Of a DNA stretch of 64,000 nt, positions 1-64,000 are shown piece after piece. Positions within the stretch are counted from its first letter, which is position 1, and every line of letters begins with the position of its first letter. The stretch is taken from the NCBI GenBank assembly GCA_034521575.1, contig JAXHMJ010000003.1, forward strand, positions 310,001 to 374,000. The letters are read 5' to 3'. The notes below the pieces were generated by a model that ran no database searches, was not told where the DNA came from, and saw only the letters and a program-made list of their open reading frames with translations. Both the position numbers and the translations under genes were made by a program. This DNA is from a candidate division KSB1 bacterium. Lineage in GTDB: Bacteria; Zhuqueibacterota; Zhuqueibacteria; Residuimicrobiales; Krinioviventaceae.

Positions 1-104
1 TTTGAATCTTGCAGATCGTTGCGACTCAAGAGAACAAGTTGCGAGCAAGGGTTTTATATGCTAAGGGTAATTACAATAATATTAATAGGATGTATACGGG
101 GCTA

Positions 105-130
105 ACAGTACGTACTAAAGTATGTACTGT
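105..130. repeat. Inverted repeat (hairpin) left of the tandem array
   Basis: Two 11-base arms flank a TAAA loop and pair at 10 of 11 positions, the exception being a G-T pair. It lies about 12 bases before the first tandem unit. It has no T-run, so it does not look like an intrinsic terminator. It may mark a boundary of the repeat array or a small structured element, but nothing in the sequence settles this. Confidence 0.5.
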
Positions 131-140
131 TTAAAATGTA

Positions 141-985
141 GGCCGACGAGATCGTCGGCCGTGTGCCTGGGGGCACGAAACAGACATGTAGCGCAGCACT
201 GAATTTCAGCGCTTTTTGCCGTAACGATTAATCCGGCAGCGCTGTTATAACTTTAATCATGAACAAAATTCTGATTTTTTCTGAAACGTGCTCTACGGGT
301 TTCGGATAATTAGAATGTGAACGGTTTGGGAATGCGGCCAGTCCGATTTCGGCGGTCGACCAACCTGGTCGACCTACATTGAACCCGACGAGATCGTCGG
401 CCGTGTGCCTGGGGGCACGAAACAGACATGTAGCGCAGCACCGAGTTTCAGCGCTTTTTGCCGTAACGATTAATCCGGGAGCGCTGTTATAACTTTAATC
501 ATGGACAAAATTCTGATTTTTTCTGAAACGTGCTCTACGGGTTTCGGATAATTAGAATGTGAACGGTTTGGGAATGCGGCCAGTCCGACTTTCGGCGGTC
601 GACCAACCTGGTCGACCTACATTGAACCCGACGAGATCGTTGGCCGTGCGCCGGGGCACGAAACAGACATGTAGCGCAGCACCGAGTTTCAGCGCTTTTT
701 GCCGTAACGATTAATCCGGGAGCGCTGTTATAACTTTAATCATGAACAAAATTCTGATTTTTTCTGAAACGTGCTCTACGGGTTTCGGATAATTAAGAAT
801 GTGAACGGTTTGGGAATGCGGCCAGTCCGACTTCGGCGGTCGACCAACCTGGTCACCTACATTGAACCCGACGAGATCGTCGGCCGTGTGCCTGGGGGCA
901 CGAAACAGACATGTAGCGCAGCACTGAATTTCAGCGCTTTTTGCCGTAACGATTAATCCGGGAGCGCTGTTATAACTTTAATTAC
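141..985. repeat. Tandem repeat, about 242-bp unit, 3.5 copies, dyad-rich
   Basis: Units begin at about 145, 387, 630 and 870, giving periods of 242, 243 and 240. The last copy loses identity near 982. Copies differ by scattered substitutions and one-base indels. Each unit carries a GACGAGATCGTC-type dyad, a GTGCC/GGCAC hairpin, paired AGCGC/GCGCT arms, and (except where mutated in the fourth) GGTCGACCA/TGGTCGACC arms separated by ACC (354-374 in unit 1). Stop codons and frame-changing indels argue against one long coding repeat. Each full unit also holds a 16-codon frame starting ATGAACAAAATT (259-309 in unit 1). The function is unknown; a structured RNA or protein-binding array are possibilities. 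Confidence 0.85.
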
Positions 986-1133
986 AGACAAGATTTTGGG
1001 TTTTGATGAAACGTTTGGTTTGCAGAGGTTTGTTCGTCAGGCCAATGCTGACACGTATCAGGTGTTTTTCAATGATGTGCAGAATATTAAAGACATCATG
1101 GCCTTGTTGGAAAAGAAAGCTGGATCGTGTTAA
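957..1133 (+). pseudogene. Startless coding remnant after the repeat array
   Basis: From 957 to a TAA at 1131-1133 one frame stays open and reads like real protein: it contains DKILGFDETFGLQRF followed by ANADTYQVFFNDVQN and ends MALLEKKAGSC. There is no ATG, GTG or TTG start with a ribosome binding site, and the 5' part lies in the last repeat copy. The DKIL..F.ET segment resembles the short MNKILIFSET frame inside each repeat. I infer the 3' stub of a gene whose 5' region was copied into or replaced by the repeats. I do not recognise a family. Confidence 0.35.
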
Positions 1134-1573
1134 AAGCGAGACTCTGACCGGAGAAAAAGATATTATCAAAGATGCCCCAAGATTTGCAGCCTCTTCTGGT
1201 CTGGATTAAAATGGAATACCCCGGGTTCATTTGATGGAACTGATGATGATGTATGTCAACGAATGAAAAAGAATGGACGCCTTGAATTGGTTTTTGTATA
1301 ATTGATTGTTTCGACATGTTATTATTACCATCTGTCAAAAATGCAGGGCGGTTTTCCAGAATGCCCTGTATTCAATTGGTTTTGATATTTTTACAAAAAA
1401 GCCAATGAAACGTTGTGATTTATATTTATTTTTCATAATATTATTCCTGTCAGGAACCGTGAATCGTTCATGCAACTGAAAGAGGCCGAGGATGGACAAG
1501 TCTCAAGCCAAATTTGAAAGTCGTTTTTTAGAGACACGGCAGGATTGTTTTGTGTAAAACTATGGGAGTCAAT
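1134..1573. other. Gene-free stretch upstream of araB
   Basis: No intact gene is visible. Short fragments in shifting frames between about 1140 and 1310 (for example QDLQPLLVWIKMEYPGF and MKKNGRLELVFV) look like decayed coding sequence. An imperfect inverted repeat with GCAGGGC/GCCCTGT arms lies at about 1343-1370 but lacks a T-run. The araB promoter should be in the AT-rich part at about 1380-1560; I see no convincing -35/-10 pair. Confidence 0.4.
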
Positions 1574-3252
1574 ATGAATACGAATGAAAATTATGTAATT
1601 GGAATAGATTACGGAACCGATTCTGTTCGCGCCCTTGTTGTAGATGCTGCGGACGGCACGGAACATGGCGAATTTGTGTTTTATTATCCGCGCTGGAAAG
1701 ATGGAAAGTATTGTCAACCTGCAAAAAATCAGTTTCGCCAGCATCCTCTGGACTATGTTGAAGGATTGGAAACAACGATTAAAGGCGCATTGAACAAGGC
1801 GCCTGAGGGAGCAGCCGAAAAGATCAGAGCAATATCCATCGATACCACAGGATCGACACCCTGCGCTGTTGATAAAGAGGGTACCCCTTTGTCCCTGAAG
1901 CCCGACTTTAAAGACAATCCCAACGCCATGTTTGTGTTGTGGAAAGATCACACCGCGGTAAAAGAGGCTGAAGAAATCAATCAGATCGCCCGGTCCTGGG
2001 GAGGTGAAGATTATACAAAGTACGAGGGCGGCGTGTACTCGTCGGAGTGGTTCTGGTCCAAAATTATCCATGTTTTACGACACGATAATGATGTTCGGAA
2101 TGCTGCTTTTTCCTGGGTGGAACACTGCGACTGGATACCGGCTCTGTTGACCGGGACTATGAATCCGCTGACGATGAAACGAAGCCGAACCGCCGCCGGA
2201 CACAAAGCCATGTGGCATGCATCATGGGGCGGATTGCCGCCTGAAGAGTTTCTGGTCAAGCTGGATCCGGTGCTGAAAGGACTGCGTGAACGTTTGTATT
2301 CAGATACGTTCACCGGTGATCAGCCTGCAGGTACATTGACTGCCGAATGGGCTGAAAAACTGGGTCTTTCTACAGATGTGGTTGTGGGCGTGGGCGCGTT
2401 TGACGCACATTTTGGCGCGGTTGGCGCGGAGATTGAGAACAATATGCTGGTTAAAGTGATGGGCACGTCCACGTGTGATATGATTGTCACTGAGAAACCT
2501 CAGGGCGGAGAACACCTGGTCAAAGGTATTTGTGGACAGGTCGATGGTCTCATTCTTCCAAATGATCTGGCGCTGAAGCCGGTGAGTCCGGCTTTCGGCG
2601 CATTATGCCTGGTTCAAACAGGTGCTCTCCTGGCCTTGTGAACAAATTTTGGCGAATACGGATCTGGTAAATCCGCAAACCCGGCAGAAACTCATCGATG
2701 AAATGCGTGAAAAGATGATCCCTGATGAGCAAAGCTGCGGAAACAATTTCCCCGGAGGAATCAGGGATCGTTGCCCTGGACTGGATGAACGGCCGGCGTA
2801 CACCGGATGCGAATCAGGCGCTCAAGGGTGCAATCACCGGATTGAATCTGGGATCGGATGCTCCTAGAATTTTCAGAGCTCTGGTTGAAGCCACAGCTTT
2901 TGGCGCTAAAAAAATTGTGGATCGTTTTCGTGATGAGGGCGTCGAAATTAACGGCGTCATTGCCATTGGCGGTATTCCGAAAAAATCACCGTTTGTGATG
3001 CAAATCACTGCCGATGTACTGGATATGCCGATTAAAGTTGTGGCCTCTGAACAATCGGTTGCCCTCGGGTCTGCCATGGCCGCTGCTACTGCCGGAGGAC
3101 TGTATCCGGAGATGCAGCAGGCTCAGGCCGCCATGGGAAGCGGATTTGAGCGTGAGTTTCATGCAAATCCTGAAAATGTCAGCATTTATAAAAAGCTCTA
3201 TGAAAAATATTCGCAACTGGCGGAATTCATCGAGCAGGAATTTACTGAATAA
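1574..3252 (+). CDS. araB: Ribulokinase AraB (frameshifted)
   Basis: This FGGY-family sugar kinase phosphorylates L-ribulose to L-ribulose-5-phosphate in arabinose catabolism. The N-terminus has the nucleotide-binding IGIDYGTDSVRALVVD motif, followed further on by VGAFDAHFGAVGAE, MGTSTCD and GICGQVDG. The C-terminal part has LDWMNGRRTPDANQ and the VIAIGGIPKKSPFVMQ segment. The ATG at 1574 is chosen because GGGAG lies 5 bases upstream. The whole span is about 560 codons, matching the family (566 in E. coli). Reading moves frame near 2580-2605 and again near 2718-2725. Between them the correct protein can be read in another frame (AWFKQVLSWPCEQIL). Several small indels cluster near 2580-2605, so this is sequencing error or a recently broken gene. 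It is followed by araD. Confidence 0.9.
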
Positions 3253-3285
3253 AGGCCTCTGCCGTACAGGAACAAGGGAGCATCA

Positions 3286-3981
3286 ATGAGCAACTATTAT
3301 GATTTAAAACATAACGTCTATCAATGTAATATGGAACTGCCGCGCCAGGATATGGTGATTTATACATTCGGCAATGTCAGCGCGATCGACCGGAACGAGG
3401 GGGTGATCGCCATCAAGCCCAGTGGGATCAGTTATGATACACTGAGTCCCAATGATATTGTTGTGTTGGATGTTGACGGCAATGTGGTTGAAGGCAATCT
3501 GCGCCCGTCTTCAGACACCAAAACCCACCTTGTATTATACAAACATTTTCCGGAAATTGGCGGAGTGGTGCATACGCATTCGACATTTGCGGTGTCCTGG
3601 GCTCAGGCGGCAAAACCTGTTCCTGTTCTGGGTACCACACATGCGGATCATCTGCATATGGATGTACCGTGCACTGATTTTATGTCTCCTGACATGATCA
3701 AAGGGGATTATGAGGTGGAGACCGGCAATCAAATCATTAAACGCTTCGAGTCTATTTCTTATAAAGAGGTTGAAATGGTGCTGGTGGCCGGACACGGTCC
3801 TTTTACCTGGGGAGATACACCTGAAAAGGCGGTTTACAACAGTGTTGTTCTTGAGCAGTTGTCTCAAATGGCGCTTTATACACGCATGATCAATCCTGAT
3901 GTACCGCAGCTGGACAAAACGCTTGTTCAAAAACACTATCAGAGGAAACACGGCCCGAATGCGTATTACGGACAAACGTGA
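3286..3981 (+). CDS. araD: L-ribulose-5-phosphate 4-epimerase AraD
   Basis: This class II aldolase-family epimerase converts L-ribulose-5-phosphate to D-xylulose-5-phosphate, the last arabinose-specific step. At 231 residues it has the same length as the E. coli enzyme and is intact. The zinc-binding histidines are visible as HTH at residues 96-98 and in AGHG at 170. The substrate loop TFGNVSAIDR (27-36) and the SSDTKTH segment (75-81) are present, as is the C-terminal Tyr pair (NAYYGQT). It lies 33 bases after araB with a GGGAG site before the ATG and is probably co-transcribed with it. Confidence 0.97.
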   Translation: MSNYYDLKHNVYQCNMELPRQDMVIYTFGNVSAIDRNEGVIAIKPSGISYDTLSPNDIVVLDVDGNVVEGNLRPSSDTKTHLVLYKHFPEIGGVVHTHSTFAVSWAQAAKPVPVLGTTHADHLHMDVPCTDFMSPDMIKGDYEVETGNQIIKRFESISYKEVEMVLVAGHGPFTWGDTPEKAVYNSVVLEQLSQMALYTRMINPDVPQLDKTLVQKHYQRKHGPNAYYGQT

Positions 3982-3988
3982 TAGAAAT

Positions 3989-5071
3989 ATGTCAAGACCA
4001 ACCATCAAACAGATCGCCGAAATGGCCAAAGTTTCGATAGCGACCGTTGATCGTGTGCTGCACAAACGCGGCAAAGTCAAACCTGAAACCCGGCAAAAAA
4101 TTGAACGAATCATTAAAGAATTGGATTATCAGCCGAATATTTTTGCCAGAAATTTGGTCGTGGGTCCTTCACTCAAGCTTGCGGTTCTTATGCCGAGGCC
4201 GGAACAGGACGGTGGTTACTGGAAACTGCCGGCCCGAGGTGTTGAGCAGGCGAGCAATAACCTCAAACCGTTCCAGGTCAAAGTCGAACGCTTCGAATAT
4301 GACAAATTTTCGGCTGAATCCTTTATTAAAGTCTCCAATAAAGTGCTTGAGAACCAGTATAACGGTCTGTTGATCGCGCCGATTCAAATAAAGGCGGCAA
4401 AAGATTTTATCGAAACCCTGCCCAAAAAAGTACCGCATGTTTATTTTGATTCCGAGATTCCAAACACACGCTGTCTTTCCACCATTCATCAGAACTCATT
4501 TTATGGGGGACGCGTTGCGGCAAAGCTGTTTGATTGGGTCATCCAGGATCCCTCGACCATTGCTATGGTGAGGGTTTTGCCGGCGACCTATCACATTAAT
4601 GAACGTATACGCGGATTTTGCGATTATTTCAAATCCCGTGAAGATTTGAACCTTATTGAGGTGGACGTGCCGGAAAACAGTAAAAAAATTCAAGTACATG
4701 AGATTTATGAATCGATTTTAAGCAAAAATAGAAACCTCAAAGGTGTGTTTGTGACCGGGTCGCACACCTATGAAATGGCGGACTGTATCTCGACAGTGCC
4801 CGTCAATAGAAAAATCTTTTTAATCGGTTTTGATCTGGTGCCTGCAAATATAGAATTTATGCGCAGCAATGTCATCGACTTTTTGATTTCTCAGAGTCCG
4901 GAGTTGCAGGGATTCACCGGTATTTATCTGTTGTATCGGTACTTGTTCTTTAAGGAAAAAGTGGACAAGGAAATAACATTACCGATTGAAATTATTACCA
5001 AGGAGAATCTTGATTTTTATTTAAATCGCCAAGGGCTTTCGCCGGATTATCAATCCTCGCCGATTGTCTGA
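3989..5071 (+). CDS. LacI-family transcriptional regulator, likely of the ara genes
   Basis: The protein has 360 residues. An N-terminal LacI helix-turn-helix (residues about 4-48: TIKQIAEMAKVSIATVDRVL) is followed by a hinge (LDYQPNIFARNL) and a periplasmic-binding-protein-like sensor domain. The ATG at 3989 is the only start that puts the HTH at the N-terminus, although its Shine-Dalgarno is weak. It begins 7 bases after the araD stop, so it is probably in the same operon and autoregulated. A sugar ligand such as arabinose is inferred from context. It is unrelated to AraC and would occupy the role of AraR-type repressors. Confidence 0.88.
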   Translation: MSRPTIKQIAEMAKVSIATVDRVLHKRGKVKPETRQKIERIIKELDYQPNIFARNLVVGPSLKLAVLMPRPEQDGGYWKLPARGVEQASNNLKPFQVKVERFEYDKFSAESFIKVSNKVLENQYNGLLIAPIQIKAAKDFIETLPKKVPHVYFDSEIPNTRCLSTIHQNSFYGGRVAAKLFDWVIQDPSTIAMVRVLPATYHINERIRGFCDYFKSREDLNLIEVDVPENSKKIQVHEIYESILSKNRNLKGVFVTGSHTYEMADCISTVPVNRKIFLIGFDLVPANIEFMRSNVIDFLISQSPELQGFTGIYLLYRYLFFKEKVDKEITLPIEIITKENLDFYLNRQGLSPDYQSSPIV

Positions 5072-5217
5072 AATCAAAGGCAAAACCCAATGTTCTGTTT
5101 ATTGCTGTGGATGATCTGAATGATATTTAGAAAACCGGCAAGGAGTGGGCTGATCATCGCGTGGATTTTGAGACGTTAAATAAAGTAGAGCAGTGGAAAC
5201 CGGTTACTGGTAAATAA
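5072..5217 (+). pseudogene. Sulfatase remnant
   Basis: Just after the regulator stop, one frame reads KPNVLFIAVDDLND, the N-terminal metal-site signature of type I sulfatases of the iduronate-2-sulfatase kind. It meets TAG at 5128-5130. In the same frame a 28-codon tail (KTGKEWADHRVDFETLNKVE, then QWKPVTGK) runs to TAA at 5215-5217. There is no start codon, the catalytic Cys/Ser region is absent, and only about 45 codons remain of a gene that is normally 450-550 codons. I infer an internal deletion that joined the two ends of a sulfatase gene. The origin of the tail is less certain than that of the head. Confidence 0.6.
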
Positions 5218-5235
5218 CAACATCGGAGGTTATGC

Positions 5236-6381
5236 ATGAAATTCTTTCGTCCCGTATTGCTCAAGTTGGCGCTGCTGATGCTGGTGGCTGTAAGCTGCAC
5301 ACAGCAGTCTGCTGACACCTTTTCTGTCACACAAGAGCCTTTTGGAACTCTGCCCGATGGCCGCGAGGTGGTAAAATATACATTGTCAAATTATCAGGGC
5401 ATGAGTGTGTCGATTATTAATTATGGTGCGATTGTCACACATCTGAGGGTACCTGATAACAACGGAGAACCGGGTGATGTGGTGCTGGGTTATGATTCGC
5501 TGCAGGGTTATCTGGACAAGCCTTCCTATTTTGGTGCGACCATTGGGCGCTACGGAAACCGCATTGACGAGGGCAGGTTTACCCTTGACGGTAAAACCTA
5601 TGAATTGGCAACCAACAATGGACCCAATCATCTGCATGGCGGCAATACCGGATTTGACAAAGTCCTCTGGACTGCCAAACCGGTTAAAGAAAACGACAAG
5701 GTGAGTCTTGTGCTGAATTATGTCAGTGAGGACGGAGAAGAAGGCTATCCCGGCACTTTAAAGGTAGAAACCCGGTACACACTGTTTCCCGACAATACCC
5801 TCGAACTGGAATACAAGGCCGTAACCGATAAAAAGACAATCTGTAACCTTACGAACCATTCCTATTTCAATCTCAAAGACGCCGGAGCCAGCCCGATTCT
5901 TGGTCATGAATTGTATGTCAATGCCGATCATTTTACACCGGTGGATTCGACATTGATCCCTACCGGCGAAATACGCCCGGTTGAAGGTACGCCATTTGAC
6001 TTTACCGATCGCACTGCCATCGGTTCGCGTATCAATGCGGATAATACACAGCTTGAATACGGCAACGGCTATGATCATAATTTTGTACTGAACGCCGACC
6101 CCGGCGAGATGAAACTGGCAGCACGATTGATCGAGCCGGAAACCGGACGGGTGCTGGAAGTCCATACCCAGGAACCCGGACTGCAGTTTTATTCCGGGAA
6201 TTTTCTTGATGGTTCGGTGACCGGTAAAAACGCCACGATTTATGAATTTCGTCATGCGCTGTGTCTGGAAACCCAGCATTTTCCGGACTCACCCAATCAA
6301 CCGGCTTTTCCGTCTACCGTTTTGACACCGGATGACCCCTATCATACGGTGACGAAATGGGTGTTCCGTGTGATGAATTAG
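5236..6381 (+). CDS. galM: Aldose 1-epimerase (mutarotase), lipoprotein
   Basis: This GalM-family enzyme interconverts the alpha and beta anomers of aldoses. It has 381 residues. An N-terminal signal ends in LVAVSC with the lipidated Cys at residue 21, so the enzyme should sit outside the cytoplasm on a membrane. Family motifs are NYGAIVTHLRVPD (62-74), GRYGNRI, the catalytic-His region NHLHGG (131-136), NLTNHSYFNL (204-213) and the catalytic-Glu region TQEPGLQFYSGNF near the C-terminus. GGAGG lies 6 bases before the ATG. Placement between the regulator and araA suggests it supplies the right arabinose anomer for uptake or isomerisation. Confidence 0.93.
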   Translation: MKFFRPVLLKLALLMLVAVSCTQQSADTFSVTQEPFGTLPDGREVVKYTLSNYQGMSVSIINYGAIVTHLRVPDNNGEPGDVVLGYDSLQGYLDKPSYFGATIGRYGNRIDEGRFTLDGKTYELATNNGPNHLHGGNTGFDKVLWTAKPVKENDKVSLVLNYVSEDGEEGYPGTLKVETRYTLFPDNTLELEYKAVTDKKTICNLTNHSYFNLKDAGASPILGHELYVNADHFTPVDSTLIPTGEIRPVEGTPFDFTDRTAIGSRINADNTQLEYGNGYDHNFVLNADPGEMKLAARLIEPETGRVLEVHTQEPGLQFYSGNFLDGSVTGKNATIYEFRHALCLETQHFPDSPNQPAFPSTVLTPDDPYHTVTKWVFRVMN

Positions 6382-6502
6382 AATGTTTGATTTGCAATTT
6401 AAACAGTTTTAATGAAACAAAACATGCATTTCCTGACACAAATGCAGAGTACAGCCCGAGAGAGAAACATTAAACGCTTAATCTGTTTTGAAAGGAGTAC
6501 TT

Positions 6503-8006
6503 GTGCTTGATCTGAATAAATATGAAATCTGGTTTGTGACAGGCAGTCAGCATCTTTACGGTGACGACGCCCTCAATCAGGTAAAAGAGGATTCTGAAAA
6601 AATTGCCAAAGCGCTGGACGCTTCGGATCAGATTCCGGTCAAAGTGGTGTTCAAATCGCTTTTGACCCGTCCTGAAGAAATCCAGCAACTGGCCGAGGAG
6701 GCCAATACCGCTGAAAACTGTGGGGCCTGACGATCTGGATGCATACGTTTTCTCCGGCGAAAATGTGGATTGCCGGTCTGAAAATTCTGCAAAAGCCCTT
6801 TGTGCATCTGCATACACAGTTCAACGAATCCATCCCCTGGTCTGAAATTGATATGGATTTTATGAATTTGAACCAGTCGGCGCACGGCGGCCGTGAATTT
6901 GGTTTTATGGGCACGCGCATGCGTTTGAACCGCAAAGTTGTGGTGGGTCACTGGAGGGACGAACAAGTGCAAAAACAGCTAAATACCTGGGCGCGTGCCG
7001 CTTGCGCCTGGCATGATGCACAGGGGATGCGCGTCGCCCGTTTCGGTGATAATATGCGCAATGTCGCGGTTACTGAAGGTGACAAGGTGGAAGCGCAAAT
7101 GCAGCTCGGTTACCGGGTGGATGCCTTTGGTGTCGGTGACCTTGCCCATACGATTGATCATGTTTCGGGCGACCAGGTGGATGCTCTTGTCAAAGAGTAC
7201 AAGGATACCTATAAAATAGCCTCCAAAGCGCTCAGCGATACAGGTCAGTTGAATATGATCAAAGAAGCGGCTAAAATTGAAAACGGCATGCGCAATTTTC
7301 TGCAAGAGGGCGGCTTTAGCGCGTTTACGACCAACTTTGAAGATTTGCACGGTCTGGTGCAGCTGCCGGGTCTGGCGGTTCAGCGTCTGATGGAATCCGG
7401 ATACGGATTCGGAGCCGAAGGAGACTGGAAAACTGCGGCTTTGGTTCGTTCCATGAAAGTGATGGCTTCCGGACTTGAGGGCGGCACATCATTCATGGAA
7501 GATTATACCTACCATTTCGGCCCCGGACAGATGCAGGTGCTGGGTGCGCATAGCTTGAAGTTTGTTCCTCGATTGCTGATGATCAACCGTCGCTTGAAGT
7601 TCATCCTCTGGGTATCGGCGGCAAGGCGGATCCGGCCCGACTGGTGTTTAATGTGGCTGAAAGTGCAGGCTTGAATGCCTCGCTGGTGGATCTGGGTAAC
7701 CGCTTCCGCATGATCGTCAATACCGTGGATGTGGTAAAACCGGCAGAGGATTTACCCAAACTTCCGGTTGCGCGGGTGGTCTGGGTACCGAAACCGGATC
7801 TCAAAATCGCCGCAGCAGCCTGGATTCACGCCGGCGGTGCGCATCACACCGGATTCAGTCAGGCATTGACCGCGGAACATATGCAGGATTTTACAGAGAT
7901 GGCCGGCATTGAATATTTATTGATTGATGCAGATACCCGGTTATCCCAATTCAAAAAAGAACTCTTGTGGAACGAAGCCTATTTTCAAATGAAACGCGGC
8001 TTTTAA
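6503..8006 (+). CDS. araA: L-arabinose isomerase AraA (frameshifted)
   Basis: This enzyme isomerises L-arabinose to L-ribulose using a divalent metal. The span of about 501 codons equals the family length. Start GTG 6503 follows AAAGGAG by 5 bases and gives the usual N-terminus [14 protein letters not shown]. Catalytic and metal residues are in [22 protein letters not shown] and GGAHHT. The frame changes near 6720-6727, between ENCGA and [14 protein letters not shown]. It changes again near 7550-7556, where inserting one T restores [18 protein letters not shown] and leads into [14 protein letters not shown]. Both look like single-base losses, so the gene may be intact in the organism. The operon probably ends here. 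Confidence 0.92.
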
Positions 8007-8288
8007 TGCAAGCCGGATAAGCTGTTCTATTCAGATTTGTCCCCGTCTCTGGACAATTGAAGAAATTTAATGTGATAGGTTAACTGTCTAAAAAATATGG
8101 CTTAATGAGTGTGGATCAAAATGTTGCATGGCATTCAAGGTCTCATATGAAAACGCATAATTGTGTATGGTATGCAAGTCTATAAAAAACAAACCCCCAA
8201 AAAAATCTTGAAAATATAATTAGCTGGCATAATGATTGAAATAGAAAATCAAAAACGCAACAGATTTAATCAGGAAAGCCGACATAGC
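8007..8288. other. Intergenic, araA to response regulator
   Basis: A weak hairpin with TTGTCC/GGACAA arms and an 8-base loop lies at 8037-8056, just after araA. It has no good T-run and is only a possible transcription end. The remainder is AT-rich with no gene. Confidence 0.3.
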
Positions 8289-8690
8289 ATGATTCAGAAA
8301 TCAATTCTTATTGCGAGCTACGATCCGAATATTTACGACACCGTGAGCAGAAATTTACAGGAACTTGATTATGATATCCGGTTTGCACAGCGCGGTGTAA
8401 AAGTGCTGAATGAAATATTGGATGGAAATGTCGAATTGTTGATTTTGGATGTGGAGCTGGCAGGAATGATGGGGATTGAACTGCTGCCTGTGATTAAAAA
8501 GATCCGGCCGCGTTTGTCCGTTATTTTAATTACGGATGATCTGAACCGGCGCATACGTCAGATCGCGGCGGAAGAAGGGGTGGTCTACCAGGCACAAAAA
8601 CCCATGACTCCTCAGGAAAGCAACTCCATCACCCGGGTCGCGGAAAAAGTTATTGATCGACTTTACGAACTGCAACATATTGCTGTATGA
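8289..8690 (+). CDS. Single-domain response regulator (receiver)
   Basis: The protein is a CheY-like receiver of 133 residues with no output domain. The predicted phosphorylated Asp is D54 in LLILDVELAGM, the switch Thr is T82 in VILITDD, and the conserved Lys is K104 in AQKP. The usual acidic pair after strand 1 is reduced (IASYDPN has one Asp). The ATG at 8289 is preferred over an upstream ATG at 8232 because strand 1 (QKSILIAS) then starts directly at the N-terminus. There is no histidine kinase beside it. The partner and target are unknown; nearness to the surface-polysaccharide region suggests but does not prove a role there. Confidence 0.75.
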   Translation: MIQKSILIASYDPNIYDTVSRNLQELDYDIRFAQRGVKVLNEILDGNVELLILDVELAGMMGIELLPVIKKIRPRLSVILITDDLNRRIRQIAAEEGVVYQAQKPMTPQESNSITRVAEKVIDRLYELQHIAV

Positions 8691-9093
8691 TTATAGGCAG
8701 CGAATTTGGGGGCCTTTTCAAGGGGGATGTATCCAAACTGTACCATGTGTAACCGGTTGATGACAATATTGTAAATTTGGGACATGAAAGTAACAATTTA
8801 TTTTTGTGTCGTTGCAAAGAGACCAAAAAATCAAATCAGATAAAAATTCACTTTATTAAATCTAATAAAAACAGATTAAAAATGCTTGTAAGGGGCGCCC
8901 GTACAAAGAAAAACACAAGATATGATTTGCTCTTTTGGCACAAACTATGCTTCGTATTTAAATGAAATCTCTCGAAACGCCGGCTTTTTGGAGCGCTATA
9001 CATTTTAAATCATTTCGTAATCTGAAAAGCATTCAAATTTTAGAGTACAGCGATACTCAAGATTAATAGGCACGTATGAGGAGGTGTTTTATA
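8691..9093. other. 403-bp intergenic, leader of the surface-protein pair
   Basis: This AT-rich stretch contains no credible gene; a 62-codon frame at 8777 has unnatural composition and no family features. A small hairpin (GAGTA/TACTC arms at about 9040-9056) lies ahead of the next ribosome binding site. I looked for a c-di-GMP riboswitch-like core and did not see one. Confidence 0.4.
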
Positions 9094-10329
9094 ATGCGAT
9101 GCACTATCGCCTATTTGACCACAAAAGTTAGAGTGTTTTTGCTTCTGAGCTTGCTTATGACGATGGCCATTGCTGTTTCAGGTACATTGACAGCGACCTG
9201 GGACGCAAACACGGAAAGTGATCTGGCAGGCTACAGGATTCACTATGGTTCGGGCTCGGGTAATTATACAACCGTAAAAGATGTGGGCAATCAAACCGTT
9301 TTTGTTGCGGATAATTTGCCTGCGGGTAAAGAATACTTTTTTGCGGTCAGCGCTTATGACCGGTTCGGAAATGAAAGTGAGCTCTCAACTGAGGTCAGCG
9401 CTGTGGTACCGGATTCCTCGCTTCAGGTGGATGCCGAATATGTAAACGGTGATGTCCGGCTGAACTGGGATGCGATATTCACCGCCGACAGTTATGAACT
9501 ATACAAAAGCAGCAATGCTTACGAGTATTCCGCTGTGCTGCAGAATGTAAACGAGACCACCTTTACAGATCCCGGTGTGTCCCTGACTATGAATGCGGGG
9601 ATGTACTACAAAGTGGTTGCATTCAGCAACGGGCAGGTCGTGCATGAATTTGATCCGGTGGGTGTGTTCAAGCTGGAATTAAAAACCGGAATCACATTGA
9701 TCTCTCTTCCCATTGTGCCGCAGGACCGTTCCCTGACTTTTGTCATTGGTTCTCAACTAACAGGTGGAACGACGGTTGGCACTTCTGATCAAGTGATTTT
9801 TTTTAATGAACAGGGGAGTGAGCGTGCCTGGCTGGTGGAAGGATCAGGGACACAATATGACGGGAAATGGATGAATGAAGCCGGGAGCGCAGAATTTAGT
9901 CAGGATATCGATCTGAACAGTTCCTTTGTGGTTAGAATTCTGGCGGATCATACAGACACCTACATCACATTTTGCGGAACCGTACCTATGGAGAGTGAAC
10001 GTACTATACCTCTAAAGCCCGGCGAAAATTATGTGGGTTCCTGTTTTCCGGTTAGCGTATCGCTGCAGGATACAGAACTTGCTCAGGATGCAGTGGTAAT
10101 TGGCGGTGGCAGCAGCAAGGACTCTGATCTGTTATTATCCTGGAAGGGCGCTACCTTTGATGTGGCCTGGCTTGCGCAAAACACAGGCACAGAGTATGAC
10201 GGGCAGTGGATGGAAGAAAGTGGTAATGCGGTCTCACCCATACAGTTCAAACCCGGTAAAGGATATATCATCAATATAAAGTCAGAACCGACAAATAACT
10301 CTTGGACCTACCCGAATCCGGGTCTGTAG
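9094..10329 (+). CDS. Secreted fibronectin type III protein
   Basis: The protein has 411 residues. The start at 9094 follows a GAGGAGG site; an in-frame ATG at 9076 overlaps that site and is less likely. A signal peptide (VFLLLSLLMTMAIAVSG) leads to an FnIII domain at about 31-115 (TATWDANTESDLAGYRIHYG and the YFFAVSAYD strand). A second FnIII-like module follows (VRLNWDAIFTADSYELYKS). The rest is beta-rich and holds two similar stretches: AWLVEGSGTQYDGKWMNEAG and AWLAQNTGTEYDGQWMEESG. No sorting domain is present at the C-terminus. It is followed 33 bases on by another surface protein, probably in the same transcript. An extracellular or surface location is inferred. Confidence 0.75.
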   Translation: MRCTIAYLTTKVRVFLLLSLLMTMAIAVSGTLTATWDANTESDLAGYRIHYGSGSGNYTTVKDVGNQTVFVADNLPAGKEYFFAVSAYDRFGNESELSTEVSAVVPDSSLQVDAEYVNGDVRLNWDAIFTADSYELYKSSNAYEYSAVLQNVNETTFTDPGVSLTMNAGMYYKVVAFSNGQVVHEFDPVGVFKLELKTGITLISLPIVPQDRSLTFVIGSQLTGGTTVGTSDQVIFFNEQGSERAWLVEGSGTQYDGKWMNEAGSAEFSQDIDLNSSFVVRILADHTDTYITFCGTVPMESERTIPLKPGENYVGSCFPVSVSLQDTELAQDAVVIGGGSSKDSDLLLSWKGATFDVAWLAQNTGTEYDGQWMEESGNAVSPIQFKPGKGYIINIKSEPTNNSWTYPNPGL

Positions 10330-10362
10330 AGTATGAAAAATAGTTCAACAGGAGGAAACGTG

Positions 10363-11883
10363 ATGAATAGCGGTATTATTTTAACAAGCTTTCGCTCTCT
10401 AGTATTTTTGCTTGTGATTGCATCTGTGGCCCTGGCGTTTGGCGGCAATCTGTTCGTCGAAACAAGCGGCGGCATTATGCTTCCAAATGAAGAGTATGTG
10501 CCGGACGGCAGTCTGGTTCAACTCATTTACGCCGGTGAAAACGGAGAAGTGGATCCACCGAACGCGGATAGCGAAGCCGGGCCACTGGGCGCTCCGACAG
10601 CGGATGACACATTAATTGCCTCAACCGAGATCGGTTACGGCTATATAGGAAATTCCCAGGGCAATTTTAACAAACTTTTCACAAGCACATCCATCAAAGT
10701 CAATCTGCCCGTCTATGTCCGGGTCTGGAATTCTGCCGGTACGCCTGCACTGAATACACTTTACGGCAGCACACCGGTGTATGTTATCACCTCCGCCGAT
10801 TTGTCGGAAACCTATCAGATCACTCCCTTTATGCTTGAAAATGAATTATCTAACGCTCAAACTCTCGGCGGATATCTGGTCATCCAGTCCAATTCCGGCG
10901 CTGAACTTTCAGGCGGCGCCAAAGTGCCGGAAGGCTACCGCGTTGATTTTATCTATGCCGGAACGGATTCCGCGATTACTGCGCCTTTGTCCGAGGTGAC
11001 GGATCCGGCCAATATGGGAGCTCCCGGCGGTGATGATATTCTTATCGACCGTATCAGTATCGGCGCCGGTTACAATGAAGGTGAAGCCAATGGACGTTTT
11101 AATGCCACCATTGCCAATGATTTGCTGCAGCCTGGAAATTGGGTGTATGTCCGTGTCTGGGATACAGGTCAGACCCCGAGTCAATCCAGCTATTACGGCA
11201 ATTCCACACTGTACAAAATCCGGGAAGGTGTTATTTCAGAAACCAAGGACTTTGGAACGGTTGTAGTCGATGAACCGCTGGATGATGTTCATGTTCCGAT
11301 TGAACTCAACAGTTTTGAAGCAAAAAGTCTGGCAGGGTGCGTCCTGCTGACCTGGAGCACCATGTCAGAGAGTGAAAACCTCGGTTTTCATATTTACCGG
11401 GCTGACGCGGTTAACGGCCCGAAAACACGCATCAATCAGTCACTGATCAAAGGCGCCATCAACTCTGAGACCCGGCATGATTATTCATTTGAAGATATCG
11501 TCACCACAGAAGATGTCCAGGTGTTTTACTGGCTGGTGGATGTGGCCACGGATGGTACGGTAGAGTATCATGGTCCGGTACAAACGACCACCAAAGCAGC
11601 CCCGGATGCTTACGGTGTGCAACAGAATTTCCCCAATCCGTTCAATCCGACTACGACCATTTCGTTCCAGCTCAAGGAACAGGGACAGGTTGCGGTGCGG
11701 ATTTACGACATTACAGGACGTCAGATCCGTGAACTGGTAAATGAGAATCGGAATGCAGGTGAGTATCAGGTGGTCTGGGACGGCCTTGATGCAAGCGGAT
11801 TCCAGGTGGCTTCCGGTGTTTACTTTTTCAGCGTACAGTGCAACGGATTTCAACAAACGAAAAAAATGACCTTGATGAAGTAA
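10363..11883 (+). CDS. Secreted protein with duplicated domain and type A sorting domain
   Basis: The protein has 506 residues. ATG 10363 has GGAGG 7 bases upstream; the ATG at 10333 is in frame but lacks a site. After a signal peptide (VFLLVIASVALAFG) there are two related modules at about 30-142 and 172-286. Both contain GAP..DD.LI, an IG.GY motif, and VYVRVW followed by G.TP and YG.S..Y. A linker of FnIII-like sequence (LLTWSTMSESENLGFHIYR) precedes a C-terminal domain of about 80 residues with QNFPNPFNPTTTISFQL, VRIYDITGRQIREL and ASGVYFF. That domain is the type IX 'type A sorting' / FlgD-Ig family. Export to the surface by a Por-type system is inferred. The function of the duplicated module is unknown. 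Confidence 0.85.
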   Translation: MNSGIILTSFRSLVFLLVIASVALAFGGNLFVETSGGIMLPNEEYVPDGSLVQLIYAGENGEVDPPNADSEAGPLGAPTADDTLIASTEIGYGYIGNSQGNFNKLFTSTSIKVNLPVYVRVWNSAGTPALNTLYGSTPVYVITSADLSETYQITPFMLENELSNAQTLGGYLVIQSNSGAELSGGAKVPEGYRVDFIYAGTDSAITAPLSEVTDPANMGAPGGDDILIDRISIGAGYNEGEANGRFNATIANDLLQPGNWVYVRVWDTGQTPSQSSYYGNSTLYKIREGVISETKDFGTVVVDEPLDDVHVPIELNSFEAKSLAGCVLLTWSTMSESENLGFHIYRADAVNGPKTRINQSLIKGAINSETRHDYSFEDIVTTEDVQVFYWLVDVATDGTVEYHGPVQTTTKAAPDAYGVQQNFPNPFNPTTTISFQLKEQGQVAVRIYDITGRQIRELVNENRNAGEYQVVWDGLDASGFQVASGVYFFSVQCNGFQQTKKMTLMK

Positions 11884-11892
11884 TACCATAAC

Positions 11893-11923
11893 GGGTTGAC
11901 CCTCCCGGTCAACCCATTTTTTT
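11893..11923 (+). terminator. Rho-independent terminator
   Basis: A perfect 9-bp stem (GGGTTGACC/GGTCAACCC) with loop CTCCC is followed by A and seven T. It lies 10 bases after the stop of the sorting-domain protein and separates it from the polysaccharide operon. Confidence 0.95.
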
Positions 11924-11965
11924 AAAAATTTTTACTAAATAAATTATTTAATAAAGAGGCATGCC

Positions 11966-12706
11966 ATGAATAAAGTCATGCTCGCACTCGCGTGTTTGGC
12001 GGTTATAATCAGTTTTTCCTGCGCTCCGCATACGAGTGCTACCCAAACAAGTGTGGTTTACAATCCGGCGCTTGAAGCAGACAGTACTCAACAGGTTTTC
12101 AGGCCGGGCGCCCAGTACCGTCTGGGATTCGGTGATAAACTGGATGTGAAATTTTTCAACAATCAGGAATATAATGAATCTGTTGCGGTTCGTCCCGACG
12201 GCCGAATTTCATTGCCGCGTATTGGGGATATCCGGGTTGTCGGTATGTCAGTCAGTAAACTGGACACCATAATAACAAATACTTATGCAGAAATATTGAT
12301 ATCACCGGATGTTACCGTCATTGTGCGGGAATTCGGCGGCCAGGACTGTTATGTACTGGGTCATGTCAAAAATCCGGGTGTTTATCCTCTGAACAAGGGA
12401 TTGTCTGTCATCCGCGCGATCGCAGCGGCGGGCGGCCCCAAACAGTCGGCAAAGATGAACTCTGTGCTTTTGATCCGTGCCACAGAGGACCACAATATGC
12501 TCGCTGAACGTCTTGATCTCGACATGTCGAATTTGGGTTCAGCTATGCAGCATGACCGGATGCTGCGTCCCTACGATGTGATTTTTGTACCGCCAACGTT
12601 TATCTCAGATTTGGGCGGCTATCTGAATCAGATTTATGATATTGTTTTGCGTCCGCTTGATATCTGGGTGCGCTGGCAATGGTACTCGGGTCAAATATCC
12701 GATTAA
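11966..12706 (+). CDS. Polysaccharide export lipoprotein (Wza/OMA family)
   Basis: The protein has 246 residues. A lipoprotein signal ends at IISFSC (Cys19). A poly-export domain (YRLGFGDKLDVKFF with the SVAVRPDGRISLPRIGDIRV segment, about 50-115) is followed by an SLBB domain (CYVLGHVKNPGVYPL, then LSVIRAIAAAGG, about 123-170). The C-terminus (YDIVLRPLDIWVRWQW) resembles the membrane-spanning helix region of this family. It should form the outer-membrane channel for the exported polymer. It is the first gene of the locus, after a terminator and an AT-rich gap, and is followed by the inner-membrane copolymerase, its usual partner. Confidence 0.93.
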   Translation: MNKVMLALACLAVIISFSCAPHTSATQTSVVYNPALEADSTQQVFRPGAQYRLGFGDKLDVKFFNNQEYNESVAVRPDGRISLPRIGDIRVVGMSVSKLDTIITNTYAEILISPDVTVIVREFGGQDCYVLGHVKNPGVYPLNKGLSVIRAIAAAGGPKQSAKMNSVLLIRATEDHNMLAERLDLDMSNLGSAMQHDRMLRPYDVIFVPPTFISDLGGYLNQIYDIVLRPLDIWVRWQWYSGQISD

Positions 12707-12727
12707 TTGCTGAATCAGGAGAAAATT

Positions 12728-14209
12728 ATGATAGAATATTCGCATTACAACAGTCCAATGTCGCCTCAGAGTTTTCTTTATATTCTGTACCGGCGCCGAA
12801 AACTAATTTTTACACTGTTTATCGGACTGGTGGCCGGTATCATTGGACTGACATTCATTCTGCCCCCGGTTTACGAGTCCAATGCTCAGATTATGGTTAA
12901 TTATCAGGACAATCAGGAGAAAAATTATCTGTTCGGCACGCATGGTTCCGGAAATGTGCCTTATAACCAGCTGGAATCAGAGGAGGTCATTTTAAAGAGC
13001 CGGGAGATTCTGGAAAATGTCATTGAGCAGACCGGGCTGGATATTCCGTTCATGATCCGGGAACACAAGCAAGACTATACAGAACAGCAGTACCTGGATT
13101 ACACCTATCTGCAGCTGAAAAAAAATCTAAAGGTGGAACGGGAACGGGACACCAATATTCTCAACGTGGCCTACCAGGCCAAAGACCCGCATCTGGCGGC
13201 TCAGGTTGTGGAGCGTATCATCAGTTCCTATATGGACATACGGTCCAAACTGGCGCGCGATGAACGCACCTCGGAATTTCTGGATCAGCAGATTGCTGAT
13301 ATCAGAGCACAGATTGATGCGATCGAATCATCCGGATTTCGATACAAACAGTCGGAAAAGGTGATGGTGCCAGACAAACAATCCGAAATATTGTTCAATC
13401 AGCTCGCCGATTTTGATCAGGAACTCACCCAGGTCCGCTCGCGCCGTATTGCCAAGGAAGCGCGGCTGAATGCGATTGCCTCGGAACTCCGTAACGGTCA
13501 GGTGGCAACGCTGCCGAATACCGAAGCCAGCGAGAGTCTGAGCAAGATGGAATACCTCAACAAGCTGCGCCAGACGCTGCTTGATCTTGAACTGAAAAAG
13601 AGTTCGCTCCAGAAAAAGTACACGGATAAGCATCCTGATGTGATCACCGTGAATCGGGATATTCACCAGGTGGAAGGTAAAATAGACACCGAGATCGAGA
13701 AAATAATTGCTTCGGAATCCACGGGTGTGCAGGCCCTGAAAACAACTGAACAGGAAATACAGAAGCAAATGAAAAAAGTGGCGGACGAAATTGCAGAATT
13801 ATCACAGAAAGATTATCAACTCGGTATGATGACCATCGGTGTACAGGACCTCAAGGAAGTGTACTCTATGCTGATCCGCCAGCGTGAGGAAGCGAGAATT
13901 GCGGCAAATCGAAAAGAGCATCTGGTGCATGTACGGCTCCTGGAACCCGCTATTGTGCCGCTCAAGCCTGCCAGTCCGAACAAACCGCTGTTCGCCGCTA
14001 TCGCTGTTGTGCTGGGAGCTGTTGTTTCTCTGGGTACGGCATTTTTTATTGAATATTTTGATCATTCCGTCAATACGGTCGAAGATGCCCAGTATTGTCT
14101 GGGATTGCCCATATTGGCGTCAATTTCGGATGTGGATTCAAAGCTGCTGCGTCCCCAGGTGGTACCGCCCGGAGAACTGCATCATGAATATACGGGTTCA
14201 ACTAACTGA
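12728..14209 (+). CDS. Polysaccharide chain-length determinant (Wzz/GNVR type)
   Basis: The protein has 493 residues. Transmembrane segments lie at about 22-43 (LIFTLFIGLVAGIIGLTFIL) and near the C-terminus (LFAAIAVVLGAVVSLGTAFF). The second follows the typical Pro-rich entry (PLKPASPNKP). Between them is a long coiled-coil periplasmic region with the KKYTDKHPDV segment of the GNVR domain. It lacks a fused kinase, so tyrosine-kinase-like activity would come from another protein, such as the P-loop protein three genes downstream. An AGGAG site precedes ATG 12728. It should control polymer length and couple to the Wza-like channel. Confidence 0.92.
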   Translation: MIEYSHYNSPMSPQSFLYILYRRRKLIFTLFIGLVAGIIGLTFILPPVYESNAQIMVNYQDNQEKNYLFGTHGSGNVPYNQLESEEVILKSREILENVIEQTGLDIPFMIREHKQDYTEQQYLDYTYLQLKKNLKVERERDTNILNVAYQAKDPHLAAQVVERIISSYMDIRSKLARDERTSEFLDQQIADIRAQIDAIESSGFRYKQSEKVMVPDKQSEILFNQLADFDQELTQVRSRRIAKEARLNAIASELRNGQVATLPNTEASESLSKMEYLNKLRQTLLDLELKKSSLQKKYTDKHPDVITVNRDIHQVEGKIDTEIEKIIASESTGVQALKTTEQEIQKQMKKVADEIAELSQKDYQLGMMTIGVQDLKEVYSMLIRQREEARIAANRKEHLVHVRLLEPAIVPLKPASPNKPLFAAIAVVLGAVVSLGTAFFIEYFDHSVNTVEDAQYCLGLPILASISDVDSKLLRPQVVPPGELHHEYTGSTN

Positions 14210-14227
14210 TTCGAAAGGAGTTGCATA

Positions 14228-14467
14228 ATGAAAAATTTGCTAAAAGTTAAACGATGGGAAGCCGGGATCAAACAATATGAACTTGCGATGCTGCTGGGAT
14301 GCAGTTCCACCTATCTATCCATGGTGGAAAATGGCCGCATTGAACCTACGGAAAAGTTCAAGCTCAAAGTTGCCAGAGTGTTTGATGTTCCGGAATCGGA
14401 TATATTCCTGGAGCGTCATGATGTGGCTTCCATGATCAAGGAAAAAGCTATGGCAGATTCTGTCTAA
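14228..14467 (+). CDS. Small XRE-family HTH regulator
   Basis: The protein has 79 residues and is almost only a Cro/C1-type helix-turn-helix: WEAGIKQYELAMLLGCSSTY continuing LSMVENGRIEPTEKFKLKVA. AAAGGAG lies before the ATG. It is embedded in the polysaccharide operon, 18 bases after the copolymerase and 15 before the ATPase, in the same orientation. I infer a local regulator, possibly of this operon. No operator can be assigned. Confidence 0.85.
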   Translation: MKNLLKVKRWEAGIKQYELAMLLGCSSTYLSMVENGRIEPTEKFKLKVARVFDVPESDIFLERHDVASMIKEKAMADSV

Positions 14468-14482
14468 CGCAAAGAGGGTATT

Positions 14483-15430
14483 ATGTATTTTGAATATTTC
14501 AAAATAAAGAAAGAGCCGTTTTCCGCAACACCGGATCCACGGTTTTTGTACCGGAGTCCGCGGCATCAGGAAGCGCTTGAGCGTCTGAATGCGGCTGTCA
14601 GTATGCGCCGGGGTGTAACCGCTCTGGTGGGTGAACCCGGTCTGGGAAAGAGCACCTTGATCCGCACGATGCTCAGTGATCTCAAGGAACAGGTTCACTT
14701 TGCCTGGCTGTTCAATACTACCTTGAATTCTACCGAACTGCTCCGATATATTTGCCGGGATTTCGGTCTGGAGCCGCGTGGCGATGACAAGGGCCAGGTG
14801 TTGATGGAATTGTACACCTTTTTGATAGACAAATATAAGAACGGCATCAACTGTGTCTTGATTATTGACGAGGCGCAGAATTTATCCCGAGGTTCTGGAA
14901 GAAATCCGATTGTTATCCAATCTGGAAACTGTTCATGACAAGCTGCTGCAAATTGTCTTGTCCGGTCAACCGCCGAACTGGATGCGCATCTGGACGCTCC
15001 CGAGCTGGTGCAGCTCAAGCAACGGATTAGTTTGAAATCCAGTCTGGTTCGGCTCAGTCGTGATGAAACTGCACGTTATGTCCTGCATCGTTTGAATCTG
15101 GCCGGGGCGGCTGCGTTCGATATTTTTACCAAAACCGGATTGCGCGCTGTATACCGTTACAGTGACGGTATCCCGAGAATGATAAACCATGTCTGCGAAA
15201 ATGCTATGATGCTCGCAGCCAAACGGAATATTGAAAAAATTGACGGCGACCTGGTGAATGAAACCGTAAAACAGGGTCTGATTACGCCGGTTGCCCCCCT
15301 GACCCGGAAAAAGCCTGAGAAACAAATAAAAATCCAAAAAGAGGCCGTATCGATCCAGACGATTGACAACGAACCGGAAAGTGACAAATTCGGGTTTATT
15401 GATATTAATGAATTGATTACCGTATTGTGA
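14483..15430 (+). CDS. ExeA/GspA-like AAA ATPase of the polysaccharide locus (frameshifted)
   Basis: The N-terminus MYFEYFKIKKEPFSATPDPRF is the classic start of ExeA-like and exosortase-locus ATPases. Walker A is GEPGLGKST (50-58) and Walker B is CVLIIDEAQNLS (D129, E130). The C-terminal half (SLVRLSRDETARYVLHRL and YRYSDGIPRMINHVCENAMM) is the usual lid and sensor region. The frame breaks near 14886 (CCC where CCCC restores PEVLEEIRLLSNLE). It breaks again near 14974 (one G missing restores GQPPELDAHLDAPELVQL). With both corrected the protein is about 316 residues. Such ATPases accompany exopolysaccharide or PEP-CTERM loci, but no exosortase gene is visible in this window. Confidence 0.88.
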
Positions 15431-15450
15431 TGTTTGTACGGAGGAAATAG

Positions 15451-16305
15451 ATGAGCGTATTGCATGAAATGTTATCCAGTGTTGAACAGGCCGAGCCCCG
15501 TTCTGTAACCACGATGAGACCATCCATGGACAAGGATGGTGTTGTATTTGAATTGCCCGATGAACTTGTCAAAGATTATTATGATTTGAAAGAATATTTA
15601 CGAATTGCCACCCAACAGGAAGATGTACGCGTGTTATCGATTGCAAATTCCCTGAGCGGCGAAGGATCATCCAGCATTGCCACATATCTGGCGTTTTTAA
15701 TGACCGGCGCCCGCACCCGGCCGATGGGCAAAGTAACGCAGAAAAAATTCGGGGATTCAAAGAACTGGCAGAAACTGCACGCGAATGATAATCCATGGTC
15801 GAATGTGTCCGGTGTCCCGTCATCAGTCTTGCTGGTTGATGCAAATCTGCACAGCCCGAGTCTTAACCGGTTTTTCGGTGTGTCCGCTCAGCCGGGATTG
15901 GCTGATATTCTTGAAGGCAAGGCCGTGCTTGAAGAAGCGGTGCATAGCATAAGAGGTACGAATTTTATGCTGTTGTGCGCCGGACGCACGGCGGCCAATC
16001 CAGCTGAACTGATCAGCAATGATTACTTTAATTCTCTGGTTAAAGAGTGGCGTCAACAGTTTCAGTATGTTATTTTTGATTCTCCCGCTGTCCTGAAAAG
16101 TGCGGAAGCTATGAGTCTCGCCGCCTGTGTAGACGGTGTGGTGCTGGTGGTTCGTGCGGGACATACCCGCTGGGACAGCGCACAAAACGCCAAACGTCGT
16201 CTGATCACCGCCCGTTCCAATGTCCTGGGTGTGACTCTGAACCGGCGCAAGATGGAAATATCGGACGGATTGTTCAAGTCATTTGTCGAGACGTCGAATG
16301 ATTAG
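15451..16305 (+). CDS. BY-kinase-like P-loop protein with degenerate Walker A
   Basis: The protein has 284 residues and the fold signature of CpsD/CapB/Wzc C-terminal kinases: Walker A' VLLVDANLHSPSLNRFFG (D130), GLADILEG, a FMLLCAGRTAANPAELI segment and Walker B YVIFDSPAV (D210). The Walker A loop reads SLSGEGSSSIA (69-77 region), so the invariant nucleotide-binding Lys is Ser73. There is an unusual insert at about 87-124 before Walker A'. The C-terminus has no Tyr cluster. GGAGG precedes the ATG. It may be a regulatory pseudo-kinase that works with the copolymerase, or it may bind nucleotide differently. Confidence 0.85.
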   Translation: MSVLHEMLSSVEQAEPRSVTTMRPSMDKDGVVFELPDELVKDYYDLKEYLRIATQQEDVRVLSIANSLSGEGSSSIATYLAFLMTGARTRPMGKVTQKKFGDSKNWQKLHANDNPWSNVSGVPSSVLLVDANLHSPSLNRFFGVSAQPGLADILEGKAVLEEAVHSIRGTNFMLLCAGRTAANPAELISNDYFNSLVKEWRQQFQYVIFDSPAVLKSAEAMSLAACVDGVVLVVRAGHTRWDSAQNAKRRLITARSNVLGVTLNRRKMEISDGLFKSFVETSND

Positions 16306-17831
16306 CGCTGTTCCACAACAAGCTGCCGGCCGCTACAAGATAGTGACAATTGCTGCAGCGGTTTTCACCTGTGTCGCAGCCACATGGACACTGTATGCGG
16401 TCGATCCCAAATGGGCTCTGTTCATTATCTCAGGTTTGCTTTTCCCGTTTGCCGCTGTAATGATCCGGGATTTTCGCCGTTTGCTGCTTGTATTATTGAT
16501 GTTTGTGATGCCGCTGAATGCGGATGTGAACTTTATGATGCATCCGAGTGTGGGAGGGGCCGATGCATTTACGTTTGGACTGGTGGATATCCTGCTTTTT
16601 GCGCTGTTGATTGTAACGCTGCTGCGCAGCGCCAGCGCGAAAGAGGTGGGGGTGTTGCGCTTTTATCCTGCTATTATGATCCCTTCTCTTGTACTGCTTG
16701 GGTTTTATGTGATTTCCTTATTGGCGGCACAGGATTTACTATGGAGCGGTTTTGATATTTTTAATTTTGTCAAAACATTGTTGTTCTTTTGGGTGCTGGC
16801 CAATAATATCCGGGAACGCCGTGACCTAAACCTGGTCATTGGTTTTGCTTTACTGGGTCTGCTGGTACAGAATATACTTGTTTACTGGCAGGCTGCCAAT
16901 CCGTCAGCTTCGCATGTGCTGCAGACGATCGGCCTCGGAGCGCCGGCCGAATTGAGCCGTTTTGAAATGCAGGCATCCGATCTTTCACGTCCGGGAGGCA
17001 CCATCGGCCACTGTAATCACTATGCCCGCTATGTGGGATTGCTGGTGCCTCTGGCCATTGTATATGCTTTGACAAAGATTAAAAAATCTAAAGCGTTTTT
17101 CTATACTTTAATCGCTGTGTCCAGTGTATTCGCTTTGATTATCACATTGACGCGAAGCTCCTGGATCGGACTGGTGGCTTCGGTCATGGTCATGATCCCG
17201 CTGCTCTTTCTGCGCCATCATTTTTCGTTTCGGGTTCTGCGCAACCTTGGCTTTGCCGCATTGATTTTTCTGACCGTGCTGGCGATTTATTCAAAACCGC
17301 TTGTGCATCGAATGGCAGTTGATGATCATGGATCGGCATACTCCCGTATCACCACGGCAAAAGTGGCATTGCGAATGATCCAGGACCACCCTGTGATCGG
17401 TATCGGCATCAATAATTATGCAGCTCAGCTGCCTGATTACTGGATCGCTGAAGATGCGTTTACCCGCAAGACCGCTGTACATAACACATTTTTGCTCTAT
17501 GCCGCTGAACTCGGCATTTTGGGATTCGGCGCTTATTTATGGGTGCTCATTGCGTTTTTTATGCGTCTGGTACAGTCTGTTCAAAGCCGACTGCCCTATG
17601 TCTCCCTGACCGGCATCGGTATATTGGGAGGCTATGTGGCCTATATGGTGACGGGCTTGACAGACAAGAGTTTTAAGAGAATTTTACATTGCTGCTGGTG
17701 TTCTGGGACTGATGGCGGTCAATGAGGCGCTATTGTCGCTTGACGAACGCAGGGTTGCGAGCGAATCCGCTTTGCGCGAACGCTTGTTAAAGCCTGAACC
17801 TGTTTATCTTGCAAAGGGTGCAGCCCTATGA
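16298..17831 (+). CDS. O-antigen ligase / Wzy-like polymerase (frameshifted at 3' end)
   Basis: This is a membrane protein with about 10-12 hydrophobic segments and the Wzy_C/O-antigen ligase signature: a large periplasmic loop with FTRKTAVHNTFLLYAAELG after HPVIGIGINNYA. ATG 16298 overlaps the previous stop. The frame is lost near 17675 (AA where AAA restores KSFKENFTLLL) and near 17705 (GGG where GGGG restores VFWGLMAVNEALLSLDE). Corrected, it ends at TGA 17829-17831, which overlaps the next ATG. The protein should polymerise or ligate lipid-linked repeat units at the periplasmic face. Confidence 0.85.
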
Positions 17832-18631
17832 CATCCAGGCAGATCGCAGATTTTGTGGGCAAGCGACTCTGGATGCGCCGCCTGCTGTATATATTTATCC
17901 GCATAACCACGTTGCGGGAATGGTATCTGCACCGTGCCGTGAATCAGGTTTTTCGGCGCTATCCCCAGCCGGTTCACGTCCTTGATGCCGGAAGCGGCAT
18001 GGGGCAGCATAGCTTTCACATAGCCCGCAAGACTCGAGGACACGTGGTCGGAATTGAAGCGGACAGCAGTCAGGTTGATGATTGCCGGGATGCGGCGGAA
18101 AAGTTGAAATTATCAGTCCATTTTCGAACCGGTGATATTCGATCTCTCGACATAGAGCGCAAATTTCATCTGATTCTTTGTTCCAGTGTGCTGGAACATT
18201 TAAATGATGACAGCAGCGCCCTGAATGAATTTTCACGGCTCCTGCTCCCGGGCGGTACGCTGATTGTATATGTTCCTGTTAGCGAACAGCGCGTGCTGTC
18301 TTTCCTGGATCGGAAGATACAGGGACAGCTTCGGCAGGTAAAGTCCAAATACCCGCATGGACACGTGCGTTACTATAACGCACCGGAACTGCGGGGTAAA
18401 CTGGAAAACGCTGGATTCCGCGTACATGAAACAGAAAAGACGTATGGACCCTACGGTCGGTTGGCCTATGATATTGTGACCAGTGTTCAGTACAACTCGT
18501 TGTTTTTATGGGTTTTCCCGATTTATTTTTTGCTGGTGCATCCTTTTGTAATGCTGTTGATGTGGGCGGATTTAAAGCATGATAAAGTGTCAGGAAATGG
18601 ATTATTAATGATGGCGGTCAAACATGCTTGA
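17828..18631 (+). CDS. Class I SAM-dependent methyltransferase
   Basis: The protein has 267 residues. Motif I is HVLDAGSGMGQHSFHIA (about 50-66), followed by VVGIEAD, an FRTGDIRSL acid loop and LILCSSVLEHLNDD (motif post-II). This is the Methyltransf_11/UbiE fold. The C-terminus has a hydrophobic stretch (SLFLWVFPIYFLLVHPFVML) that could associate with the membrane. It is ATGA-coupled to the polymerase and overlaps the flippase start by 8 bases. A role in methylating a sugar or lipid-linked intermediate is inferred from position; the substrate is unknown. Confidence 0.85.
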   Translation: MTSRQIADFVGKRLWMRRLLYIFIRITTLREWYLHRAVNQVFRRYPQPVHVLDAGSGMGQHSFHIARKTRGHVVGIEADSSQVDDCRDAAEKLKLSVHFRTGDIRSLDIERKFHLILCSSVLEHLNDDSSALNEFSRLLLPGGTLIVYVPVSEQRVLSFLDRKIQGQLRQVKSKYPHGHVRYYNAPELRGKLENAGFRVHETEKTYGPYGRLAYDIVTSVQYNSLFLWVFPIYFLLVHPFVMLLMWADLKHDKVSGNGLLMMAVKHA

Positions 18632-20048
18632 ACGGCTTTTGAAAAATACAGCGGCGCGCTCTCTGGCCGAGGTGATTAATCGTCTCGGGGGGGCACTGTT
18701 CTGGCTGCTGGTCGCCCGTGTACTGGGCGCATCTGCTCTGGGCGTTCTGGCTTTTTCACTGTCTCTGTTTTCATTTTTTATGACCCTCTCTACGCTGGGC
18801 CTGGGTTCCGTGCTGATTCGCGATATTGCCCGACATCCGGAGCGCACGGCGGTGTATTTCAGTCATGCGTTGATTATCGGAAGCGTCACTTTTTTGATCG
18901 TTGCTCCTTTGATGTTCGGACTCGCATTGTCCCTGAATATCATGGGCATCACCTTGTACGCCACCGGGGTTATGGCGTTGGCGGTGCTTCCCGGATGCGT
19001 GTTTTACTGGTGCAAATCGATTTTGACCGCGCATGAAAAGATGAAAGGCATCGCCTGGGCGAGAACAGCGGAAAACGCTGTGCGTCTGGGTATCGGCGCC
19101 TGGCTGCTGTTCACCGGCGGCACCCTGATCCACATCATTTGGGTGATTTTTGCCAGCAAAGTCGTACTCGCCGGTGTGGGGATGCTGTTGACCCTGCGCT
19201 ACGCAATCGCCCCGCGCTTTCAATGGGATGGAGCTCTGTTCCGATATTTCGGGTCCATGATACCGGCATTTTCCATGATTACATTGTTCAACAGCCTGTT
19301 CTGGGCGGCTTCGGTGGTGCTGCTGACGCATTTTTCAGGTGAAACTCAAGCCGGATGGTTCGGCGCCGCTTTTAAACTTGTGGACATGATTATTGCCCTT
19401 TCTCTGGCCTACGGGCAGGCGATTTTTCCCATTGCATCCCGGAGCTTGCAGAACAAATCCGGGTACCGGCGGGTCTTTCACCGCTCTCTCAAGTATATTT
19501 CCCTTCTGACGCTGGCAATTGCCGCCGGCACAACTCTTTTGGCAGGTCCACTCGTTCAGTTCCTCTACGGCTCACAGATGAATGCGGCTGCTCCCGTGCT
19601 GCGGATATTGATCTGGTGCGTTGTACCGTTTTCATTGGTACCTGTTTTTTCTTCATCGTTGGTGAGTTATCATCAGCAAAACTGGGATCTGGCCGCCAAT
19701 GCGGCTGCGGCGCTCAGTGTGATCGCGCTTAATTTGCTGCTGCAACCAGGAACCGGAGCAGTCGGTGCGGCGGCGGTTTTGCTCTCGGCCTGTGTTATTT
19801 TCCTGCTCGTTGAAGCAGCGGGTGTTCAGCAGTGTATGTTTCGACTTTATGTACCGATGCAGTTAATTTATGCCTTGCCGGGTGTTCTGCTGATGTGGGG
19901 CGTGATTACACTTACCCGAAACACGCATGTTCTCATCTCAGTCGTAGCTGCAGCGGTGATATATTTTGGATTTTTGTATTTTTCCGGTGCACTGGACCGG
20001 ACCGATTTCAAACGATTACTGCGCAGAAAAAGGGAGGCCGGCCTGTGA
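18624..20048 (+). CDS. Polysaccharide flippase (Wzx, MOP superfamily)
   Basis: The protein has 474 residues with about 12-14 hydrophobic helices. The N-terminus SLAEVINRLGGALFWLLVAR and RVLGASALGVLAFSLSL are typical of RfbX/Wzx flippases. It should move lipid-linked oligosaccharide units across the inner membrane for the neighbouring polymerase. Translation is coupled on both sides: the start overlaps the methyltransferase and the stop overlaps the GTG of the glycosyltransferase. Confidence 0.93.
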   Translation: MLERLLKNTAARSLAEVINRLGGALFWLLVARVLGASALGVLAFSLSLFSFFMTLSTLGLGSVLIRDIARHPERTAVYFSHALIIGSVTFLIVAPLMFGLALSLNIMGITLYATGVMALAVLPGCVFYWCKSILTAHEKMKGIAWARTAENAVRLGIGAWLLFTGGTLIHIIWVIFASKVVLAGVGMLLTLRYAIAPRFQWDGALFRYFGSMIPAFSMITLFNSLFWAASVVLLTHFSGETQAGWFGAAFKLVDMIIALSLAYGQAIFPIASRSLQNKSGYRRVFHRSLKYISLLTLAIAAGTTLLAGPLVQFLYGSQMNAAAPVLRILIWCVVPFSLVPVFSSSLVSYHQQNWDLAANAAAALSVIALNLLLQPGTGAVGAAAVLLSACVIFLLVEAAGVQQCMFRLYVPMQLIYALPGVLLMWGVITLTRNTHVLISVVAAAVIYFGFLYFSGALDRTDFKRLLRRKREAGL

Positions 20049-20980
20049 AGTCCATGACACTTGACTGTTCCGTGATTATCCCGAACCGCAACCGCTCGGA
20101 CACCCTGTTTCGCGTACTGCATGCGCTGAACATCAGAAAACAGACGCCGATTTTCAAGTCATTGTTGTAGATGACAAATCTACGGATCAGACCCTGGAGT
20201 ATATGGACGAATTTATTCAGCAGACCTGCTTAAAATTTTCCTGCCTGTCCGGAGACGGCCGCGGCGCAGCCAGCGCCCGCAACATTGCCATCAGGCAGGC
20301 GCGCGGTAACCGGCTGATATTCTCTGGATGCGGATACCATCCCGGGCCCGGATTGTGTGCAAAAACACCTCGAGTGGTCCAGGCGGCTTGGAGAGACGGC
20401 CTGTCTGGTGGGTAACAATCAGGTTTCTATGGAACTGACGCCGGCAGAGCAGGTCCGCATACCGGAAAACCGGTTTCAATCGGCGCCGACCCTGACGAAA
20501 ATCGACTGGCCTGAATACAGAACCGGTAATTCTTCCATGGCGCGCCGTTTGTGCGAGCAAGCCGGTGGATTTGATGACGCATTGAAAGCAGCGGAAGATA
20601 CCGAGATCGCAGCCAGGCTGGCCGATTTGGCCGTTCAATTCTATTATGTGCCGGAAATTAAAGCCGTGCATCATCATCCGCTGGATTTGAATGGATTCTT
20701 TACCAAGGCCGCTCTTTACGGACAGGCTGCAGCCTGCTGGTACCAAAAAGCGCCGGCGCACCGGCGATTGCTGACGTATCGATATGGTGTTTATGCCCGG
20801 GAATTGAGCTGGTACAAAAAAATGAAATATATCCTGCGCTTTCTGTTTATCAATCGTTATACGGTTGCAGGAATCATCATATTCGGGAAGCGCTTGAAAC
20901 CTGTGTTGTCTGAAAAGTTGTATCGTATTGTGTTTCAATATCATACAAGGCAAGCTTTTAAACAACAAATCGCCCGATAG
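20045..20980 (+). CDS. Family 2 glycosyltransferase (frameshifted)
   Basis: The GT-A fold start LDCSVIIPNRNRSDTLFRVL is followed, after a shift near 20143-20155, by FQVIVVDDKSTDQTLEYMDE and GAASARNIAIRQARGNRLI. After a second shift near 20325 the frame gives LDADTIPGPDCVQKHLEWSR, with the DxD metal motif. The tail has GGFDDALKAAEDTEIAARL. GTG 20045 is favoured over ATG 20054 because GGGAGG sits 7 bases before it. The total is about 312 codons. It probably adds one sugar of the repeat unit. Both breaks are single-base-type indels. Confidence 0.85.
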
Positions 20981-20989
20981 AGACTGTCT

Positions 20990-22229
20990 ATGCGAATTTT
21001 AATGACAAACTGGGTGTATTTACCGGAATTTTCAGGCGCCGCTCTGCAATGTCACCGGCTGTCCAGAGCGCTGCAGCGGCAGGGCGTCCAGATCAATGTG
21101 CTGACCGGCACGCATGAACGTGGAATGGCCGGACCGGATCGGATCGACGATATCCCGGTGCATCGGGTGTTGCGTGATGTATCATCTCCCATCGGGCAAA
21201 TCCGATATTTTAGAGCCATGCAGTCGTTTATCCGGCAGCATTGGCGCTTGTTTGATATTGTGCATACACACGGCTTTCATCCGCGTGTTAACATGCTGGT
21301 CTCCAAAATATGATATCCCTCTGATCCAAAAAATAACCGCATTGGGTCTGGATGATCCCCTGGCCGTTGAAGCGCGGTCGCTGGGAAGACTGAAATCGAG
21401 GATTCAGCGGCAGGCCAAAGTGATCGTGCCCACCGCAAAAATTCTGGAAGACCGATGCCGCCAAAGCGCTATTTCGCTGCGCTCTATCCGGCGTATTCCC
21501 GATGGTGTGGATACCACTTTGTTTCATCCGGTGGCAGCCTCGCACAAAATGGAGCTGCGCCGGCGACTGCAGATGCCGGAAGACAAGATCGTGTTGTTAA
21601 TGGTGGGCGGAGTCACTTTTCGTAAAGGACTGGATATGCTTGTCCATGCTTTGAACGGACTGGATGCTGAAATAAAGCGTAAAACCCGACTCTGGGTGAT
21701 CGGTCCTACAATCAATCAGCATACCCTGGAACAATTTGATCCAGAGTTTTTCCAGTATACCCAGCACATAAAGTCCCTGATTCAGGAGTTCGGGCTGGAG
21801 GATATGGTACAATTTAAAGGGCGGAAGCGAAATATTGATGAATACATGCAGGCGGCTGATGTGCTGGTACATCCCAGTCGCAACGAAGGTCAGCCCAGTT
21901 CGCTTTTGGAAGCCATGGCTTCGGGATTGCCGCCGCTCGTCAATCGGCTTCCCGGTATTACAGATGAAATTGTACAGGCCGGCTGTTACGGCTATCTGGT
22001 AAACTGTTCGGATATTCCTCTGTTTACGGCTGCACTGCGGGTGTTGATTAATAATAAAGCTCTGCGCGAGCGCCTGGGCGAAAAGGCCCGGCGCCATGTC
22101 TGTGCGCATTATGATCTGGATGTCATTGCCAGGAAATATGTGGCGCTTTATTCACGGGTTCTTGATCACGAACCCTGCCGCTACAGGAAAAATATTCGAT
22201 CATTGAAAGGACAGCCGAAAAATGGATGA
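20990..22229 (+). CDS. Family 4 glycosyltransferase (frameshifted)
   Basis: The GT-B fold has an N-terminal acceptor domain (MRILMTNWVYLPEFSGAALQ) and a C-terminal donor domain with IVLLMVGGVTFRKGLDMLVHAL. The EX7E region is HPSRNEGQPSSLLEAMASGL. The frame changes at about 21305, where an A-run separates NMLVSK from YDIPLIQKITALG. The corrected length is about 413 residues. It lies 9 bases after the GT2 gene, and its stop overlaps the next start (ATGGATGA). The sugar specificity cannot be read from the sequence. Confidence 0.87.
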
Positions 22230-22896
22230 CACGCAGCGGTACTATCGGGAATTGACAGCGTTTCGCGATATTGTACAGCAGAATGATCCCGGACAAAAGT
22301 TTGAAAAAATTCTGGTACTGGGATGCGGTAACGGGCAAGAAGCCGTTATGATGCAGAGACTATTTGACACTGCAACGGTTGGAATCGATATCCATGAGAA
22401 TTTTGTGCCCGGATTGTCTGCCGAGATTGAACTGGTGTCCTATGACGGCGTGGATTTGCCGTTTCCGGCCGATAGTTTTGATATGGTTTATTCATATCAT
22501 GTATTAGAACACGTTGAGCATCCCCGGAACCTGATTTCTAACGTTCAACGCGTCCTGAGACCGAGCGGCGTTTTTTATCTGGGGGTACCCAATAAGGACA
22601 GAATTGTGGGTTATTTCGGTATGAAAAACCGAACCCTGTGGCAAAAAGTAACATTCAATATTCGCGATTGGCATAAACGCCTCACTAATCAATGGAAGAA
22701 TCCGATGGCGCACGCCGGGTTCTCACATACGGAGCTTGAAGAACTTTTAAATTCATATTTTACGTCTGTTTCTGCGGTTTCTAAAGATTATTATTTAAAC
22801 AAATGGCCGCAGTTGGAAAGGTTTTTGCATCTGCTATGGCAAAACGGCTGGCATCGCAGAATGTCGCCGTCGCTTTATATGTTGGCACAAAAATAA
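22222..22896 (+). CDS. Class I SAM-dependent methyltransferase
   Basis: The protein has 224 residues. Motif I is ILVLGCGNGQEAVMMQRLF, followed by VGIDIHENF, a VSYDGVDLPFPADSFDMVYS segment, HVLEHVEHPRNLI and VLRPSGVFYLGVPN (Methyltransf_11). It overlaps the upstream glycosyltransferase by 8 bases, so it is translationally coupled. It is the second methyltransferase of the locus and its substrate is unknown. Confidence 0.87.
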   Translation: MDDTQRYYRELTAFRDIVQQNDPGQKFEKILVLGCGNGQEAVMMQRLFDTATVGIDIHENFVPGLSAEIELVSYDGVDLPFPADSFDMVYSYHVLEHVEHPRNLISNVQRVLRPSGVFYLGVPNKDRIVGYFGMKNRTLWQKVTFNIRDWHKRLTNQWKNPMAHAGFSHTELEELLNSYFTSVSAVSKDYYLNKWPQLERFLHLLWQNGWHRRMSPSLYMLAQK

Positions 22897-22929
22897 GAAC
22901 TGGCATTTTCGGAGGTACAGAAACTAAAC

Positions 22930-24399
22930 ATGCGAAGGATTCCGATAATGGGTACGAGATGGTTAAATACCATAGTAGACAACGGCGTTCAATGGTTTGG
23001 CGGCGGCAGCACGCAACGCATGCCTCTGACTGCGGATGGAGGAAAAGCAAGGCCTTTAGGTTCTGAACAAAAAACACAAACTGTATTTGAAAAACAGAAC
23101 ATTAAAAATGCCGGCAGAACGCTGATCATTGTTCAAAATTTGCCCGTACCGTTTGACCGGCGTGTCTGGCTGGAAGCCTGCACGCTGAATAAAAGCGGTT
23201 GTCAGGTATCTGTGATTTGTCCGAAATCCGAGCAATATTCCAAAAGTTTTGAACAAATCCAGGATATTGCCGTCTATCGTTACCACATGCCCGTGGAAGC
23301 GCGTGGCATTTTCGGTTATCTGTTCGAGTTTGTTTATGCGTGGCTGGCCACGGCGCTGCTGTCGCTCCGGGTCCTGAAAAATGAAGGCTTTGACGTGATT
23401 CAAGCCTGTAATCCGCCGGACACTTTTTTTCTGCTGGCAGCGATTTACAAATTGTTTGGCAAAAAGTTTATCTTTGATCACCATGATCTTTCCCCGGAAA
23501 TGTTTGCAGCCAAGTTTACGGCTCGTCATCCGATGTTGTTCAAAGGTTTGTGCATTCTGGAACGGCTGACCCTGAAAACCGCGGATGTGGTTATTTCCAC
23601 CAATGAATCTTATAAAAAAGTAGCTGTAAGCCGGGGAAGGCGCAAGCCTGAGGATGTGTATGTGCTGCGCACCGGACCTGATCTGAGCAAACTGCAGCTG
23701 CATGCCCCGAATCCGTTTTTCCGGCACGGGAAACGTTATCTGGTCACTTATTTGGGTGAAATGTGCTCCCAGGACGGTGTGGATTATATGCTGCATGCCG
23801 TCGATTATATTGTTCATCACTTGAAACGTAATGATATTCAGTTTGTGTTGATGGGCGGCGGTCCGGCCATGCCCGAATACAGGGAAATGAGTCAAAAAAT
23901 GGGACTCTCCGATTGGGTGCGTTTTACCGGTCGGGTTTCCGACCCTGTGCTGAGTCAATATCTGTCCACTTCAGATATATGTATTGCTCCGGATCCGATG
24001 AATTCATGGACTAATTCATCTACGATGAACAAGGTGCTTGAATATATGAGTTTTGCCAAACCCGTCATCTCGTTTGATCTCAAGGAAACCCGGGTCTCTG
24101 CCGGGGAATCAGCCCTGTATATTCCGGCAAATGATACCGATGCCATGGGCCGCGCGGTAATCGATCTGCTGGCTGATCCGATCTCCCGTACTCGAATGGG
24201 ATACCACGGTTATTTGCGTGTGCACCAAAAATTATCCTGGACACATACTCACCACAATTTGCTGCGGGCTTATATGCGATTTTTCCCGGTTTCTCTAACC
24301 GAACCGTCGCAAGATTCTCCGGAATCTATTCCAATGCCCCGCACGTTATCGCTTTCGTTTTTGACCGCCGGTATGACCAAAGTTGCCGGAGGTGAATAG
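22930..24399 (+). CDS. Family 4 glycosyltransferase
   Basis: The protein has 489 residues and is intact. The first 60 residues are not conserved-looking, so the true start may be later than 22930; GGAGG lies about 15 bases upstream of it. The GT-B domains follow: LIIVQNLPVPFDRRVWLEA, then FDHHDLSPEMF, YLVTYLGEMCSQDGVDYML and a donor site with APDPMNSWTNSSTMNKVLEY. The segments match the WbuB-like GT4 group, which includes amino-sugar and fucosamine transferases; the exact donor is not clear. It sits late in the locus. Confidence 0.87.
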   Translation: MRRIPIMGTRWLNTIVDNGVQWFGGGSTQRMPLTADGGKARPLGSEQKTQTVFEKQNIKNAGRTLIIVQNLPVPFDRRVWLEACTLNKSGCQVSVICPKSEQYSKSFEQIQDIAVYRYHMPVEARGIFGYLFEFVYAWLATALLSLRVLKNEGFDVIQACNPPDTFFLLAAIYKLFGKKFIFDHHDLSPEMFAAKFTARHPMLFKGLCILERLTLKTADVVISTNESYKKVAVSRGRRKPEDVYVLRTGPDLSKLQLHAPNPFFRHGKRYLVTYLGEMCSQDGVDYMLHAVDYIVHHLKRNDIQFVLMGGGPAMPEYREMSQKMGLSDWVRFTGRVSDPVLSQYLSTSDICIAPDPMNSWTNSSTMNKVLEYMSFAKPVISFDLKETRVSAGESALYIPANDTDAMGRAVIDLLADPISRTRMGYHGYLRVHQKLSWTHTHHNLLRAYMRFFPVSLTEPSQDSPESIPMPRTLSLSFLTAGMTKVAGGE

Positions 24400-24400
24400 A

Positions 24401-25434
24401 ATGCGGCAGTGTTTGATGCATTACGCAGCGGGTGTATTGTGTTTTTTTATTCTGCTCACAGGCTGCACTCAGCAATCGACCCAACCCGGTCAATCGAAAT
24501 GGCAGCCCTTTAATTCCGGACTGCCGCAGAACGTATCTGTTCTTACTATTGATCAGAGCGTAAAGGCGCCGCAGGTTCTGTATATCGGCACGTTCAGCGG
24601 TGTATACAAACGGCTGCCGGGGAGTGACTGGACATCTGTTCAATCCGGATTGCCGCTCAAACATATCAGCGCGGTTGCGGTTCATCCGCAAAATGCTGAT
24701 CTCGTGTTCTGCGGTACCTGGGGACGGGGACTTTACAGGTCCGAGAACGGCGGCGACAGGCTGGGAAAACATCTGGCCGGATGCAGCCAGTCCGCATATT
24801 TCGCATATACTACTCAGTGGTTCGGATTATCGGCAGGTGTGGGTGGGAACCGAAAACGGTATTTACCACAGTCGTGACCGGGGAGATACCTGGCAGCATG
24901 CGATGACATTCGGAAGCGTGAAAACCATCTCGGTGCATCCCATGAATCCGGATATCATATTCGCCGGGGTTGATATCAAGGGCAATTACAAAAGCACCGA
25001 TGGTGGACAAACCTGGTCTTTGATCAATGAGGGGGTTCACTCTAACGGTGAAAGTACGGCTGCAGCCAATTCATTTGTTTTTCAAACGGATCCATCCAAT
25101 ACCCTTTATATGAGTACAGGATGGGTGGATGTGTATACTTCCGATACTGCCGGAAACTCCTGGTCGAAAACAGGGGACTTGCTGACGGAATTGAATGTCC
25201 AAAGACTGATTCAGGACCCGGCAAAGCCCGAACACTTTTGGGCCGCTACTCAATATGACGGTGTTTATGTCTCGAACAATTCCGCGGGTGTCCTGGCAGT
25301 CCATGAATAACGGCTTGCCGCATGCGGAGGGAAACCGCATCCGAATCCATGATTTGATTTTGGGTTCCGGTGGGGACCGGGCGTTGTATACGGGACTGAA
25401 CAGCTATGGCATTTACAAATATGCGCTTGACTAG
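24401..25434 (+). CDS. BNR/sortilin-like repeat lipoprotein (frameshifted)
   Basis: A lipobox LLTGC follows the hydrophobic signal, so it should be membrane anchored outside the cytoplasm. The body carries repeated Asp-box-like motifs: SENGGD, SRDRGDTWQHA, STDGGQTWSLI and DTAGNSWSKT. These alternate with IYIGT/VWVGTENGIYHS strands, as in sortilin/VPS10 or YCF48-like beta propellers. The frame breaks near 24755-24765 and near 25275-25290; the tail SMNNGLPHAEGNRIRIHD runs to TAG 25432-25434. GGAGG lies 8 bases before ATG 24401. Its C-terminus overlaps the next gene by about 29 bases. The role in the locus is unknown. Confidence 0.75.
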
Positions 25435-26635
25435 ATCAAAAACAGCCTTTTTCCTTTTCCTGGCTCTGTTTATCGGCAGTACAATACGTTTTGTTTATAT
25501 TGCCCGTCTCGACCCGGGGGTCCATTGGCCGGATGAACAGGATTTTATGACTCTGGCTGAAAATCTTGCACACGGACGCGGCTTTGCACTTGAGGGAGAA
25601 CCGACTGCTTTTCGCGCGCCCGGATACCCGTTGTTTCTGGCGCCCTGGTCATGGTTGAGTGCATGGTCGGCAACTTTGATTCGGGCCTTGCACGTATTTC
25701 TTAACCTGTTGATCATGATACTGGTATTTATATTGACCCGCCGGTTTTTTTCAAAAATCGCCGCCCTGCTTGCGGTCTGGATTATCGCCTTTTATCCCTA
25801 TTACATTTTTTTAACCGGCACAGTGCTGTCGGAACTCTGGTTCATTCTCTTGCTGCTCGGCAGTACTTTTTTGCTTTGCCTCTATCGCGATCAGCCGTTG
25901 CGTTCGCTGCTTTTTGCAGCCGGTATTCTGATGGGAACAGCTGTATTAACCCGTCCATCGGCTGTGATCCTTGCGGCTGCAGCGATGCTGTGGCTGTTTA
26001 CGGTTGTTAAGAAACAATATCGTAAAGTTATTCCGCTGTTCGTCCTGGGAATGATTGTTATCGTTTTGCCCTGGATGGCGCGAAATCGGATTGTGATGGG
26101 ACGCTGCAGTATAACCTTGAACGGCGGTCGCAATTTGTGGCTCGGGAACAATCCTGAAACCACAGTCAACAGCGGCAGCGATATTGATCTGCCGCCCGAA
26201 TTGAAAGCAAAAATGTACAGCAGTTCAGAAGTAAAAGCCGATTCTATTTACAAAACACAAGCGTTTTCGTTTATTCGGGAACATCCGATGCACACGGCCG
26301 GGCTCTGGCTGCAAAAAGGGCTGGCGCTGTGGCGCCCCGGACCTTCGCCCACAACCGGAGGTTACACAAAGCGCGGAACTTGTATCCGTTTGGCGAGTTA
26401 CCTATCGTATGGTCCTGTTTTTATGTTGGCTGTGTTGAGCTGGTTTTGGGCAGACCGGCGCAAACGCGGGATTATACGCCTGTGGATATATTATGCGGCG
26501 GGATTTACCGTGCTGCATGCGATGTTTATTACCAAAGTACGATTCCGGCTGCCTCTGGATGTTTTTTTGATTATTCTGGCCGCCTATGCAGCGGTGCGCA
26601 TCTATGAAAAATACAGAATTGGACCTCTCGAATAA
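25406..26635 (+). CDS. GT39/ArnT-like membrane glycosyltransferase
   Basis: The protein has 409 residues and about 8-10 hydrophobic segments. The first periplasmic loop has HWPDEQDFMTLAENLAHG and FRAPGYPLFLAP, matching the DE and AP..PG-type motifs of PMT/ArnT-family polyprenyl-sugar transferases. These enzymes move a sugar from a polyprenyl phosphate to a protein, lipid or glycan at the periplasmic face. ATG 25406 overlaps the upstream gene; ATG 25421 is a possible alternative. It is the last glycan gene before the PorU-like protease. Confidence 0.87.
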   Translation: MAFTNMRLTRSKTAFFLFLALFIGSTIRFVYIARLDPGVHWPDEQDFMTLAENLAHGRGFALEGEPTAFRAPGYPLFLAPWSWLSAWSATLIRALHVFLNLLIMILVFILTRRFFSKIAALLAVWIIAFYPYYIFLTGTVLSELWFILLLLGSTFLLCLYRDQPLRSLLFAAGILMGTAVLTRPSAVILAAAAMLWLFTVVKKQYRKVIPLFVLGMIVIVLPWMARNRIVMGRCSITLNGGRNLWLGNNPETTVNSGSDIDLPPELKAKMYSSSEVKADSIYKTQAFSFIREHPMHTAGLWLQKGLALWRPGPSPTTGGYTKRGTCIRLASYLSYGPVFMLAVLSWFWADRRKRGIIRLWIYYAAGFTVLHAMFITKVRFRLPLDVFLIILAAYAAVRIYEKYRIGPLE

Positions 26636-26647
26636 AGAAAGCGGTGC

Positions 26648-29600
26648 ATGAACAAAAAACGTTATATGATACTTTTACTTTTCCTGCCCTGTTTGCTGAT
26701 TGCCGGAGAACACGGCTTTTCCATGAAAATTGTAGAGCCGGCAATTCCCGGATTGTAGTGGACCTGATTTTTGATTCACTTTCCGTCACCCAACGCGTGC
26801 GCGACGGGAATGTGGTCGGTTCAATTTCCATCCCGCAGTGCCGAACTTTGTACACTCCCGGCTTTCCCGAAGTCCCTGCTGACCATTTGCTGCTGGGGAT
26901 TCCGCCGACCGGTACGCCCGGACTGGAGATTGTCTCGCAGCATATCGAAACTCGGCAAATCCCGATGCCCCTCATTGACGATGAACACGTGCTGTCCTTT
27001 TCGAACCGGGAATCTGACTGGTTTCCGGCGCGCATTGCCGAACTGGGTGAACCGGCGGTGATGCGTAACCAGCGGGTTGTCCCCGTGCGTCTTTATCCGG
27101 TTCGCTATCAAAAATCAACTCAGATGCTGCAGGTTGTCCGCTCCTTGCGTTTGCGTATCCGTTTTGACGGCGCAACATCAAGCATGGGCGCCCTGTCGGC
27201 AGAGACCGCATTTGAACCCGTCTATCGGACACTTTTGGATAATTTTGAAAGCAGCCGTCCCTGGCGCCTGTCCGGCAAGCCGCAGGGAGCCGGGCTTGCA
27301 AAAACCGGCGCTAAAGATGCATACGATCACCCGCGCTATAAAATTGAGCTCTACAAAGACGGGGTTTATGGAATAACCGGCCGGGAACTCGCTGATGCCG
27401 GGGCGGATATCACACAAATTGATCCCAATACGATCACTCTGTCAAATCGGGGCGAACAGATTCCCGTTCTGGTGCTGGGCAAAGGAGACCGCGCCCTGAA
27501 TTATAACGACCGGATTGTGTTCATCGGTGAACACAACCGGGGTGATTATTCTTATAATTCTTACTATTCGGATACCAATGTTTATGTGCTCAGCTGGGGA
27601 CAGTCCAATGCACAGCGGTTCGCCAAGGTGTTGTGTATACCGGAAGGAACCGAAACGGATACCCTGAATGCGTCCGAAACCACCCTGCATTTGGAACAGG
27701 ATGTTCAGTACCGGCGATTGGTTGGCTATGATGATCCCACCCAGGATCACTGGTTCTGGCAGCGCTTCGAAGACGGCGCGTCTTATGATGTGAATGTCAA
27801 TTTGCCGGCTGTGAACAATGCCTTTCCGCTGTATGTTCGTGCCGGATTTTACGGTGTGACATCATCAAGCGAGGCTGAGGTTGATCATCATGTGGTGGTT
27901 TACCTGGGCGGGACACGCCTGGGTGATGCTTATGCCGACGGCATGGTTCCTTTTGAATATAAAAGTCCGCAATCTCTCGTTCCTGATCTGACGGATACCA
28001 GCACAGTACGGTTTGAAATGCCGGGAGACCTTGATGTGCCGGCGGACCATGTCTATTTCAACTGGGTGGCTGTCGACTATACTCAAAATCATACAGCCCG
28101 GAACGGTCTGTTAAAACTCAAGCTCTCGAACACCGATCAGGTCGTCCAGGCTAAAGGATTTTCAAACGATAATGTGTTGATGCTGAGCAAAGACGGTCGT
28201 CACTTTGTGCAGCCGGAGGTTCGTCATACACAGGAGGGATACGCCTATTGTTTCAAGCAGTCCTCCCTGGTGTCCACCACCCTGTACATGATTGAGACGG
28301 ACCGGCTAAAGTCAGTGAAAACCATCCGCAAAGATGATCCGTCTGATCTCAAACAACCGGGTCAGGTTGCCGATTATGTGATCATCAGCCATATGGATTT
28401 TGCAGATCAGGCCAGGCGACTGGCGGATTTCAGAACATCGCAGGGGTACCAGGCCATGGTCGTTGATATCGAAGATGTGTACGACGAATTCAGCGACGGT
28501 CTCTACGATCCGCGCGCCATTCGCCGGTTTCTGAAATACGCTTATGAAAACTGGTCTGTTTCGCCTCTTTACGTACTCTTGATGGGAGATACTACGTATG
28601 AAATGGATAAATGGCTGCACAAACCGGATATCCGCCCCTCCTATGTACCCAGTATGATGCAGTACACCAAAACATTCGGATTTACCTCCAGTGATAATTA
28701 TTTTGTAGCTGTAGCGGGAGAGGATATTCTACCGGATATGTATATCGGCCGCCTGCCGGTGGCGTCTGTTGAAAACGCCGAACATATGGTACAAAAAATT
28801 ATAGATTATGAAACGCAAGGGGATGTCAAGGAGTGGCGCCGCAATATCTGCCTGGCAACCGGGGATGAAGATTTTTTTGATTTGTGCGGTCAGCATGCCG
28901 CGGAAAATGTCATTCCCGATCGATACATAGTCAATTGGGCGTCCACGCGTTATTCCTCTCCTTATTACAGCACCACCGAAGATCTGATCAACTGGATCAA
29001 TTCCGGTCAGTCTGTGATTACCTTTATTGTTCACGGCGCCAGCGAACAGATCGCGGACAAGCGGCTGCTGCATGTGGATGATATGCCGAGGCTGACCAAT
29101 CAAAACCGTTATCCGTTCGGCATTGCTTTATCCTGTTATCTGAGCCACTTTGACCATCCGACTGATGAGTCCTTTGGTGAAAAATTACTGATTGCTAAAG
29201 ACAAGGGACTTTTGGCGCTGTTCGGGTCTGTAGGCAAGTCTTATCAGTATATTGATTATTATATGAACGAATCGCTTTTCAATACCATTTGCTCATCTTC
29301 AGCCACCACTTTGGGTGAAATTGTTAACCGGGTCAAATACGATCTGCTTGCCACGTCATCCGAGTTTTGGGAACCGATCGTCAATTATGTGCTTTTGGGT
29401 GATCCGGCTTCGAACTTGCAGCTCACCCGTGATCTGATTGACTTGACTTTTTCAGATAAAGTGCTGGCGTCCGGCGAAACGCTGACGGTTTCCGGCAGTA
29501 TCAAAAATGCAGCCGCCGGTACCGTTTACTGTTCTTTATGGACCCTGAGTGATTCTCTGATCAGAACCCGCTCATTTCCCGTGACCAACGGCCGGTTTTC

Positions 29601-31395
29601 CGGAAACCTGGTAACCTATTCCTCTGCCCTGGCGTCCAAACTGAATCGGCATGAGGGAATCGGGGTGGTGAGAGCTTATTTTTCAGACGGGAACCGGGAC
29701 GCCGCAGGAGCCGAACGTTTTGGTCTGGCCAAACCCCTTGTTGATTCCGTGTACACTCTGCCCCGGTATCCGCAGATCGGAGATTCGGTGCATATGGTGC
29801 TAAACATCGATCCGGGGGTGGTCGAGGAAGTCAATGGAATAGAATCAGTTGAGCTGCAGTGGTCTTTGAATGAGCAGAACTGGAATTTGGTAGAGATGAT
29901 GTGGAATGAGGATGCCTGGATCACCCGTGAACCCGTGGTTCAGGAATACAGCCGGCCGGTTTATTACCGGCTGGAGATCGTCAGCGGCAACGGCAATACA
30001 ACGCTGACGGATGTATACAGCTATCGTGTGAACCGTCATCCGGATCTGAGAATTAGCGGAGATGTGAGCTTGGTGCAAAAGGAGGAAGGGACATGTCTGC
30101 GGGTGCCTTTGGAAAATGTCGGAGAATCCGCTTGTTCAGAGTTTGGGATCAAAGTGCTTAAAGGTCTGGATACACGAGTGGCCAATCGATGGATCGAAAA
30201 TTACCGGGTCAGGCATATGCCTGCGGCGCGCGATTCCGTGATTTATATTCCGACTCCTCAAGTTGAGCCAGGCGGCCTGAATCTGGTTTTTATCCTGGAT
30301 GCCGATAACGAAATCAAGGAAGAACGCGAAAGCAATAATGTGAGCACTGCTCAGCTTTTGCTGGCCACTCCGGAGCAGGGCACTGCTGGTCAGCATTTCT
30401 GGCCGGGGCGGAACATTGCTGTAGAAATGGCGCCCGGTGTATTGTCGCGCACAGCATCGTTGCATCTGACTCTGGTTGGAAACGATACTTTGCTGCGGTC
30501 GGCTGAGCAGGCGATGCTTCAGCCTTTGAACGGGACGGACGGCAAAAAAATGATTTATCACATTAAAGTGGGTGAAGAGACCCGGAACCTGAACGGCGAT
30601 TTTAGTATTTCCGCCCGGGTCGGGAATCTGGACAGCCGGCAGACTGCGGATATACGCTGGTTTGCATGGAATGAACGCCGCAACGGCTGGCAGGGTCTGC
30701 AAACTGAGCAGAAAGACAGCCTTGTGAAAGCGGACTGTCCGGCAAACTGCCGGCGCTTTGGATTGATGCTGAGCCGTGACAACCAGGGCCCGCGCATTCA
30801 TGTGGGAGTGGAAGGCCAGAATTTTGCAAACGGCGACCTGGTGAACCGCCATCCCACGTTCACTTTGTTGCTAAAAGATTCAAGCGGTATTCACGTGGAC
30901 CCGTCTCAATTGTCTGTTTTTCTGGATGGGCAAAAAGTGGCGGATGAAAATATCGGAATTTCCATCGAGCGGGAATCGCAAAAAACGGCGTTATTAACCT
31001 ATTCTCCGGACATTTCTTCCGGCTCACATCAGCTCCGGATTGAGGGAACGGATGTTGTCGGCAATACCACGGTGAAACAGGTACAATTTAATGTCGCATC
31101 CGAATTTTCACTCGAGTTTCTCGCCAATCATCCCAATCCCTTTTATGAGGAAACGACGTTTGCATTTTTGCTTACGGATATGGCGAGCAGGGTGAGTCTT
31201 AAAGTGTTTACGGTTTCCGGCAAACGCATCCGCACATTTGAACGGATTGACATATCGGGATATCAGGAAATTGCCTGGGACGGCCGGGACGAATGGGGGA
31301 ATGAACTGGCAAACGGCGTATACTATTTAAAATTTACGGCCGTACAGGGCGGCAAGCGCATTGAACGCATCGTCAAGCTGGCAAAACTGCGATAA
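26648..31395 (+). CDS. PorU-like C25 (gingipain-family) protease with sorting domain (frameshifted)
   Basis: About 1,580 residues. ATG 26648 starts a signal peptide (KKRYMILLLFLPCLLIAGEH). The frame changes near 26740-26755 and then stays open. The central part reads ADYVIISHMDFADQARRLA, AIRRFLKYAYENW and VLLMGDTTYEMD, typical of C25 peptidases. The predicted catalytic His is about residue 797 (FIVHGASEQ) and the Cys about 831 (ALSCYLSHFD), 34 apart, close to the spacing in gingipains. A CARDB-like region (NVGESACSEFGI) is followed by a C-terminal sorting/FlgD-Ig domain (HPNPFYEETTFAFLL, then ANGVYYLKF). In Porphyromonas gingivalis PorU is the C25 sortase of type IX secretion and itself keeps a CTD. 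The next gene is PorV-like. An alternative is an ordinary secreted C25 protease. Confidence 0.85.
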
Positions 31396-31398
31396 GGA

Positions 31399-32412
31399 AT
31401 GCAACGAGTGAGAATGTATTTAAAAATAGCGTTGGTTTTGATTCCGGTGGTATTTTCCGTCTCAAAGGCCGGAGAGTATGCCGCGGATTTTCTGAATATT
31501 GATGTGGGTGCGCGGGCGGCCGGAATGGGCGGTGCATTTACCGCGATCGCAGATGACGCCACGGCGTTTTACTGGAACCCGGCAGGCCTGGTCTCGCAAA
31601 ATGAAATCCGTTTTCACGCCGATCATGTGCCTGTTTTCAACGGACTGGCGCAGTACAATGTCTTGAGCGCAGGATTCCCGGTGCAGCAAAATGCCGCTTT
31701 GGCGGTTGGATGGATTCGTCTGGGTGTGGATGATATTCCCCGCTATGCCCCTCTGCTCAGCACCACCGTGGACCGCCTGACGTCTCCGCAAAACCGTTCG
31801 GATGGTCAGCCTATCGGCTATTTCTCTGACAATGAAAACGCATTTTTTGTCTCGTTGAGCGCTGCCGCCTTTTCCGAATGGGATATCGGATTCGGATATA
31901 ATAAATATACGGTGCCGATCGAGTTTTCTTTCGGATTGTCCGGCAAATACATTCTGCATCAACTGGATGATCATGCGGGCTCGGGGCAGGGCATTGACGC
32001 CGGTCTGCGGATGCGATTTTACAACAAAATGAATGATCTGCCCGCTGCTTCCTGGCTGAGCATTGGGTTGATGGCCCGGGATGTATCGCGTACCGCCATT
32101 CTTTGGGATACATCGACGAAACAGCAGGACCGGATTGATCCCCGCTATCGGCTGGGCGCCGCTTTTTCCCTGCCGATTGGCGGATGGAATTCGCGGGTTA
32201 CCGTCTCGTGCGACCGGGATTTGTCGGACCAGGTCTGGTATGCCGGGGCTGAACTTGACTTTTTTGATACGGTTGTACTGCGCGGCGGGTACCGGCAGCA
32301 GGGTCCGTCAGCCGGAGCGGGATTGACATTGGGGATGTTTCGGGTGGATTACGCATTTGTCATGCATGAATTGGCCCATACCCACAGGGTTTCGGGCGCT
32401 GTGCATTTTTAA
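31399..32412 (+). CDS. PorV/PorQ-family outer-membrane protein
   Basis: The protein has 337 residues. After a signal peptide it has the family signature ADFLNIDVGARAAGMGGAFT and then DDATAFYWNPAGL. Alternating beta-strands run to a terminal aromatic (AVHF), as in FadL-like barrels. In type IX secretion PorV carries cargo to the PorU sortase. It starts 3 bases after the PorU-like gene. ATG 31414 is an alternative start with a better signal peptide position. It ends tail to tail with the helicase gene, overlapping by 4 bases. Confidence 0.9.
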   Translation: MQRVRMYLKIALVLIPVVFSVSKAGEYAADFLNIDVGARAAGMGGAFTAIADDATAFYWNPAGLVSQNEIRFHADHVPVFNGLAQYNVLSAGFPVQQNAALAVGWIRLGVDDIPRYAPLLSTTVDRLTSPQNRSDGQPIGYFSDNENAFFVSLSAAAFSEWDIGFGYNKYTVPIEFSFGLSGKYILHQLDDHAGSGQGIDAGLRMRFYNKMNDLPAASWLSIGLMARDVSRTAILWDTSTKQQDRIDPRYRLGAAFSLPIGGWNSRVTVSCDRDLSDQVWYAGAELDFFDTVVLRGGYRQQGPSAGAGLTLGMFRVDYAFVMHELAHTHRVSGAVHF

Positions 32413-35400
32413 AACAATTCCAACTGACGGTCGCGCGGTTTTTTCTTTGATTTTCGAACCCCGCGTTCAATCAGAGATTCAGAGATGGGAGCCAGAAAGC
32501 GGGAGGGCTCTTGATGAGCGGGTTTGTGCCAGATGGTGCGTTTACCTGCGTGGGTCAGATACAACAGCTGCTTTGCGCGTGTCATACCCACATACAAAAT
32601 TCTGCGCTCTTCTTCAATATCATTGCGTTGACCTTTAATGATATAGGGAATCATACCTTCCTCGCATCCCGGTATAAATACAACCGGAAATTCTAATCCC
32701 TTTGCAGCATGTATGGTCATCAATCGAACCCGATCAGCCCGCTCGTCAAATTCGTCAATTGATTTCTGCAGGACCAGTGCATCGGCAAACTGTGCCGGAT
32801 TGGCATGGAATGTTTCAGCGAGTTTCTGCAATGACCGATAATCCGTGGAAAACCAGTCATCATCTTTGAATGTTTTTTGAAACGTATCGTGCAAAAACTG
32901 TAAAAGCTTTGTAGGCAATGTGCCGGGTTGAAATGACAGAAACGTTTCCTGAAATCTGTAAAATTCATCCTGGAGGTCAAAATATTCTTCAATGGGCTGC
33001 CAATAGTGGCTATTGTGGTGTCCCAGATGCAGACGCAGCGCGTGATGAACAACATTGACAAACGGATGCTGCAGACTGTGGGTATGATCATAAAACTGAT
33101 AAGGAATACCAGAGCGTGTCAGGGCTTCCACAACCGGCGGCGCCAGTTGTTTGCTGCGTATTAAAACAGCAAAGTCGGAAAAGCCAAACTCGCCTTTATC
33201 CTCGCTTTGCACCCGTTTGCTGTCCATGGAAAAAAATGTGGTGCCGCCCACCAGTTGTTCGATCCGATGCACAATGCCTTCAGCTTCCGAGCGCTCGGTT
33301 GACGAGGTTTCGATATGTACCTTGACCTGAGGATCAATATGACTCCACAATTCCTGTTCGTCGGTCGATTTTCCCAGCATTTGCATAGAAGCGGTCAGTA
33401 CGTTTTGCGCGGAGCGGTAATTGCGTTTCAGACTGATCTGCCGGGCGTGCGGAAAATCGGCAGTGAATGATTTAAAAAACCCGGATTGTGCGCCCCGGAA
33501 TCCATATATAGCCTGATCCGGATCGCCGATAACACAGACATGCCGGGCGGATATGGCAAAATATTCGAAAAAAATCGTACTGAGCATGGTTGATATCCTG
33601 AAATTCATCCACTGCAATACAGGTATAGCGTTTGAGCAGATCACGCCGGATATCCGGGCTCTGGCGAAGCAGCCGTACCGTCAGACCGATCAAGTCGTCG
33701 AAATCTACCGCGTTCATCTGCAGCATTGTATTTTCATAGGCCTGAAAAACATCGATCAGATGTTCATCATATCCGGTCAATTCGTCCGGTGGTATCGAGT
33801 CCGGCGAGTAACCTTTGCCCTTTAAAAGCGAGATTCGCTCCAGATCCGAACGTTTGAAAGAAACAGATTCCTTCAAGAGTGATTTGAAAATGATTGTTTT
33901 GTTCCGGATTGATGATCGTAAATCCGGGCGTGCGTCCGAAAAAGAACCGGAATCACGCAGGATTTGCGCGCCAAACGCGTGAAAGGTCTGTATGGTGATG
34001 TTTTGCGCTGCTTTTTCACCCAAAAGCTGGAACAGACGCCGTTGCGATCTCCTCCGCCGCCTTGTGGGTAAACGTGATCGTTAAAATCGCATCAGGTGGG
34101 GTATCTCCGGTCTCTATGAGAGAGGCGATGCGATGCGTTAGAGTGTGGGTTTTTCCGGTACCCGGCCCGGCTTGCACAATCAGCGGCGATCCGCGGTGGC
34201 GGATGGCCGCTTCCTGATCTTCATTTATTCCGTAAGGTTCTTTTTGATCCGCTGCCTTGTTTTCGGGTTCGGTCCGGAGGGACTGCTTTTGCGGCTTTTT
34301 TTTCAACACGGATTTCGATGATGGCTGAAACAGGGCGTCCTGGTTCATGATCTTTTCCCGTTCTCCCGGTTTGAATATGCGGATCACACCGAATTCGCCG
34401 TCATAGCCGGGCTGCGGATTCACCTCTCCGGCGCGCATGCGTTTGACGGCTTTTGCAGTCAGGTCTCCGCCCGCCCTCTGTATGTCGTCGATCGGAATAT
34501 CTACAAGTATGGAGAGCTCTGATCCCAGGTTGTTCAATAGCTTGAAATAAGCCGTATTGACGCGTTTGGATTGTGGCCCCACCTGCATAACTTCGCTCAG
34601 CACTTCGGGGAGCGGAATCAGGCTGTGGAAGGGGGGGGCGGATTCGGGTCTGAATCCTGGCGGGCGGTCGGCCAGTTGCTCAACCCGATAGCTCACACCC
34701 AATGTTACGGGCTTGCCGCATTCCGGACACAGATGATCATGTGCCATGGTTTCCGGCGGACGCATCATGCATGAACATTTTCGATGCCCATCCATGTGGT
34801 ATTTGCCTTCTTCAGGAAAGAATTCTATGGTTCCCAAAAATGAGTCGCCGCTTCGAATCGCATCGAACAGCCCTGAATAACTCAAATCCGTGTCCACAAT
34901 ATTGGCTTCGCGCGCCAGTTTGGCCGGTGAGTGGGCGTCAGAGTTGGAAACCAGAGTATAGCCGTCCAGTGCAGAGAGCCGCCAGTTCATGGGCGGATCG
35001 CTGGACAATCCGGTTTCCAGTGCAAAAATATGCGGGGTTAGATCCTCAAAACAGTCCTGGATGCGGTCAAATCCAGATTTTGATCCAAATAGCGAAAACC
35101 AGGGTGTCCAGATATGCGCGGGAATCAGGTATCCCTGGTCATGTGTGTCCAGGACAATTTCCAGCAGGTCGCGCGCATCCAGTCCCAGGATGGGGCGGCC
35201 GTCTGAATGGATGTTGCCGATTCGATCCAGCGTGTTTTGAAATGCTTGTACGGCGTCAAGAGATGGAAAGAAAACCACATTGTGATTTTTTCGGACCCGT
35301 TCGCCTTTTTTATAAATACTGCTGATCTCGCCGGACAGAATAAAACGAACCTCTGATTCACAGGCTTTGGGAACCTCGGACTGGGTTTGCTTTTGATACT

Positions 35401-35605
35401 CCGGTTTCAGCTTGAAAAATCCTGTCCCGTCCGGTTCCAGTTTTTCGCGCATCTCTTCAAGCCATTGCGGATGCGTAATATCGCCGGTGGCAATAACCTG
35501 CAGACCTTTAATCTGGGCCCATTTGTTCAAATGCTCCAGGTTGAGCTGTTTGCTGGTCGCGCGTGAATAGTAGGAATGTATGTGCAGATCCGAAATATAT
35601 TTCAT
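32409..35605 (-). CDS. Endonuclease Q (PHP) - UvrD/Rep helicase fusion (frameshifted)
   Basis: About 1,065 codons. Residues 1-415 are a PHP-type nuclease of the endonuclease Q/TIGR00375 family. They show DLHIHSYYSRATSK (H8, H10), GDITHPQW (H45), GEISSIY (E93), PAHIWTPW (H164), NSDAHSPAKL (D223, H225), a zinc finger (C277, C279, C293, C296) and the PLPEVLSEVMQVGP region. A Lys-rich linker (420-455) leads to a superfamily 1A helicase: Walker A AGPGTGKT (479-486), FTHKAAEEI, VDEFQDI, GDPDQAIYGFRGA, LKRNYRSAQ, TIHAAKGLEFPVVF and YVGMTRAKQLLY. The frame breaks near 34045 and near 33500-33560, and each side continues correctly. Known EndoQ cuts 5' of deaminated bases; the fusion suggests nick-and-unwind repair. 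Confidence 0.88.
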
Positions 35606-35609
35606 AATA

Positions 35610-36512
35610 TCAGTTCAGGTACATGACTTCGCGTTCGAGTTTGATGCCGAATTTTACCTGTACACGCTTTTGCAGGATGCGTTCCAGTTCGAGCATGTCC
35701 TGTGCGGTGGCGTTGCTTTTGTTGAAAAAAATATTGGCATGTTTGGGGTGAACGGCAGCATCCCCGACATGGGTTTGTTTGCTGCCGACAGCATCCAAAA
35801 ATTTTGCCGCTGCGGTGGCGTTGCCATGCTCGTCTTTGATGTTTTTGAACCAGGAACCGGCAGTCTTGGTTTCCGGGGGCGGTAGTTTGGCCGAACGTTT
35901 TTCACTAATGGCGTGGCAGGCGTCCCGGATCGCAGGTCGATCGCCTTTTTCAAGCTGGAATTCCGCCTGAAGAATCCATGCATCTGTTTCTTTTAAAAAT
36001 GAATGACGGTAGCGGAACTGAAAAAAAGAAGCGTCCACAAACCGGATGTCTCCGTTTGCGTCCATAATTTTGGCGCGTACAAGATGGTTTCCCACATTGT
36101 CGCCATAAGCGCCGGCATTGCCGAACACAGCGCCGCCGATAGTGCCGGGGATACCCGACAGGAACTCAAAGCCGGTGAGCCGGTTATCGATGCAGAATTC
36201 GCTGATCTGAGCCAGACTGGCTCCGGCTTCTGTCACCAGTGTGTTCCCGGCAGCCAGACTTATTGCGTCAAAGCGGATGACTGCAACCAGACCGCGGTAT
36301 CCCGTTTCCGGAAAAAACACATTGGTGCCGTCTCCCAAAGGCAGAAAACGCAAATTGCGCTGCTTGCAGAAATGATACAGCTCGATGAAAATATTCTGGT
36401 CACGCACGCCGATCAGATAATCAGCCGGACCGCCGATATGAATATTGGTATAGTCCGCCAGGGACACATTCATACGCACAGGCAAGTTGGGGGGAAATTC
36501 TAATGGTTGCAT
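35610..36512 (-). CDS. murB: UDP-N-acetylenolpyruvoylglucosamine reductase MurB
   Basis: The protein has 300 residues. This FAD enzyme makes UDP-MurNAc from the MurA product. Motifs are YTNIHIGGPADYL (FAD PP-binding), LGDGTNVFF, LSGIPGTIGGAVFGNAGAYG and the catalytic-Ser region GSWFKN. The C-terminal domain is of the shorter type II form. Start 36512 lacks a strong site; Met14 is a possible alternative. It lies 23 bases after murA and only 4 bases before the helicase fusion, so the three are probably co-transcribed. murB and murA are here apart from the usual division cluster. Confidence 0.95.
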   Translation of the reverse strand: MQPLEFPPNLPVRMNVSLADYTNIHIGGPADYLIGVRDQNIFIELYHFCKQRNLRFLPLGDGTNVFFPETGYRGLVAVIRFDAISLAAGNTLVTEAGASLAQISEFCIDNRLTGFEFLSGIPGTIGGAVFGNAGAYGDNVGNHLVRAKIMDANGDIRFVDASFFQFRYRHSFLKETDAWILQAEFQLEKGDRPAIRDACHAISEKRSAKLPPPETKTAGSWFKNIKDEHGNATAAAKFLDAVGSKQTHVGDAAVHPKHANIFFNKSNATAQDMLELERILQKRVQVKFGIKLEREVMYLN

Positions 36513-36535
36513 TTCAATCAGTGAGTTAAATTCAA

Positions 36536-37816
36536 TCAGACGACTCTTTTTATATCCGCTCCCAGGGACTGCAGCTTGCCTTCAAGGTCTTCGTAGCCAC
36601 GGTCAATTTGTCTGATATTGTAAATTGATGTTTTACCCTTGGCGCACAAGGCCGCAATGACCAGGGCCATGCCGGCGCGGATATCAGGACTGTGAACGGT
36701 GGTTCCGTACAGGGTCGATGGTCCCACAACCACAACGCGATGCGGATCGCAGAGTACAATACGCGCTCCCATGCCGATCAGATGATCGGTGAAAAACATG
36801 CGCCCGTCGTACATTTTTTCAAAAAACAATGCGGTACCCGTTGACTGGGTTGCCGCTACAATGACCATGCTCATCAAATCAGTCGGAAATGCCGGCCAGG
36901 TGCCGTCATCAATTTTAGGTATATCCCCGGCAAAATCCGGCTTGATCATTAGATGTTGGTCCGCCGGCACGGTCAGCTCTTTCTCTGATATCAAATAGCG
37001 GATACCCAGTTTGCGGTACGTTGAATCGATGACCCTGATTTCTTCCGGCACGGTATCCTGAATGGTGATTTCGGACTTTGTAATTGCGGCCAGGACAATA
37101 TAACCGCCGATCTCTAAAAGATCGGAACCAATGGTATGCTCGGTTCCGGATAATGATTCTACACCTTTGATGTGCAAAATATTGGTACCCAGACCCTGGA
37201 TGTCAGCGCCCATATTGATCAACATCTGCGATAACCCTTTGACATGCGGTTCGCAGGCCGCATTGCTCAGAACGGTTTCTCCCTCTGCCAGCACCGCAGC
37301 CATGAGTGCGTTTTCGGTTGCGGTTACGGATTGCTGCTCGAAAAATATATCAGCGCCTTTTAATCCGTCGTGTTCCAGTACAAAGGATTCTTTAATTTCC
37401 GATACGCGCACCCCCAGGCTTTCAAAAGCCAAAAAGTGATCATCCAGACGTCTGCGGCCAATAACATCTCCGCCGGGCGGGGGAAGGACCACGGACCGGG
37501 AACGGGAGAGCAGAGAACCGGCCAACAGAATAGCTGCGCGCAGCGTGCCGCACTGTTCACGGTCCGGCTCGGAGCTTTTCAAGTGGTCGCACTGAATTCT
37601 GTAACTGTTGGGTTTTAATCGATCAACCCGGGCGCCTAGGCTTTTCATGATTTGCAGCATGATGCGCACATCCAGAATATCCGGTACATTGCGCAGGGTT
37701 ACCGCTTTATCGGTTAAAAGACACGCGGCAATGGCGGGCAGCGCTTCATTCTTGTTGCCCTGGGGCTTGATAACACCGTTGAGAGATTTTCCGCCTCTGA
37801 TTTCAAACTTTTCCAT
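36536..37816 (-). CDS. murA: UDP-GlcNAc 1-carboxyvinyltransferase MurA, Asp-type active site
   Basis: The protein has 426 residues. It catalyses the first committed peptidoglycan step, transferring enolpyruvate from PEP to UDP-GlcNAc. Lys22 is present in QGNKNEALPAIAA. The active-site loop reads LPPPGGDVIGRRRLDDH, so Asp117 stands where most MurA proteins have Cys115 (GGCxIGxRPVDLH). Such Cys-to-Asp enzymes (for example in mycobacteria) are active but not alkylated by fosfomycin. The Arg-Leu-Asp-Asp run is also divergent. GGAAG precedes the ATG. It heads the murA-murB-helicase transcript and diverges from the threonine aldolase gene. Confidence 0.94.
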   Translation of the reverse strand: MEKFEIRGGKSLNGVIKPQGNKNEALPAIAACLLTDKAVTLRNVPDILDVRIMLQIMKSLGARVDRLKPNSYRIQCDHLKSSEPDREQCGTLRAAILLAGSLLSRSRSVVLPPPGGDVIGRRRLDDHFLAFESLGVRVSEIKESFVLEHDGLKGADIFFEQQSVTATENALMAAVLAEGETVLSNAACEPHVKGLSQMLINMGADIQGLGTNILHIKGVESLSGTEHTIGSDLLEIGGYIVLAAITKSEITIQDTVPEEIRVIDSTYRKLGIRYLISEKELTVPADQHLMIKPDFAGDIPKIDDGTWPAFPTDLMSMVIVAATQSTGTALFFEKMYDGRMFFTDHLIGMGARIVLCDPHRVVVVGPSTLYGTTVHSPDIRAGMALVIAALCAKGKTSIYNIRQIDRGYEDLEGKLQSLGADIKRVV

Positions 37817-37893
37817 AATCTTCCGTCTTTGTTTAATCGATTCTAAAAATAATCAATTTGCTCAAAAGAACAAAATGTTTTATCAAAATTGGA

Positions 37894-37923
37894 TTGTTTT
37901 TGCGATTTCTTTTGTTGTATATT
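37894..37923 (+). promoter_or_regulatory. Possible sigma-70 promoter for threonine aldolase
   Basis: TTGTTT at 37894-37899 and TATATT at 37918-37923 are 18 bases apart. The -10 matches the one seen at two stronger promoters in this window (39050 and 45799). The -35 matches only in part, so this call is tentative. Confidence 0.4.
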
Positions 37924-37943
37924 TTTGAAAAAAGGGAGCTGAT

Positions 37944-38978
37944 ATGCGTGAATGGATTGATCTCAGAAGTGATACGGTAACTCAACCCAACCATGAAATG
38001 AGAAAGGCGATGGAACTGGCGCCGGTTGGAGATGATGTGTTTGGAGAAGATCCATCAGTAAACAGGCTGCAGGAACGGGTAGCAGAGCTTTTGGGAAAAG
38101 AAGCCGCACTGTTCATGCCCAGCGGAACGATGTGCAACCAGGTTGCCATTAACAGTCATACACAACCGGGGGATGAGATTCTTTGTGATGCCAACTGTCA
38201 TATCCTTAATTATGAAGCCGGAGGTCCGGCTCGCCTTTCCGGAGTGCAGGTGTTTCCGTTGCAGGGTGAAAAAGGAATTATTCATGCAGACCAGGTTGAA
38301 CAATCAATCCGTTCTAAAAATCCGCATTTCCCGCGAACTCGTCTTGTTGAGATAGAAAATACTCACAATCGAGGCGGAGGAAAGCTGTTTCCCCTAAATG
38401 AGATTGTAAAAATCAGTAAAGTGGTCAAAAAACATCAGCTCGCCCTGCATTTGGATGGTGCCAGATTATGGAATGCTCACATTGCCAGCGGTGTTGGCCT
38501 AAATGAGTATGCGCGGCACTGTGATTCAGTATCCGTTTGTTTGTCCAAAGGCCTGGGAGCTCCGGTTGGGTCTGTCCTGGCTGGTGATCTTGAGTTTATT
38601 GATAGAGCGTTGTTCGTCCGCAAAGTGTTCGGCGGCGGTATGCGGCAAGCCGGAATTCTGGCGGCCGCCGGTCTGTATGCACTGGATCATAATATTCAGC
38701 GTCTGGCAGAGGATCATGAACATGCCAAACAACTGGCTTGTCTGTTATCAGAGCGGGGCGCTAAAGTTGATCTGGATTCGTGTGAAACCAATATTGTGAT
38801 CGCAAGCCTAAACGATTTGCCGATTGACGCACAACAGTTTACAGAACGATTAAAAGAAAAACGAGTATTGGTTTTGCCGGTCACAAAGCAATCCGTACGT
38901 TTTGTGACGCATCTCGATATCACGGATGAAAAACTAAAAGCGGCAAAAAAAGCGCTTGCAGAATGCCTGGATTTTTAA
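37944..38978 (+). CDS. ltaE: Low-specificity L-threonine aldolase
   Basis: The protein has 344 residues. This PLP enzyme cleaves L-threonine/allo-threonine to glycine and acetaldehyde. The start [19 protein letters not shown], then [27 protein letters not shown] and [10 protein letters not shown] are family hallmarks. The PLP-binding Lys is in [22 protein letters not shown] precedes the ATG. It is transcribed alone, divergent from murA, with the sigma-factor gene and its own promoter downstream. Confidence 0.96.
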
Positions 38979-39026
38979 AATTTGGAACTTTTTTTTTATT
39001 TATCGCTATAATTAAATAGAACGGTA

Positions 39027-39055
39027 TTGACATTTAGGTAAAATTAGAGTATATT
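39027..39055 (+). promoter_or_regulatory. Sigma-70 promoter of the sigma-factor gene
   Basis: A perfect TTGACA (39027-39032) and TATATT (39050-39055) are separated by 17 bases. The start of transcription would be about 39062, giving a leader of roughly 50 bases before the ATG at 39111. Confidence 0.85.
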
Positions 39056-39110
39056 TAATGATACCTGTTTTGTAACCCATCACCATTCATAAAGTTATTG
39101 TAAGAGGTAC

Positions 39111-40007
39111 ATGAATACACCAAAAGTTGACAATTTTGATGACAATGACTTTGTAAAGCGCGATTCCCTTCAGAAAAAGAAAAAACGGCAGAAAAAGGAA
39201 ATTCGCACCAAAGAGTCCATTGAGAAATACCTGGAAGAGATCGGCAATTTTTCACCCCTGCCTCCGGAGCAGGAAATTGAGCTTGCCACTCGGATTCATC
39301 AGGATGATCAGGACGCTTTGGAAGATTTGGTCAAGGCAAATCTTCGCTTTGTCATCAGTGTGGCCAAGGAATATCAGGGACAGGGACTTCCACTCCAGGA
39401 TTTGATCAGTGAGGGAAACCTCGGATTGATCAAGGCGGCTCAGCGGTTTGATGAGACACGCGGATTCAAGTTTATATCCTATGCGGTATGGTGGATCCGT
39501 CAGTCTATCCTTCAGGCGCTTGCCGAACAATCCCGGGTTGTACGTCTCCCGCTGAACCGTGTGGGCGCTATTAACAAAGTCGGTCGCGCATTAGAGTCTC
39601 TTGAAAAAGAGTACGGCCGCGAACCCAGCATGAATGAAATCGCCAACAAGATGGAAATGACGTCCTATGATGTTTCCGATGTGATCAAAACCTCGGCGCG
39701 TCATTTGTCTTTGGATGAGCCGTTCAAAGAGGATGAAGGCAACAGTCTGCTCGATGTCCTGCAAAGCGATCGATATGAACCACCGGATGGTCAATTGATG
39801 CGCAGTTCTCTCAGAAATGAAATTGAAAAAGTATTGTCCACTTTAAAATCCAGAGAAGCGGAAATTGTAAAGCTTTATTTCGGTCTGGACGGAGATCGGC
39901 CTTTGACTCTTGAAGAGATTGGTGAATATTTCGAACTGACCCGAGAACGAGTCCGACAGATCAAGGAAAAAGCCTTGCGCCGACTTCGACACCGGTCGCG
40001 GCTTTGA
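39111..40007 (+). CDS. rpoD: RNA polymerase primary-type sigma factor (RpoD/SigA)
   Basis: The protein has 298 residues. Region 1.2 is [20 protein letters not shown]. Region 2 includes [40 protein letters not shown] and [19 protein letters not shown]. Region 4.2 is [20 protein letters not shown], followed by KEKALRRLR. The large region 1.1 and the non-conserved insert of proteobacterial RpoD are missing, as in the short SigA forms of Bacteroidetes-like and related phyla. A Lys-rich tract (KKKKRQKKE) precedes region 1.2. AAGAGG lies before the ATG. A terminator follows. Confidence 0.95.
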
Positions 40008-40036
40008 TCCATTAAGAAAATATTTAGGTTAATACT

Positions 40037-40061
40037 AAAGCCCTTTTAAAGGGCTTTTTTT
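40037..40061 (+). terminator. Rho-independent terminator
   Basis: AAAGCCCTT pairs with AAGGGCTTT around a short loop and is followed by a run of T to 40061. It lies 30 bases after the sigma-factor stop. Confidence 0.93.
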
Positions 40062-40128
40062 ATGGGGTTTGAGTACATTGTTTTTTTCTGATTCCTGAAC
40101 TATTTTATACATCAACATTGAAAAATGA

Positions 40129-40176
40129 TTGACATTTCAGTTTATTGTTTACATATTAGATCGATGGTCGCTCGAT
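40129..40176 (+). promoter_or_regulatory. Promoter with overlapping dyad upstream of the TetR-like gene
   Basis: TTGACA (40129-40134) is 17 bases from CATATT (40152-40157). Directly downstream an inverted repeat with ATCGA and TCGAT arms spans about 40159-40175. It lies where a TetR-family repressor would block transcription. This is probably the operator for autoregulation of the following operon, inferred from position and symmetry. Confidence 0.6.
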
Positions 40177-40192
40177 AAACAGAGATGAGGCA

Positions 40193-40556
40193 ATGAACCG
40201 AGTTGCAAAACCTTGTGACGAACGTAAAAATGAAATTCTGTCCGCTGCCCGGACTGCGTTTTTCACAGGGGATACCATGCCACGTCGGTTAACGGTTTGA
40301 TTAAACGTATCGGCATCGCCAAGTGGACCTTTTATCATTACTTTCATTCAAAACAGGGTCTGCCGGTCGAATTGACGGATTTGTTCTCGGATGAACGCCT
40401 GACGCTGATCTCCAATGAGCTCGAGCAAAACAAGTGTGATGCCTTGACCCAATTCCGGGAAATGTCTGAAAAAAGCCTGGCGTGGAAAACCCAAAACCGA
40501 AAAAATCTCATTGAATTGATGCTTTGAAAGTATTGATTGAACCGGAGAACGCCTGA
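40193..40556 (+). CDS. Short TetR-family regulator (frameshifted)
   Basis: The DNA-binding domain reads NEILSAARTAFF, then (after a G-run at 40268-40271 that lacks one G) GYHATSVNGLIKRIGIAKWT and FYHYFHSKQGL, a standard TetR HTH. The remainder is only about 70 residues. A second shift near 40525 gives ALKVLIEPENA and a TGA at 40554-40556 that overlaps the next ATG. TetR proteins are normally near 200 residues, so the ligand domain is shortened even after correction. It is first in an operon with an outer-membrane protein and an ABC transporter, whose expression it may control. Confidence 0.72.
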
Positions 40557-41683
40557 TGAATTGTATTTGCCGGTGGGCTGCGATGATTACTCTACTGCTG
40601 TTTGGGGTGCCGCAACCAGTGCCTGCTGTTTGGTTTACCGGACAAATTTCGAGCTATAACAGCCTTCAAAAGGCAGCAGAGGGCAGACGTACATTTGAAT
40701 TTGGCAGTCGTTATTTACCGGAATTGACCCATGACATCCACAAGGATGCCGGCCTTTGTCTGGATACAAAAGTCTCAGCAAATATGTTCTGGTTTTATTC
40801 CCAGACCGGTCAGGAAGCGAATGCCAAGCTCTACAGATGCTGGTTCCGGTTTGCAACCCCCAAGTTTGAATCTCGGATCGGCCTGCAAAAGATCAATTTC
40901 GGACCGGCCAGACTGTTGCGCTCACTGATGTGGTTTGACCAGCTGGATCCGCGCGATCCTCTCAAGCTGACTGATGGCGTCTATGGTCTGCGTTTGCGTT
41001 ATGATTTTGAAAATTTATCCAGTATCTGGCTTTGGGGACTTTTGGGAAACGGTGAGACCAAGGGGCTCGAATTCACTGCAACGCGCAAAGGTACCCCTGA
41101 ATATGGAGGACGGCTGCAGATTCCGCTGGGTCCCGGCGAGATCGGAGTCACAACGCATCGCCGTATCACTAACCCTGAAACCACTGCCGGATATCGTTTA
41201 TCAGGTTCGCGCGTCCCGGAAACCCGTATCGCTTTGGATGGAATCTGGGATGTTGGTCTCGGATTGTGGTTCGAATCCGCATTAATGTATGCGGATTACA
41301 GGTATCATCTGCTGGACTGGCAGTCTTTTATTACCTTGGGTTCAGATTATACCTTTCCGTTTGCCAATGGTGTTCATGTGCTGGCAGAGCATATGCTTTA
41401 TACTGTGGGAAACCGGTCGTTTGACCGGAAACAACGCTTTCATTTGAGCGGAGTCATGCTGTCCTGTCCGGTGACCTGGCTTGATCAAGTTTCACTATAC
41501 AGCATCTATAACTGGGAATCGCAAATGGCTTATCATTACCTGAGTTGGCAGCGAAGTCTTGACCGATGGCTGTTTCATGCCGGATTTTTCAAGCGCAGCG
41601 GAACTGCATCTTTTTTTCTGAATCAGACCGGTTTGCCGCCCGGACGCCACGGTCTGCGTTTGATGCTGGTGTTTCACTATTAA
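40556..41683 (+). CDS. Predicted outer-membrane beta-barrel protein
   Basis: The protein has 375 residues. A signal peptide (AMITLLLFGVPQPVPA) is followed by alternating amphipathic strands and a final LMLVFHY, with a terminal aromatic as in outer-membrane barrels. It contains RIGLQKINFGPARLLRSLMW, a segment often seen in putative porin-like alginate or capsule-type barrels. I do not recognise a specific family. GGAG precedes the ATG, and the start overlaps the TetR stop. The following genes encode an ABC transporter and a LolA-like protein, so a role in envelope lipid or lipoprotein traffic is suggested by context only. Confidence 0.75.
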   Translation: MNCICRWAAMITLLLFGVPQPVPAVWFTGQISSYNSLQKAAEGRRTFEFGSRYLPELTHDIHKDAGLCLDTKVSANMFWFYSQTGQEANAKLYRCWFRFATPKFESRIGLQKINFGPARLLRSLMWFDQLDPRDPLKLTDGVYGLRLRYDFENLSSIWLWGLLGNGETKGLEFTATRKGTPEYGGRLQIPLGPGEIGVTTHRRITNPETTAGYRLSGSRVPETRIALDGIWDVGLGLWFESALMYADYRYHLLDWQSFITLGSDYTFPFANGVHVLAEHMLYTVGNRSFDRKQRFHLSGVMLSCPVTWLDQVSLYSIYNWESQMAYHYLSWQRSLDRWLFHAGFFKRSGTASFFLNQTGLPPGRHGLRLMLVFHY

Positions 41684-41734
41684 TGACGGTTGATACTGTA
41701 TAGGAGACGGTGCTGACGATACGAAAGGAAATCT

Positions 41735-42424
41735 ATGCAAGATTCGATTTTTATCAAACTTGACCATTTGACAAAAACCTATGCGATGGCAAAAAGTGAA
41801 TTTGTTGCCTTGTACAATATAAGCCTTTTATTCTCCAGAGGCGAGTTTACAGGGCTGGTGGGGCCGAGTGGATCCGGTAAAACGACTCTTCTGAATATCA
41901 TCGGATCCCTGGATACTCCTACACGCGGCAATGCGACTGTTCTTGATCAGCCTGTCCGGGACCTGAACCAGAAACAGTCCGCGGCATTGCGCAATGAGTA
42001 TATGGGATTTATTTTTCAAACCTATAATTTGCTGCCGGTCTATAGTGTGTATGAAAATGTTAAACTGCCGCTTTTGCTTTTGAAAAAACATACATCAGGG
42101 GAAATGGATAAAATGATCCGTCAGGCTCTGGACTGGGTGGGGATTTTGGATAAAATCAAGTTAAAGCCTGCACAGTTGTCCGGGGGAGAAGCTCAGCGGG
42201 TTGCGGTGGCCCGGGCTATGGTGAAACAACCGCTGATCGTGTTGGCAGATGAACCGACTGCCAATCTTGATTATAGAAACTCGCATAATATTCTGAAAAC
42301 CATGAAACAGCTGAATCAGGAATTGGGTACAACATTCATTTTTGCGACTCATGATGAAAAAGTGATTCAATACCTGAACCGCAAGATCACTCTGGAAGAC
42401 GGACGGGTGGCTCGAGATGAGTGA
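41735..42424 (+). CDS. ABC transporter ATP-binding protein (LolD/MacB type)
   Basis: The protein has 229 residues. Walker A is GPSGSGKTT, the Q-loop lies in FIFQTYNLLPVYSVYENV, the signature is LSGGEAQRVAVARAM, Walker B is VLADEPTANLD and the switch His is in FATHDE. The family drives extraction of lipids or lipoproteins from the inner membrane or moves substrates across the envelope with FtsX-type permeases. AAAGGA lies before the ATG. The two permeases follow directly. Confidence 0.95.
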   Translation: MQDSIFIKLDHLTKTYAMAKSEFVALYNISLLFSRGEFTGLVGPSGSGKTTLLNIIGSLDTPTRGNATVLDQPVRDLNQKQSAALRNEYMGFIFQTYNLLPVYSVYENVKLPLLLLKKHTSGEMDKMIRQALDWVGILDKIKLKPAQLSGGEAQRVAVARAMVKQPLIVLADEPTANLDYRNSHNILKTMKQLNQELGTTFIFATHDEKVIQYLNRKITLEDGRVARDE

Positions 42425-42442
42425 AAACAGAGGAAATGTACT

Positions 42443-43612
42443 ATGCTGACGATACGTCTGGCTGTAAAAAATATTTTGGGCGCCGGCTGGCGGACCTGGC
42501 TGAATGTTGTTGTGCTTTCCATTGCCTTTGTTGCTATTATCGGTGTTCAGGGAGTATATGAAGGCATGAGCCGCCGCGCGATTGATGCGATGATACAAAT
42601 GCAGCTGGGAACGGGACAGTTCTGGCATCCAAATTATGATCCTTATGATCCGTTTGCACTAAAAGATTCACATGCTGAAATTCCTGCTGCTCTGGACACT
42701 GCTGTTGCTGATGGCAATGCTGTGCCGATATTAATCTCTCAGGGTGTTGTCTATTTAAAAGGCCGCATGCAGTCTGTTTTGCTGAAAGGAATACCGCCCG
42801 GGCAGACTATATTAAAACTCCCGACCCGCGCCCTGAGTTCAAATTCTGAGATCTCGGCGGTAATCGGGTCCCGTATGGCGGCCAGTCTGGATGTTCAGAC
42901 GGGTGATTATATAACCGTACGTTGGCGTGACGCTGAGGGTACTTTTGATGCGGCGGATGTCAGGATTGCCGCTGTCATGGAAACCACGGTTTCTGCGGTG
43001 GATAATAATCAAATCTGGCTTGCGCTCGATCAGCTCCGCTCTATGCTGGATATGCCGGGCCAAGCCACACTTGTTGTCCGTGGGCAGGAGATTGATCATT
43101 TGAGGTCTGCAGGGGACTGGGTGTTTCGCGATATTGATTGTTTGACCCAAGAGATACAGGAACTTGTCCAGGTGAAAACCGTATCCATGACCATAATTTA
43201 TACGCTGCTCATGGCTATGGCGCTGCTGGCTATTTTTGACACCCAGATTCTCTCTCTGTGGCATCGGCGACGGGAAATGGGAACGCTCATGGCATTGGGA
43301 ATGACAAGAGGAAAATTGATCCAGTTGTTTACGTTGGAAGGCGCCCTGCACGCCCTGCTCGCTATTCTCGTTGGGGCGGTGTACGGTATCCCGTTGCTGA
43401 CCTGGTTTTCATATCACGGGTTTTCAATGCCGGATTACGCTCAGGATGCAGGCTTTGCTATTGGCGAAAAGATATTTCCGGAATACGGTGCAGGGCTGGT
43501 GATCGGAACCACCTTGCTGGTTTTGGTCTCCGTGACCGTGATCAGTTATTTACCGACCCGCAGAATTGCTGATCTGGAACCCACTGATGCGTTGCGCGGG
43601 AGGATGTCATGA
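42443..43612 (+). CDS. FtsX/MacB-type ABC permease (first)
   Basis: The protein has 389 residues. One N-terminal transmembrane helix (WLNVVVLSIAFVAIIGVQGV), a periplasmic MacB-like domain (residues about 45-250) and three C-terminal helices (TIIYTLLMAMALLAIFDTQI onwards) with RREMGTLMALGMTRGKLIQL form the FtsX fold. GAGGAAA precedes the ATG. It overlaps the second permease by ATGA, so a heterodimer is likely. Confidence 0.92.
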   Translation: MLTIRLAVKNILGAGWRTWLNVVVLSIAFVAIIGVQGVYEGMSRRAIDAMIQMQLGTGQFWHPNYDPYDPFALKDSHAEIPAALDTAVADGNAVPILISQGVVYLKGRMQSVLLKGIPPGQTILKLPTRALSSNSEISAVIGSRMAASLDVQTGDYITVRWRDAEGTFDAADVRIAAVMETTVSAVDNNQIWLALDQLRSMLDMPGQATLVVRGQEIDHLRSAGDWVFRDIDCLTQEIQELVQVKTVSMTIIYTLLMAMALLAIFDTQILSLWHRRREMGTLMALGMTRGKLIQLFTLEGALHALLAILVGAVYGIPLLTWFSYHGFSMPDYAQDAGFAIGEKIFPEYGAGLVIGTTLLVLVSVTVISYLPTRRIADLEPTDALRGRMS

Positions 43613-44871
43613 AACGTTTCCTGTTAATGGGATTGCTGCGGGACCGTTCGCGCAGCTTGTTTCCATTTATTGTCACGACACTCGGTGTGTTCATTACCGT
43701 GTTTTTGTACAGTTTTGTAAAAGGAGAAATATCCGATATTATCGAAACCAATAGCCGTTTTTATACCGGCCACGTCAAAATAATGACCCGTGCGTATGAA
43801 AAACAGATGCAGCAGGCTCCGAATGATCTTGCATTGCTGAACGTCACGGATTTTATAAATCAGTTGCAGCAGACATTCCCGGACATTCACTGGGTTCCCC
43901 GGATCAAATTCGGCGGTCTGCTTGATATACCGGATGAAAAGGGGGAAACCCTGGAGCAGGCTCCGATTACCGGACTGGCTGTTCAATTGCAGGATGCGGT
44001 TCAACGTCTGAACATCAAAGATGCGTTGATCCGTGGAAGACTGCCCGATTCTTCGTTTGAACTCTTGATTAGCGATGAGTTGGCGCGTAAGCTAAAGGTG
44101 GAACCCGGAGACCCGGCAACTCTGATCAGCTCGACCCTGTACGGCGGTATGGCTATGTGTAATTTTACCGTTGCAGGAACAGTGCATTTCGGCGTACGGG
44201 CTATGGATCAAAGCGCTGTTTTGGCCGACATTGAGGATATTCGGGTTGCCCTGAATATGGGGGACGCAGCCGGTGAACTGCTGGGATTTTTTAAGACTGG
44301 ACAGTATACTGAAAAACGGGCCAGTGCAGTACAGCAGGTCTTTAAAAACGAATTTGCAGCAGACGGAGAGTTTGCCCCGACTCTGCTCAAACTCAGTCAG
44401 CAGAATGATTTGGGCGCTATCATTGAGATGGTTGACTATATGTCCGGAATTATTGTCGGCGTGTTTGTGTTTGTGATGTCAATTGTGCTCTGGAATACAG
44501 GTCTGATGGGCACTCTGAGGCGATATGGAGAATTCGGTGTACGTCTCGCCATCGGCGAGCCCAAAAGCCATTTGTATATGACCCTGATTGGCGAATATTT
44601 GATGATCGGCTTTTTGGGTTCCGTATCCGGCACACTTTTGGGACTGGCCGCCTCGTACTATATGCAGGTTCATGGCGTTAATATCGGAGATATGATGCAG
44701 CAGTCTTCAATGCTGATGCCGGATGTAATACGCGCCCGTGTCACGCTAACCAGTTATTATATCGGATTTCTGCCCGGATTTCTGGCGTCCACAGTGGGAG
44801 CCGGAATAGCCGGTATTGGAATATTTAAACGCGAAACCTCACAATTGTTCAAAGAGCTGGAGGTGCAATGA
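43609..44871 (+). CDS. FtsX/MacB-type ABC permease (second)
   Basis: The protein has 420 residues. The topology is the same: an N-terminal helix (LFPFIVTTLGVFITVFLYSF), a large periplasmic domain, and C-terminal helices beginning IIVGVFVFVMSIVLWNTGLM with LRRYGEFGVRLAIGEPKSHL. It overlaps both neighbours by ATGA (43609 and 44868), indicating tight coupling with the first permease and the LolA-like protein. Confidence 0.92.
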   Translation: MKRFLLMGLLRDRSRSLFPFIVTTLGVFITVFLYSFVKGEISDIIETNSRFYTGHVKIMTRAYEKQMQQAPNDLALLNVTDFINQLQQTFPDIHWVPRIKFGGLLDIPDEKGETLEQAPITGLAVQLQDAVQRLNIKDALIRGRLPDSSFELLISDELARKLKVEPGDPATLISSTLYGGMAMCNFTVAGTVHFGVRAMDQSAVLADIEDIRVALNMGDAAGELLGFFKTGQYTEKRASAVQQVFKNEFAADGEFAPTLLKLSQQNDLGAIIEMVDYMSGIIVGVFVFVMSIVLWNTGLMGTLRRYGEFGVRLAIGEPKSHLYMTLIGEYLMIGFLGSVSGTLLGLAASYYMQVHGVNIGDMMQQSSMLMPDVIRARVTLTSYYIGFLPGFLASTVGAGIAGIGIFKRETSQLFKELEVQ

Positions 44872-45599
44872 AAGACTTTATACTTGTGCTGGGCATAGTC
44901 GGGACCTTGTGTTCGCAGCCACCTGATGCAAATGACATACTCGGGCAAATTGACAGCAATTTATCCGCAGAAACCATGATCGTAAAATCTACAATGATCA
45001 TTCACGGCCGTCGGACAGATCGTTCAGTGACCGCGAAATCCTGGATTCATGGAACGAAAAAATCATTTACTGAATATCTGTCCCCACCACGTGAAGCGGG
45101 TACAAAAATGCTAAAACTGGAGGACCAGTTGTGGATCTATTCGCCGCAAACCGACCGTATCATTCGAATTGCCGGACATATGCTGCGGCAGTCTGTAATG
45201 GGCTCTGATTTGTCCTATGAAGATCTAATGGAGGACCCGGTACTGGGAAACATATACTCTGCGGAAATAATTGAAGAACAACGGGTGAATGACCAGCCGT
45301 GCTGGGTTCTGCATCTCCAGGCAAAGACCGATGATGTGGCTTATGCTACACGCAAAATATGGGTGGATCAATCCAAAATGATTATCCTTAAAGAAAACCG
45401 ATATGCCAAGAGCGGCAAGTTATTGAAAACAACAAAGGTGCAGGAGGTCATGAGACAACAGGGTCGCTGGTACCCCGGAAAAACGGTTTTTAACGATGTA
45501 TTGTCCTCCAGCAAAGGAACGGAATATGTCATCAAATCAATAGAATTCAATGCAGATATTCCTGATTATGTATTTTCCAAAGCTTCTCTTCGGAAATAA
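44868..45599 (+). CDS. LolA-like outer-membrane lipoprotein-sorting protein
   Basis: The protein has 243 residues. A signal peptide (ILVLGIVGTLCSQPPDA) precedes a LolA-like fold of the PF17131 kind: STMIIHGRRTDRSVTAKSWI, SFTEYLSPPREAGTKMLKL, QLWIYSPQTDRIIRI, MGSDLSYEDLM. Such proteins bind acyl chains in the periplasm. GGAGG precedes the ATG. It is the last gene of the TetR-barrel-ABC operon and would be a soluble carrier between the ABC pump and the outer-membrane barrel. Substrate unknown. Confidence 0.9.
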   Translation: MKDFILVLGIVGTLCSQPPDANDILGQIDSNLSAETMIVKSTMIIHGRRTDRSVTAKSWIHGTKKSFTEYLSPPREAGTKMLKLEDQLWIYSPQTDRIIRIAGHMLRQSVMGSDLSYEDLMEDPVLGNIYSAEIIEEQRVNDQPCWVLHLQAKTDDVAYATRKIWVDQSKMIILKENRYAKSGKLLKTTKVQEVMRQQGRWYPGKTVFNDVLSSSKGTEYVIKSIEFNADIPDYVFSKASLRK

Positions 45600-45775
45600 T
45601 CAAATAAAAATATTGTTTTGATATTAGGACATAAATAGTTATATTGAATTGTTGTTCAAGTTTATGGCATGAATATTGTATACTGTGGTAACCAAAAAGA
45701 AAGCTGTTTTTGCAGGTTTTGTTACAATTATGTAATATGAATTTGAATATTGATACAAAATAATACAGTTTTTCC
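45600..45775. other. Intergenic, LolA-like operon to M23 gene
   Basis: This is AT-rich DNA with no gene. It leads to a strong promoter at 45776. No clear intrinsic terminator for the ABC operon is visible here. Confidence 0.4.
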
Positions 45776-45804
45776 TTGACAAAAGTTACTAAAGTTTATA
45801 TATT
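45776..45804 (+). promoter_or_regulatory. Sigma-70 promoter of the M23 peptidase gene
   Basis: TTGACA (45776-45781) and TATATT (45799-45804) are separated by exactly 17 bases, the same hexamers and spacing as the sigma-factor promoter. The leader is about 100 bases and has a small AAACGA/TCGTTT hairpin at about 45871-45892 ahead of the AAAGGA ribosome binding site. Confidence 0.85.
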
Positions 45805-45914
45805 TAAAGAGCATTTTTCAAACCCGCCTATATTATAAATTGGCGCGGCTAACATCAAAAATTGGGGGCTAAACGAACAAAAGGATCGTTTTTAAATTCT
45901 ATCAAAGGACGACT

Positions 45915-46838
45915 ATGCGCGGAAAGAGATTCAAGTTTATTTATTTCTCAACAAGCCGTTCAGAAGTAAAAGAAATCAGTTTGGGCATCGATAAGTTAGC
46001 GATAGGCTTTCTCCTTGCGGTTGCTGTTGTCATTGCCGTTACGGGGATTTTTCTGCAGCTTTCAACAAATTTTTTCCAGAACGTCGAATTGTCCCGGTTG
46101 ACCCGAAAGAATACCGAACTTGCCAATATGCTTTCCGTTATGGAACACCGGGTAGTGGATATTGAGAAAAAAGTTCTTTTGGTTGAAAAGCAGGATAACG
46201 ATTTGCGCGTGTTTGCAGACCTGCCTAAAATTGATAACGATACCCGTCAGCTCGGTGTCGGTGGTATTGATGAAAAAACTTTTTCATCTTTTGCCTATTC
46301 GAATGACGAAAAGCTGGAGCAGGCTTTTAAAATCAAATCCTTGTTGAGTAATCTCAGTCAGCGAATGGATTTGGCCTATAACAGCCGTCAGGAAATTAAA
46401 GATGCGTATACCAAGCTCAATAATGATCTGGCACATATGCCTTCAATCAATCCTGTGCCTACCGGCCGCATCAAAAGTCGTTTTGGCTACCGCACAGATC
46501 CTTTTACCCAGAAAAGAAGATTTCATGATGGTCTTGATATCGCCGCTGCCCGCGGAACCGAGATTTACGCTCCTGCTTCAGGACGTGTAGAATCCGTTCG
46601 CCAGCGCTATTCTCCCGGACAGGGTTACGGACGATATATTGTCATTGACCATGGCAACGGAATCAAAACGAGGTACGCCCATTTGAAAAACTGCCTGGTT
46701 AAACCCGGAGAAACAGTGTCCCGTTATGCTTTAGTCGCCACGGTCGGAACCTCCGGTCGATCCACGGGGCCGCATCTCCACTATGAAGTCATTGTAAACG
46801 GCCAACCTGTCAATCCATTAAAGTACGTTTTTGATTAG
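45915..46838 (+). CDS. M23 (LytM-type) peptidoglycan endopeptidase
   Basis: The protein has 307 residues. A cytoplasmic N-terminus and one transmembrane helix (GFLLAVAVVIAVTGIFLQL, 31-49) are followed by a coiled coil (55-100) and a C-terminal peptidase domain. Zinc ligands and catalytic residues are H204 and D208 in RFHDGLDIAA, H256 in TRYAHLKN and H289 in GPHLHYEV. All are present, so it should be an active cell-wall endopeptidase rather than an EnvC-like activator. It has its own promoter and a terminator-like hairpin 13 bases after the stop. Confidence 0.94.
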   Translation: MRGKRFKFIYFSTSRSEVKEISLGIDKLAIGFLLAVAVVIAVTGIFLQLSTNFFQNVELSRLTRKNTELANMLSVMEHRVVDIEKKVLLVEKQDNDLRVFADLPKIDNDTRQLGVGGIDEKTFSSFAYSNDEKLEQAFKIKSLLSNLSQRMDLAYNSRQEIKDAYTKLNNDLAHMPSINPVPTGRIKSRFGYRTDPFTQKRRFHDGLDIAAARGTEIYAPASGRVESVRQRYSPGQGYGRYIVIDHGNGIKTRYAHLKNCLVKPGETVSRYALVATVGTSGRSTGPHLHYEVIVNGQPVNPLKYVFD

Positions 46839-47880
46839 TATAAAATTTTCAAAGCCTGCCGAGTGTATCGGCGGGCTTTTGTTGTTTTTGGGGCTTTTGT
46901 TCCCGGGCGAACCGGTGCGCGCTCTTGATCCGGCCGGCATTCAAAAAGCGATTGAACACAGCTTGTGCCAGGACTATGATACTGCGCTGGCGTTTTTTGA
47001 CAGCCTTGAACTGAAATTTCCCGATCGCCCCGAACCCCGTTTCTACAAGGCATCTGTGATTCAGTCGAAAATGATGGATTATGAAACCCTGCGTTGGGAA
47101 GACGAGTTTCTACGTTCAATCGAATCTGCAGTTGATAAAGCAGACCAATGCTTGCAAAATGATCCCGGAGATCTGGATGCGGTTTTTGCCCGGGGCGCTG
47201 CAAAATCTTACAAGAGTTTTTATCTCGGCCGCCAGGCGAAATATCTCCAGAGTGTGCTTCTGGCCCGGCAGGGGATAGGGGATTTGCAGGATATCCTTCG
47301 AGCGGATTCCAGTTATCTGCCGGCGTATTTGGGACTGGGTAGCTATCTTTACTGGCGCAGCCGCATCACACAGTCCGTGAACTGGCTGCCGTTTTTTTCC
47401 GATCAGCGGCAAACCGGCATAAACTATCTGGAAAAAGTTGCAGATTCACAATCAATTGGACGCTGGAGTGCGGTTTCAAATTTGGCCTGGATCTATCTGG
47501 AAGAAGAGAACTGGGAGCAAGCGCTTTATTATTCACAAAAAGGTTTGCATGCCTTTCCGGACAGCCGTTTTTTTCTCTGGCCCTGCGGTGAGACCTTGCT
47601 GCATATGAAACGATATGCTGATGCGCTCCAGGTCTATGAAACGCTTTTGAATTCCGTGCTTGCAGCGCCCATCAATAACCATTACAATGAAATTGTGCTT
47701 TACTTCAAAATGGCGCAGTGTTGCCGGGGAATGGAGAATCCGCAGCAGGCAGTTGAATATTTGAAACAAAATCTGAATACAAAGCCTGATGCAGAGGTGC
47801 GGGATCGCTGTCTGGAAAAACAAAATAAAGCCAGGCAACTGTTGTGGGAAATCAATGCTTCCGCTGGTACTTTTGAATAA
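46831..47880 (+). CDS. Predicted exported TPR-like protein
   Basis: About 349 residues. The reading starts at TTG 46831, overlapping the M23 stop; there is no ATG until residue 80. A signal peptide is visible (CIGGLLLFLGLLFPG ending PVRA). The mature part is helical with TPR-like features: DYDTALAFFDSLELKFPDRP, AVFARGAAKSYKSFYLG, SNLAWIYLEEENWEQALYYS, QKGLHAFPDS and PQQAVEYLKQNLNTKP. It may be a periplasmic scaffold linked to cell-wall work by its neighbour. The start is uncertain because the hairpin at 46851 falls within the first codons. It ends convergently, overlapping the next minus-strand gene by 29 bases. Confidence 0.75.
   Translation: MISIKFSKPAECIGGLLLFLGLLFPGEPVRALDPAGIQKAIEHSLCQDYDTALAFFDSLELKFPDRPEPRFYKASVIQSKMMDYETLRWEDEFLRSIESAVDKADQCLQNDPGDLDAVFARGAAKSYKSFYLGRQAKYLQSVLLARQGIGDLQDILRADSSYLPAYLGLGSYLYWRSRITQSVNWLPFFSDQRQTGINYLEKVADSQSIGRWSAVSNLAWIYLEEENWEQALYYSQKGLHAFPDSRFFLWPCGETLLHMKRYADALQVYETLLNSVLAAPINNHYNEIVLYFKMAQCCRGMENPQQAVEYLKQNLNTKPDAEVRDRCLEKQNKARQLLWEINASAGTFE
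46851..46880 (+). terminator. Terminator-like hairpin overlapping the next gene start
   Basis: AAAGCCTGCCGA pairs with TCGGCGGGCTTT (one G-T pair) around GTGTA and runs into T-rich sequence. It fits an intrinsic terminator or attenuator for the M23 gene, yet it lies inside the predicted signal-peptide codons of the TPR protein. Confidence 0.75.
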
Positions 47881-48307
47881 AAAATTCCAGTGCTATAACG
47901 AGCATAATCCATAACGGGATCAGGGGAAGCGTCTGGTGGGGCCAAAAAAGCCCGATTTCAAAAGATTGCCATGAAAACGGGAACAGCCAGTAATAACCGG
48001 ATGAAATATGCTTTTGCAAGAGATCCAGTATAAAATGAAAAAAAACTCCCAGCGACAAGTAGGTAAAAGCAGCTTTGCGGATACCGGGGGCGAACAATTC
48101 AGTTGCGAGTGCAACAGCTATGATCATAAAGAACGGCGTATGAATACCCACCGTATACGGATACACCGCCGGGAAAATGATATAGAACGGACGGACCAGA
48201 ATATCGGGTAAAATCACTCCCATGTATAGCAAAACCCGATTGTGGGCTGTCAAAAAGTAGCGACCGGCTAAATAAGCAGCAGCGGTATGTGTGATCAGAT
48301 CCGGCAT
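47852..48307 (-). CDS. Membrane protein, YdjM/DUF457-like metal-dependent hydrolase family
   Basis: The protein has 151 residues and about four hydrophobic segments. The N-terminus MPDLITHTAAAYLAGRYF, then YMGVILPDIL and a central HFILDLLQKH, gives the His/Asp pattern of the LexA-regulated membrane hydrolase family. The assignment rests on these motifs only. It is last in the suhB transcript. Confidence 0.65.
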   Translation of the reverse strand: MPDLITHTAAAYLAGRYFLTAHNRVLLYMGVILPDILVRPFYIIFPAVYPYTVGIHTPFFMIIAVALATELFAPGIRKAAFTYLSLGVFFHFILDLLQKHISSGYYWLFPFSWQSFEIGLFWPHQTLPLIPLWIMLVIALEFFIQKYQRKH

Positions 48308-48738
48308 TATCGTTTCTCAAATTGCCGGTTTTTGAAATCAAATCTAAAGTGACGAAAAAACAGAATAACAACGACAATGACGGGAATCACAGACACCCAG
48401 ATTTTGAGGCGCCGCTGTTTCATGATATGTATCTCTTTGGCCTGCAGCCATCCCGGTTTGTGAAAGACCGCTGAAAAATTGATAAAAACTCCGGGTTTGA
48501 GGTCGTTGACTCTGGCACTGTTCACAGGAATGAGCCGTCCCCGTTGTTTGATAATAAACCCGTCATGGGTGAGATTTTTTACTGTGGCTTCATTGCCAAC
48601 CGTAATGGTTGTCCCGTCATATCGGTCCGGGTCCTGCAGGCACATTTGCAGTGTGATGTCCGGGATATGTATATATCCGTATAGAATCAATCCGGTCAGC
48701 ACAGCAATGTAGATTGTAATCCGGATGAGGCGCATCAT
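48307..48738 (-). CDS. Small membrane protein with OB-like middle domain
   Basis: The protein has 143 residues, with transmembrane helices near each end (IYIAVLTGLILYGYIHI and VSVIPVIVVVILFFRHF). The middle (DPDRYDGTTITVGNEATVKN, then RGRLIPVNSARVNDLKPG) resembles an OB fold as in NfeD- or CcmE-like small domains. I do not recognise a family. It overlaps suhB by ATGA and the next gene by one base. Confidence 0.65.
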   Translation of the reverse strand: MMRLIRITIYIAVLTGLILYGYIHIPDITLQMCLQDPDRYDGTTITVGNEATVKNLTHDGFIIKQRGRLIPVNSARVNDLKPGVFINFSAVFHKPGWLQAKEIHIMKQRRLKIWVSVIPVIVVVILFFRHFRFDFKNRQFEKR

Positions 48739-49535
48739 TGATCCACTATACCCTGAAATGTGTCCTGAATGATTTTTACCATGTGATCATATACATGCGC
48801 ATTGGCGGCAATGGTGTTGCCGGTATCCAAAACTCTGTCTTTTCCGGCAAAATCCGTGATGCGGCCGCCCGCTTCCTGAATAATGCATTGGGCCGCTGCG
48901 ATATCCCAGGGCTTTAGATTCAATTCCCAGAACCCGTCAAACCGGCCGCAGGCCACATAGCACAGATCAATTGCAGCGGACCCGGCTCTGCGGATACCTG
49001 AAACGTCCTGGAAAAGACGTTTGAAGGACTGTAGATAAACGTCAATCAGATCTTTGCTGCGGAACGGATATCCCGTGGCCAGCAGCGCGCGGGAGGCATC
49101 TTTGACATCGGAAACCTGAATACGTGTGTTGTTCAAAAACGCTCCCTGCCCCGCTTCAGCGACAAAGCATTCGTCTTGATTGGGATCATATACCACACCC
49201 AGGAGCACGTTGCGTTCATATTGCAGCGCTATGGAAACGCTGTACATCGGAACTCTGTGAATAAAATTGGTGGTTCCGTCAAGCGGATCAATGATCCATC
49301 GGTATTCACCTTGCTCGGCTCGATGGCTTTCTTCTGCGAGAAAGTGATGCCCCGGGTGTCGTGATTGAATGATATCGACAATTAACTTCTCAGAGTCTTT
49401 ATCTGTTTTGGTTACAAAATCAAACGTGTCTTTTTTGTCGATTTCATGTTCCTGAAGCTGTCCGACCCGGTCCTTGAGCATCTCCCCGGCCTTTCTCGCC
49501 GCATACAGGGCGGTATCTATCGCTGAATAGTTCAT
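48735..49535 (-). CDS. suhB: Inositol monophosphatase family protein (SuhB-like)
   Basis: The protein has 266 residues. The metal sites are FLAEESHRAE, WIIDPLDGTTNFIHRVPMYS and the C-terminal LKPWDIAAAQCIIQEAGGRI, all intact. The family hydrolyses inositol-1-phosphate or related sugar phosphates, and SuhB also binds transcription complexes in E. coli. It starts one base after mutS2 and is coupled to the following small membrane protein. Confidence 0.94.
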   Translation of the reverse strand: MNYSAIDTALYAARKAGEMLKDRVGQLQEHEIDKKDTFDFVTKTDKDSEKLIVDIIQSRHPGHHFLAEESHRAEQGEYRWIIDPLDGTTNFIHRVPMYSVSIALQYERNVLLGVVYDPNQDECFVAEAGQGAFLNNTRIQVSDVKDASRALLATGYPFRSKDLIDVYLQSFKRLFQDVSGIRRAGSAAIDLCYVACGRFDGFWELNLKPWDIAAAQCIIQEAGGRITDFAGKDRVLDTGNTIAANAHVYDHMVKIIQDTFQGIVDQ

Positions 49536-49536
49536 A

Positions 49537-51897
49537 TTACCCTTTTTTGAGTTTAATGACAGTCACACCCGAATCACCTTCGTTCCAGTTGCCAAGCCGG
49601 TGACTTTGAACTCCGGGGTGCTCATCCAGATAGGGCAGAATTCCTTCACGTAACTTTCCGGTTCCCTTGCCATGAATAATGCTGACCTGGGATAAACCGC
49701 TCATCACGGCTTCATCCAAAAATTTACCCAGCACATCCAGCGCTTCTTCCACACGCATGCCCCGCAAGTCGAGTTCATGTTTAAAATTTGTATCCTGGAG
49801 ATTATAACGGACCCGGGATTTTTTCTGTTTTGATTTGCCTTTACGGACGAGTTCGTTCACAGGGACATGTATTTTAATTCCCCCGTCTGTTTGCAGCATG
49901 ACCTGGTTCTTTTTGTCCGGTTCTGATACGACGGTACCAAATCCGCCGGTTTTGATCCAGCGCGCATAATCACCCGGGCTTACATTTCCCGTCTGCTCCG
50001 GAGGTTCTGATGTGCTGACCTTTTCCTGAAGGTCTGCGATTTTCTGTTTTTGCTGATCGATGCGTTGTTTTGCAGAACGAATCGCCTCGCGTTCGGCCTG
50101 AGTTTCCCGGATTTCCCGAATAGCCTGTTCAATGGCGCTGTTAGAGTCCTCGAGAATTTTCTCAGCTTCCCGGGCGGCTTGTTTTTTTAACCGGTTTTTT
50201 TCCGATTCCAGCGTTTCTGCGCGCTCTTTGTACAGCTGCAGCTGTTCTTTATACTCTTTTTCCCGCAGTTCGGCTTCCCGGGTTGTCTTTTTATAATCCT
50301 GGATTGTATTTTCGAGATCGAGTATCAATCCTTCCAGTTTATCTTTAGTGGCGCCCACCAGTTCTCTGGCCCGGTCTATAAACGAGCCGGGAAGATGCAT
50401 GCGCTCTGCGATTTCAAATGCATAGCTGGAGCCCGGTATTCCCATACGAAAATGAAAGGTAGAGGTCAGGGTTTGCGCATCAAATTCCAGTGATGCATTT
50501 TCAACGCCCTCGGTCTGGTAGGCAAAAGCTTTGAGCGGACTCTGATGTGTGGTGACGACGCTCAGGGCGCCGCGCTGTGTGAGGTGTTCGAGCAGTGCGA
50601 TCGCCAGGGATGTGCCTTCCTCCGGATCTGTACCGGAACCGATTTCATCAATTAGCACCAGGTGCTGCTTGTCAGCATGCAGCGCAATGTTTTTCAAATG
50701 AGTCAGGTGCGATGAAAACGTGGACAGGTCCTGATCCAGGGACTGTTCATCCCCGATGCTTGCAAAAATTTGCGTCATAATTCCGATTTTAGAGTGCGGG
50801 AGCGCCGGTATATGCAGACCGCTCAGCGCCATGATGGTCAGCAATCCGAGGGTTTTCAACGAAACGGTTTTTCCCCCGGCATTCGGGCCGCTGATGATTA
50901 CGGTATTAAATTGTTCACCCAGATTAATGTCCATGGGCACCACTTTTTTACTGCCCATACGGAGTAAAAGCAGGGGATGACGGCCTTGCGCAATGTGGAT
51001 AACCGGATTTTCAGATATTTCAGGAGGGTTGGCCTGCATTTTAATAGATAAACGAGCCTTGGCGTAAATGAAATCAAGAATTCCTAAAGTTTCTACATTT
51101 GAGCCGAGTTCGTCATGTACAGCATGTATCTGATAGGATAATTTGTAAAGGATTTTTTCAATTTCATCTTTTTCCCGTATTTCCAGATCACGGATTCTAT
51201 TATTGTCCTCAAGTACTCCAAGCGGTTCTATAAACAAGCTCGAGCCGCTGGCGGAGCGGTCGTGGATCAGTCCCTTTACTTTGCGCTTGTACTCTTCCTT
51301 GATCACCAGAACATGCCGGCCGTTGCGTACGGCCACTACATTTTCCTGCAGGGCGCCCTGTTGGGCCAGCTTGCTCATCATGGATTCGATTTTTTTTCGG
51401 GCCGAGGCTCGTGCCCGATTGATCTCGTGGCGGATTGCGGATAATTCCGGTGAGGCATTGTCCCTGACCGCTATAGTGGACAGATCAATGCAACGGCTGA
51501 TCTCCCGTTCCACGTCGGACAAGTCGATCAATGTGTTCGTAACCTTGCCGAGTGTCGGGATTTTTTCCTGACGACTTTTGAAGAATCCTGTGATTTTACG
51601 GGATGAGAGTACACACTGGGCTACTTTGACGCACTCTTCCTCTTTCAGAAGGCTTCCTTCCACAGCAGCCCGTTTCAGAATACCGCTAATATCCGGGATT
51701 CCCTCAATCGGCGGCTCTTTATCATATTTTATAATATCACAAAGTTCGGACGTTTGATCCAGGGCTGTGTCTATGCATTGTTTCTCTTTTAGAGGAAGCA
51801 GAGCCTCTGCTTTTTCCCGTCCCTGAACCATTGTAGCGAGTTCGGCCAGATGTCTGCGGATATGATCAAATTCCAGAGTTTCGACTACAGATTCCAA
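49537..51897 (-). CDS. mutS2: MutS2 family ATPase/endonuclease
   Basis: The protein has 786 residues. A MutS core and clamp (residues about 1-320) leads to the ATPase: Walker A ISGPNAGGKTVSLKTLGLL and Walker B LVLIDEIGSGTDPEEG. A long coiled coil (LENTIQDYKKTTREAELREK onwards) is followed by the Smr nuclease domain at the C-terminus (HELDLRGMRVEEALDVLGKF, VSIIHGKGTGKLREGI). MutS2 proteins act in recombination control and collided-ribosome rescue rather than classic mismatch repair. The start is TTG 51897, since no ATG fits the conserved N-terminus. Confidence 0.95.
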   Translation of the reverse strand: MESVVETLEFDHIRRHLAELATMVQGREKAEALLPLKEKQCIDTALDQTSELCDIIKYDKEPPIEGIPDISGILKRAAVEGSLLKEEECVKVAQCVLSSRKITGFFKSRQEKIPTLGKVTNTLIDLSDVEREISRCIDLSTIAVRDNASPELSAIRHEINRARASARKKIESMMSKLAQQGALQENVVAVRNGRHVLVIKEEYKRKVKGLIHDRSASGSSLFIEPLGVLEDNNRIRDLEIREKDEIEKILYKLSYQIHAVHDELGSNVETLGILDFIYAKARLSIKMQANPPEISENPVIHIAQGRHPLLLLRMGSKKVVPMDINLGEQFNTVIISGPNAGGKTVSLKTLGLLTIMALSGLHIPALPHSKIGIMTQIFASIGDEQSLDQDLSTFSSHLTHLKNIALHADKQHLVLIDEIGSGTDPEEGTSLAIALLEHLTQRGALSVVTTHQSPLKAFAYQTEGVENASLEFDAQTLTSTFHFRMGIPGSSYAFEIAERMHLPGSFIDRARELVGATKDKLEGLILDLENTIQDYKKTTREAELREKEYKEQLQLYKERAETLESEKNRLKKQAAREAEKILEDSNSAIEQAIREIRETQAEREAIRSAKQRIDQQKQKIADLQEKVSTSEPPEQTGNVSPGDYARWIKTGGFGTVVSEPDKKNQVMLQTDGGIKIHVPVNELVRKGKSKQKKSRVRYNLQDTNFKHELDLRGMRVEEALDVLGKFLDEAVMSGLSQVSIIHGKGTGKLREGILPYLDEHPGVQSHRLGNWNEGDSGVTVIKLKKG

Positions 51898-51911
51898 TGT
51901 AAACTTTCGCG

Positions 51912-52505
51912 TTATTCTTTCTGTTCTGTATTCCGTTTGCGCAGTGTTTCCACTTTTTCCTGAATGGTTTTCGATGTATCTTTTTGCATTTCAGATGACC
52001 GGTCGAGCATTCGTTCATAGAGCGTTTCCAGCTGGGGGACAAATCGTGTGAGCACATCTACGAATGCGGTGGAAAATCCATACAAGTACCGGTAGGAGAT
52101 AGAGGTGTCGATATAAGGCTGAACCTTTTCCTGCGCCGGCGTGGAGGCGAGAATGATGAACACAATGCTGATCAGCAGACCTCCCTTGATTAATCCGGTG
52201 ATACCGCTGAACAGCTTGTCCAGGAAACCGAATTCATTGGATTCGAATAACTGGGAAATCGCCATAAAGATCAGTTTCAGGATGACAGCGAGTACGATGA
52301 ATCCGACGTATGTGCTTGCCATCGAGATATGTTCGATATGTTCGGCCATATAATCGCCTACCAGTGCGCCGAACCGCAAAGACAGCAGCAGAATAATTAC
52401 CCACCCTGTCACTCCGCGCAGTTCCGCTGCAAATCCGCGTTTGATGCTCATCAGCACAAACAAAAGTAAAACAAGGGCGATAACTGCATCTAAAATGTAA
52501 TTCAT
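51912..52505 (-). CDS. cvpA: CvpA family membrane protein
   Basis: The protein has 197 residues. Four hydrophobic helices begin with ILDAVIALVLLLFVLMSIKR and GFAAELRGVTGWVIILLLSL, the typical CvpA arrangement. A helical C-terminal tail follows. Family members are linked to purine metabolism or envelope robustness without a defined reaction. A strong GGAGGGG site precedes the ATG; mutS2 follows. Confidence 0.87.
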   Translation of the reverse strand: MNYILDAVIALVLLLFVLMSIKRGFAAELRGVTGWVIILLLSLRFGALVGDYMAEHIEHISMASTYVGFIVLAVILKLIFMAISQLFESNEFGFLDKLFSGITGLIKGGLLISIVFIILASTPAQEKVQPYIDTSISYRYLYGFSTAFVDVLTRFVPQLETLYERMLDRSSEMQKDTSKTIQEKVETLRKRNTEQKE

Positions 52506-52525
52506 AGATCCCCCTCCTTTTTTAA

Positions 52526-52569
52526 TAAAAAAAGAGTGAATAACATATACGGTATATATTATTCACTCT
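52526..52569 (-). terminator. Intrinsic terminator with an 18-bp stem after yqeY
   Basis: Arms at 52533-52550 and 52552-52569 pair at 17 of 18 positions. On the minus strand the stem is followed by seven T. It ends the yqeY transcript just before the cvpA ribosome binding site. Confidence 0.88.
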
Positions 52570-52599
52570 CGATTTTATTGCAGCACGTACCGGACAATA

Positions 52600-53046
52600 C
52601 TATCCGCCCAGTTTATCACGTACCAGTTGATTTACTTGTTTTCCATCAGCACGTCCTTTGGCTTGCTTCATCACAAGAGGCATCACCTTGCCTAAATCTT
52701 TAACAGATTCAGCGCCGGATTCCCGGATCGCATCAACAACAATAGATTCAAGTTCCTCGCGGGCCAAGGGCCGGGGCAGGTAGGTCTGGATAATATCCAG
52801 TTCCCGTTGTTCCTTTTCCGCCAAATCATCTCTTCCCGCATCGGTATACGCCTGAATGGATTCTTTTCGTCGTTTTGCCGCGCTGGAGAGCACTGCGATT
52901 TCGTCATCCTCGCTCAGTTCCTTGCCCTGATTGATCGAAGCGTTCTTGAGCTCATTGCGCATGAGACGAATAGCGGACAGACGTTCGCTGTCTTTGGCTT
53001 TCATGGCTTCTTTCATGTCCTGGGTAAGCTGATCTAAAATGCTCAT
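52600..53046 (-). CDS. yqeY: GatB/YqeY domain protein
   Basis: The protein has 148 residues (ATG 53046, with GGAG 6 bases upstream; an in-frame ATG at 53058 carries that site and is less likely). The motifs SERLSAIRLMRNELKNASIN, DEIAVLSSAAKRRKESIQAY and IDIIQTYLPRP-like DIIQTYLPRPL are typical. The fold is the tRNA-binding tail of GatB; the exact role is unsettled. It follows rpsU, a common pairing. Confidence 0.93.
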   Translation of the reverse strand: MSILDQLTQDMKEAMKAKDSERLSAIRLMRNELKNASINQGKELSEDDEIAVLSSAAKRRKESIQAYTDAGRDDLAEKEQRELDIIQTYLPRPLAREELESIVVDAIRESGAESVKDLGKVMPLVMKQAKGRADGKQVNQLVRDKLGG

Positions 53047-53075
53047 CAGAGTCTCCATTCGGTCAAATACAAATG

Positions 53076-53270
53076 CTATCTCTGCATAGCCTGCAATTTA
53101 CGCATTTTACGGCGTGCAGCATTCATTTTACGACGGCGCGCTTCACTTGGTTTTTCATATTGCTGATGCTTTTTAATATCAGACATCAGACCCGACTTTT
53201 CGCAGGATTTTGTGAAACGTCGTAATGCTCTTTCAAAGGATTCGTTATCACGAATTCTAACTGCTGGCAA
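53076..53270 (-). CDS. rpsU: Ribosomal protein S21
   Basis: The protein has 64 residues: PAVRIRDNESFERALRRFTK, then KPSEARRRKMNAARRKMRK. The TTG at 53270 is chosen as start because it gives the standard MPAV N-terminus and lies 9 bases after AAAGGAGG; a TTG at 53279 would overlap the spacer. It is the 30S protein near the anti-Shine-Dalgarno helix. Confidence 0.95.
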   Translation of the reverse strand: MPAVRIRDNESFERALRRFTKSCEKSGLMSDIKKHQQYEKPSEARRRKMNAARRKMRKLQAMQR

Positions 53271-53443
53271 AGTAATCAACCTCCTTTCGCGTTTTGATAG
53301 TATCTAATCTTAAAATATAACCAAATTTTATACGAAAATCAAGATAAAACTTTCGTTTTACAGGCCTTTTCTTTTTAACGGATTTTAATCCTTTGTGTTC
53401 CTTTGCATTTAAACAAAATCAGAACAATCATTCCCGATATCTG

Positions 53444-53782
53444 TTAACCGGGAGGCCACTGCATCCGGCGGCCGCCCAGCAAATGACAGTGGATATGAAA
53501 TACGGCCTGGCCGGCGTCCTTATTGCAGTTGAATACAAGCCGGTAGCCGTTTTCAAGTCCTTGCTGTTTGGCAAGATCCTTTGCGGCTAAAATCACCCTG
53601 CCGATGAGCTCTGCGTCCGGTTCGGCCAGATCGTTGGTGGTGGCGATATGTTTTTTCGGGATAATCAGGATATGAGTGGGCGCCTGTGGAGAAATGTCAC
53701 GGAACGCCAGAACCTGTTTATCCTCATAAACGATATCCGCCGGTATTTTTTTTTCAATGATATCACAAAAGAGACAAGACAT
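53444..53782 (-). CDS. HIT family nucleotide hydrolase/transferase
   Basis: The protein has 112 residues. MSCLFCDIIEKKIPADIVYE and the triad HIHCHLLGGR identify the HinT-like branch. ATG 53782 is preceded by AAGGAGG. It acts on nucleoside phosphoramidates or AMP conjugates in the family. It follows rsmE with a gap of 4 bases. Confidence 0.95.
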   Translation of the reverse strand: MSCLFCDIIEKKIPADIVYEDKQVLAFRDISPQAPTHILIIPKKHIATTNDLAEPDAELIGRVILAAKDLAKQQGLENGYRLVFNCNKDAGQAVFHIHCHLLGGRRMQWPPG

Positions 53783-53786
53783 GGTG

Positions 53787-54524
53787 TTATCCTCCTTGTA
53801 GTTCACCGTTTGCATAAAGTATTTGAATGATGCCGACCATTGCGGCGGTTTCGCTGCGCAGTCTGCGCGGGCCCAGACTGAGCGGTATGGCGTGCTTTTC
53901 CAGCGCCAGAGAATATTCCTGTAATGTGAATCCGCCCTCCGGTCCGATCAACAGAGCACAGCGTTTGGGTGCATCAGGTTCCATCGCGGGAGAAATCTCG
54001 GAGGCTGAGGTTTCGTGTGCAATATAGTTGATATCGTCCTGATTATGATCGAAAAACGTTTCCAGCGAGCAGGGCGGTAAAATATTCGGACAGCGTGAAC
54101 GGCCGCTCTGTTTCATAGACGCAAATGCTTTTTTCCGCCAGCGCTGCAGACGTGACGACGGATCCGCAATGCACCGTTCCGTCAAAAGCGGTTGAAAACA
54201 GGACACCCCGATTTCCGTGCCTTTTTCAACGACCCAGTCAAAATGACTGCCTTTGGGGACCCCCTGTGCCAGTGTTAGAAAAAGCGCGGGTTCGCCCGGA
54301 TTCAGGTGGGTTTCTTCCCGTTTGGCAATGACCTGGTCCTGTGTGATATTTAAAATAGGTCCGCTCACCACCCGACCTCTGCCGTCTGCGGCCGAGAGCG
54401 GGTCGCCGATGTGTTTCCGCATCACCCGGGCAGCGTGACGCGCTTCCTCATCCACCAGAATAAACGTGTTTTCCGAGATATTCCCCGGATCAACGTAAAA
54501 TTGTTCAAAATGCATTCGCTTCAA
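53787..54524 (-). CDS. rsmE: 16S rRNA (uracil-1498-N3)-methyltransferase RsmE
   Basis: The protein has 245 residues. It is a SPOUT methyltransferase with an N-terminal PUA-like domain (HAARVMRKHIGDPLSAADGR). The knot region has LAQGVPKGSHFDWVVEKGTE, LIGPEGGFTLQEYSLA and LGPRRLRSETAAMVGI. All are intact. It overlaps the Omp85-like gene upstream by 4 bases. Confidence 0.95.
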   Translation of the reverse strand: MKRMHFEQFYVDPGNISENTFILVDEEARHAARVMRKHIGDPLSAADGRGRVVSGPILNITQDQVIAKREETHLNPGEPALFLTLAQGVPKGSHFDWVVEKGTEIGVSCFQPLLTERCIADPSSRLQRWRKKAFASMKQSGRSRCPNILPPCSLETFFDHNQDDINYIAHETSASEISPAMEPDAPKRCALLIGPEGGFTLQEYSLALEKHAIPLSLGPRRLRSETAAMVGIIQILYANGELQGG

Positions 54525-55843
54525 AACGCAACTCCCAAATCAAGTATCCATTCGTCTTGATGGTCGGTATTCAGCGCATATTCAAGACGAAGCACCTCTG
54601 CATAAGGGATACGGGCAGCGAGCCCGATTCCAAATCCGGTGAGAAACGCACTCCTGAAAAACGCCTGATCCTGCATCCACACACTGCCTGTATCATAAAA
54701 AACTGTGCCATTCAGACCCAGGGGGAGATCCCGGGAATAGTGCCCTAAAATTTCGTCAGATTCTCTTAGACTGATATAGCGCACCGGAATGATCGGAAAC
54801 CGGATTTCCGCGCTGGCCAGCACCCGATTTTCGCCTTCGCGCTGTTCAGTGAAATGACCGCGGATGCGTTCCTCATAGCCCAAAAAGGTACGCGAAAACA
54901 CCGGGACGCGGCCAAAACTGGTTTTGCCGGCCGTTCGAAACGCAAATGTCAAATCACCCCAACTGAGGTACGCGCGCATATCCGTGCCTGCATAGCTGTA
55001 ATCTACATCTTTCCAGGGGGTCATAGACACGCTGGCATTCAAATAACATCCGGATGACGGGTACTGTATCAGATCACGGGTGTCCCATGTCATGCTTACC
55101 CCAAAAGAAATGGTGTTCATACTGCGGGCAGAACCGGGGAGCAAATATTGATACTCATCAGGGTATTCAAGATGGTTGAACGCATAAAGAACAGATGTGT
55201 AAAAATGATGTCCCCAGCGTTTGCCCAGGTATCCCTTGACGCCCCGGTGGTGTTCGTGAAAATTGTATCTCGAGAGACCATCACGGGTTGTATGCAGATT
55301 TTGACTTTTGATCTTTAACGTGTAAATGTTCATGTTGGCATACAAATTCAGAGAGCCCGCAAACCAGGGTATGCTGTATTTAATATCAAATCCCGGATTG
55401 AATCCCAGCCAGCCACTGGCAATCAGATCGTGATTGAGTCCATGCATATTGTCGTGCAGCACTCCCAATCCAAACGACCATTTTTTCCATGATTTTTCAT
55501 TCCGCAATAACAGAGGTATCGGAAATATGTACCAGCGTTCATTTACGGTAATCATAATCGTAACCGAGTCGGGACCGGACTGAAAAACATCCGATTGCAC
55601 TCTGGAAAACAACTGCAGGCTCCGGATTCTGTCAAGGTCCTTGTCCAGAGTGGACGCAGAATAGGGTGTGCCGATGCGGCTTTTCATTTCCCGCAATATA
55701 ACCCGCTCCCCGGTTTTTTCGTTCCCTACGATCAAAATGTCTTCAATACCCAAACCGGTGAGTGAATCAGGTTCGGCGCTCTGGATTTGACTCAAGCCTG
55801 TTAAAATTACAAAGAAAATAAAAGTTGTTTTCTGCAAGATCAT
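54521..55843 (-). CDS. Omp85-like outer-membrane protein with POTRA domain
   Basis: The protein has 440 residues. A signal peptide is followed by one POTRA domain at about 30-105 (IEDILIVGNEKTGERVILRE, then LDRIRSLQLFSRVQ). A C-terminal barrel of the bacterial surface antigen kind has GVSMTWDTRDLIQYPSSGCY, RTFLGYEERIRGH and a final LDLGVAF. With one POTRA it is smaller than BamA and closer to TamA- or PlpD-type members. It lies between an anti-sigma-like ATPase and rsmE with ATGA overlaps on both sides. Confidence 0.88.
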   Translation of the reverse strand: MILQKTTFIFFVILTGLSQIQSAEPDSLTGLGIEDILIVGNEKTGERVILREMKSRIGTPYSASTLDKDLDRIRSLQLFSRVQSDVFQSGPDSVTIMITVNERWYIFPIPLLLRNEKSWKKWSFGLGVLHDNMHGLNHDLIASGWLGFNPGFDIKYSIPWFAGSLNLYANMNIYTLKIKSQNLHTTRDGLSRYNFHEHHRGVKGYLGKRWGHHFYTSVLYAFNHLEYPDEYQYLLPGSARSMNTISFGVSMTWDTRDLIQYPSSGCYLNASVSMTPWKDVDYSYAGTDMRAYLSWGDLTFAFRTAGKTSFGRVPVFSRTFLGYEERIRGHFTEQREGENRVLASAEIRFPIIPVRYISLRESDEILGHYSRDLPLGLNGTVFYDTGSVWMQDQAFFRSAFLTGFGIGLAARIPYAEVLRLEYALNTDHQDEWILDLGVAF

Positions 55844-56265
55844 TCGCGAGTTAATGTTTTGGATAAAATAATTGTCGTGCCTGTTTTATTAAATTCAAAC
55901 CGGACATCATCCATGAGCTGTTTAACAATAAAGATTCCCCGTCCGTTTTCTTTTAACAAATTATTAGGATGCAGCGGATCATCCAGATTTTCCGGATCAA
56001 ACCCGTTGCCTTGATCGGTAATGCGTATCGTGATGTTATTGCCGGATATGGAAAATTGAATGAAAACTTTTTTTGAAGGATCTTGTTTGTTGCCATGGCG
56101 GATGGCATTGTTCACGGCTTCGGTGACTGCAATGGCGCAGTTCACAATCTGGTTTTTATTCATTCCCTGTTGCCGGCAGAACGCTTCCAGTTTCTCCTCA
56201 ACTCTGTGTATTTCTTTTACATCAGAAGGAATTTCCAGTTTTAATTGTTGTTTACGACTGCTCAC
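55840..56265 (-). CDS. RsbW/SpoIIAB-type ATP-binding regulator
   Basis: The protein has 141 residues and a single GHKL ATPase domain. The N box is AVTEAVNNAIRHGN, G1 is TDQGNGFDP and G2 is GRGIFIVKQLMD. This is the HATPase_c_2 group of anti-sigma factor/serine kinases. No partner anti-anti-sigma or sigma gene is adjacent. It is coupled by ATGA to the Omp85-like gene. Confidence 0.9.
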   Translation of the reverse strand: MSSRKQQLKLEIPSDVKEIHRVEEKLEAFCRQQGMNKNQIVNCAIAVTEAVNNAIRHGNKQDPSKKVFIQFSISGNNITIRITDQGNGFDPENLDDPLHPNNLLKENGRGIFIVKQLMDDVRFEFNKTGTTIILSKTLTRE

Positions 56266-56282
56266 ATTGCATCCTTACCTTG

Positions 56283-58149
56283 TCAGAATAGCCAATTCAA
56301 ACCCGTTTCTATATTATTGATATAATACTCATTTTTTCGAAAAGTTACCTTGTATCTCACAGCGTCCATAAAAAACTGTAGACTTGATGTGGGACGATAG
56401 GTGACACGCATGATCGGGCCGATACTGAGATAGGTGTCGCTTTTATCCTTTAATGTGCCGCCAACCGGATTCACTTTATGCCGCCATTCTTCCCGCTTGT
56501 GTATACTGAAAACCAGGCGCGATATGTATATACCCTAATTTCTTATATTTCAGGTAAAAATGCAACCATTGTTTTCGCCGGGTTACAAGTATTTTTTCCG
56601 TCCAGTCCTTCCAGAAAAGCTGTCCGTTTTCTTCCAACTGCAATCTATAGTCCAGACTCAGAGACGTATGCGGAAAAATTTTCCATAGCAGAGAATCCTC
56701 TACTGCGAATTTACGAAATACAAAGCTGCGGGTGGCCGGTGTCTTATCCTCAAAATCGTAATCGACATAATTGGACAGCACTTCAAAGGATTGATGAAAA
56801 ACAAGCGAAGGAAAAGGCTTCCAGCGGAGTGACGGCTTTAGCCGCAAAATCCGGTTCCAGTTGTTGTCTGCGCTGCGCTCACCAAAAATATAAACCATAT
56901 GATAGAGGTTTACACTGGCGAGCAAGTCGATGGCAAACAGTTCGTTAAATACGTGTGAATAGAGCAGCCGTGAATTGATACGCAGTTCATCCCGGTCATC
57001 GAAATTTTCTTCATCCGGCGTGTCGTACTGATATTTGCTGATGGAAAGTACGGTTTCAAGGGTGTCTTTGGGTGAAAATGCGGCGTCCAGACGCGAGTTG
57101 AGTCTAATACGCGAACTTTTATTGTCCGGGGTGATAAAGGCCGTCCGCTGAGAGAACGGATGATCCTGTTTTTCGATATTCAGATCGTAACGCTGTTCCT
57201 GAAGATAATGCGACAGTGTAAAGTGCCCCTTTAACCAGGGATGATCCAGTCTCAAGGTGACATCATTGGCAAGCCGTTGGTCTGTGCGTTTGCGGCTGCG
57301 CGATTCCAGGGTTTCTCCAAATTGTTTGACCTCGACATCCCGGGTGGTGAATGCGGTGTTCACGCGCAAATCCGCCAATTCAGAAATACGATAAAACAAA
57401 TCGTTTTCCAAACCGCGTTCGTATTGACGCTGGCTTTCAATATCCTGGTTAAGGGTGACGTAATTGTCATGTCGTTCCTGGTTGACAAATACTGTCAGTG
57501 AATCGGATGCAAAATCTGAAAACTGCCGACCCACCAGATAATTGACGTTCAAATCACGGTTGCGTCTTGTTTTATACCGCTCTTCCTGGATTGAAAAGGC
57601 CAGATCATTGTTGTATTCCTGCCAGTTCAGATTTTTTCCTTCCAGCCGGACGGCATAGGTGGCCCCCTTGTCATCGTGTTTCAGTTTGTTGTCCCATTTG
57701 GGACCAGCCGTGGCATAGCCGCGAAAATAGCGCCCGGGATCGTAAACCAGCCCCATTCTTGTCCGGTGAGTGCGAACATCATTATTAAATCCGGATTGAT
57801 TGTCCGTATACAGCACGGATGATAGATCTGATACCAGCATCCAATCGCTGCCAAGACCATATTGCAGACCGAATGTGAGGGTCTGGTCATCCTTCCATTT
57901 GTTCTGGTTGCGACTGCTCTGAAGCATCGAAGATCTGAATGTCTCGGTGATATGAAACCCCAGTCGGGAATTGACTTTTTTACTGTAATCCAGGCCGATA
58001 TTCCAGAGATAGGTGTTGAATTCCTGCTGCATACCCAATGACAGCGTATGCCGGGAATGGGGAAAGACCGGGATGCGGAGCGATTGAGCTGGACTTAGTG
58101 TCAGCAATCCCAATAGCAGGGCAATGATATATAATCGTACAGATATCAC
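56283..58149 (-). CDS. Large predicted outer-membrane beta-barrel (frameshifted near the end)
   Basis: About 622 residues. A signal peptide (YIIALLLGLLTLSPAQS) is followed by very regular alternating strands and turns, such as RHTLSLGMQQEFNTYLWNIG and KHDDKGATYAVRLEGKNLNW. There is no plug or recognisable enzyme motif. One shift near 56480 (a G-run) moves reading into VNPVGGTLKDKSDTYLSIGP and a final NNIETGLNWLF, a terminal aromatic typical of barrels. It overlaps the DUF502 gene by 4 bases. Function unknown. Confidence 0.72.
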
Positions 58150-58817
58150 ACGTTGGGCTTACCATGGTTTGCTGAATGGGGTTGCGCATTTGGGGGCAAT
58201 TCCTGCGGCGTCACGCTTCCACCGCTGATGACCAATTTTAACGCTTCTTCTACAGATATGTTTAAAACGTGAACATCGGTTTTTGGAACAAACAGTAGAA
58301 ATCCAGAGGTCGGATTCGGGGTTGTCGGGAGAAAAATACTGTACATATCCTGATCGCTCAGAATGTCTTGCACCAGTCCGCGCGTATTCTGGGTGATGAA
58401 TCCGATCGAATAAACACCGCGGCGCGGATATTCAAACAACACGGCTTTTTTAAAGGTTTCGCTTTTTTCAGAAAGAAAGGCGCTGCTGATTTGATCGAGT
58501 GTGCCGTAAATATGGCGAATGACCGGAATTCGGTGAAGAATGAACTGGCTGAGCTGAGCGATTTTTTTGCCGAAATAGTTGGTGATTACAAATCCGGTGG
58601 TGAGAACGATCAGCGCCAGTGTTAAAAATCCTAGACCCGGAATGATCACGTTTCTCGCCGGCTGGTTGAATACATCTAAAAGAAGGCGGCTGATGTGTTC
58701 ATTTAGAACGCCGTCCAAGCGCAGGAACAGCCAGCTTACAATATAAAACGTCAGCACAAGTGGCACGATGAACAACAGCCCGGCAGCAAAGTATTTTCTC
58801 AGAGTTTTGATGATCAT
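58146..58817 (-). CDS. DUF502 family membrane protein
   Basis: The protein has 223 residues. Two N-terminal helices (AAGLLFIVPLVLTFYIVSWL and GFLTLALIVLTTGFVITNYF) precede IPVIRHIYGTLDQISSAFLS, EYPRRGVYSIGFIT and IFLPTTPNPTSGFLLFVPK, the DUF502 core. The function of the family is not established. It lies 5 bases from the FtsB-like gene and overlaps the barrel gene. Confidence 0.92.
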   Translation of the reverse strand: MIIKTLRKYFAAGLLFIVPLVLTFYIVSWLFLRLDGVLNEHISRLLLDVFNQPARNVIIPGLGFLTLALIVLTTGFVITNYFGKKIAQLSQFILHRIPVIRHIYGTLDQISSAFLSEKSETFKKAVLFEYPRRGVYSIGFITQNTRGLVQDILSDQDMYSIFLPTTPNPTSGFLLFVPKTDVHVLNISVEEALKLVISGGSVTPQELPPNAQPHSANHGKPNV

Positions 58818-58822
58818 CCGGT

Positions 58823-59116
58823 TTAATCACGAATATTAATAATAATTTCATCCGGTTCGGCGTATCCGGCTTTAATGGCTTCCTGTTTGATTCGGGTCAG
58901 ATCGTGTTTGAGTCGATCGATGTCCTGCTGCAATTCTTTTTGTTTTTCCCTGGCATTTGCGATTTCTTGCCGCAGGTCCCGATTTTTCATAGTCAATCGA
59001 TATTGACGGATGAATCCCATGCCTTGATCAAACACCAATGTGTACAAGATAAACAGTATACCGAGGGTGAGCAAAAATTTGGGATTGAATAAGAAACGTT
59101 TCAGGGTATTCATCAT
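58823..59116 (-). CDS. FtsB/DivIC-family septum formation initiator
   Basis: The protein has 97 residues: a short cytoplasmic N-terminus, one transmembrane helix (FLLTLGILFILYTLVF), a coiled coil (LRQEIANAREKQKELQQDID) and the RIKQEAIKAGYAEPDEII motif. Its place beside eno is the same as ftsB in many bacteria. AGGAGG precedes the start. Confidence 0.9.
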   Translation of the reverse strand: MMNTLKRFLFNPKFLLTLGILFILYTLVFDQGMGFIRQYRLTMKNRDLRQEIANAREKQKELQQDIDRLKHDLTRIKQEAIKAGYAEPDEIIINIRD

Positions 59117-59123
59117 CCCTCCT

Positions 59124-59156
59124 GAAAAAAAAGAGACCCCGGCCGCAGCCGGGGTC
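59124..59156 (-). terminator. Rho-independent terminator of eno
   Basis: GACCCCGGC and GCCGGGGTC (59135-59143 and 59148-59156) form a perfect 9-bp stem. On the minus strand it is followed by TCTC and eight T. It lies between eno and the FtsB-like gene and touches the latter's leader. Confidence 0.94.
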
Positions 59157-59168
59157 GAAATACAGCGA

Positions 59169-60539
<1,371 letters not shown>

Positions 60540-60589
60540 TTAAAAGTAATGGCAGGCATTACTCTCCAGCGCCTTCCTTTAAAGCGGCC

Positions 60590-61411
60590 TCATTGTCTAA
60601 ACTCTGAACGCAATGACAGATGATTGTTTTCGAGCTCGCTGATCCGCTGATCGAGAAATTCTATAATTTTATCCTTGCGCTCCTGGATTCTGGGAATATC
60701 GCCCTCATAGTCAATGACCTTTTGCTTGAATACTGTTATAAACTGCAGCAGACGTGATTTGACATCATTGTAACGCGCACTGGACGGATACCGGTAAAGA
60801 TAATCTTTCAGGACGACAAACGGAAGCGGTATCACCTCTTCCAAAGACTGCCAATCATCGTAAACCGGATCGGATACAAGTTTTTTCAGCCGATGGTTTA
60901 TCCGCGGGCTTTTATCCAGTGAAAGAGAACCGGCCAGATTTAACGATGCATCATATAGTTCCTCGAGCGCTTTTTCCCGCTTGTAAGAGTCGCTTGTTTT
61001 TGCAATACGCTTGTGCAGCAAATGAATCTCTCGCAGCCACTTTTCCTGAGCAAAGGGCGTTTTATCCAGTTTATAATTCAGACGAAGCAGCGTCCAGGAT
61101 GGGATGGGGGCATTGTCTTTTTGTGCGGGTATATATTTGACTTTGCGGCCAAATTCCATCGCAGCGCTGTCCAGGTCTGCATAACCGGAAGAGGACTGGA
61201 TTTCGAGACTTTTGATGGCGCTGTCTTGACTGATATATACGGCCAAGACCACCTCACCTTCGCGTTCATCCATCTGAGCGCCAAGGGGATATTCAAGAGG
61301 CGGCATGTCTTTTATATGGGCTTTTTGAAAGGTTGTGGCGCAGCCAAACATAAAAACGGATGCCAAAATGGCCGTAACGATTAATGGACAGAGAATCGAG
61401 CGGTTTAACAT
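60590..61411 (-). CDS. Lipoprotein with TonB-C-like domain
   Basis: The protein has 273 residues. ATG 61411 with AAGGAGA upstream gives a lipoprotein signal ending FMFGC. Residues about 30-115 read like the TonB C-terminal / energy transducer fold: EYPLGAQMDEREGEVVLAVY, IKSLEIQSSSGYADLDSAAM and KVKYIPAQKDNAPIPSWTLL. The rest is helical with a coiled-coil tail. There is no transmembrane anchor or Pro-rich linker, so it is not a classic TonB. Its partner is unknown. Confidence 0.78.
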   Translation of the reverse strand: MLNRSILCPLIVTAILASVFMFGCATTFQKAHIKDMPPLEYPLGAQMDEREGEVVLAVYISQDSAIKSLEIQSSSGYADLDSAAMEFGRKVKYIPAQKDNAPIPSWTLLRLNYKLDKTPFAQEKWLREIHLLHKRIAKTSDSYKREKALEELYDASLNLAGSLSLDKSPRINHRLKKLVSDPVYDDWQSLEEVIPLPFVVLKDYLYRYPSSARYNDVKSRLLQFITVFKQKVIDYEGDIPRIQERKDKIIEFLDQRISELENNHLSLRSEFRQ

Positions 61412-61744
61412 AATAATATCTCCTTGTGTTTCACTTTTCTTGGTTCTGTCAGGAATCAGAGAAAAGCGGGGGCATACTGCCGGCATCAAAATAGTGGAGA
61501 AAGATTCATCTGCGGTGGTCTCGTTGTATCCTGAACGTTTATTTTTATAACAGCAAAAGACTGTGAATAATCCCAAATCGTACACATTGCCGGGGATAAA
61601 TTTTTTGAATATTTACCCTGTCGCCGTTGTTTTCATTTACAGATTTGATTTCAGGGCTGAATCCGGTTTTAGTGTGGAAAACTCTTTGTGTGTGCTGATA
61701 AATATTCGCACCGGTAAAAGATAATAGAGTTGTAACTATAATAA
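61412..61744. other. 333-bp stretch without a gene
   Basis: Between the TonB-C lipoprotein and the truncated sorting-domain gene I see no intact coding frame, RNA gene or clear promoter. It may include the lost 5' part of the following gene. Confidence 0.4.
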
Positions 61745-62383
61745 ATACAGTTCCGTTTTTTAGCGGAAAGCTGGTATTATTTTTGTATCTTTTGGTGGAA
61801 ACCTCAATATGGTGAATTTTATGATCAGATGGGCCATGACATGAGTATTTATTGTTCTGATCATAATATGTGTGTTGCTGAATATCAGACAGGAATGAGT
61901 CGGGTTGGATTGTTGTCCGATTCTGCAGCGTTCAAGCGGTTTTATTTTTATCCGGGTGGGGTGGGGGTGGGCAGGGAGTTCTCAGAAAATTATGGAATTT
62001 CTAAATGGTCAATAGGTGAAGGCGGGGCAGGCGCCCGGGCTGTTTTGACGTTTGCGCGAATCAACGGTGAAGAGTTTGGAGAGTTTGTCAGTACTGTCGG
62101 TATGCGGAAAAATCCTTTGATCTTTGAGCTCGGACAAAATTACCCCAACCCGTTCAATTCAACAACCTTTATCGAATTTAATCTCCTATCATCTTCTCAG
62201 ATCACATTGACAATCTATGATATGACAGGAAGAGTAGTTGACAGGGTATTGGATGAATATAAAAGTCAAGGTCATTACAGCATGAAATGGACTGCGCCTG
62301 GCGCATTGGCGAGTGGGGTGTATTTTTATCAATTGCAATCTGCGAGGCAATCTAAAATTAAGAAATTTGTTTATTTGCAATAA
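61745..62383 (+). pseudogene. 5'-truncated secreted protein with type A sorting domain
   Basis: The frame is open from 61745 without a start until ATG 61829, yet codons before that ATG already read like protein (KPQYGEFYDQMGHDMSIYCS). There is no signal peptide. The C-terminus is a full sorting domain: GQNYPNPFNSTTFIEFNLLS, LTIYDMTGRVVDRVL, SGVYFYQL and a final KKFVYLQ. Cargo of this kind needs a signal peptide, so the 5' end must be missing through deletion or an upstream frame shift. An expressed cytoplasmic fragment from 61829 is the less likely alternative. Confidence 0.65.
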
Positions 62384-62455
62384 GGTCACGCGCTGGTATC
62401 GGCGATTTTAGTTTGTGAGAACATGTACAGTTTCATTCTCAATGATGAGGTTGTT

Positions 62456-64000
62456 ATGAAAAAGAACAAAACAGAGCAATTGGAGTTTGAGCTTGCCTAT
62501 TTGGCGCGGCTCACGCGTGCCGGGATCAAACCCCTCAGCCGCTGGGAAAAGACGCTGACGCCGAATCAGGTCGAGGCTCTGGAATCCCTCAAGCTGAAAG
62601 TGGCGCATGTTTCGAGGCGTTTGGATACCGGTGATATCTGTACAGAGTCTGTATTTTCGCATTCAGAAGGTTCGATCGATCTGTATTTGTCCGCGTTTGA
62701 AGGCAAACCCGTGCGCAAAAATCCGGTTCATCGCCGGATGGAGGGAATGCTGTTTGGATTTCCGTCCTGCTGCATTGAGCACTATATTGTGCATGGGTAT
62801 GCACCCAATGATCTGGAGAGCCATGAACAGGAGCTTTTGTTTCATTGGGCGTGTCCGCATTGTGAGTTGACGCGCAAGCTGCTGCCGCTGTATCGGCAGA
62901 CCTTTGAGTCCTGTAAAAAAATGCAGCATATCCCGGAGCGGGCGCGATCCAACCGGTCGTTCCTGAAACAAACTTGTGCCGCGGTCACGGCTCTGTCCGT
63001 CCTGGTGAGCGGCGCCGCGCTGTTAATGCCGCCTGCGGTCCAGTCCGCCCCTCGGGATATCGACCTGCATCATCTTGACCTGCCGGACGATATGGATCAG
63101 GATCAGGATTTCCTCAATGATAATTATGAAGTCATATGCGGCACAGAACCGGGTAATCCGGATACAGATGACAACGGAAAACTCGATGGAATTCAACTCG
63201 CGCAACACCTCGCTGCTGTCCTGGACAGCCTGCCGCACACACCGCAGAAAAATCGGCCCTATATCAATGATTTTGAGCTGCGGGGACTGGAAACCTGTTC
63301 CATTTGTCAGGAAACGGTTAATATGGGATATGCGCAGATTGTGAATCCGCTGGAGCATCTTTCCATCGAGACACCTTATCTGTCTCTGCATCATTTTCTT
63401 TCTCACGGCAGTTTCGCCTATGAGGGTGATGTCCATGGCAAAGGCTATGTCAATGCGGGGCTGCTCTGCAAAGTCGCAGCCGGACGCGGCGGATCGCACA
63501 TCACCATTGTTGAGCCGGATGCTGATGCAGATGGGCTGCCGGATTCCGAGGAAATGTTCTGGGGTAATGATCTTCAAAATCCGGATACTGACAACAATGG
63601 AAAACCGGATGGTGAACAGTTGGCACTGCGCTATGCACAGGAAATAAACAGTCTCGGCAGAAACGCGTCTCACGATTCCGTTTATGTTGAGGAGTACAAA
63701 ATGCGCGGTGTGGTCATGTGTCCGCATTGCGGTCAGTCCGTCAATATGGGATATATGCAGGTGATCAATCCGCTGCGCAAGGATTCGCTGCGCGTGTCGT
63801 ATCTCCAGCATCATTTTTTCAGCTGTGGCAGTTTTAACAGTCCCGGAGAAGCGGATTCTCTGCTGACACCGCACCGGCTGCGCGATATTTTGTCGACAGC
63901 ATCCGATCTGCATCATCTGCCGGTTATTCCGGATGCTGATAAAGATGGTTTGACGGATGAAGAGGAAAGCCAATTGGGAAGGATGATCTATGATCCGGAT
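62456..64000 (+). CDS. Modular repeat protein with Cys-rich N-terminus and Ca-binding-like loops (runs off the window)
   Basis: The frame is open for 515 codons to the right edge. GAGG lies 5 bases before ATG 62456. Residues 1-170 form a Cys/His-containing domain (MLFGFPSCCIEHYIVHGY, C105/C106; HWACPHCEL, C133/C136) reminiscent of DUF483-like proteins. One hydrophobic helix (AAVTALSVLVSGAALL, 175-190) follows. After it comes a repeat of about 141 residues. Each unit has a thrombospondin-3/EF-like acidic loop (DMDQDQDFLNDNYE and NPDTDDNGKLDG; DADADGLPDSEE and NPDTDNNGKPDG; DADKDGLTDEEE) and a CxxC (281/284, 422/425). The CxxC is followed by VNMGY.Q..NPL and HHF..(H/C)GSF. A membrane-anchored, surface-exposed, metal-binding protein is inferred. 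I know no characterised homologue. Confidence 0.8.
   Translation, partial: MKKNKTEQLEFELAYLARLTRAGIKPLSRWEKTLTPNQVEALESLKLKVAHVSRRLDTGDICTESVFSHSEGSIDLYLSAFEGKPVRKNPVHRRMEGMLFGFPSCCIEHYIVHGYAPNDLESHEQELLFHWACPHCELTRKLLPLYRQTFESCKKMQHIPERARSNRSFLKQTCAAVTALSVLVSGAALLMPPAVQSAPRDIDLHHLDLPDDMDQDQDFLNDNYEVICGTEPGNPDTDDNGKLDGIQLAQHLAAVLDSLPHTPQKNRPYINDFELRGLETCSICQETVNMGYAQIVNPLEHLSIETPYLSLHHFLSHGSFAYEGDVHGKGYVNAGLLCKVAAGRGGSHITIVEPDADADGLPDSEEMFWGNDLQNPDTDNNGKPDGEQLALRYAQEINSLGRNASHDSVYVEEYKMRGVVMCPHCGQSVNMGYMQVINPLRKDSLRVSYLQHHFFSCGSFNSPGEADSLLTPHRLRDILSTASDLHHLPVIPDADKDGLTDEEESQLGRMIYDPD

Follow-up and report, generated by a model that had tools for sequence, protein, structure and literature searches.

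The gene described here lies at the end of a 64,000-nt window, the whole stretch of DNA that was analysed (positions 310,001-374,000, forward strand, of contig JAXHMJ010000003.1, assembly GCA_034521575.1), from a candidate division KSB1 bacterium of the Krinioviventaceae. An open frame runs on the + strand without interruption from the ATG at 62456 to the window edge, as an earlier sequence-only reading of this DNA had stated, and the contig beyond the window carries it on to a stop at L002:6622. This ATG, with a GAGG-like Shine-Dalgarno sequence ~7 nt upstream, is the better of two in-frame starts and yields a protein of 721 aa, the other (62423) giving an ORF of 732 codons. The parts follow one another as an N-terminal domain, a hydrophobic segment, three units each consisting of acidic loops and a CxxC/HxxxH module, and a tail resembling the FlgD_ig and T9SS type A domains (Table 1). 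The sequence-only reading had correctly located the SCC and CPHC motifs along with the acidic loops and a hydrophobic helix; it saw two full units and the beginning of another, and the recovered downstream contig brings the number of modules to three and supplies the FlgD_ig / T9SS type A-like C-terminus. It had also considered that a stop or frameshift just past the edge might reveal a decayed fragment. No such interruption is present, dN/dS between relatives is 0.11-0.22 (eight pairs), and the full ORF together with this purifying selection rules out decay. The protein is intact and conserved, no description of it turned up in the libraries and papers searched, and its gene is the only one of its kind in its genome. 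A short ORF just upstream (61829-62383) closes with a T9SS-type tail (LGQNYPNPFN), preceded by little else, and may be the remnant of a secreted protein.

Table 1 Features of the module gene and their positions in the window or, where marked, past its edge.
Feature	Position	Strand	Details	Basis
Part of the gene inside the window	62456..64000	+	gene ends ~0.6 kb past the edge, with its stop codon at contig 374619-374621	ORF and contig extension
Putative cytosolic N-domain, probable distant DUF483 relative	62462..62923	+	KPLSRWE, EGxLFGYPxCCVE, FHWxCPxC	76-member alignment, AF2, weak PF04467 matches
Internal signal-peptide-like segment	62960..63049	+	hydrophobic core after basic residues, then small residues ahead of the mature start	hydropathy, cleavage sites of relatives
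Ca-loop pair 1, TSP3/EF-like	63080..63190	+	DMDQDQDFLNDNYE ... PDTDDNGKLDG	direct sequence; weak EF-hand_6 and TSP3_bac matches
Module 1 (CxxC ... HxxxH)	63230..63478	+	C63296, C63305, H63392, H63404	module alignments A2 and A5; AF2
Ca-loop pair 2	63497..63613	+	invariant leading His at 63497	invariant column H149 in A5; profile match to Bap/lanmodulin EF loops
Module 2 (CxxC ... HxxxC)	63653..63901	+	C63719, C63728, H63812, C63824	module alignments, AF2, repeat alignment
Ca-loop pair 3	63914..64000	+	start only	contig extension, profile matches
Module 3 and T9SS-type tail	L002:6001-6619	+	past the window edge	contig extension, profile matches

Since the CxxC motifs begin at residues 281, 422 and 558 (numbered from ATG 62456), the period of 141 residues previously read from C281 to C422 is real and is followed by one of 136. 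Module 1 aligns far above chance with module 3 (45% identity, E 8e-22) and with module 2 (38% identity, E 8e-18). In the module alignment both Cys and the first His are invariant (179/179), and the NMG following CxxC is nearly constant. Four residues after the first His stands a second His in 144 modules and a Cys in 6, and because about 16% of modules have neither residue at this position, a four-ligand zinc site is not universal. A c-type heme site (CxxCH) was rejected, as no conserved His follows the CxxC.

The AlphaFold2 model of a two-module array (pLDDT 91) places CxxC at a beta hairpin and HxxxH on a helix, a layout that appears treble-clef-like by our own reading of the predicted secondary structure. 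Treble-clef and C2H2-type fingers (zf-C2HC_2, PF13913; the FmdE treble clef; the PARP zinc finger) likewise combine a hairpin CxxC with a helical HxxxH/C about 28 residues away, a spacing that we take to be close to that of the PARP finger. The profile of zf-C2HC_2 matched 3 of 26 modules weakly (best 8e-4) and PARP1 gave E 0.42; the modules differ from these fingers in their tandem, presumably extracytoplasmic arrangement and in lacking a PDB fold match, with no Foldseek hit to the two-module model at E <= 0.001 and a best probability of 0.15 among the matches listed. Searches against Pfam, NCBIfam and PDB sequence profiles returned weak zinc-finger matches and no convincing match to the module, which agrees with the suggestion of a new domain; neither the module nor the layout in which it occurs, a single gene here and a neighbouring pair in Planctomycetota, corresponds to any characterised family.

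A His begins each unit and is followed by a pair of loops whose suggested TSP3/EF character gained support from weak matches to EF-hand_6 and TSP3_bac (PF18884; 12.9 bits for this protein and 24.9 bits for the relative L035, cut-off 25) and from matches of the array profile A5 to the EF loops of Bap (E 0.007) and lanmodulin. The pattern DxDxDGxxDxxE plus PDTDxDGxxDG is shared with TSP3 repeats and EF-hand loops in general (PF18884, PF13405; Bap, lanmodulin, CglD, MtsD), whereas here such loops appear only as linkers, each pair standing ahead of a CxxC/HxxxH module. To our knowledge, TSP3 and EF-hand families do not carry a module of this kind. Judged from these motifs, the units probably bind calcium and zinc, and the extracellular CxxC could form a disulfide instead of a metal site.

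The N-domain is modelled with a pLDDT of 94.6, and 76 aligned N-domains share 20 invariant columns, including the CC of GYPxCC and both Cys of FHWxCPxC. While its SCC and CPHC motifs had been recognized correctly, the domain is not wholly without kin: 63 of the 76 sequences match PF04467 (DUF483) weakly, with a best E of 4e-5. The scores listed (14.1 bits for the window's protein, 20.0 and 21.9 bits) all lie below the gathering cut-off of 25 bits, no PF04467 match above it occurred in the own genome or phylum, and no DUF483 proteins from which to build a deeper profile were found in the window's phylum or in viral contigs. The N-domain contains the LGYPxCC motif of DUF483, and hhalign against three phage DUF483 proteins gave E 1.6e-5 (prob 79) over 17 columns; the case for kinship is built on some 17-19 columns aligned around LFGYPxCC, and by eye the alpha-beta layout around the motif is also alike. 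We regard the N-domain as a probable distant relative of DUF483 and not as a member; unlike DUF483, it is fused to a signal peptide and exported modules that follow it. Its best PDB fold match was 2guk of P. gingivalis (prob 0.99, TM 0.63 by target, 11% identity, E 0.054 and hence above significance), a protein of unknown function, and this likeness in fold is no evidence of a shared function. The entry 2guk is presumably PG1857, and we assume that it belongs to DUF2023. PG1857 is a DUF2023 protein encoded in a flavodoxin operon and induced under iron lack (PMC10434189).

A scan of GTDB genomes yielded 95 loci, of which 80 were kept. The relatives are sparse but share one plan, with one to seven modules each, across about a dozen phyla: they were found in KSB1, Calditrichota, Krumholzibacteriota, Eisenbacteria, Latescibacterota, Zixibacteria and WOR-3 and also in Cloacimonadota, Marinimicrobia, Poribacteria, Ignavibacteriales, Verrucomicrobiota and Planctomycetota. 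Of these, the Verrucomicrobiota, Planctomycetota, Poribacteria and Latescibacterota lie outside the FCB group, whose metagenomes had been named earlier, along with UniRef, as a place to search. The spread is patchy, the gene being present in 13 of the 82 genomes of the window's phylum and modules in 6/248 genomes of one Planctomycete class. Viral contigs contained no relatives, and a viral origin was ruled out. The longest array seen, in a verrucomicrobial relative of 1271 aa (L034:7962-11774), has seven modules and a different C-terminal tail.

Nearly all relatives possess both the N-domain and the array, fused in 57 proteins including that of the window, and genes with modules alone were found neither among the 82 genomes of its phylum nor in 21 further gene-bearing genomes. 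In Planctomycetota, a separate gene encodes the modules behind a signal peptide of their own, with the N-domain gene directly downstream on the same strand. A module search across 248 class-mates, made without using the N-domain, found modules in 6 genomes and the N-domain in 7, the two being adjacent in all six module genomes; the remaining genome (G280) has an N-domain gene without modules. The split form constitutes one clade in the tree (support 99/92). As the two halves are separate, adjacent genes in this clade, a joint function in cis or in trans is probable. No conserved twin-arginine motif was seen by eye in the Planctomycetota proteins, and a Tat signal was discarded. One Planctomycete module protein (L147:2400-3605) ends in a dockerin-like stretch (DLNEDCKEDFADFAEFADKWL) and not in a T9SS tail.

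A hydrophobic stretch separates the two halves in 57/57 fused proteins (KD > 1.5 in 48), and in most of them basic residues precede it, indicating an N-in orientation. Cleavage was judged by eye and by hydropathy: many relatives have AxA-type, signal peptidase I-like sites ahead of a conserved DPHW start (TAGLASA/EDSHW, LPAAA/QDPHW), and two Zixibacteria have the lipoboxes LLAG/C and LLTG/C at the same place. These sites favour a cleavable internal signal peptide over a permanent anchor at the place where the sequence-only reading had seen a membrane helix, and the head is therefore probably cut from the exported array. Of the intracellular metal site joined to an extracellular array that was envisaged there, the joint encoding of the two halves stands; a lasting connection is less likely, with the head probably cleaved off here and a separate gene in Planctomycetota. 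An internal start producing the exported part alone was rejected, since in 40 of the 57 fused proteins no Met stands ahead of the hydrophobic segment and the two halves stay linked in frame. The C-terminal tail scores just short of the T9SS type A cut-off (22.1 bits vs 23) and at that of FlgD_ig (27.0 vs 27), and the tail of the relative L062 reaches 34.4 bits for T9SS type A. The T9SS component SprA (SprA_N) was detected in 13/13 gene-bearing genomes of the phylum, so that a C-terminal sorting domain (TIGR04183 / PF18962) coincides with a T9SS in the genome, as in type A cargo. This tail is replaced or absent in some relatives, namely in family f2 of the window's phylum, Zixibacteria, Planctomycetota and Verrucomicrobiota.

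At the level of sequence, the intact frame, its conservation, the co-occurrence of the halves, the predicted folds, the signal features and the gene neighbourhoods are best read as a metal-stabilised array that is exported to the surface and served by a dedicated partner in the cytosol, a reading to which we give about an even chance. We infer the metals, the cleavage, the role of the partner and the extracellular function as follows. The precursor would consist of a cytosolic, Cys-rich domain distantly akin to DUF483, an internal Sec-type signal peptide and an exported chain of one to seven units, here closing in a T9SS sorting domain, each unit comprising an EF/TSP3-like calcium loop pair and a compact, zinc-finger-like CxxC...HxxxH/C module. 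Signal peptidase most likely splits the head from the array, which would cross the outer membrane via the T9SS and be displayed or released outside, probably acting there as a binding scaffold stabilised by metal, with a serpin and a DUF3160 protein as neighbours in several lineages. The head would remain inside as the dedicated partner, serving metal or thiol maturation or the upkeep of export competence. This would account for their almost constant joint encoding, as a fusion in most phyla and as neighbouring genes in Planctomycetota. A more specific version, in which the head, as a maturation enzyme or metal loader, modifies its own fused array before export, appears distinctly unlikely to us; an enzyme would then be encoded ahead of the signal peptide of its own substrate and freed by signal peptidase. 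Such a head would be akin to the DUF483 proteins, which reportedly adjoin radical SAM and methyltransferase proteins or are fused to them (PMC11437467).

Were the signal anchor left uncleaved, the protein would be a bitopic one-component sensor joining a cytosolic metal or redox site to an extracellular Ca/Zn array, for which the N-in flanking charges and the strong conservation of the head could be cited. We consider this unlikely given the cleavage sites and lipoboxes before DPHW, a T9SS tail that implies release into the periplasm and passage through the outer membrane, and a head that is a separate soluble protein in Planctomycetota. The position of the head ahead of the signal peptide and its near-strict pairing with the array would also suit a secretion monitor or regulatory leader, in which export of the array pulls on or frees the N-domain and so controls expression of the operon. 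This idea is improbable: the Planctomycetota N-domain, encoded by a separate gene after the array gene, cannot sense export of the nascent chain in cis, and the folded N-domain, rich in invariant residues, looks more enzymatic or metal-binding than like an arrest peptide. Somewhat less doubtful is an ordinary TSP3/EF-loop adhesin with an odd insert, whose modules would be disulfide-bonded or structural spacers and whose head a chance fusion; its calcium loops resemble the TSP3 repeats of CglD and MtsD and the EF loops of Bap, and its T9SS tail is generic. Spacers would hardly retain CxxC and His throughout 179 modules with other positions variable, or exchange His for Cys at the second position, and a chance fusion accords poorly with a head that is fused to the array in about a dozen phyla and lies next to it in the split genomes, the halves co-occurring far above chance.

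The neighbourhood of the gene suggests a further possibility, compatible with the exported array and its partner, namely that the array inhibits an adjoining serpin/DUF3160 set or serves as its substrate or cofactor. Of the 13 genomes of the phylum that have the module gene, 8 have a serpin within 5 kb of it, against 0.04 expected from genome length without correction for kinship; these cases span three families and two arrangements, and a DUF3160 gene is adjacent in 5/13. Serpin or DUF3160 neighbours, mostly on the same strand in KSB1 and these lineages, occur as well at Marinimicrobia, Calditrichota (Calditrichaceae) and Latescibacterota loci, and at one locus a VIT-domain gene lies nearby. 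We keep this role as a tentative and rather doubtful proposal, as the linkage is missing in most lineages, for instance at the loci of Cloacimonadota, WOR-3 and Verrucomicrobiota and in the genome of the window itself, and serpin and DUF3160 are paired also in genomes without a module gene (e.g. G020, G043). DUF3160 is listed only as a secreted enzyme (PMC4158269), and our literature searches on the precursor layout and on serpins in KSB1 found no papers. A link to cobalamin, raised by a PduO-type gene seen by eye downstream in the window's genome, was dismissed, other loci lacking that gene.

If the preferred reading of an exported array with a cytosolic partner is correct, these proteins would add a new extracytoplasmic metal module occurring widely among uncultured phyla, together with a precursor of unusual layout, leading from a folded cytosolic domain through a signal peptide to a secreted array, the natural split version of which makes the partnership testable. 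The analysis also highlights a bacterial serpin-DUF3160 neighbourhood to which the papers searched assign no function. Serpin and DUF3160 genes stand side by side repeatedly across phyla (L130, L131, L132, L140, L143, L077), some of these pairs with a VIT/VWA-domain gene. The serpin region of the window's genome (L137:6103-8312) contains two overlapping serpin ORFs, the second without the first ~60 residues.
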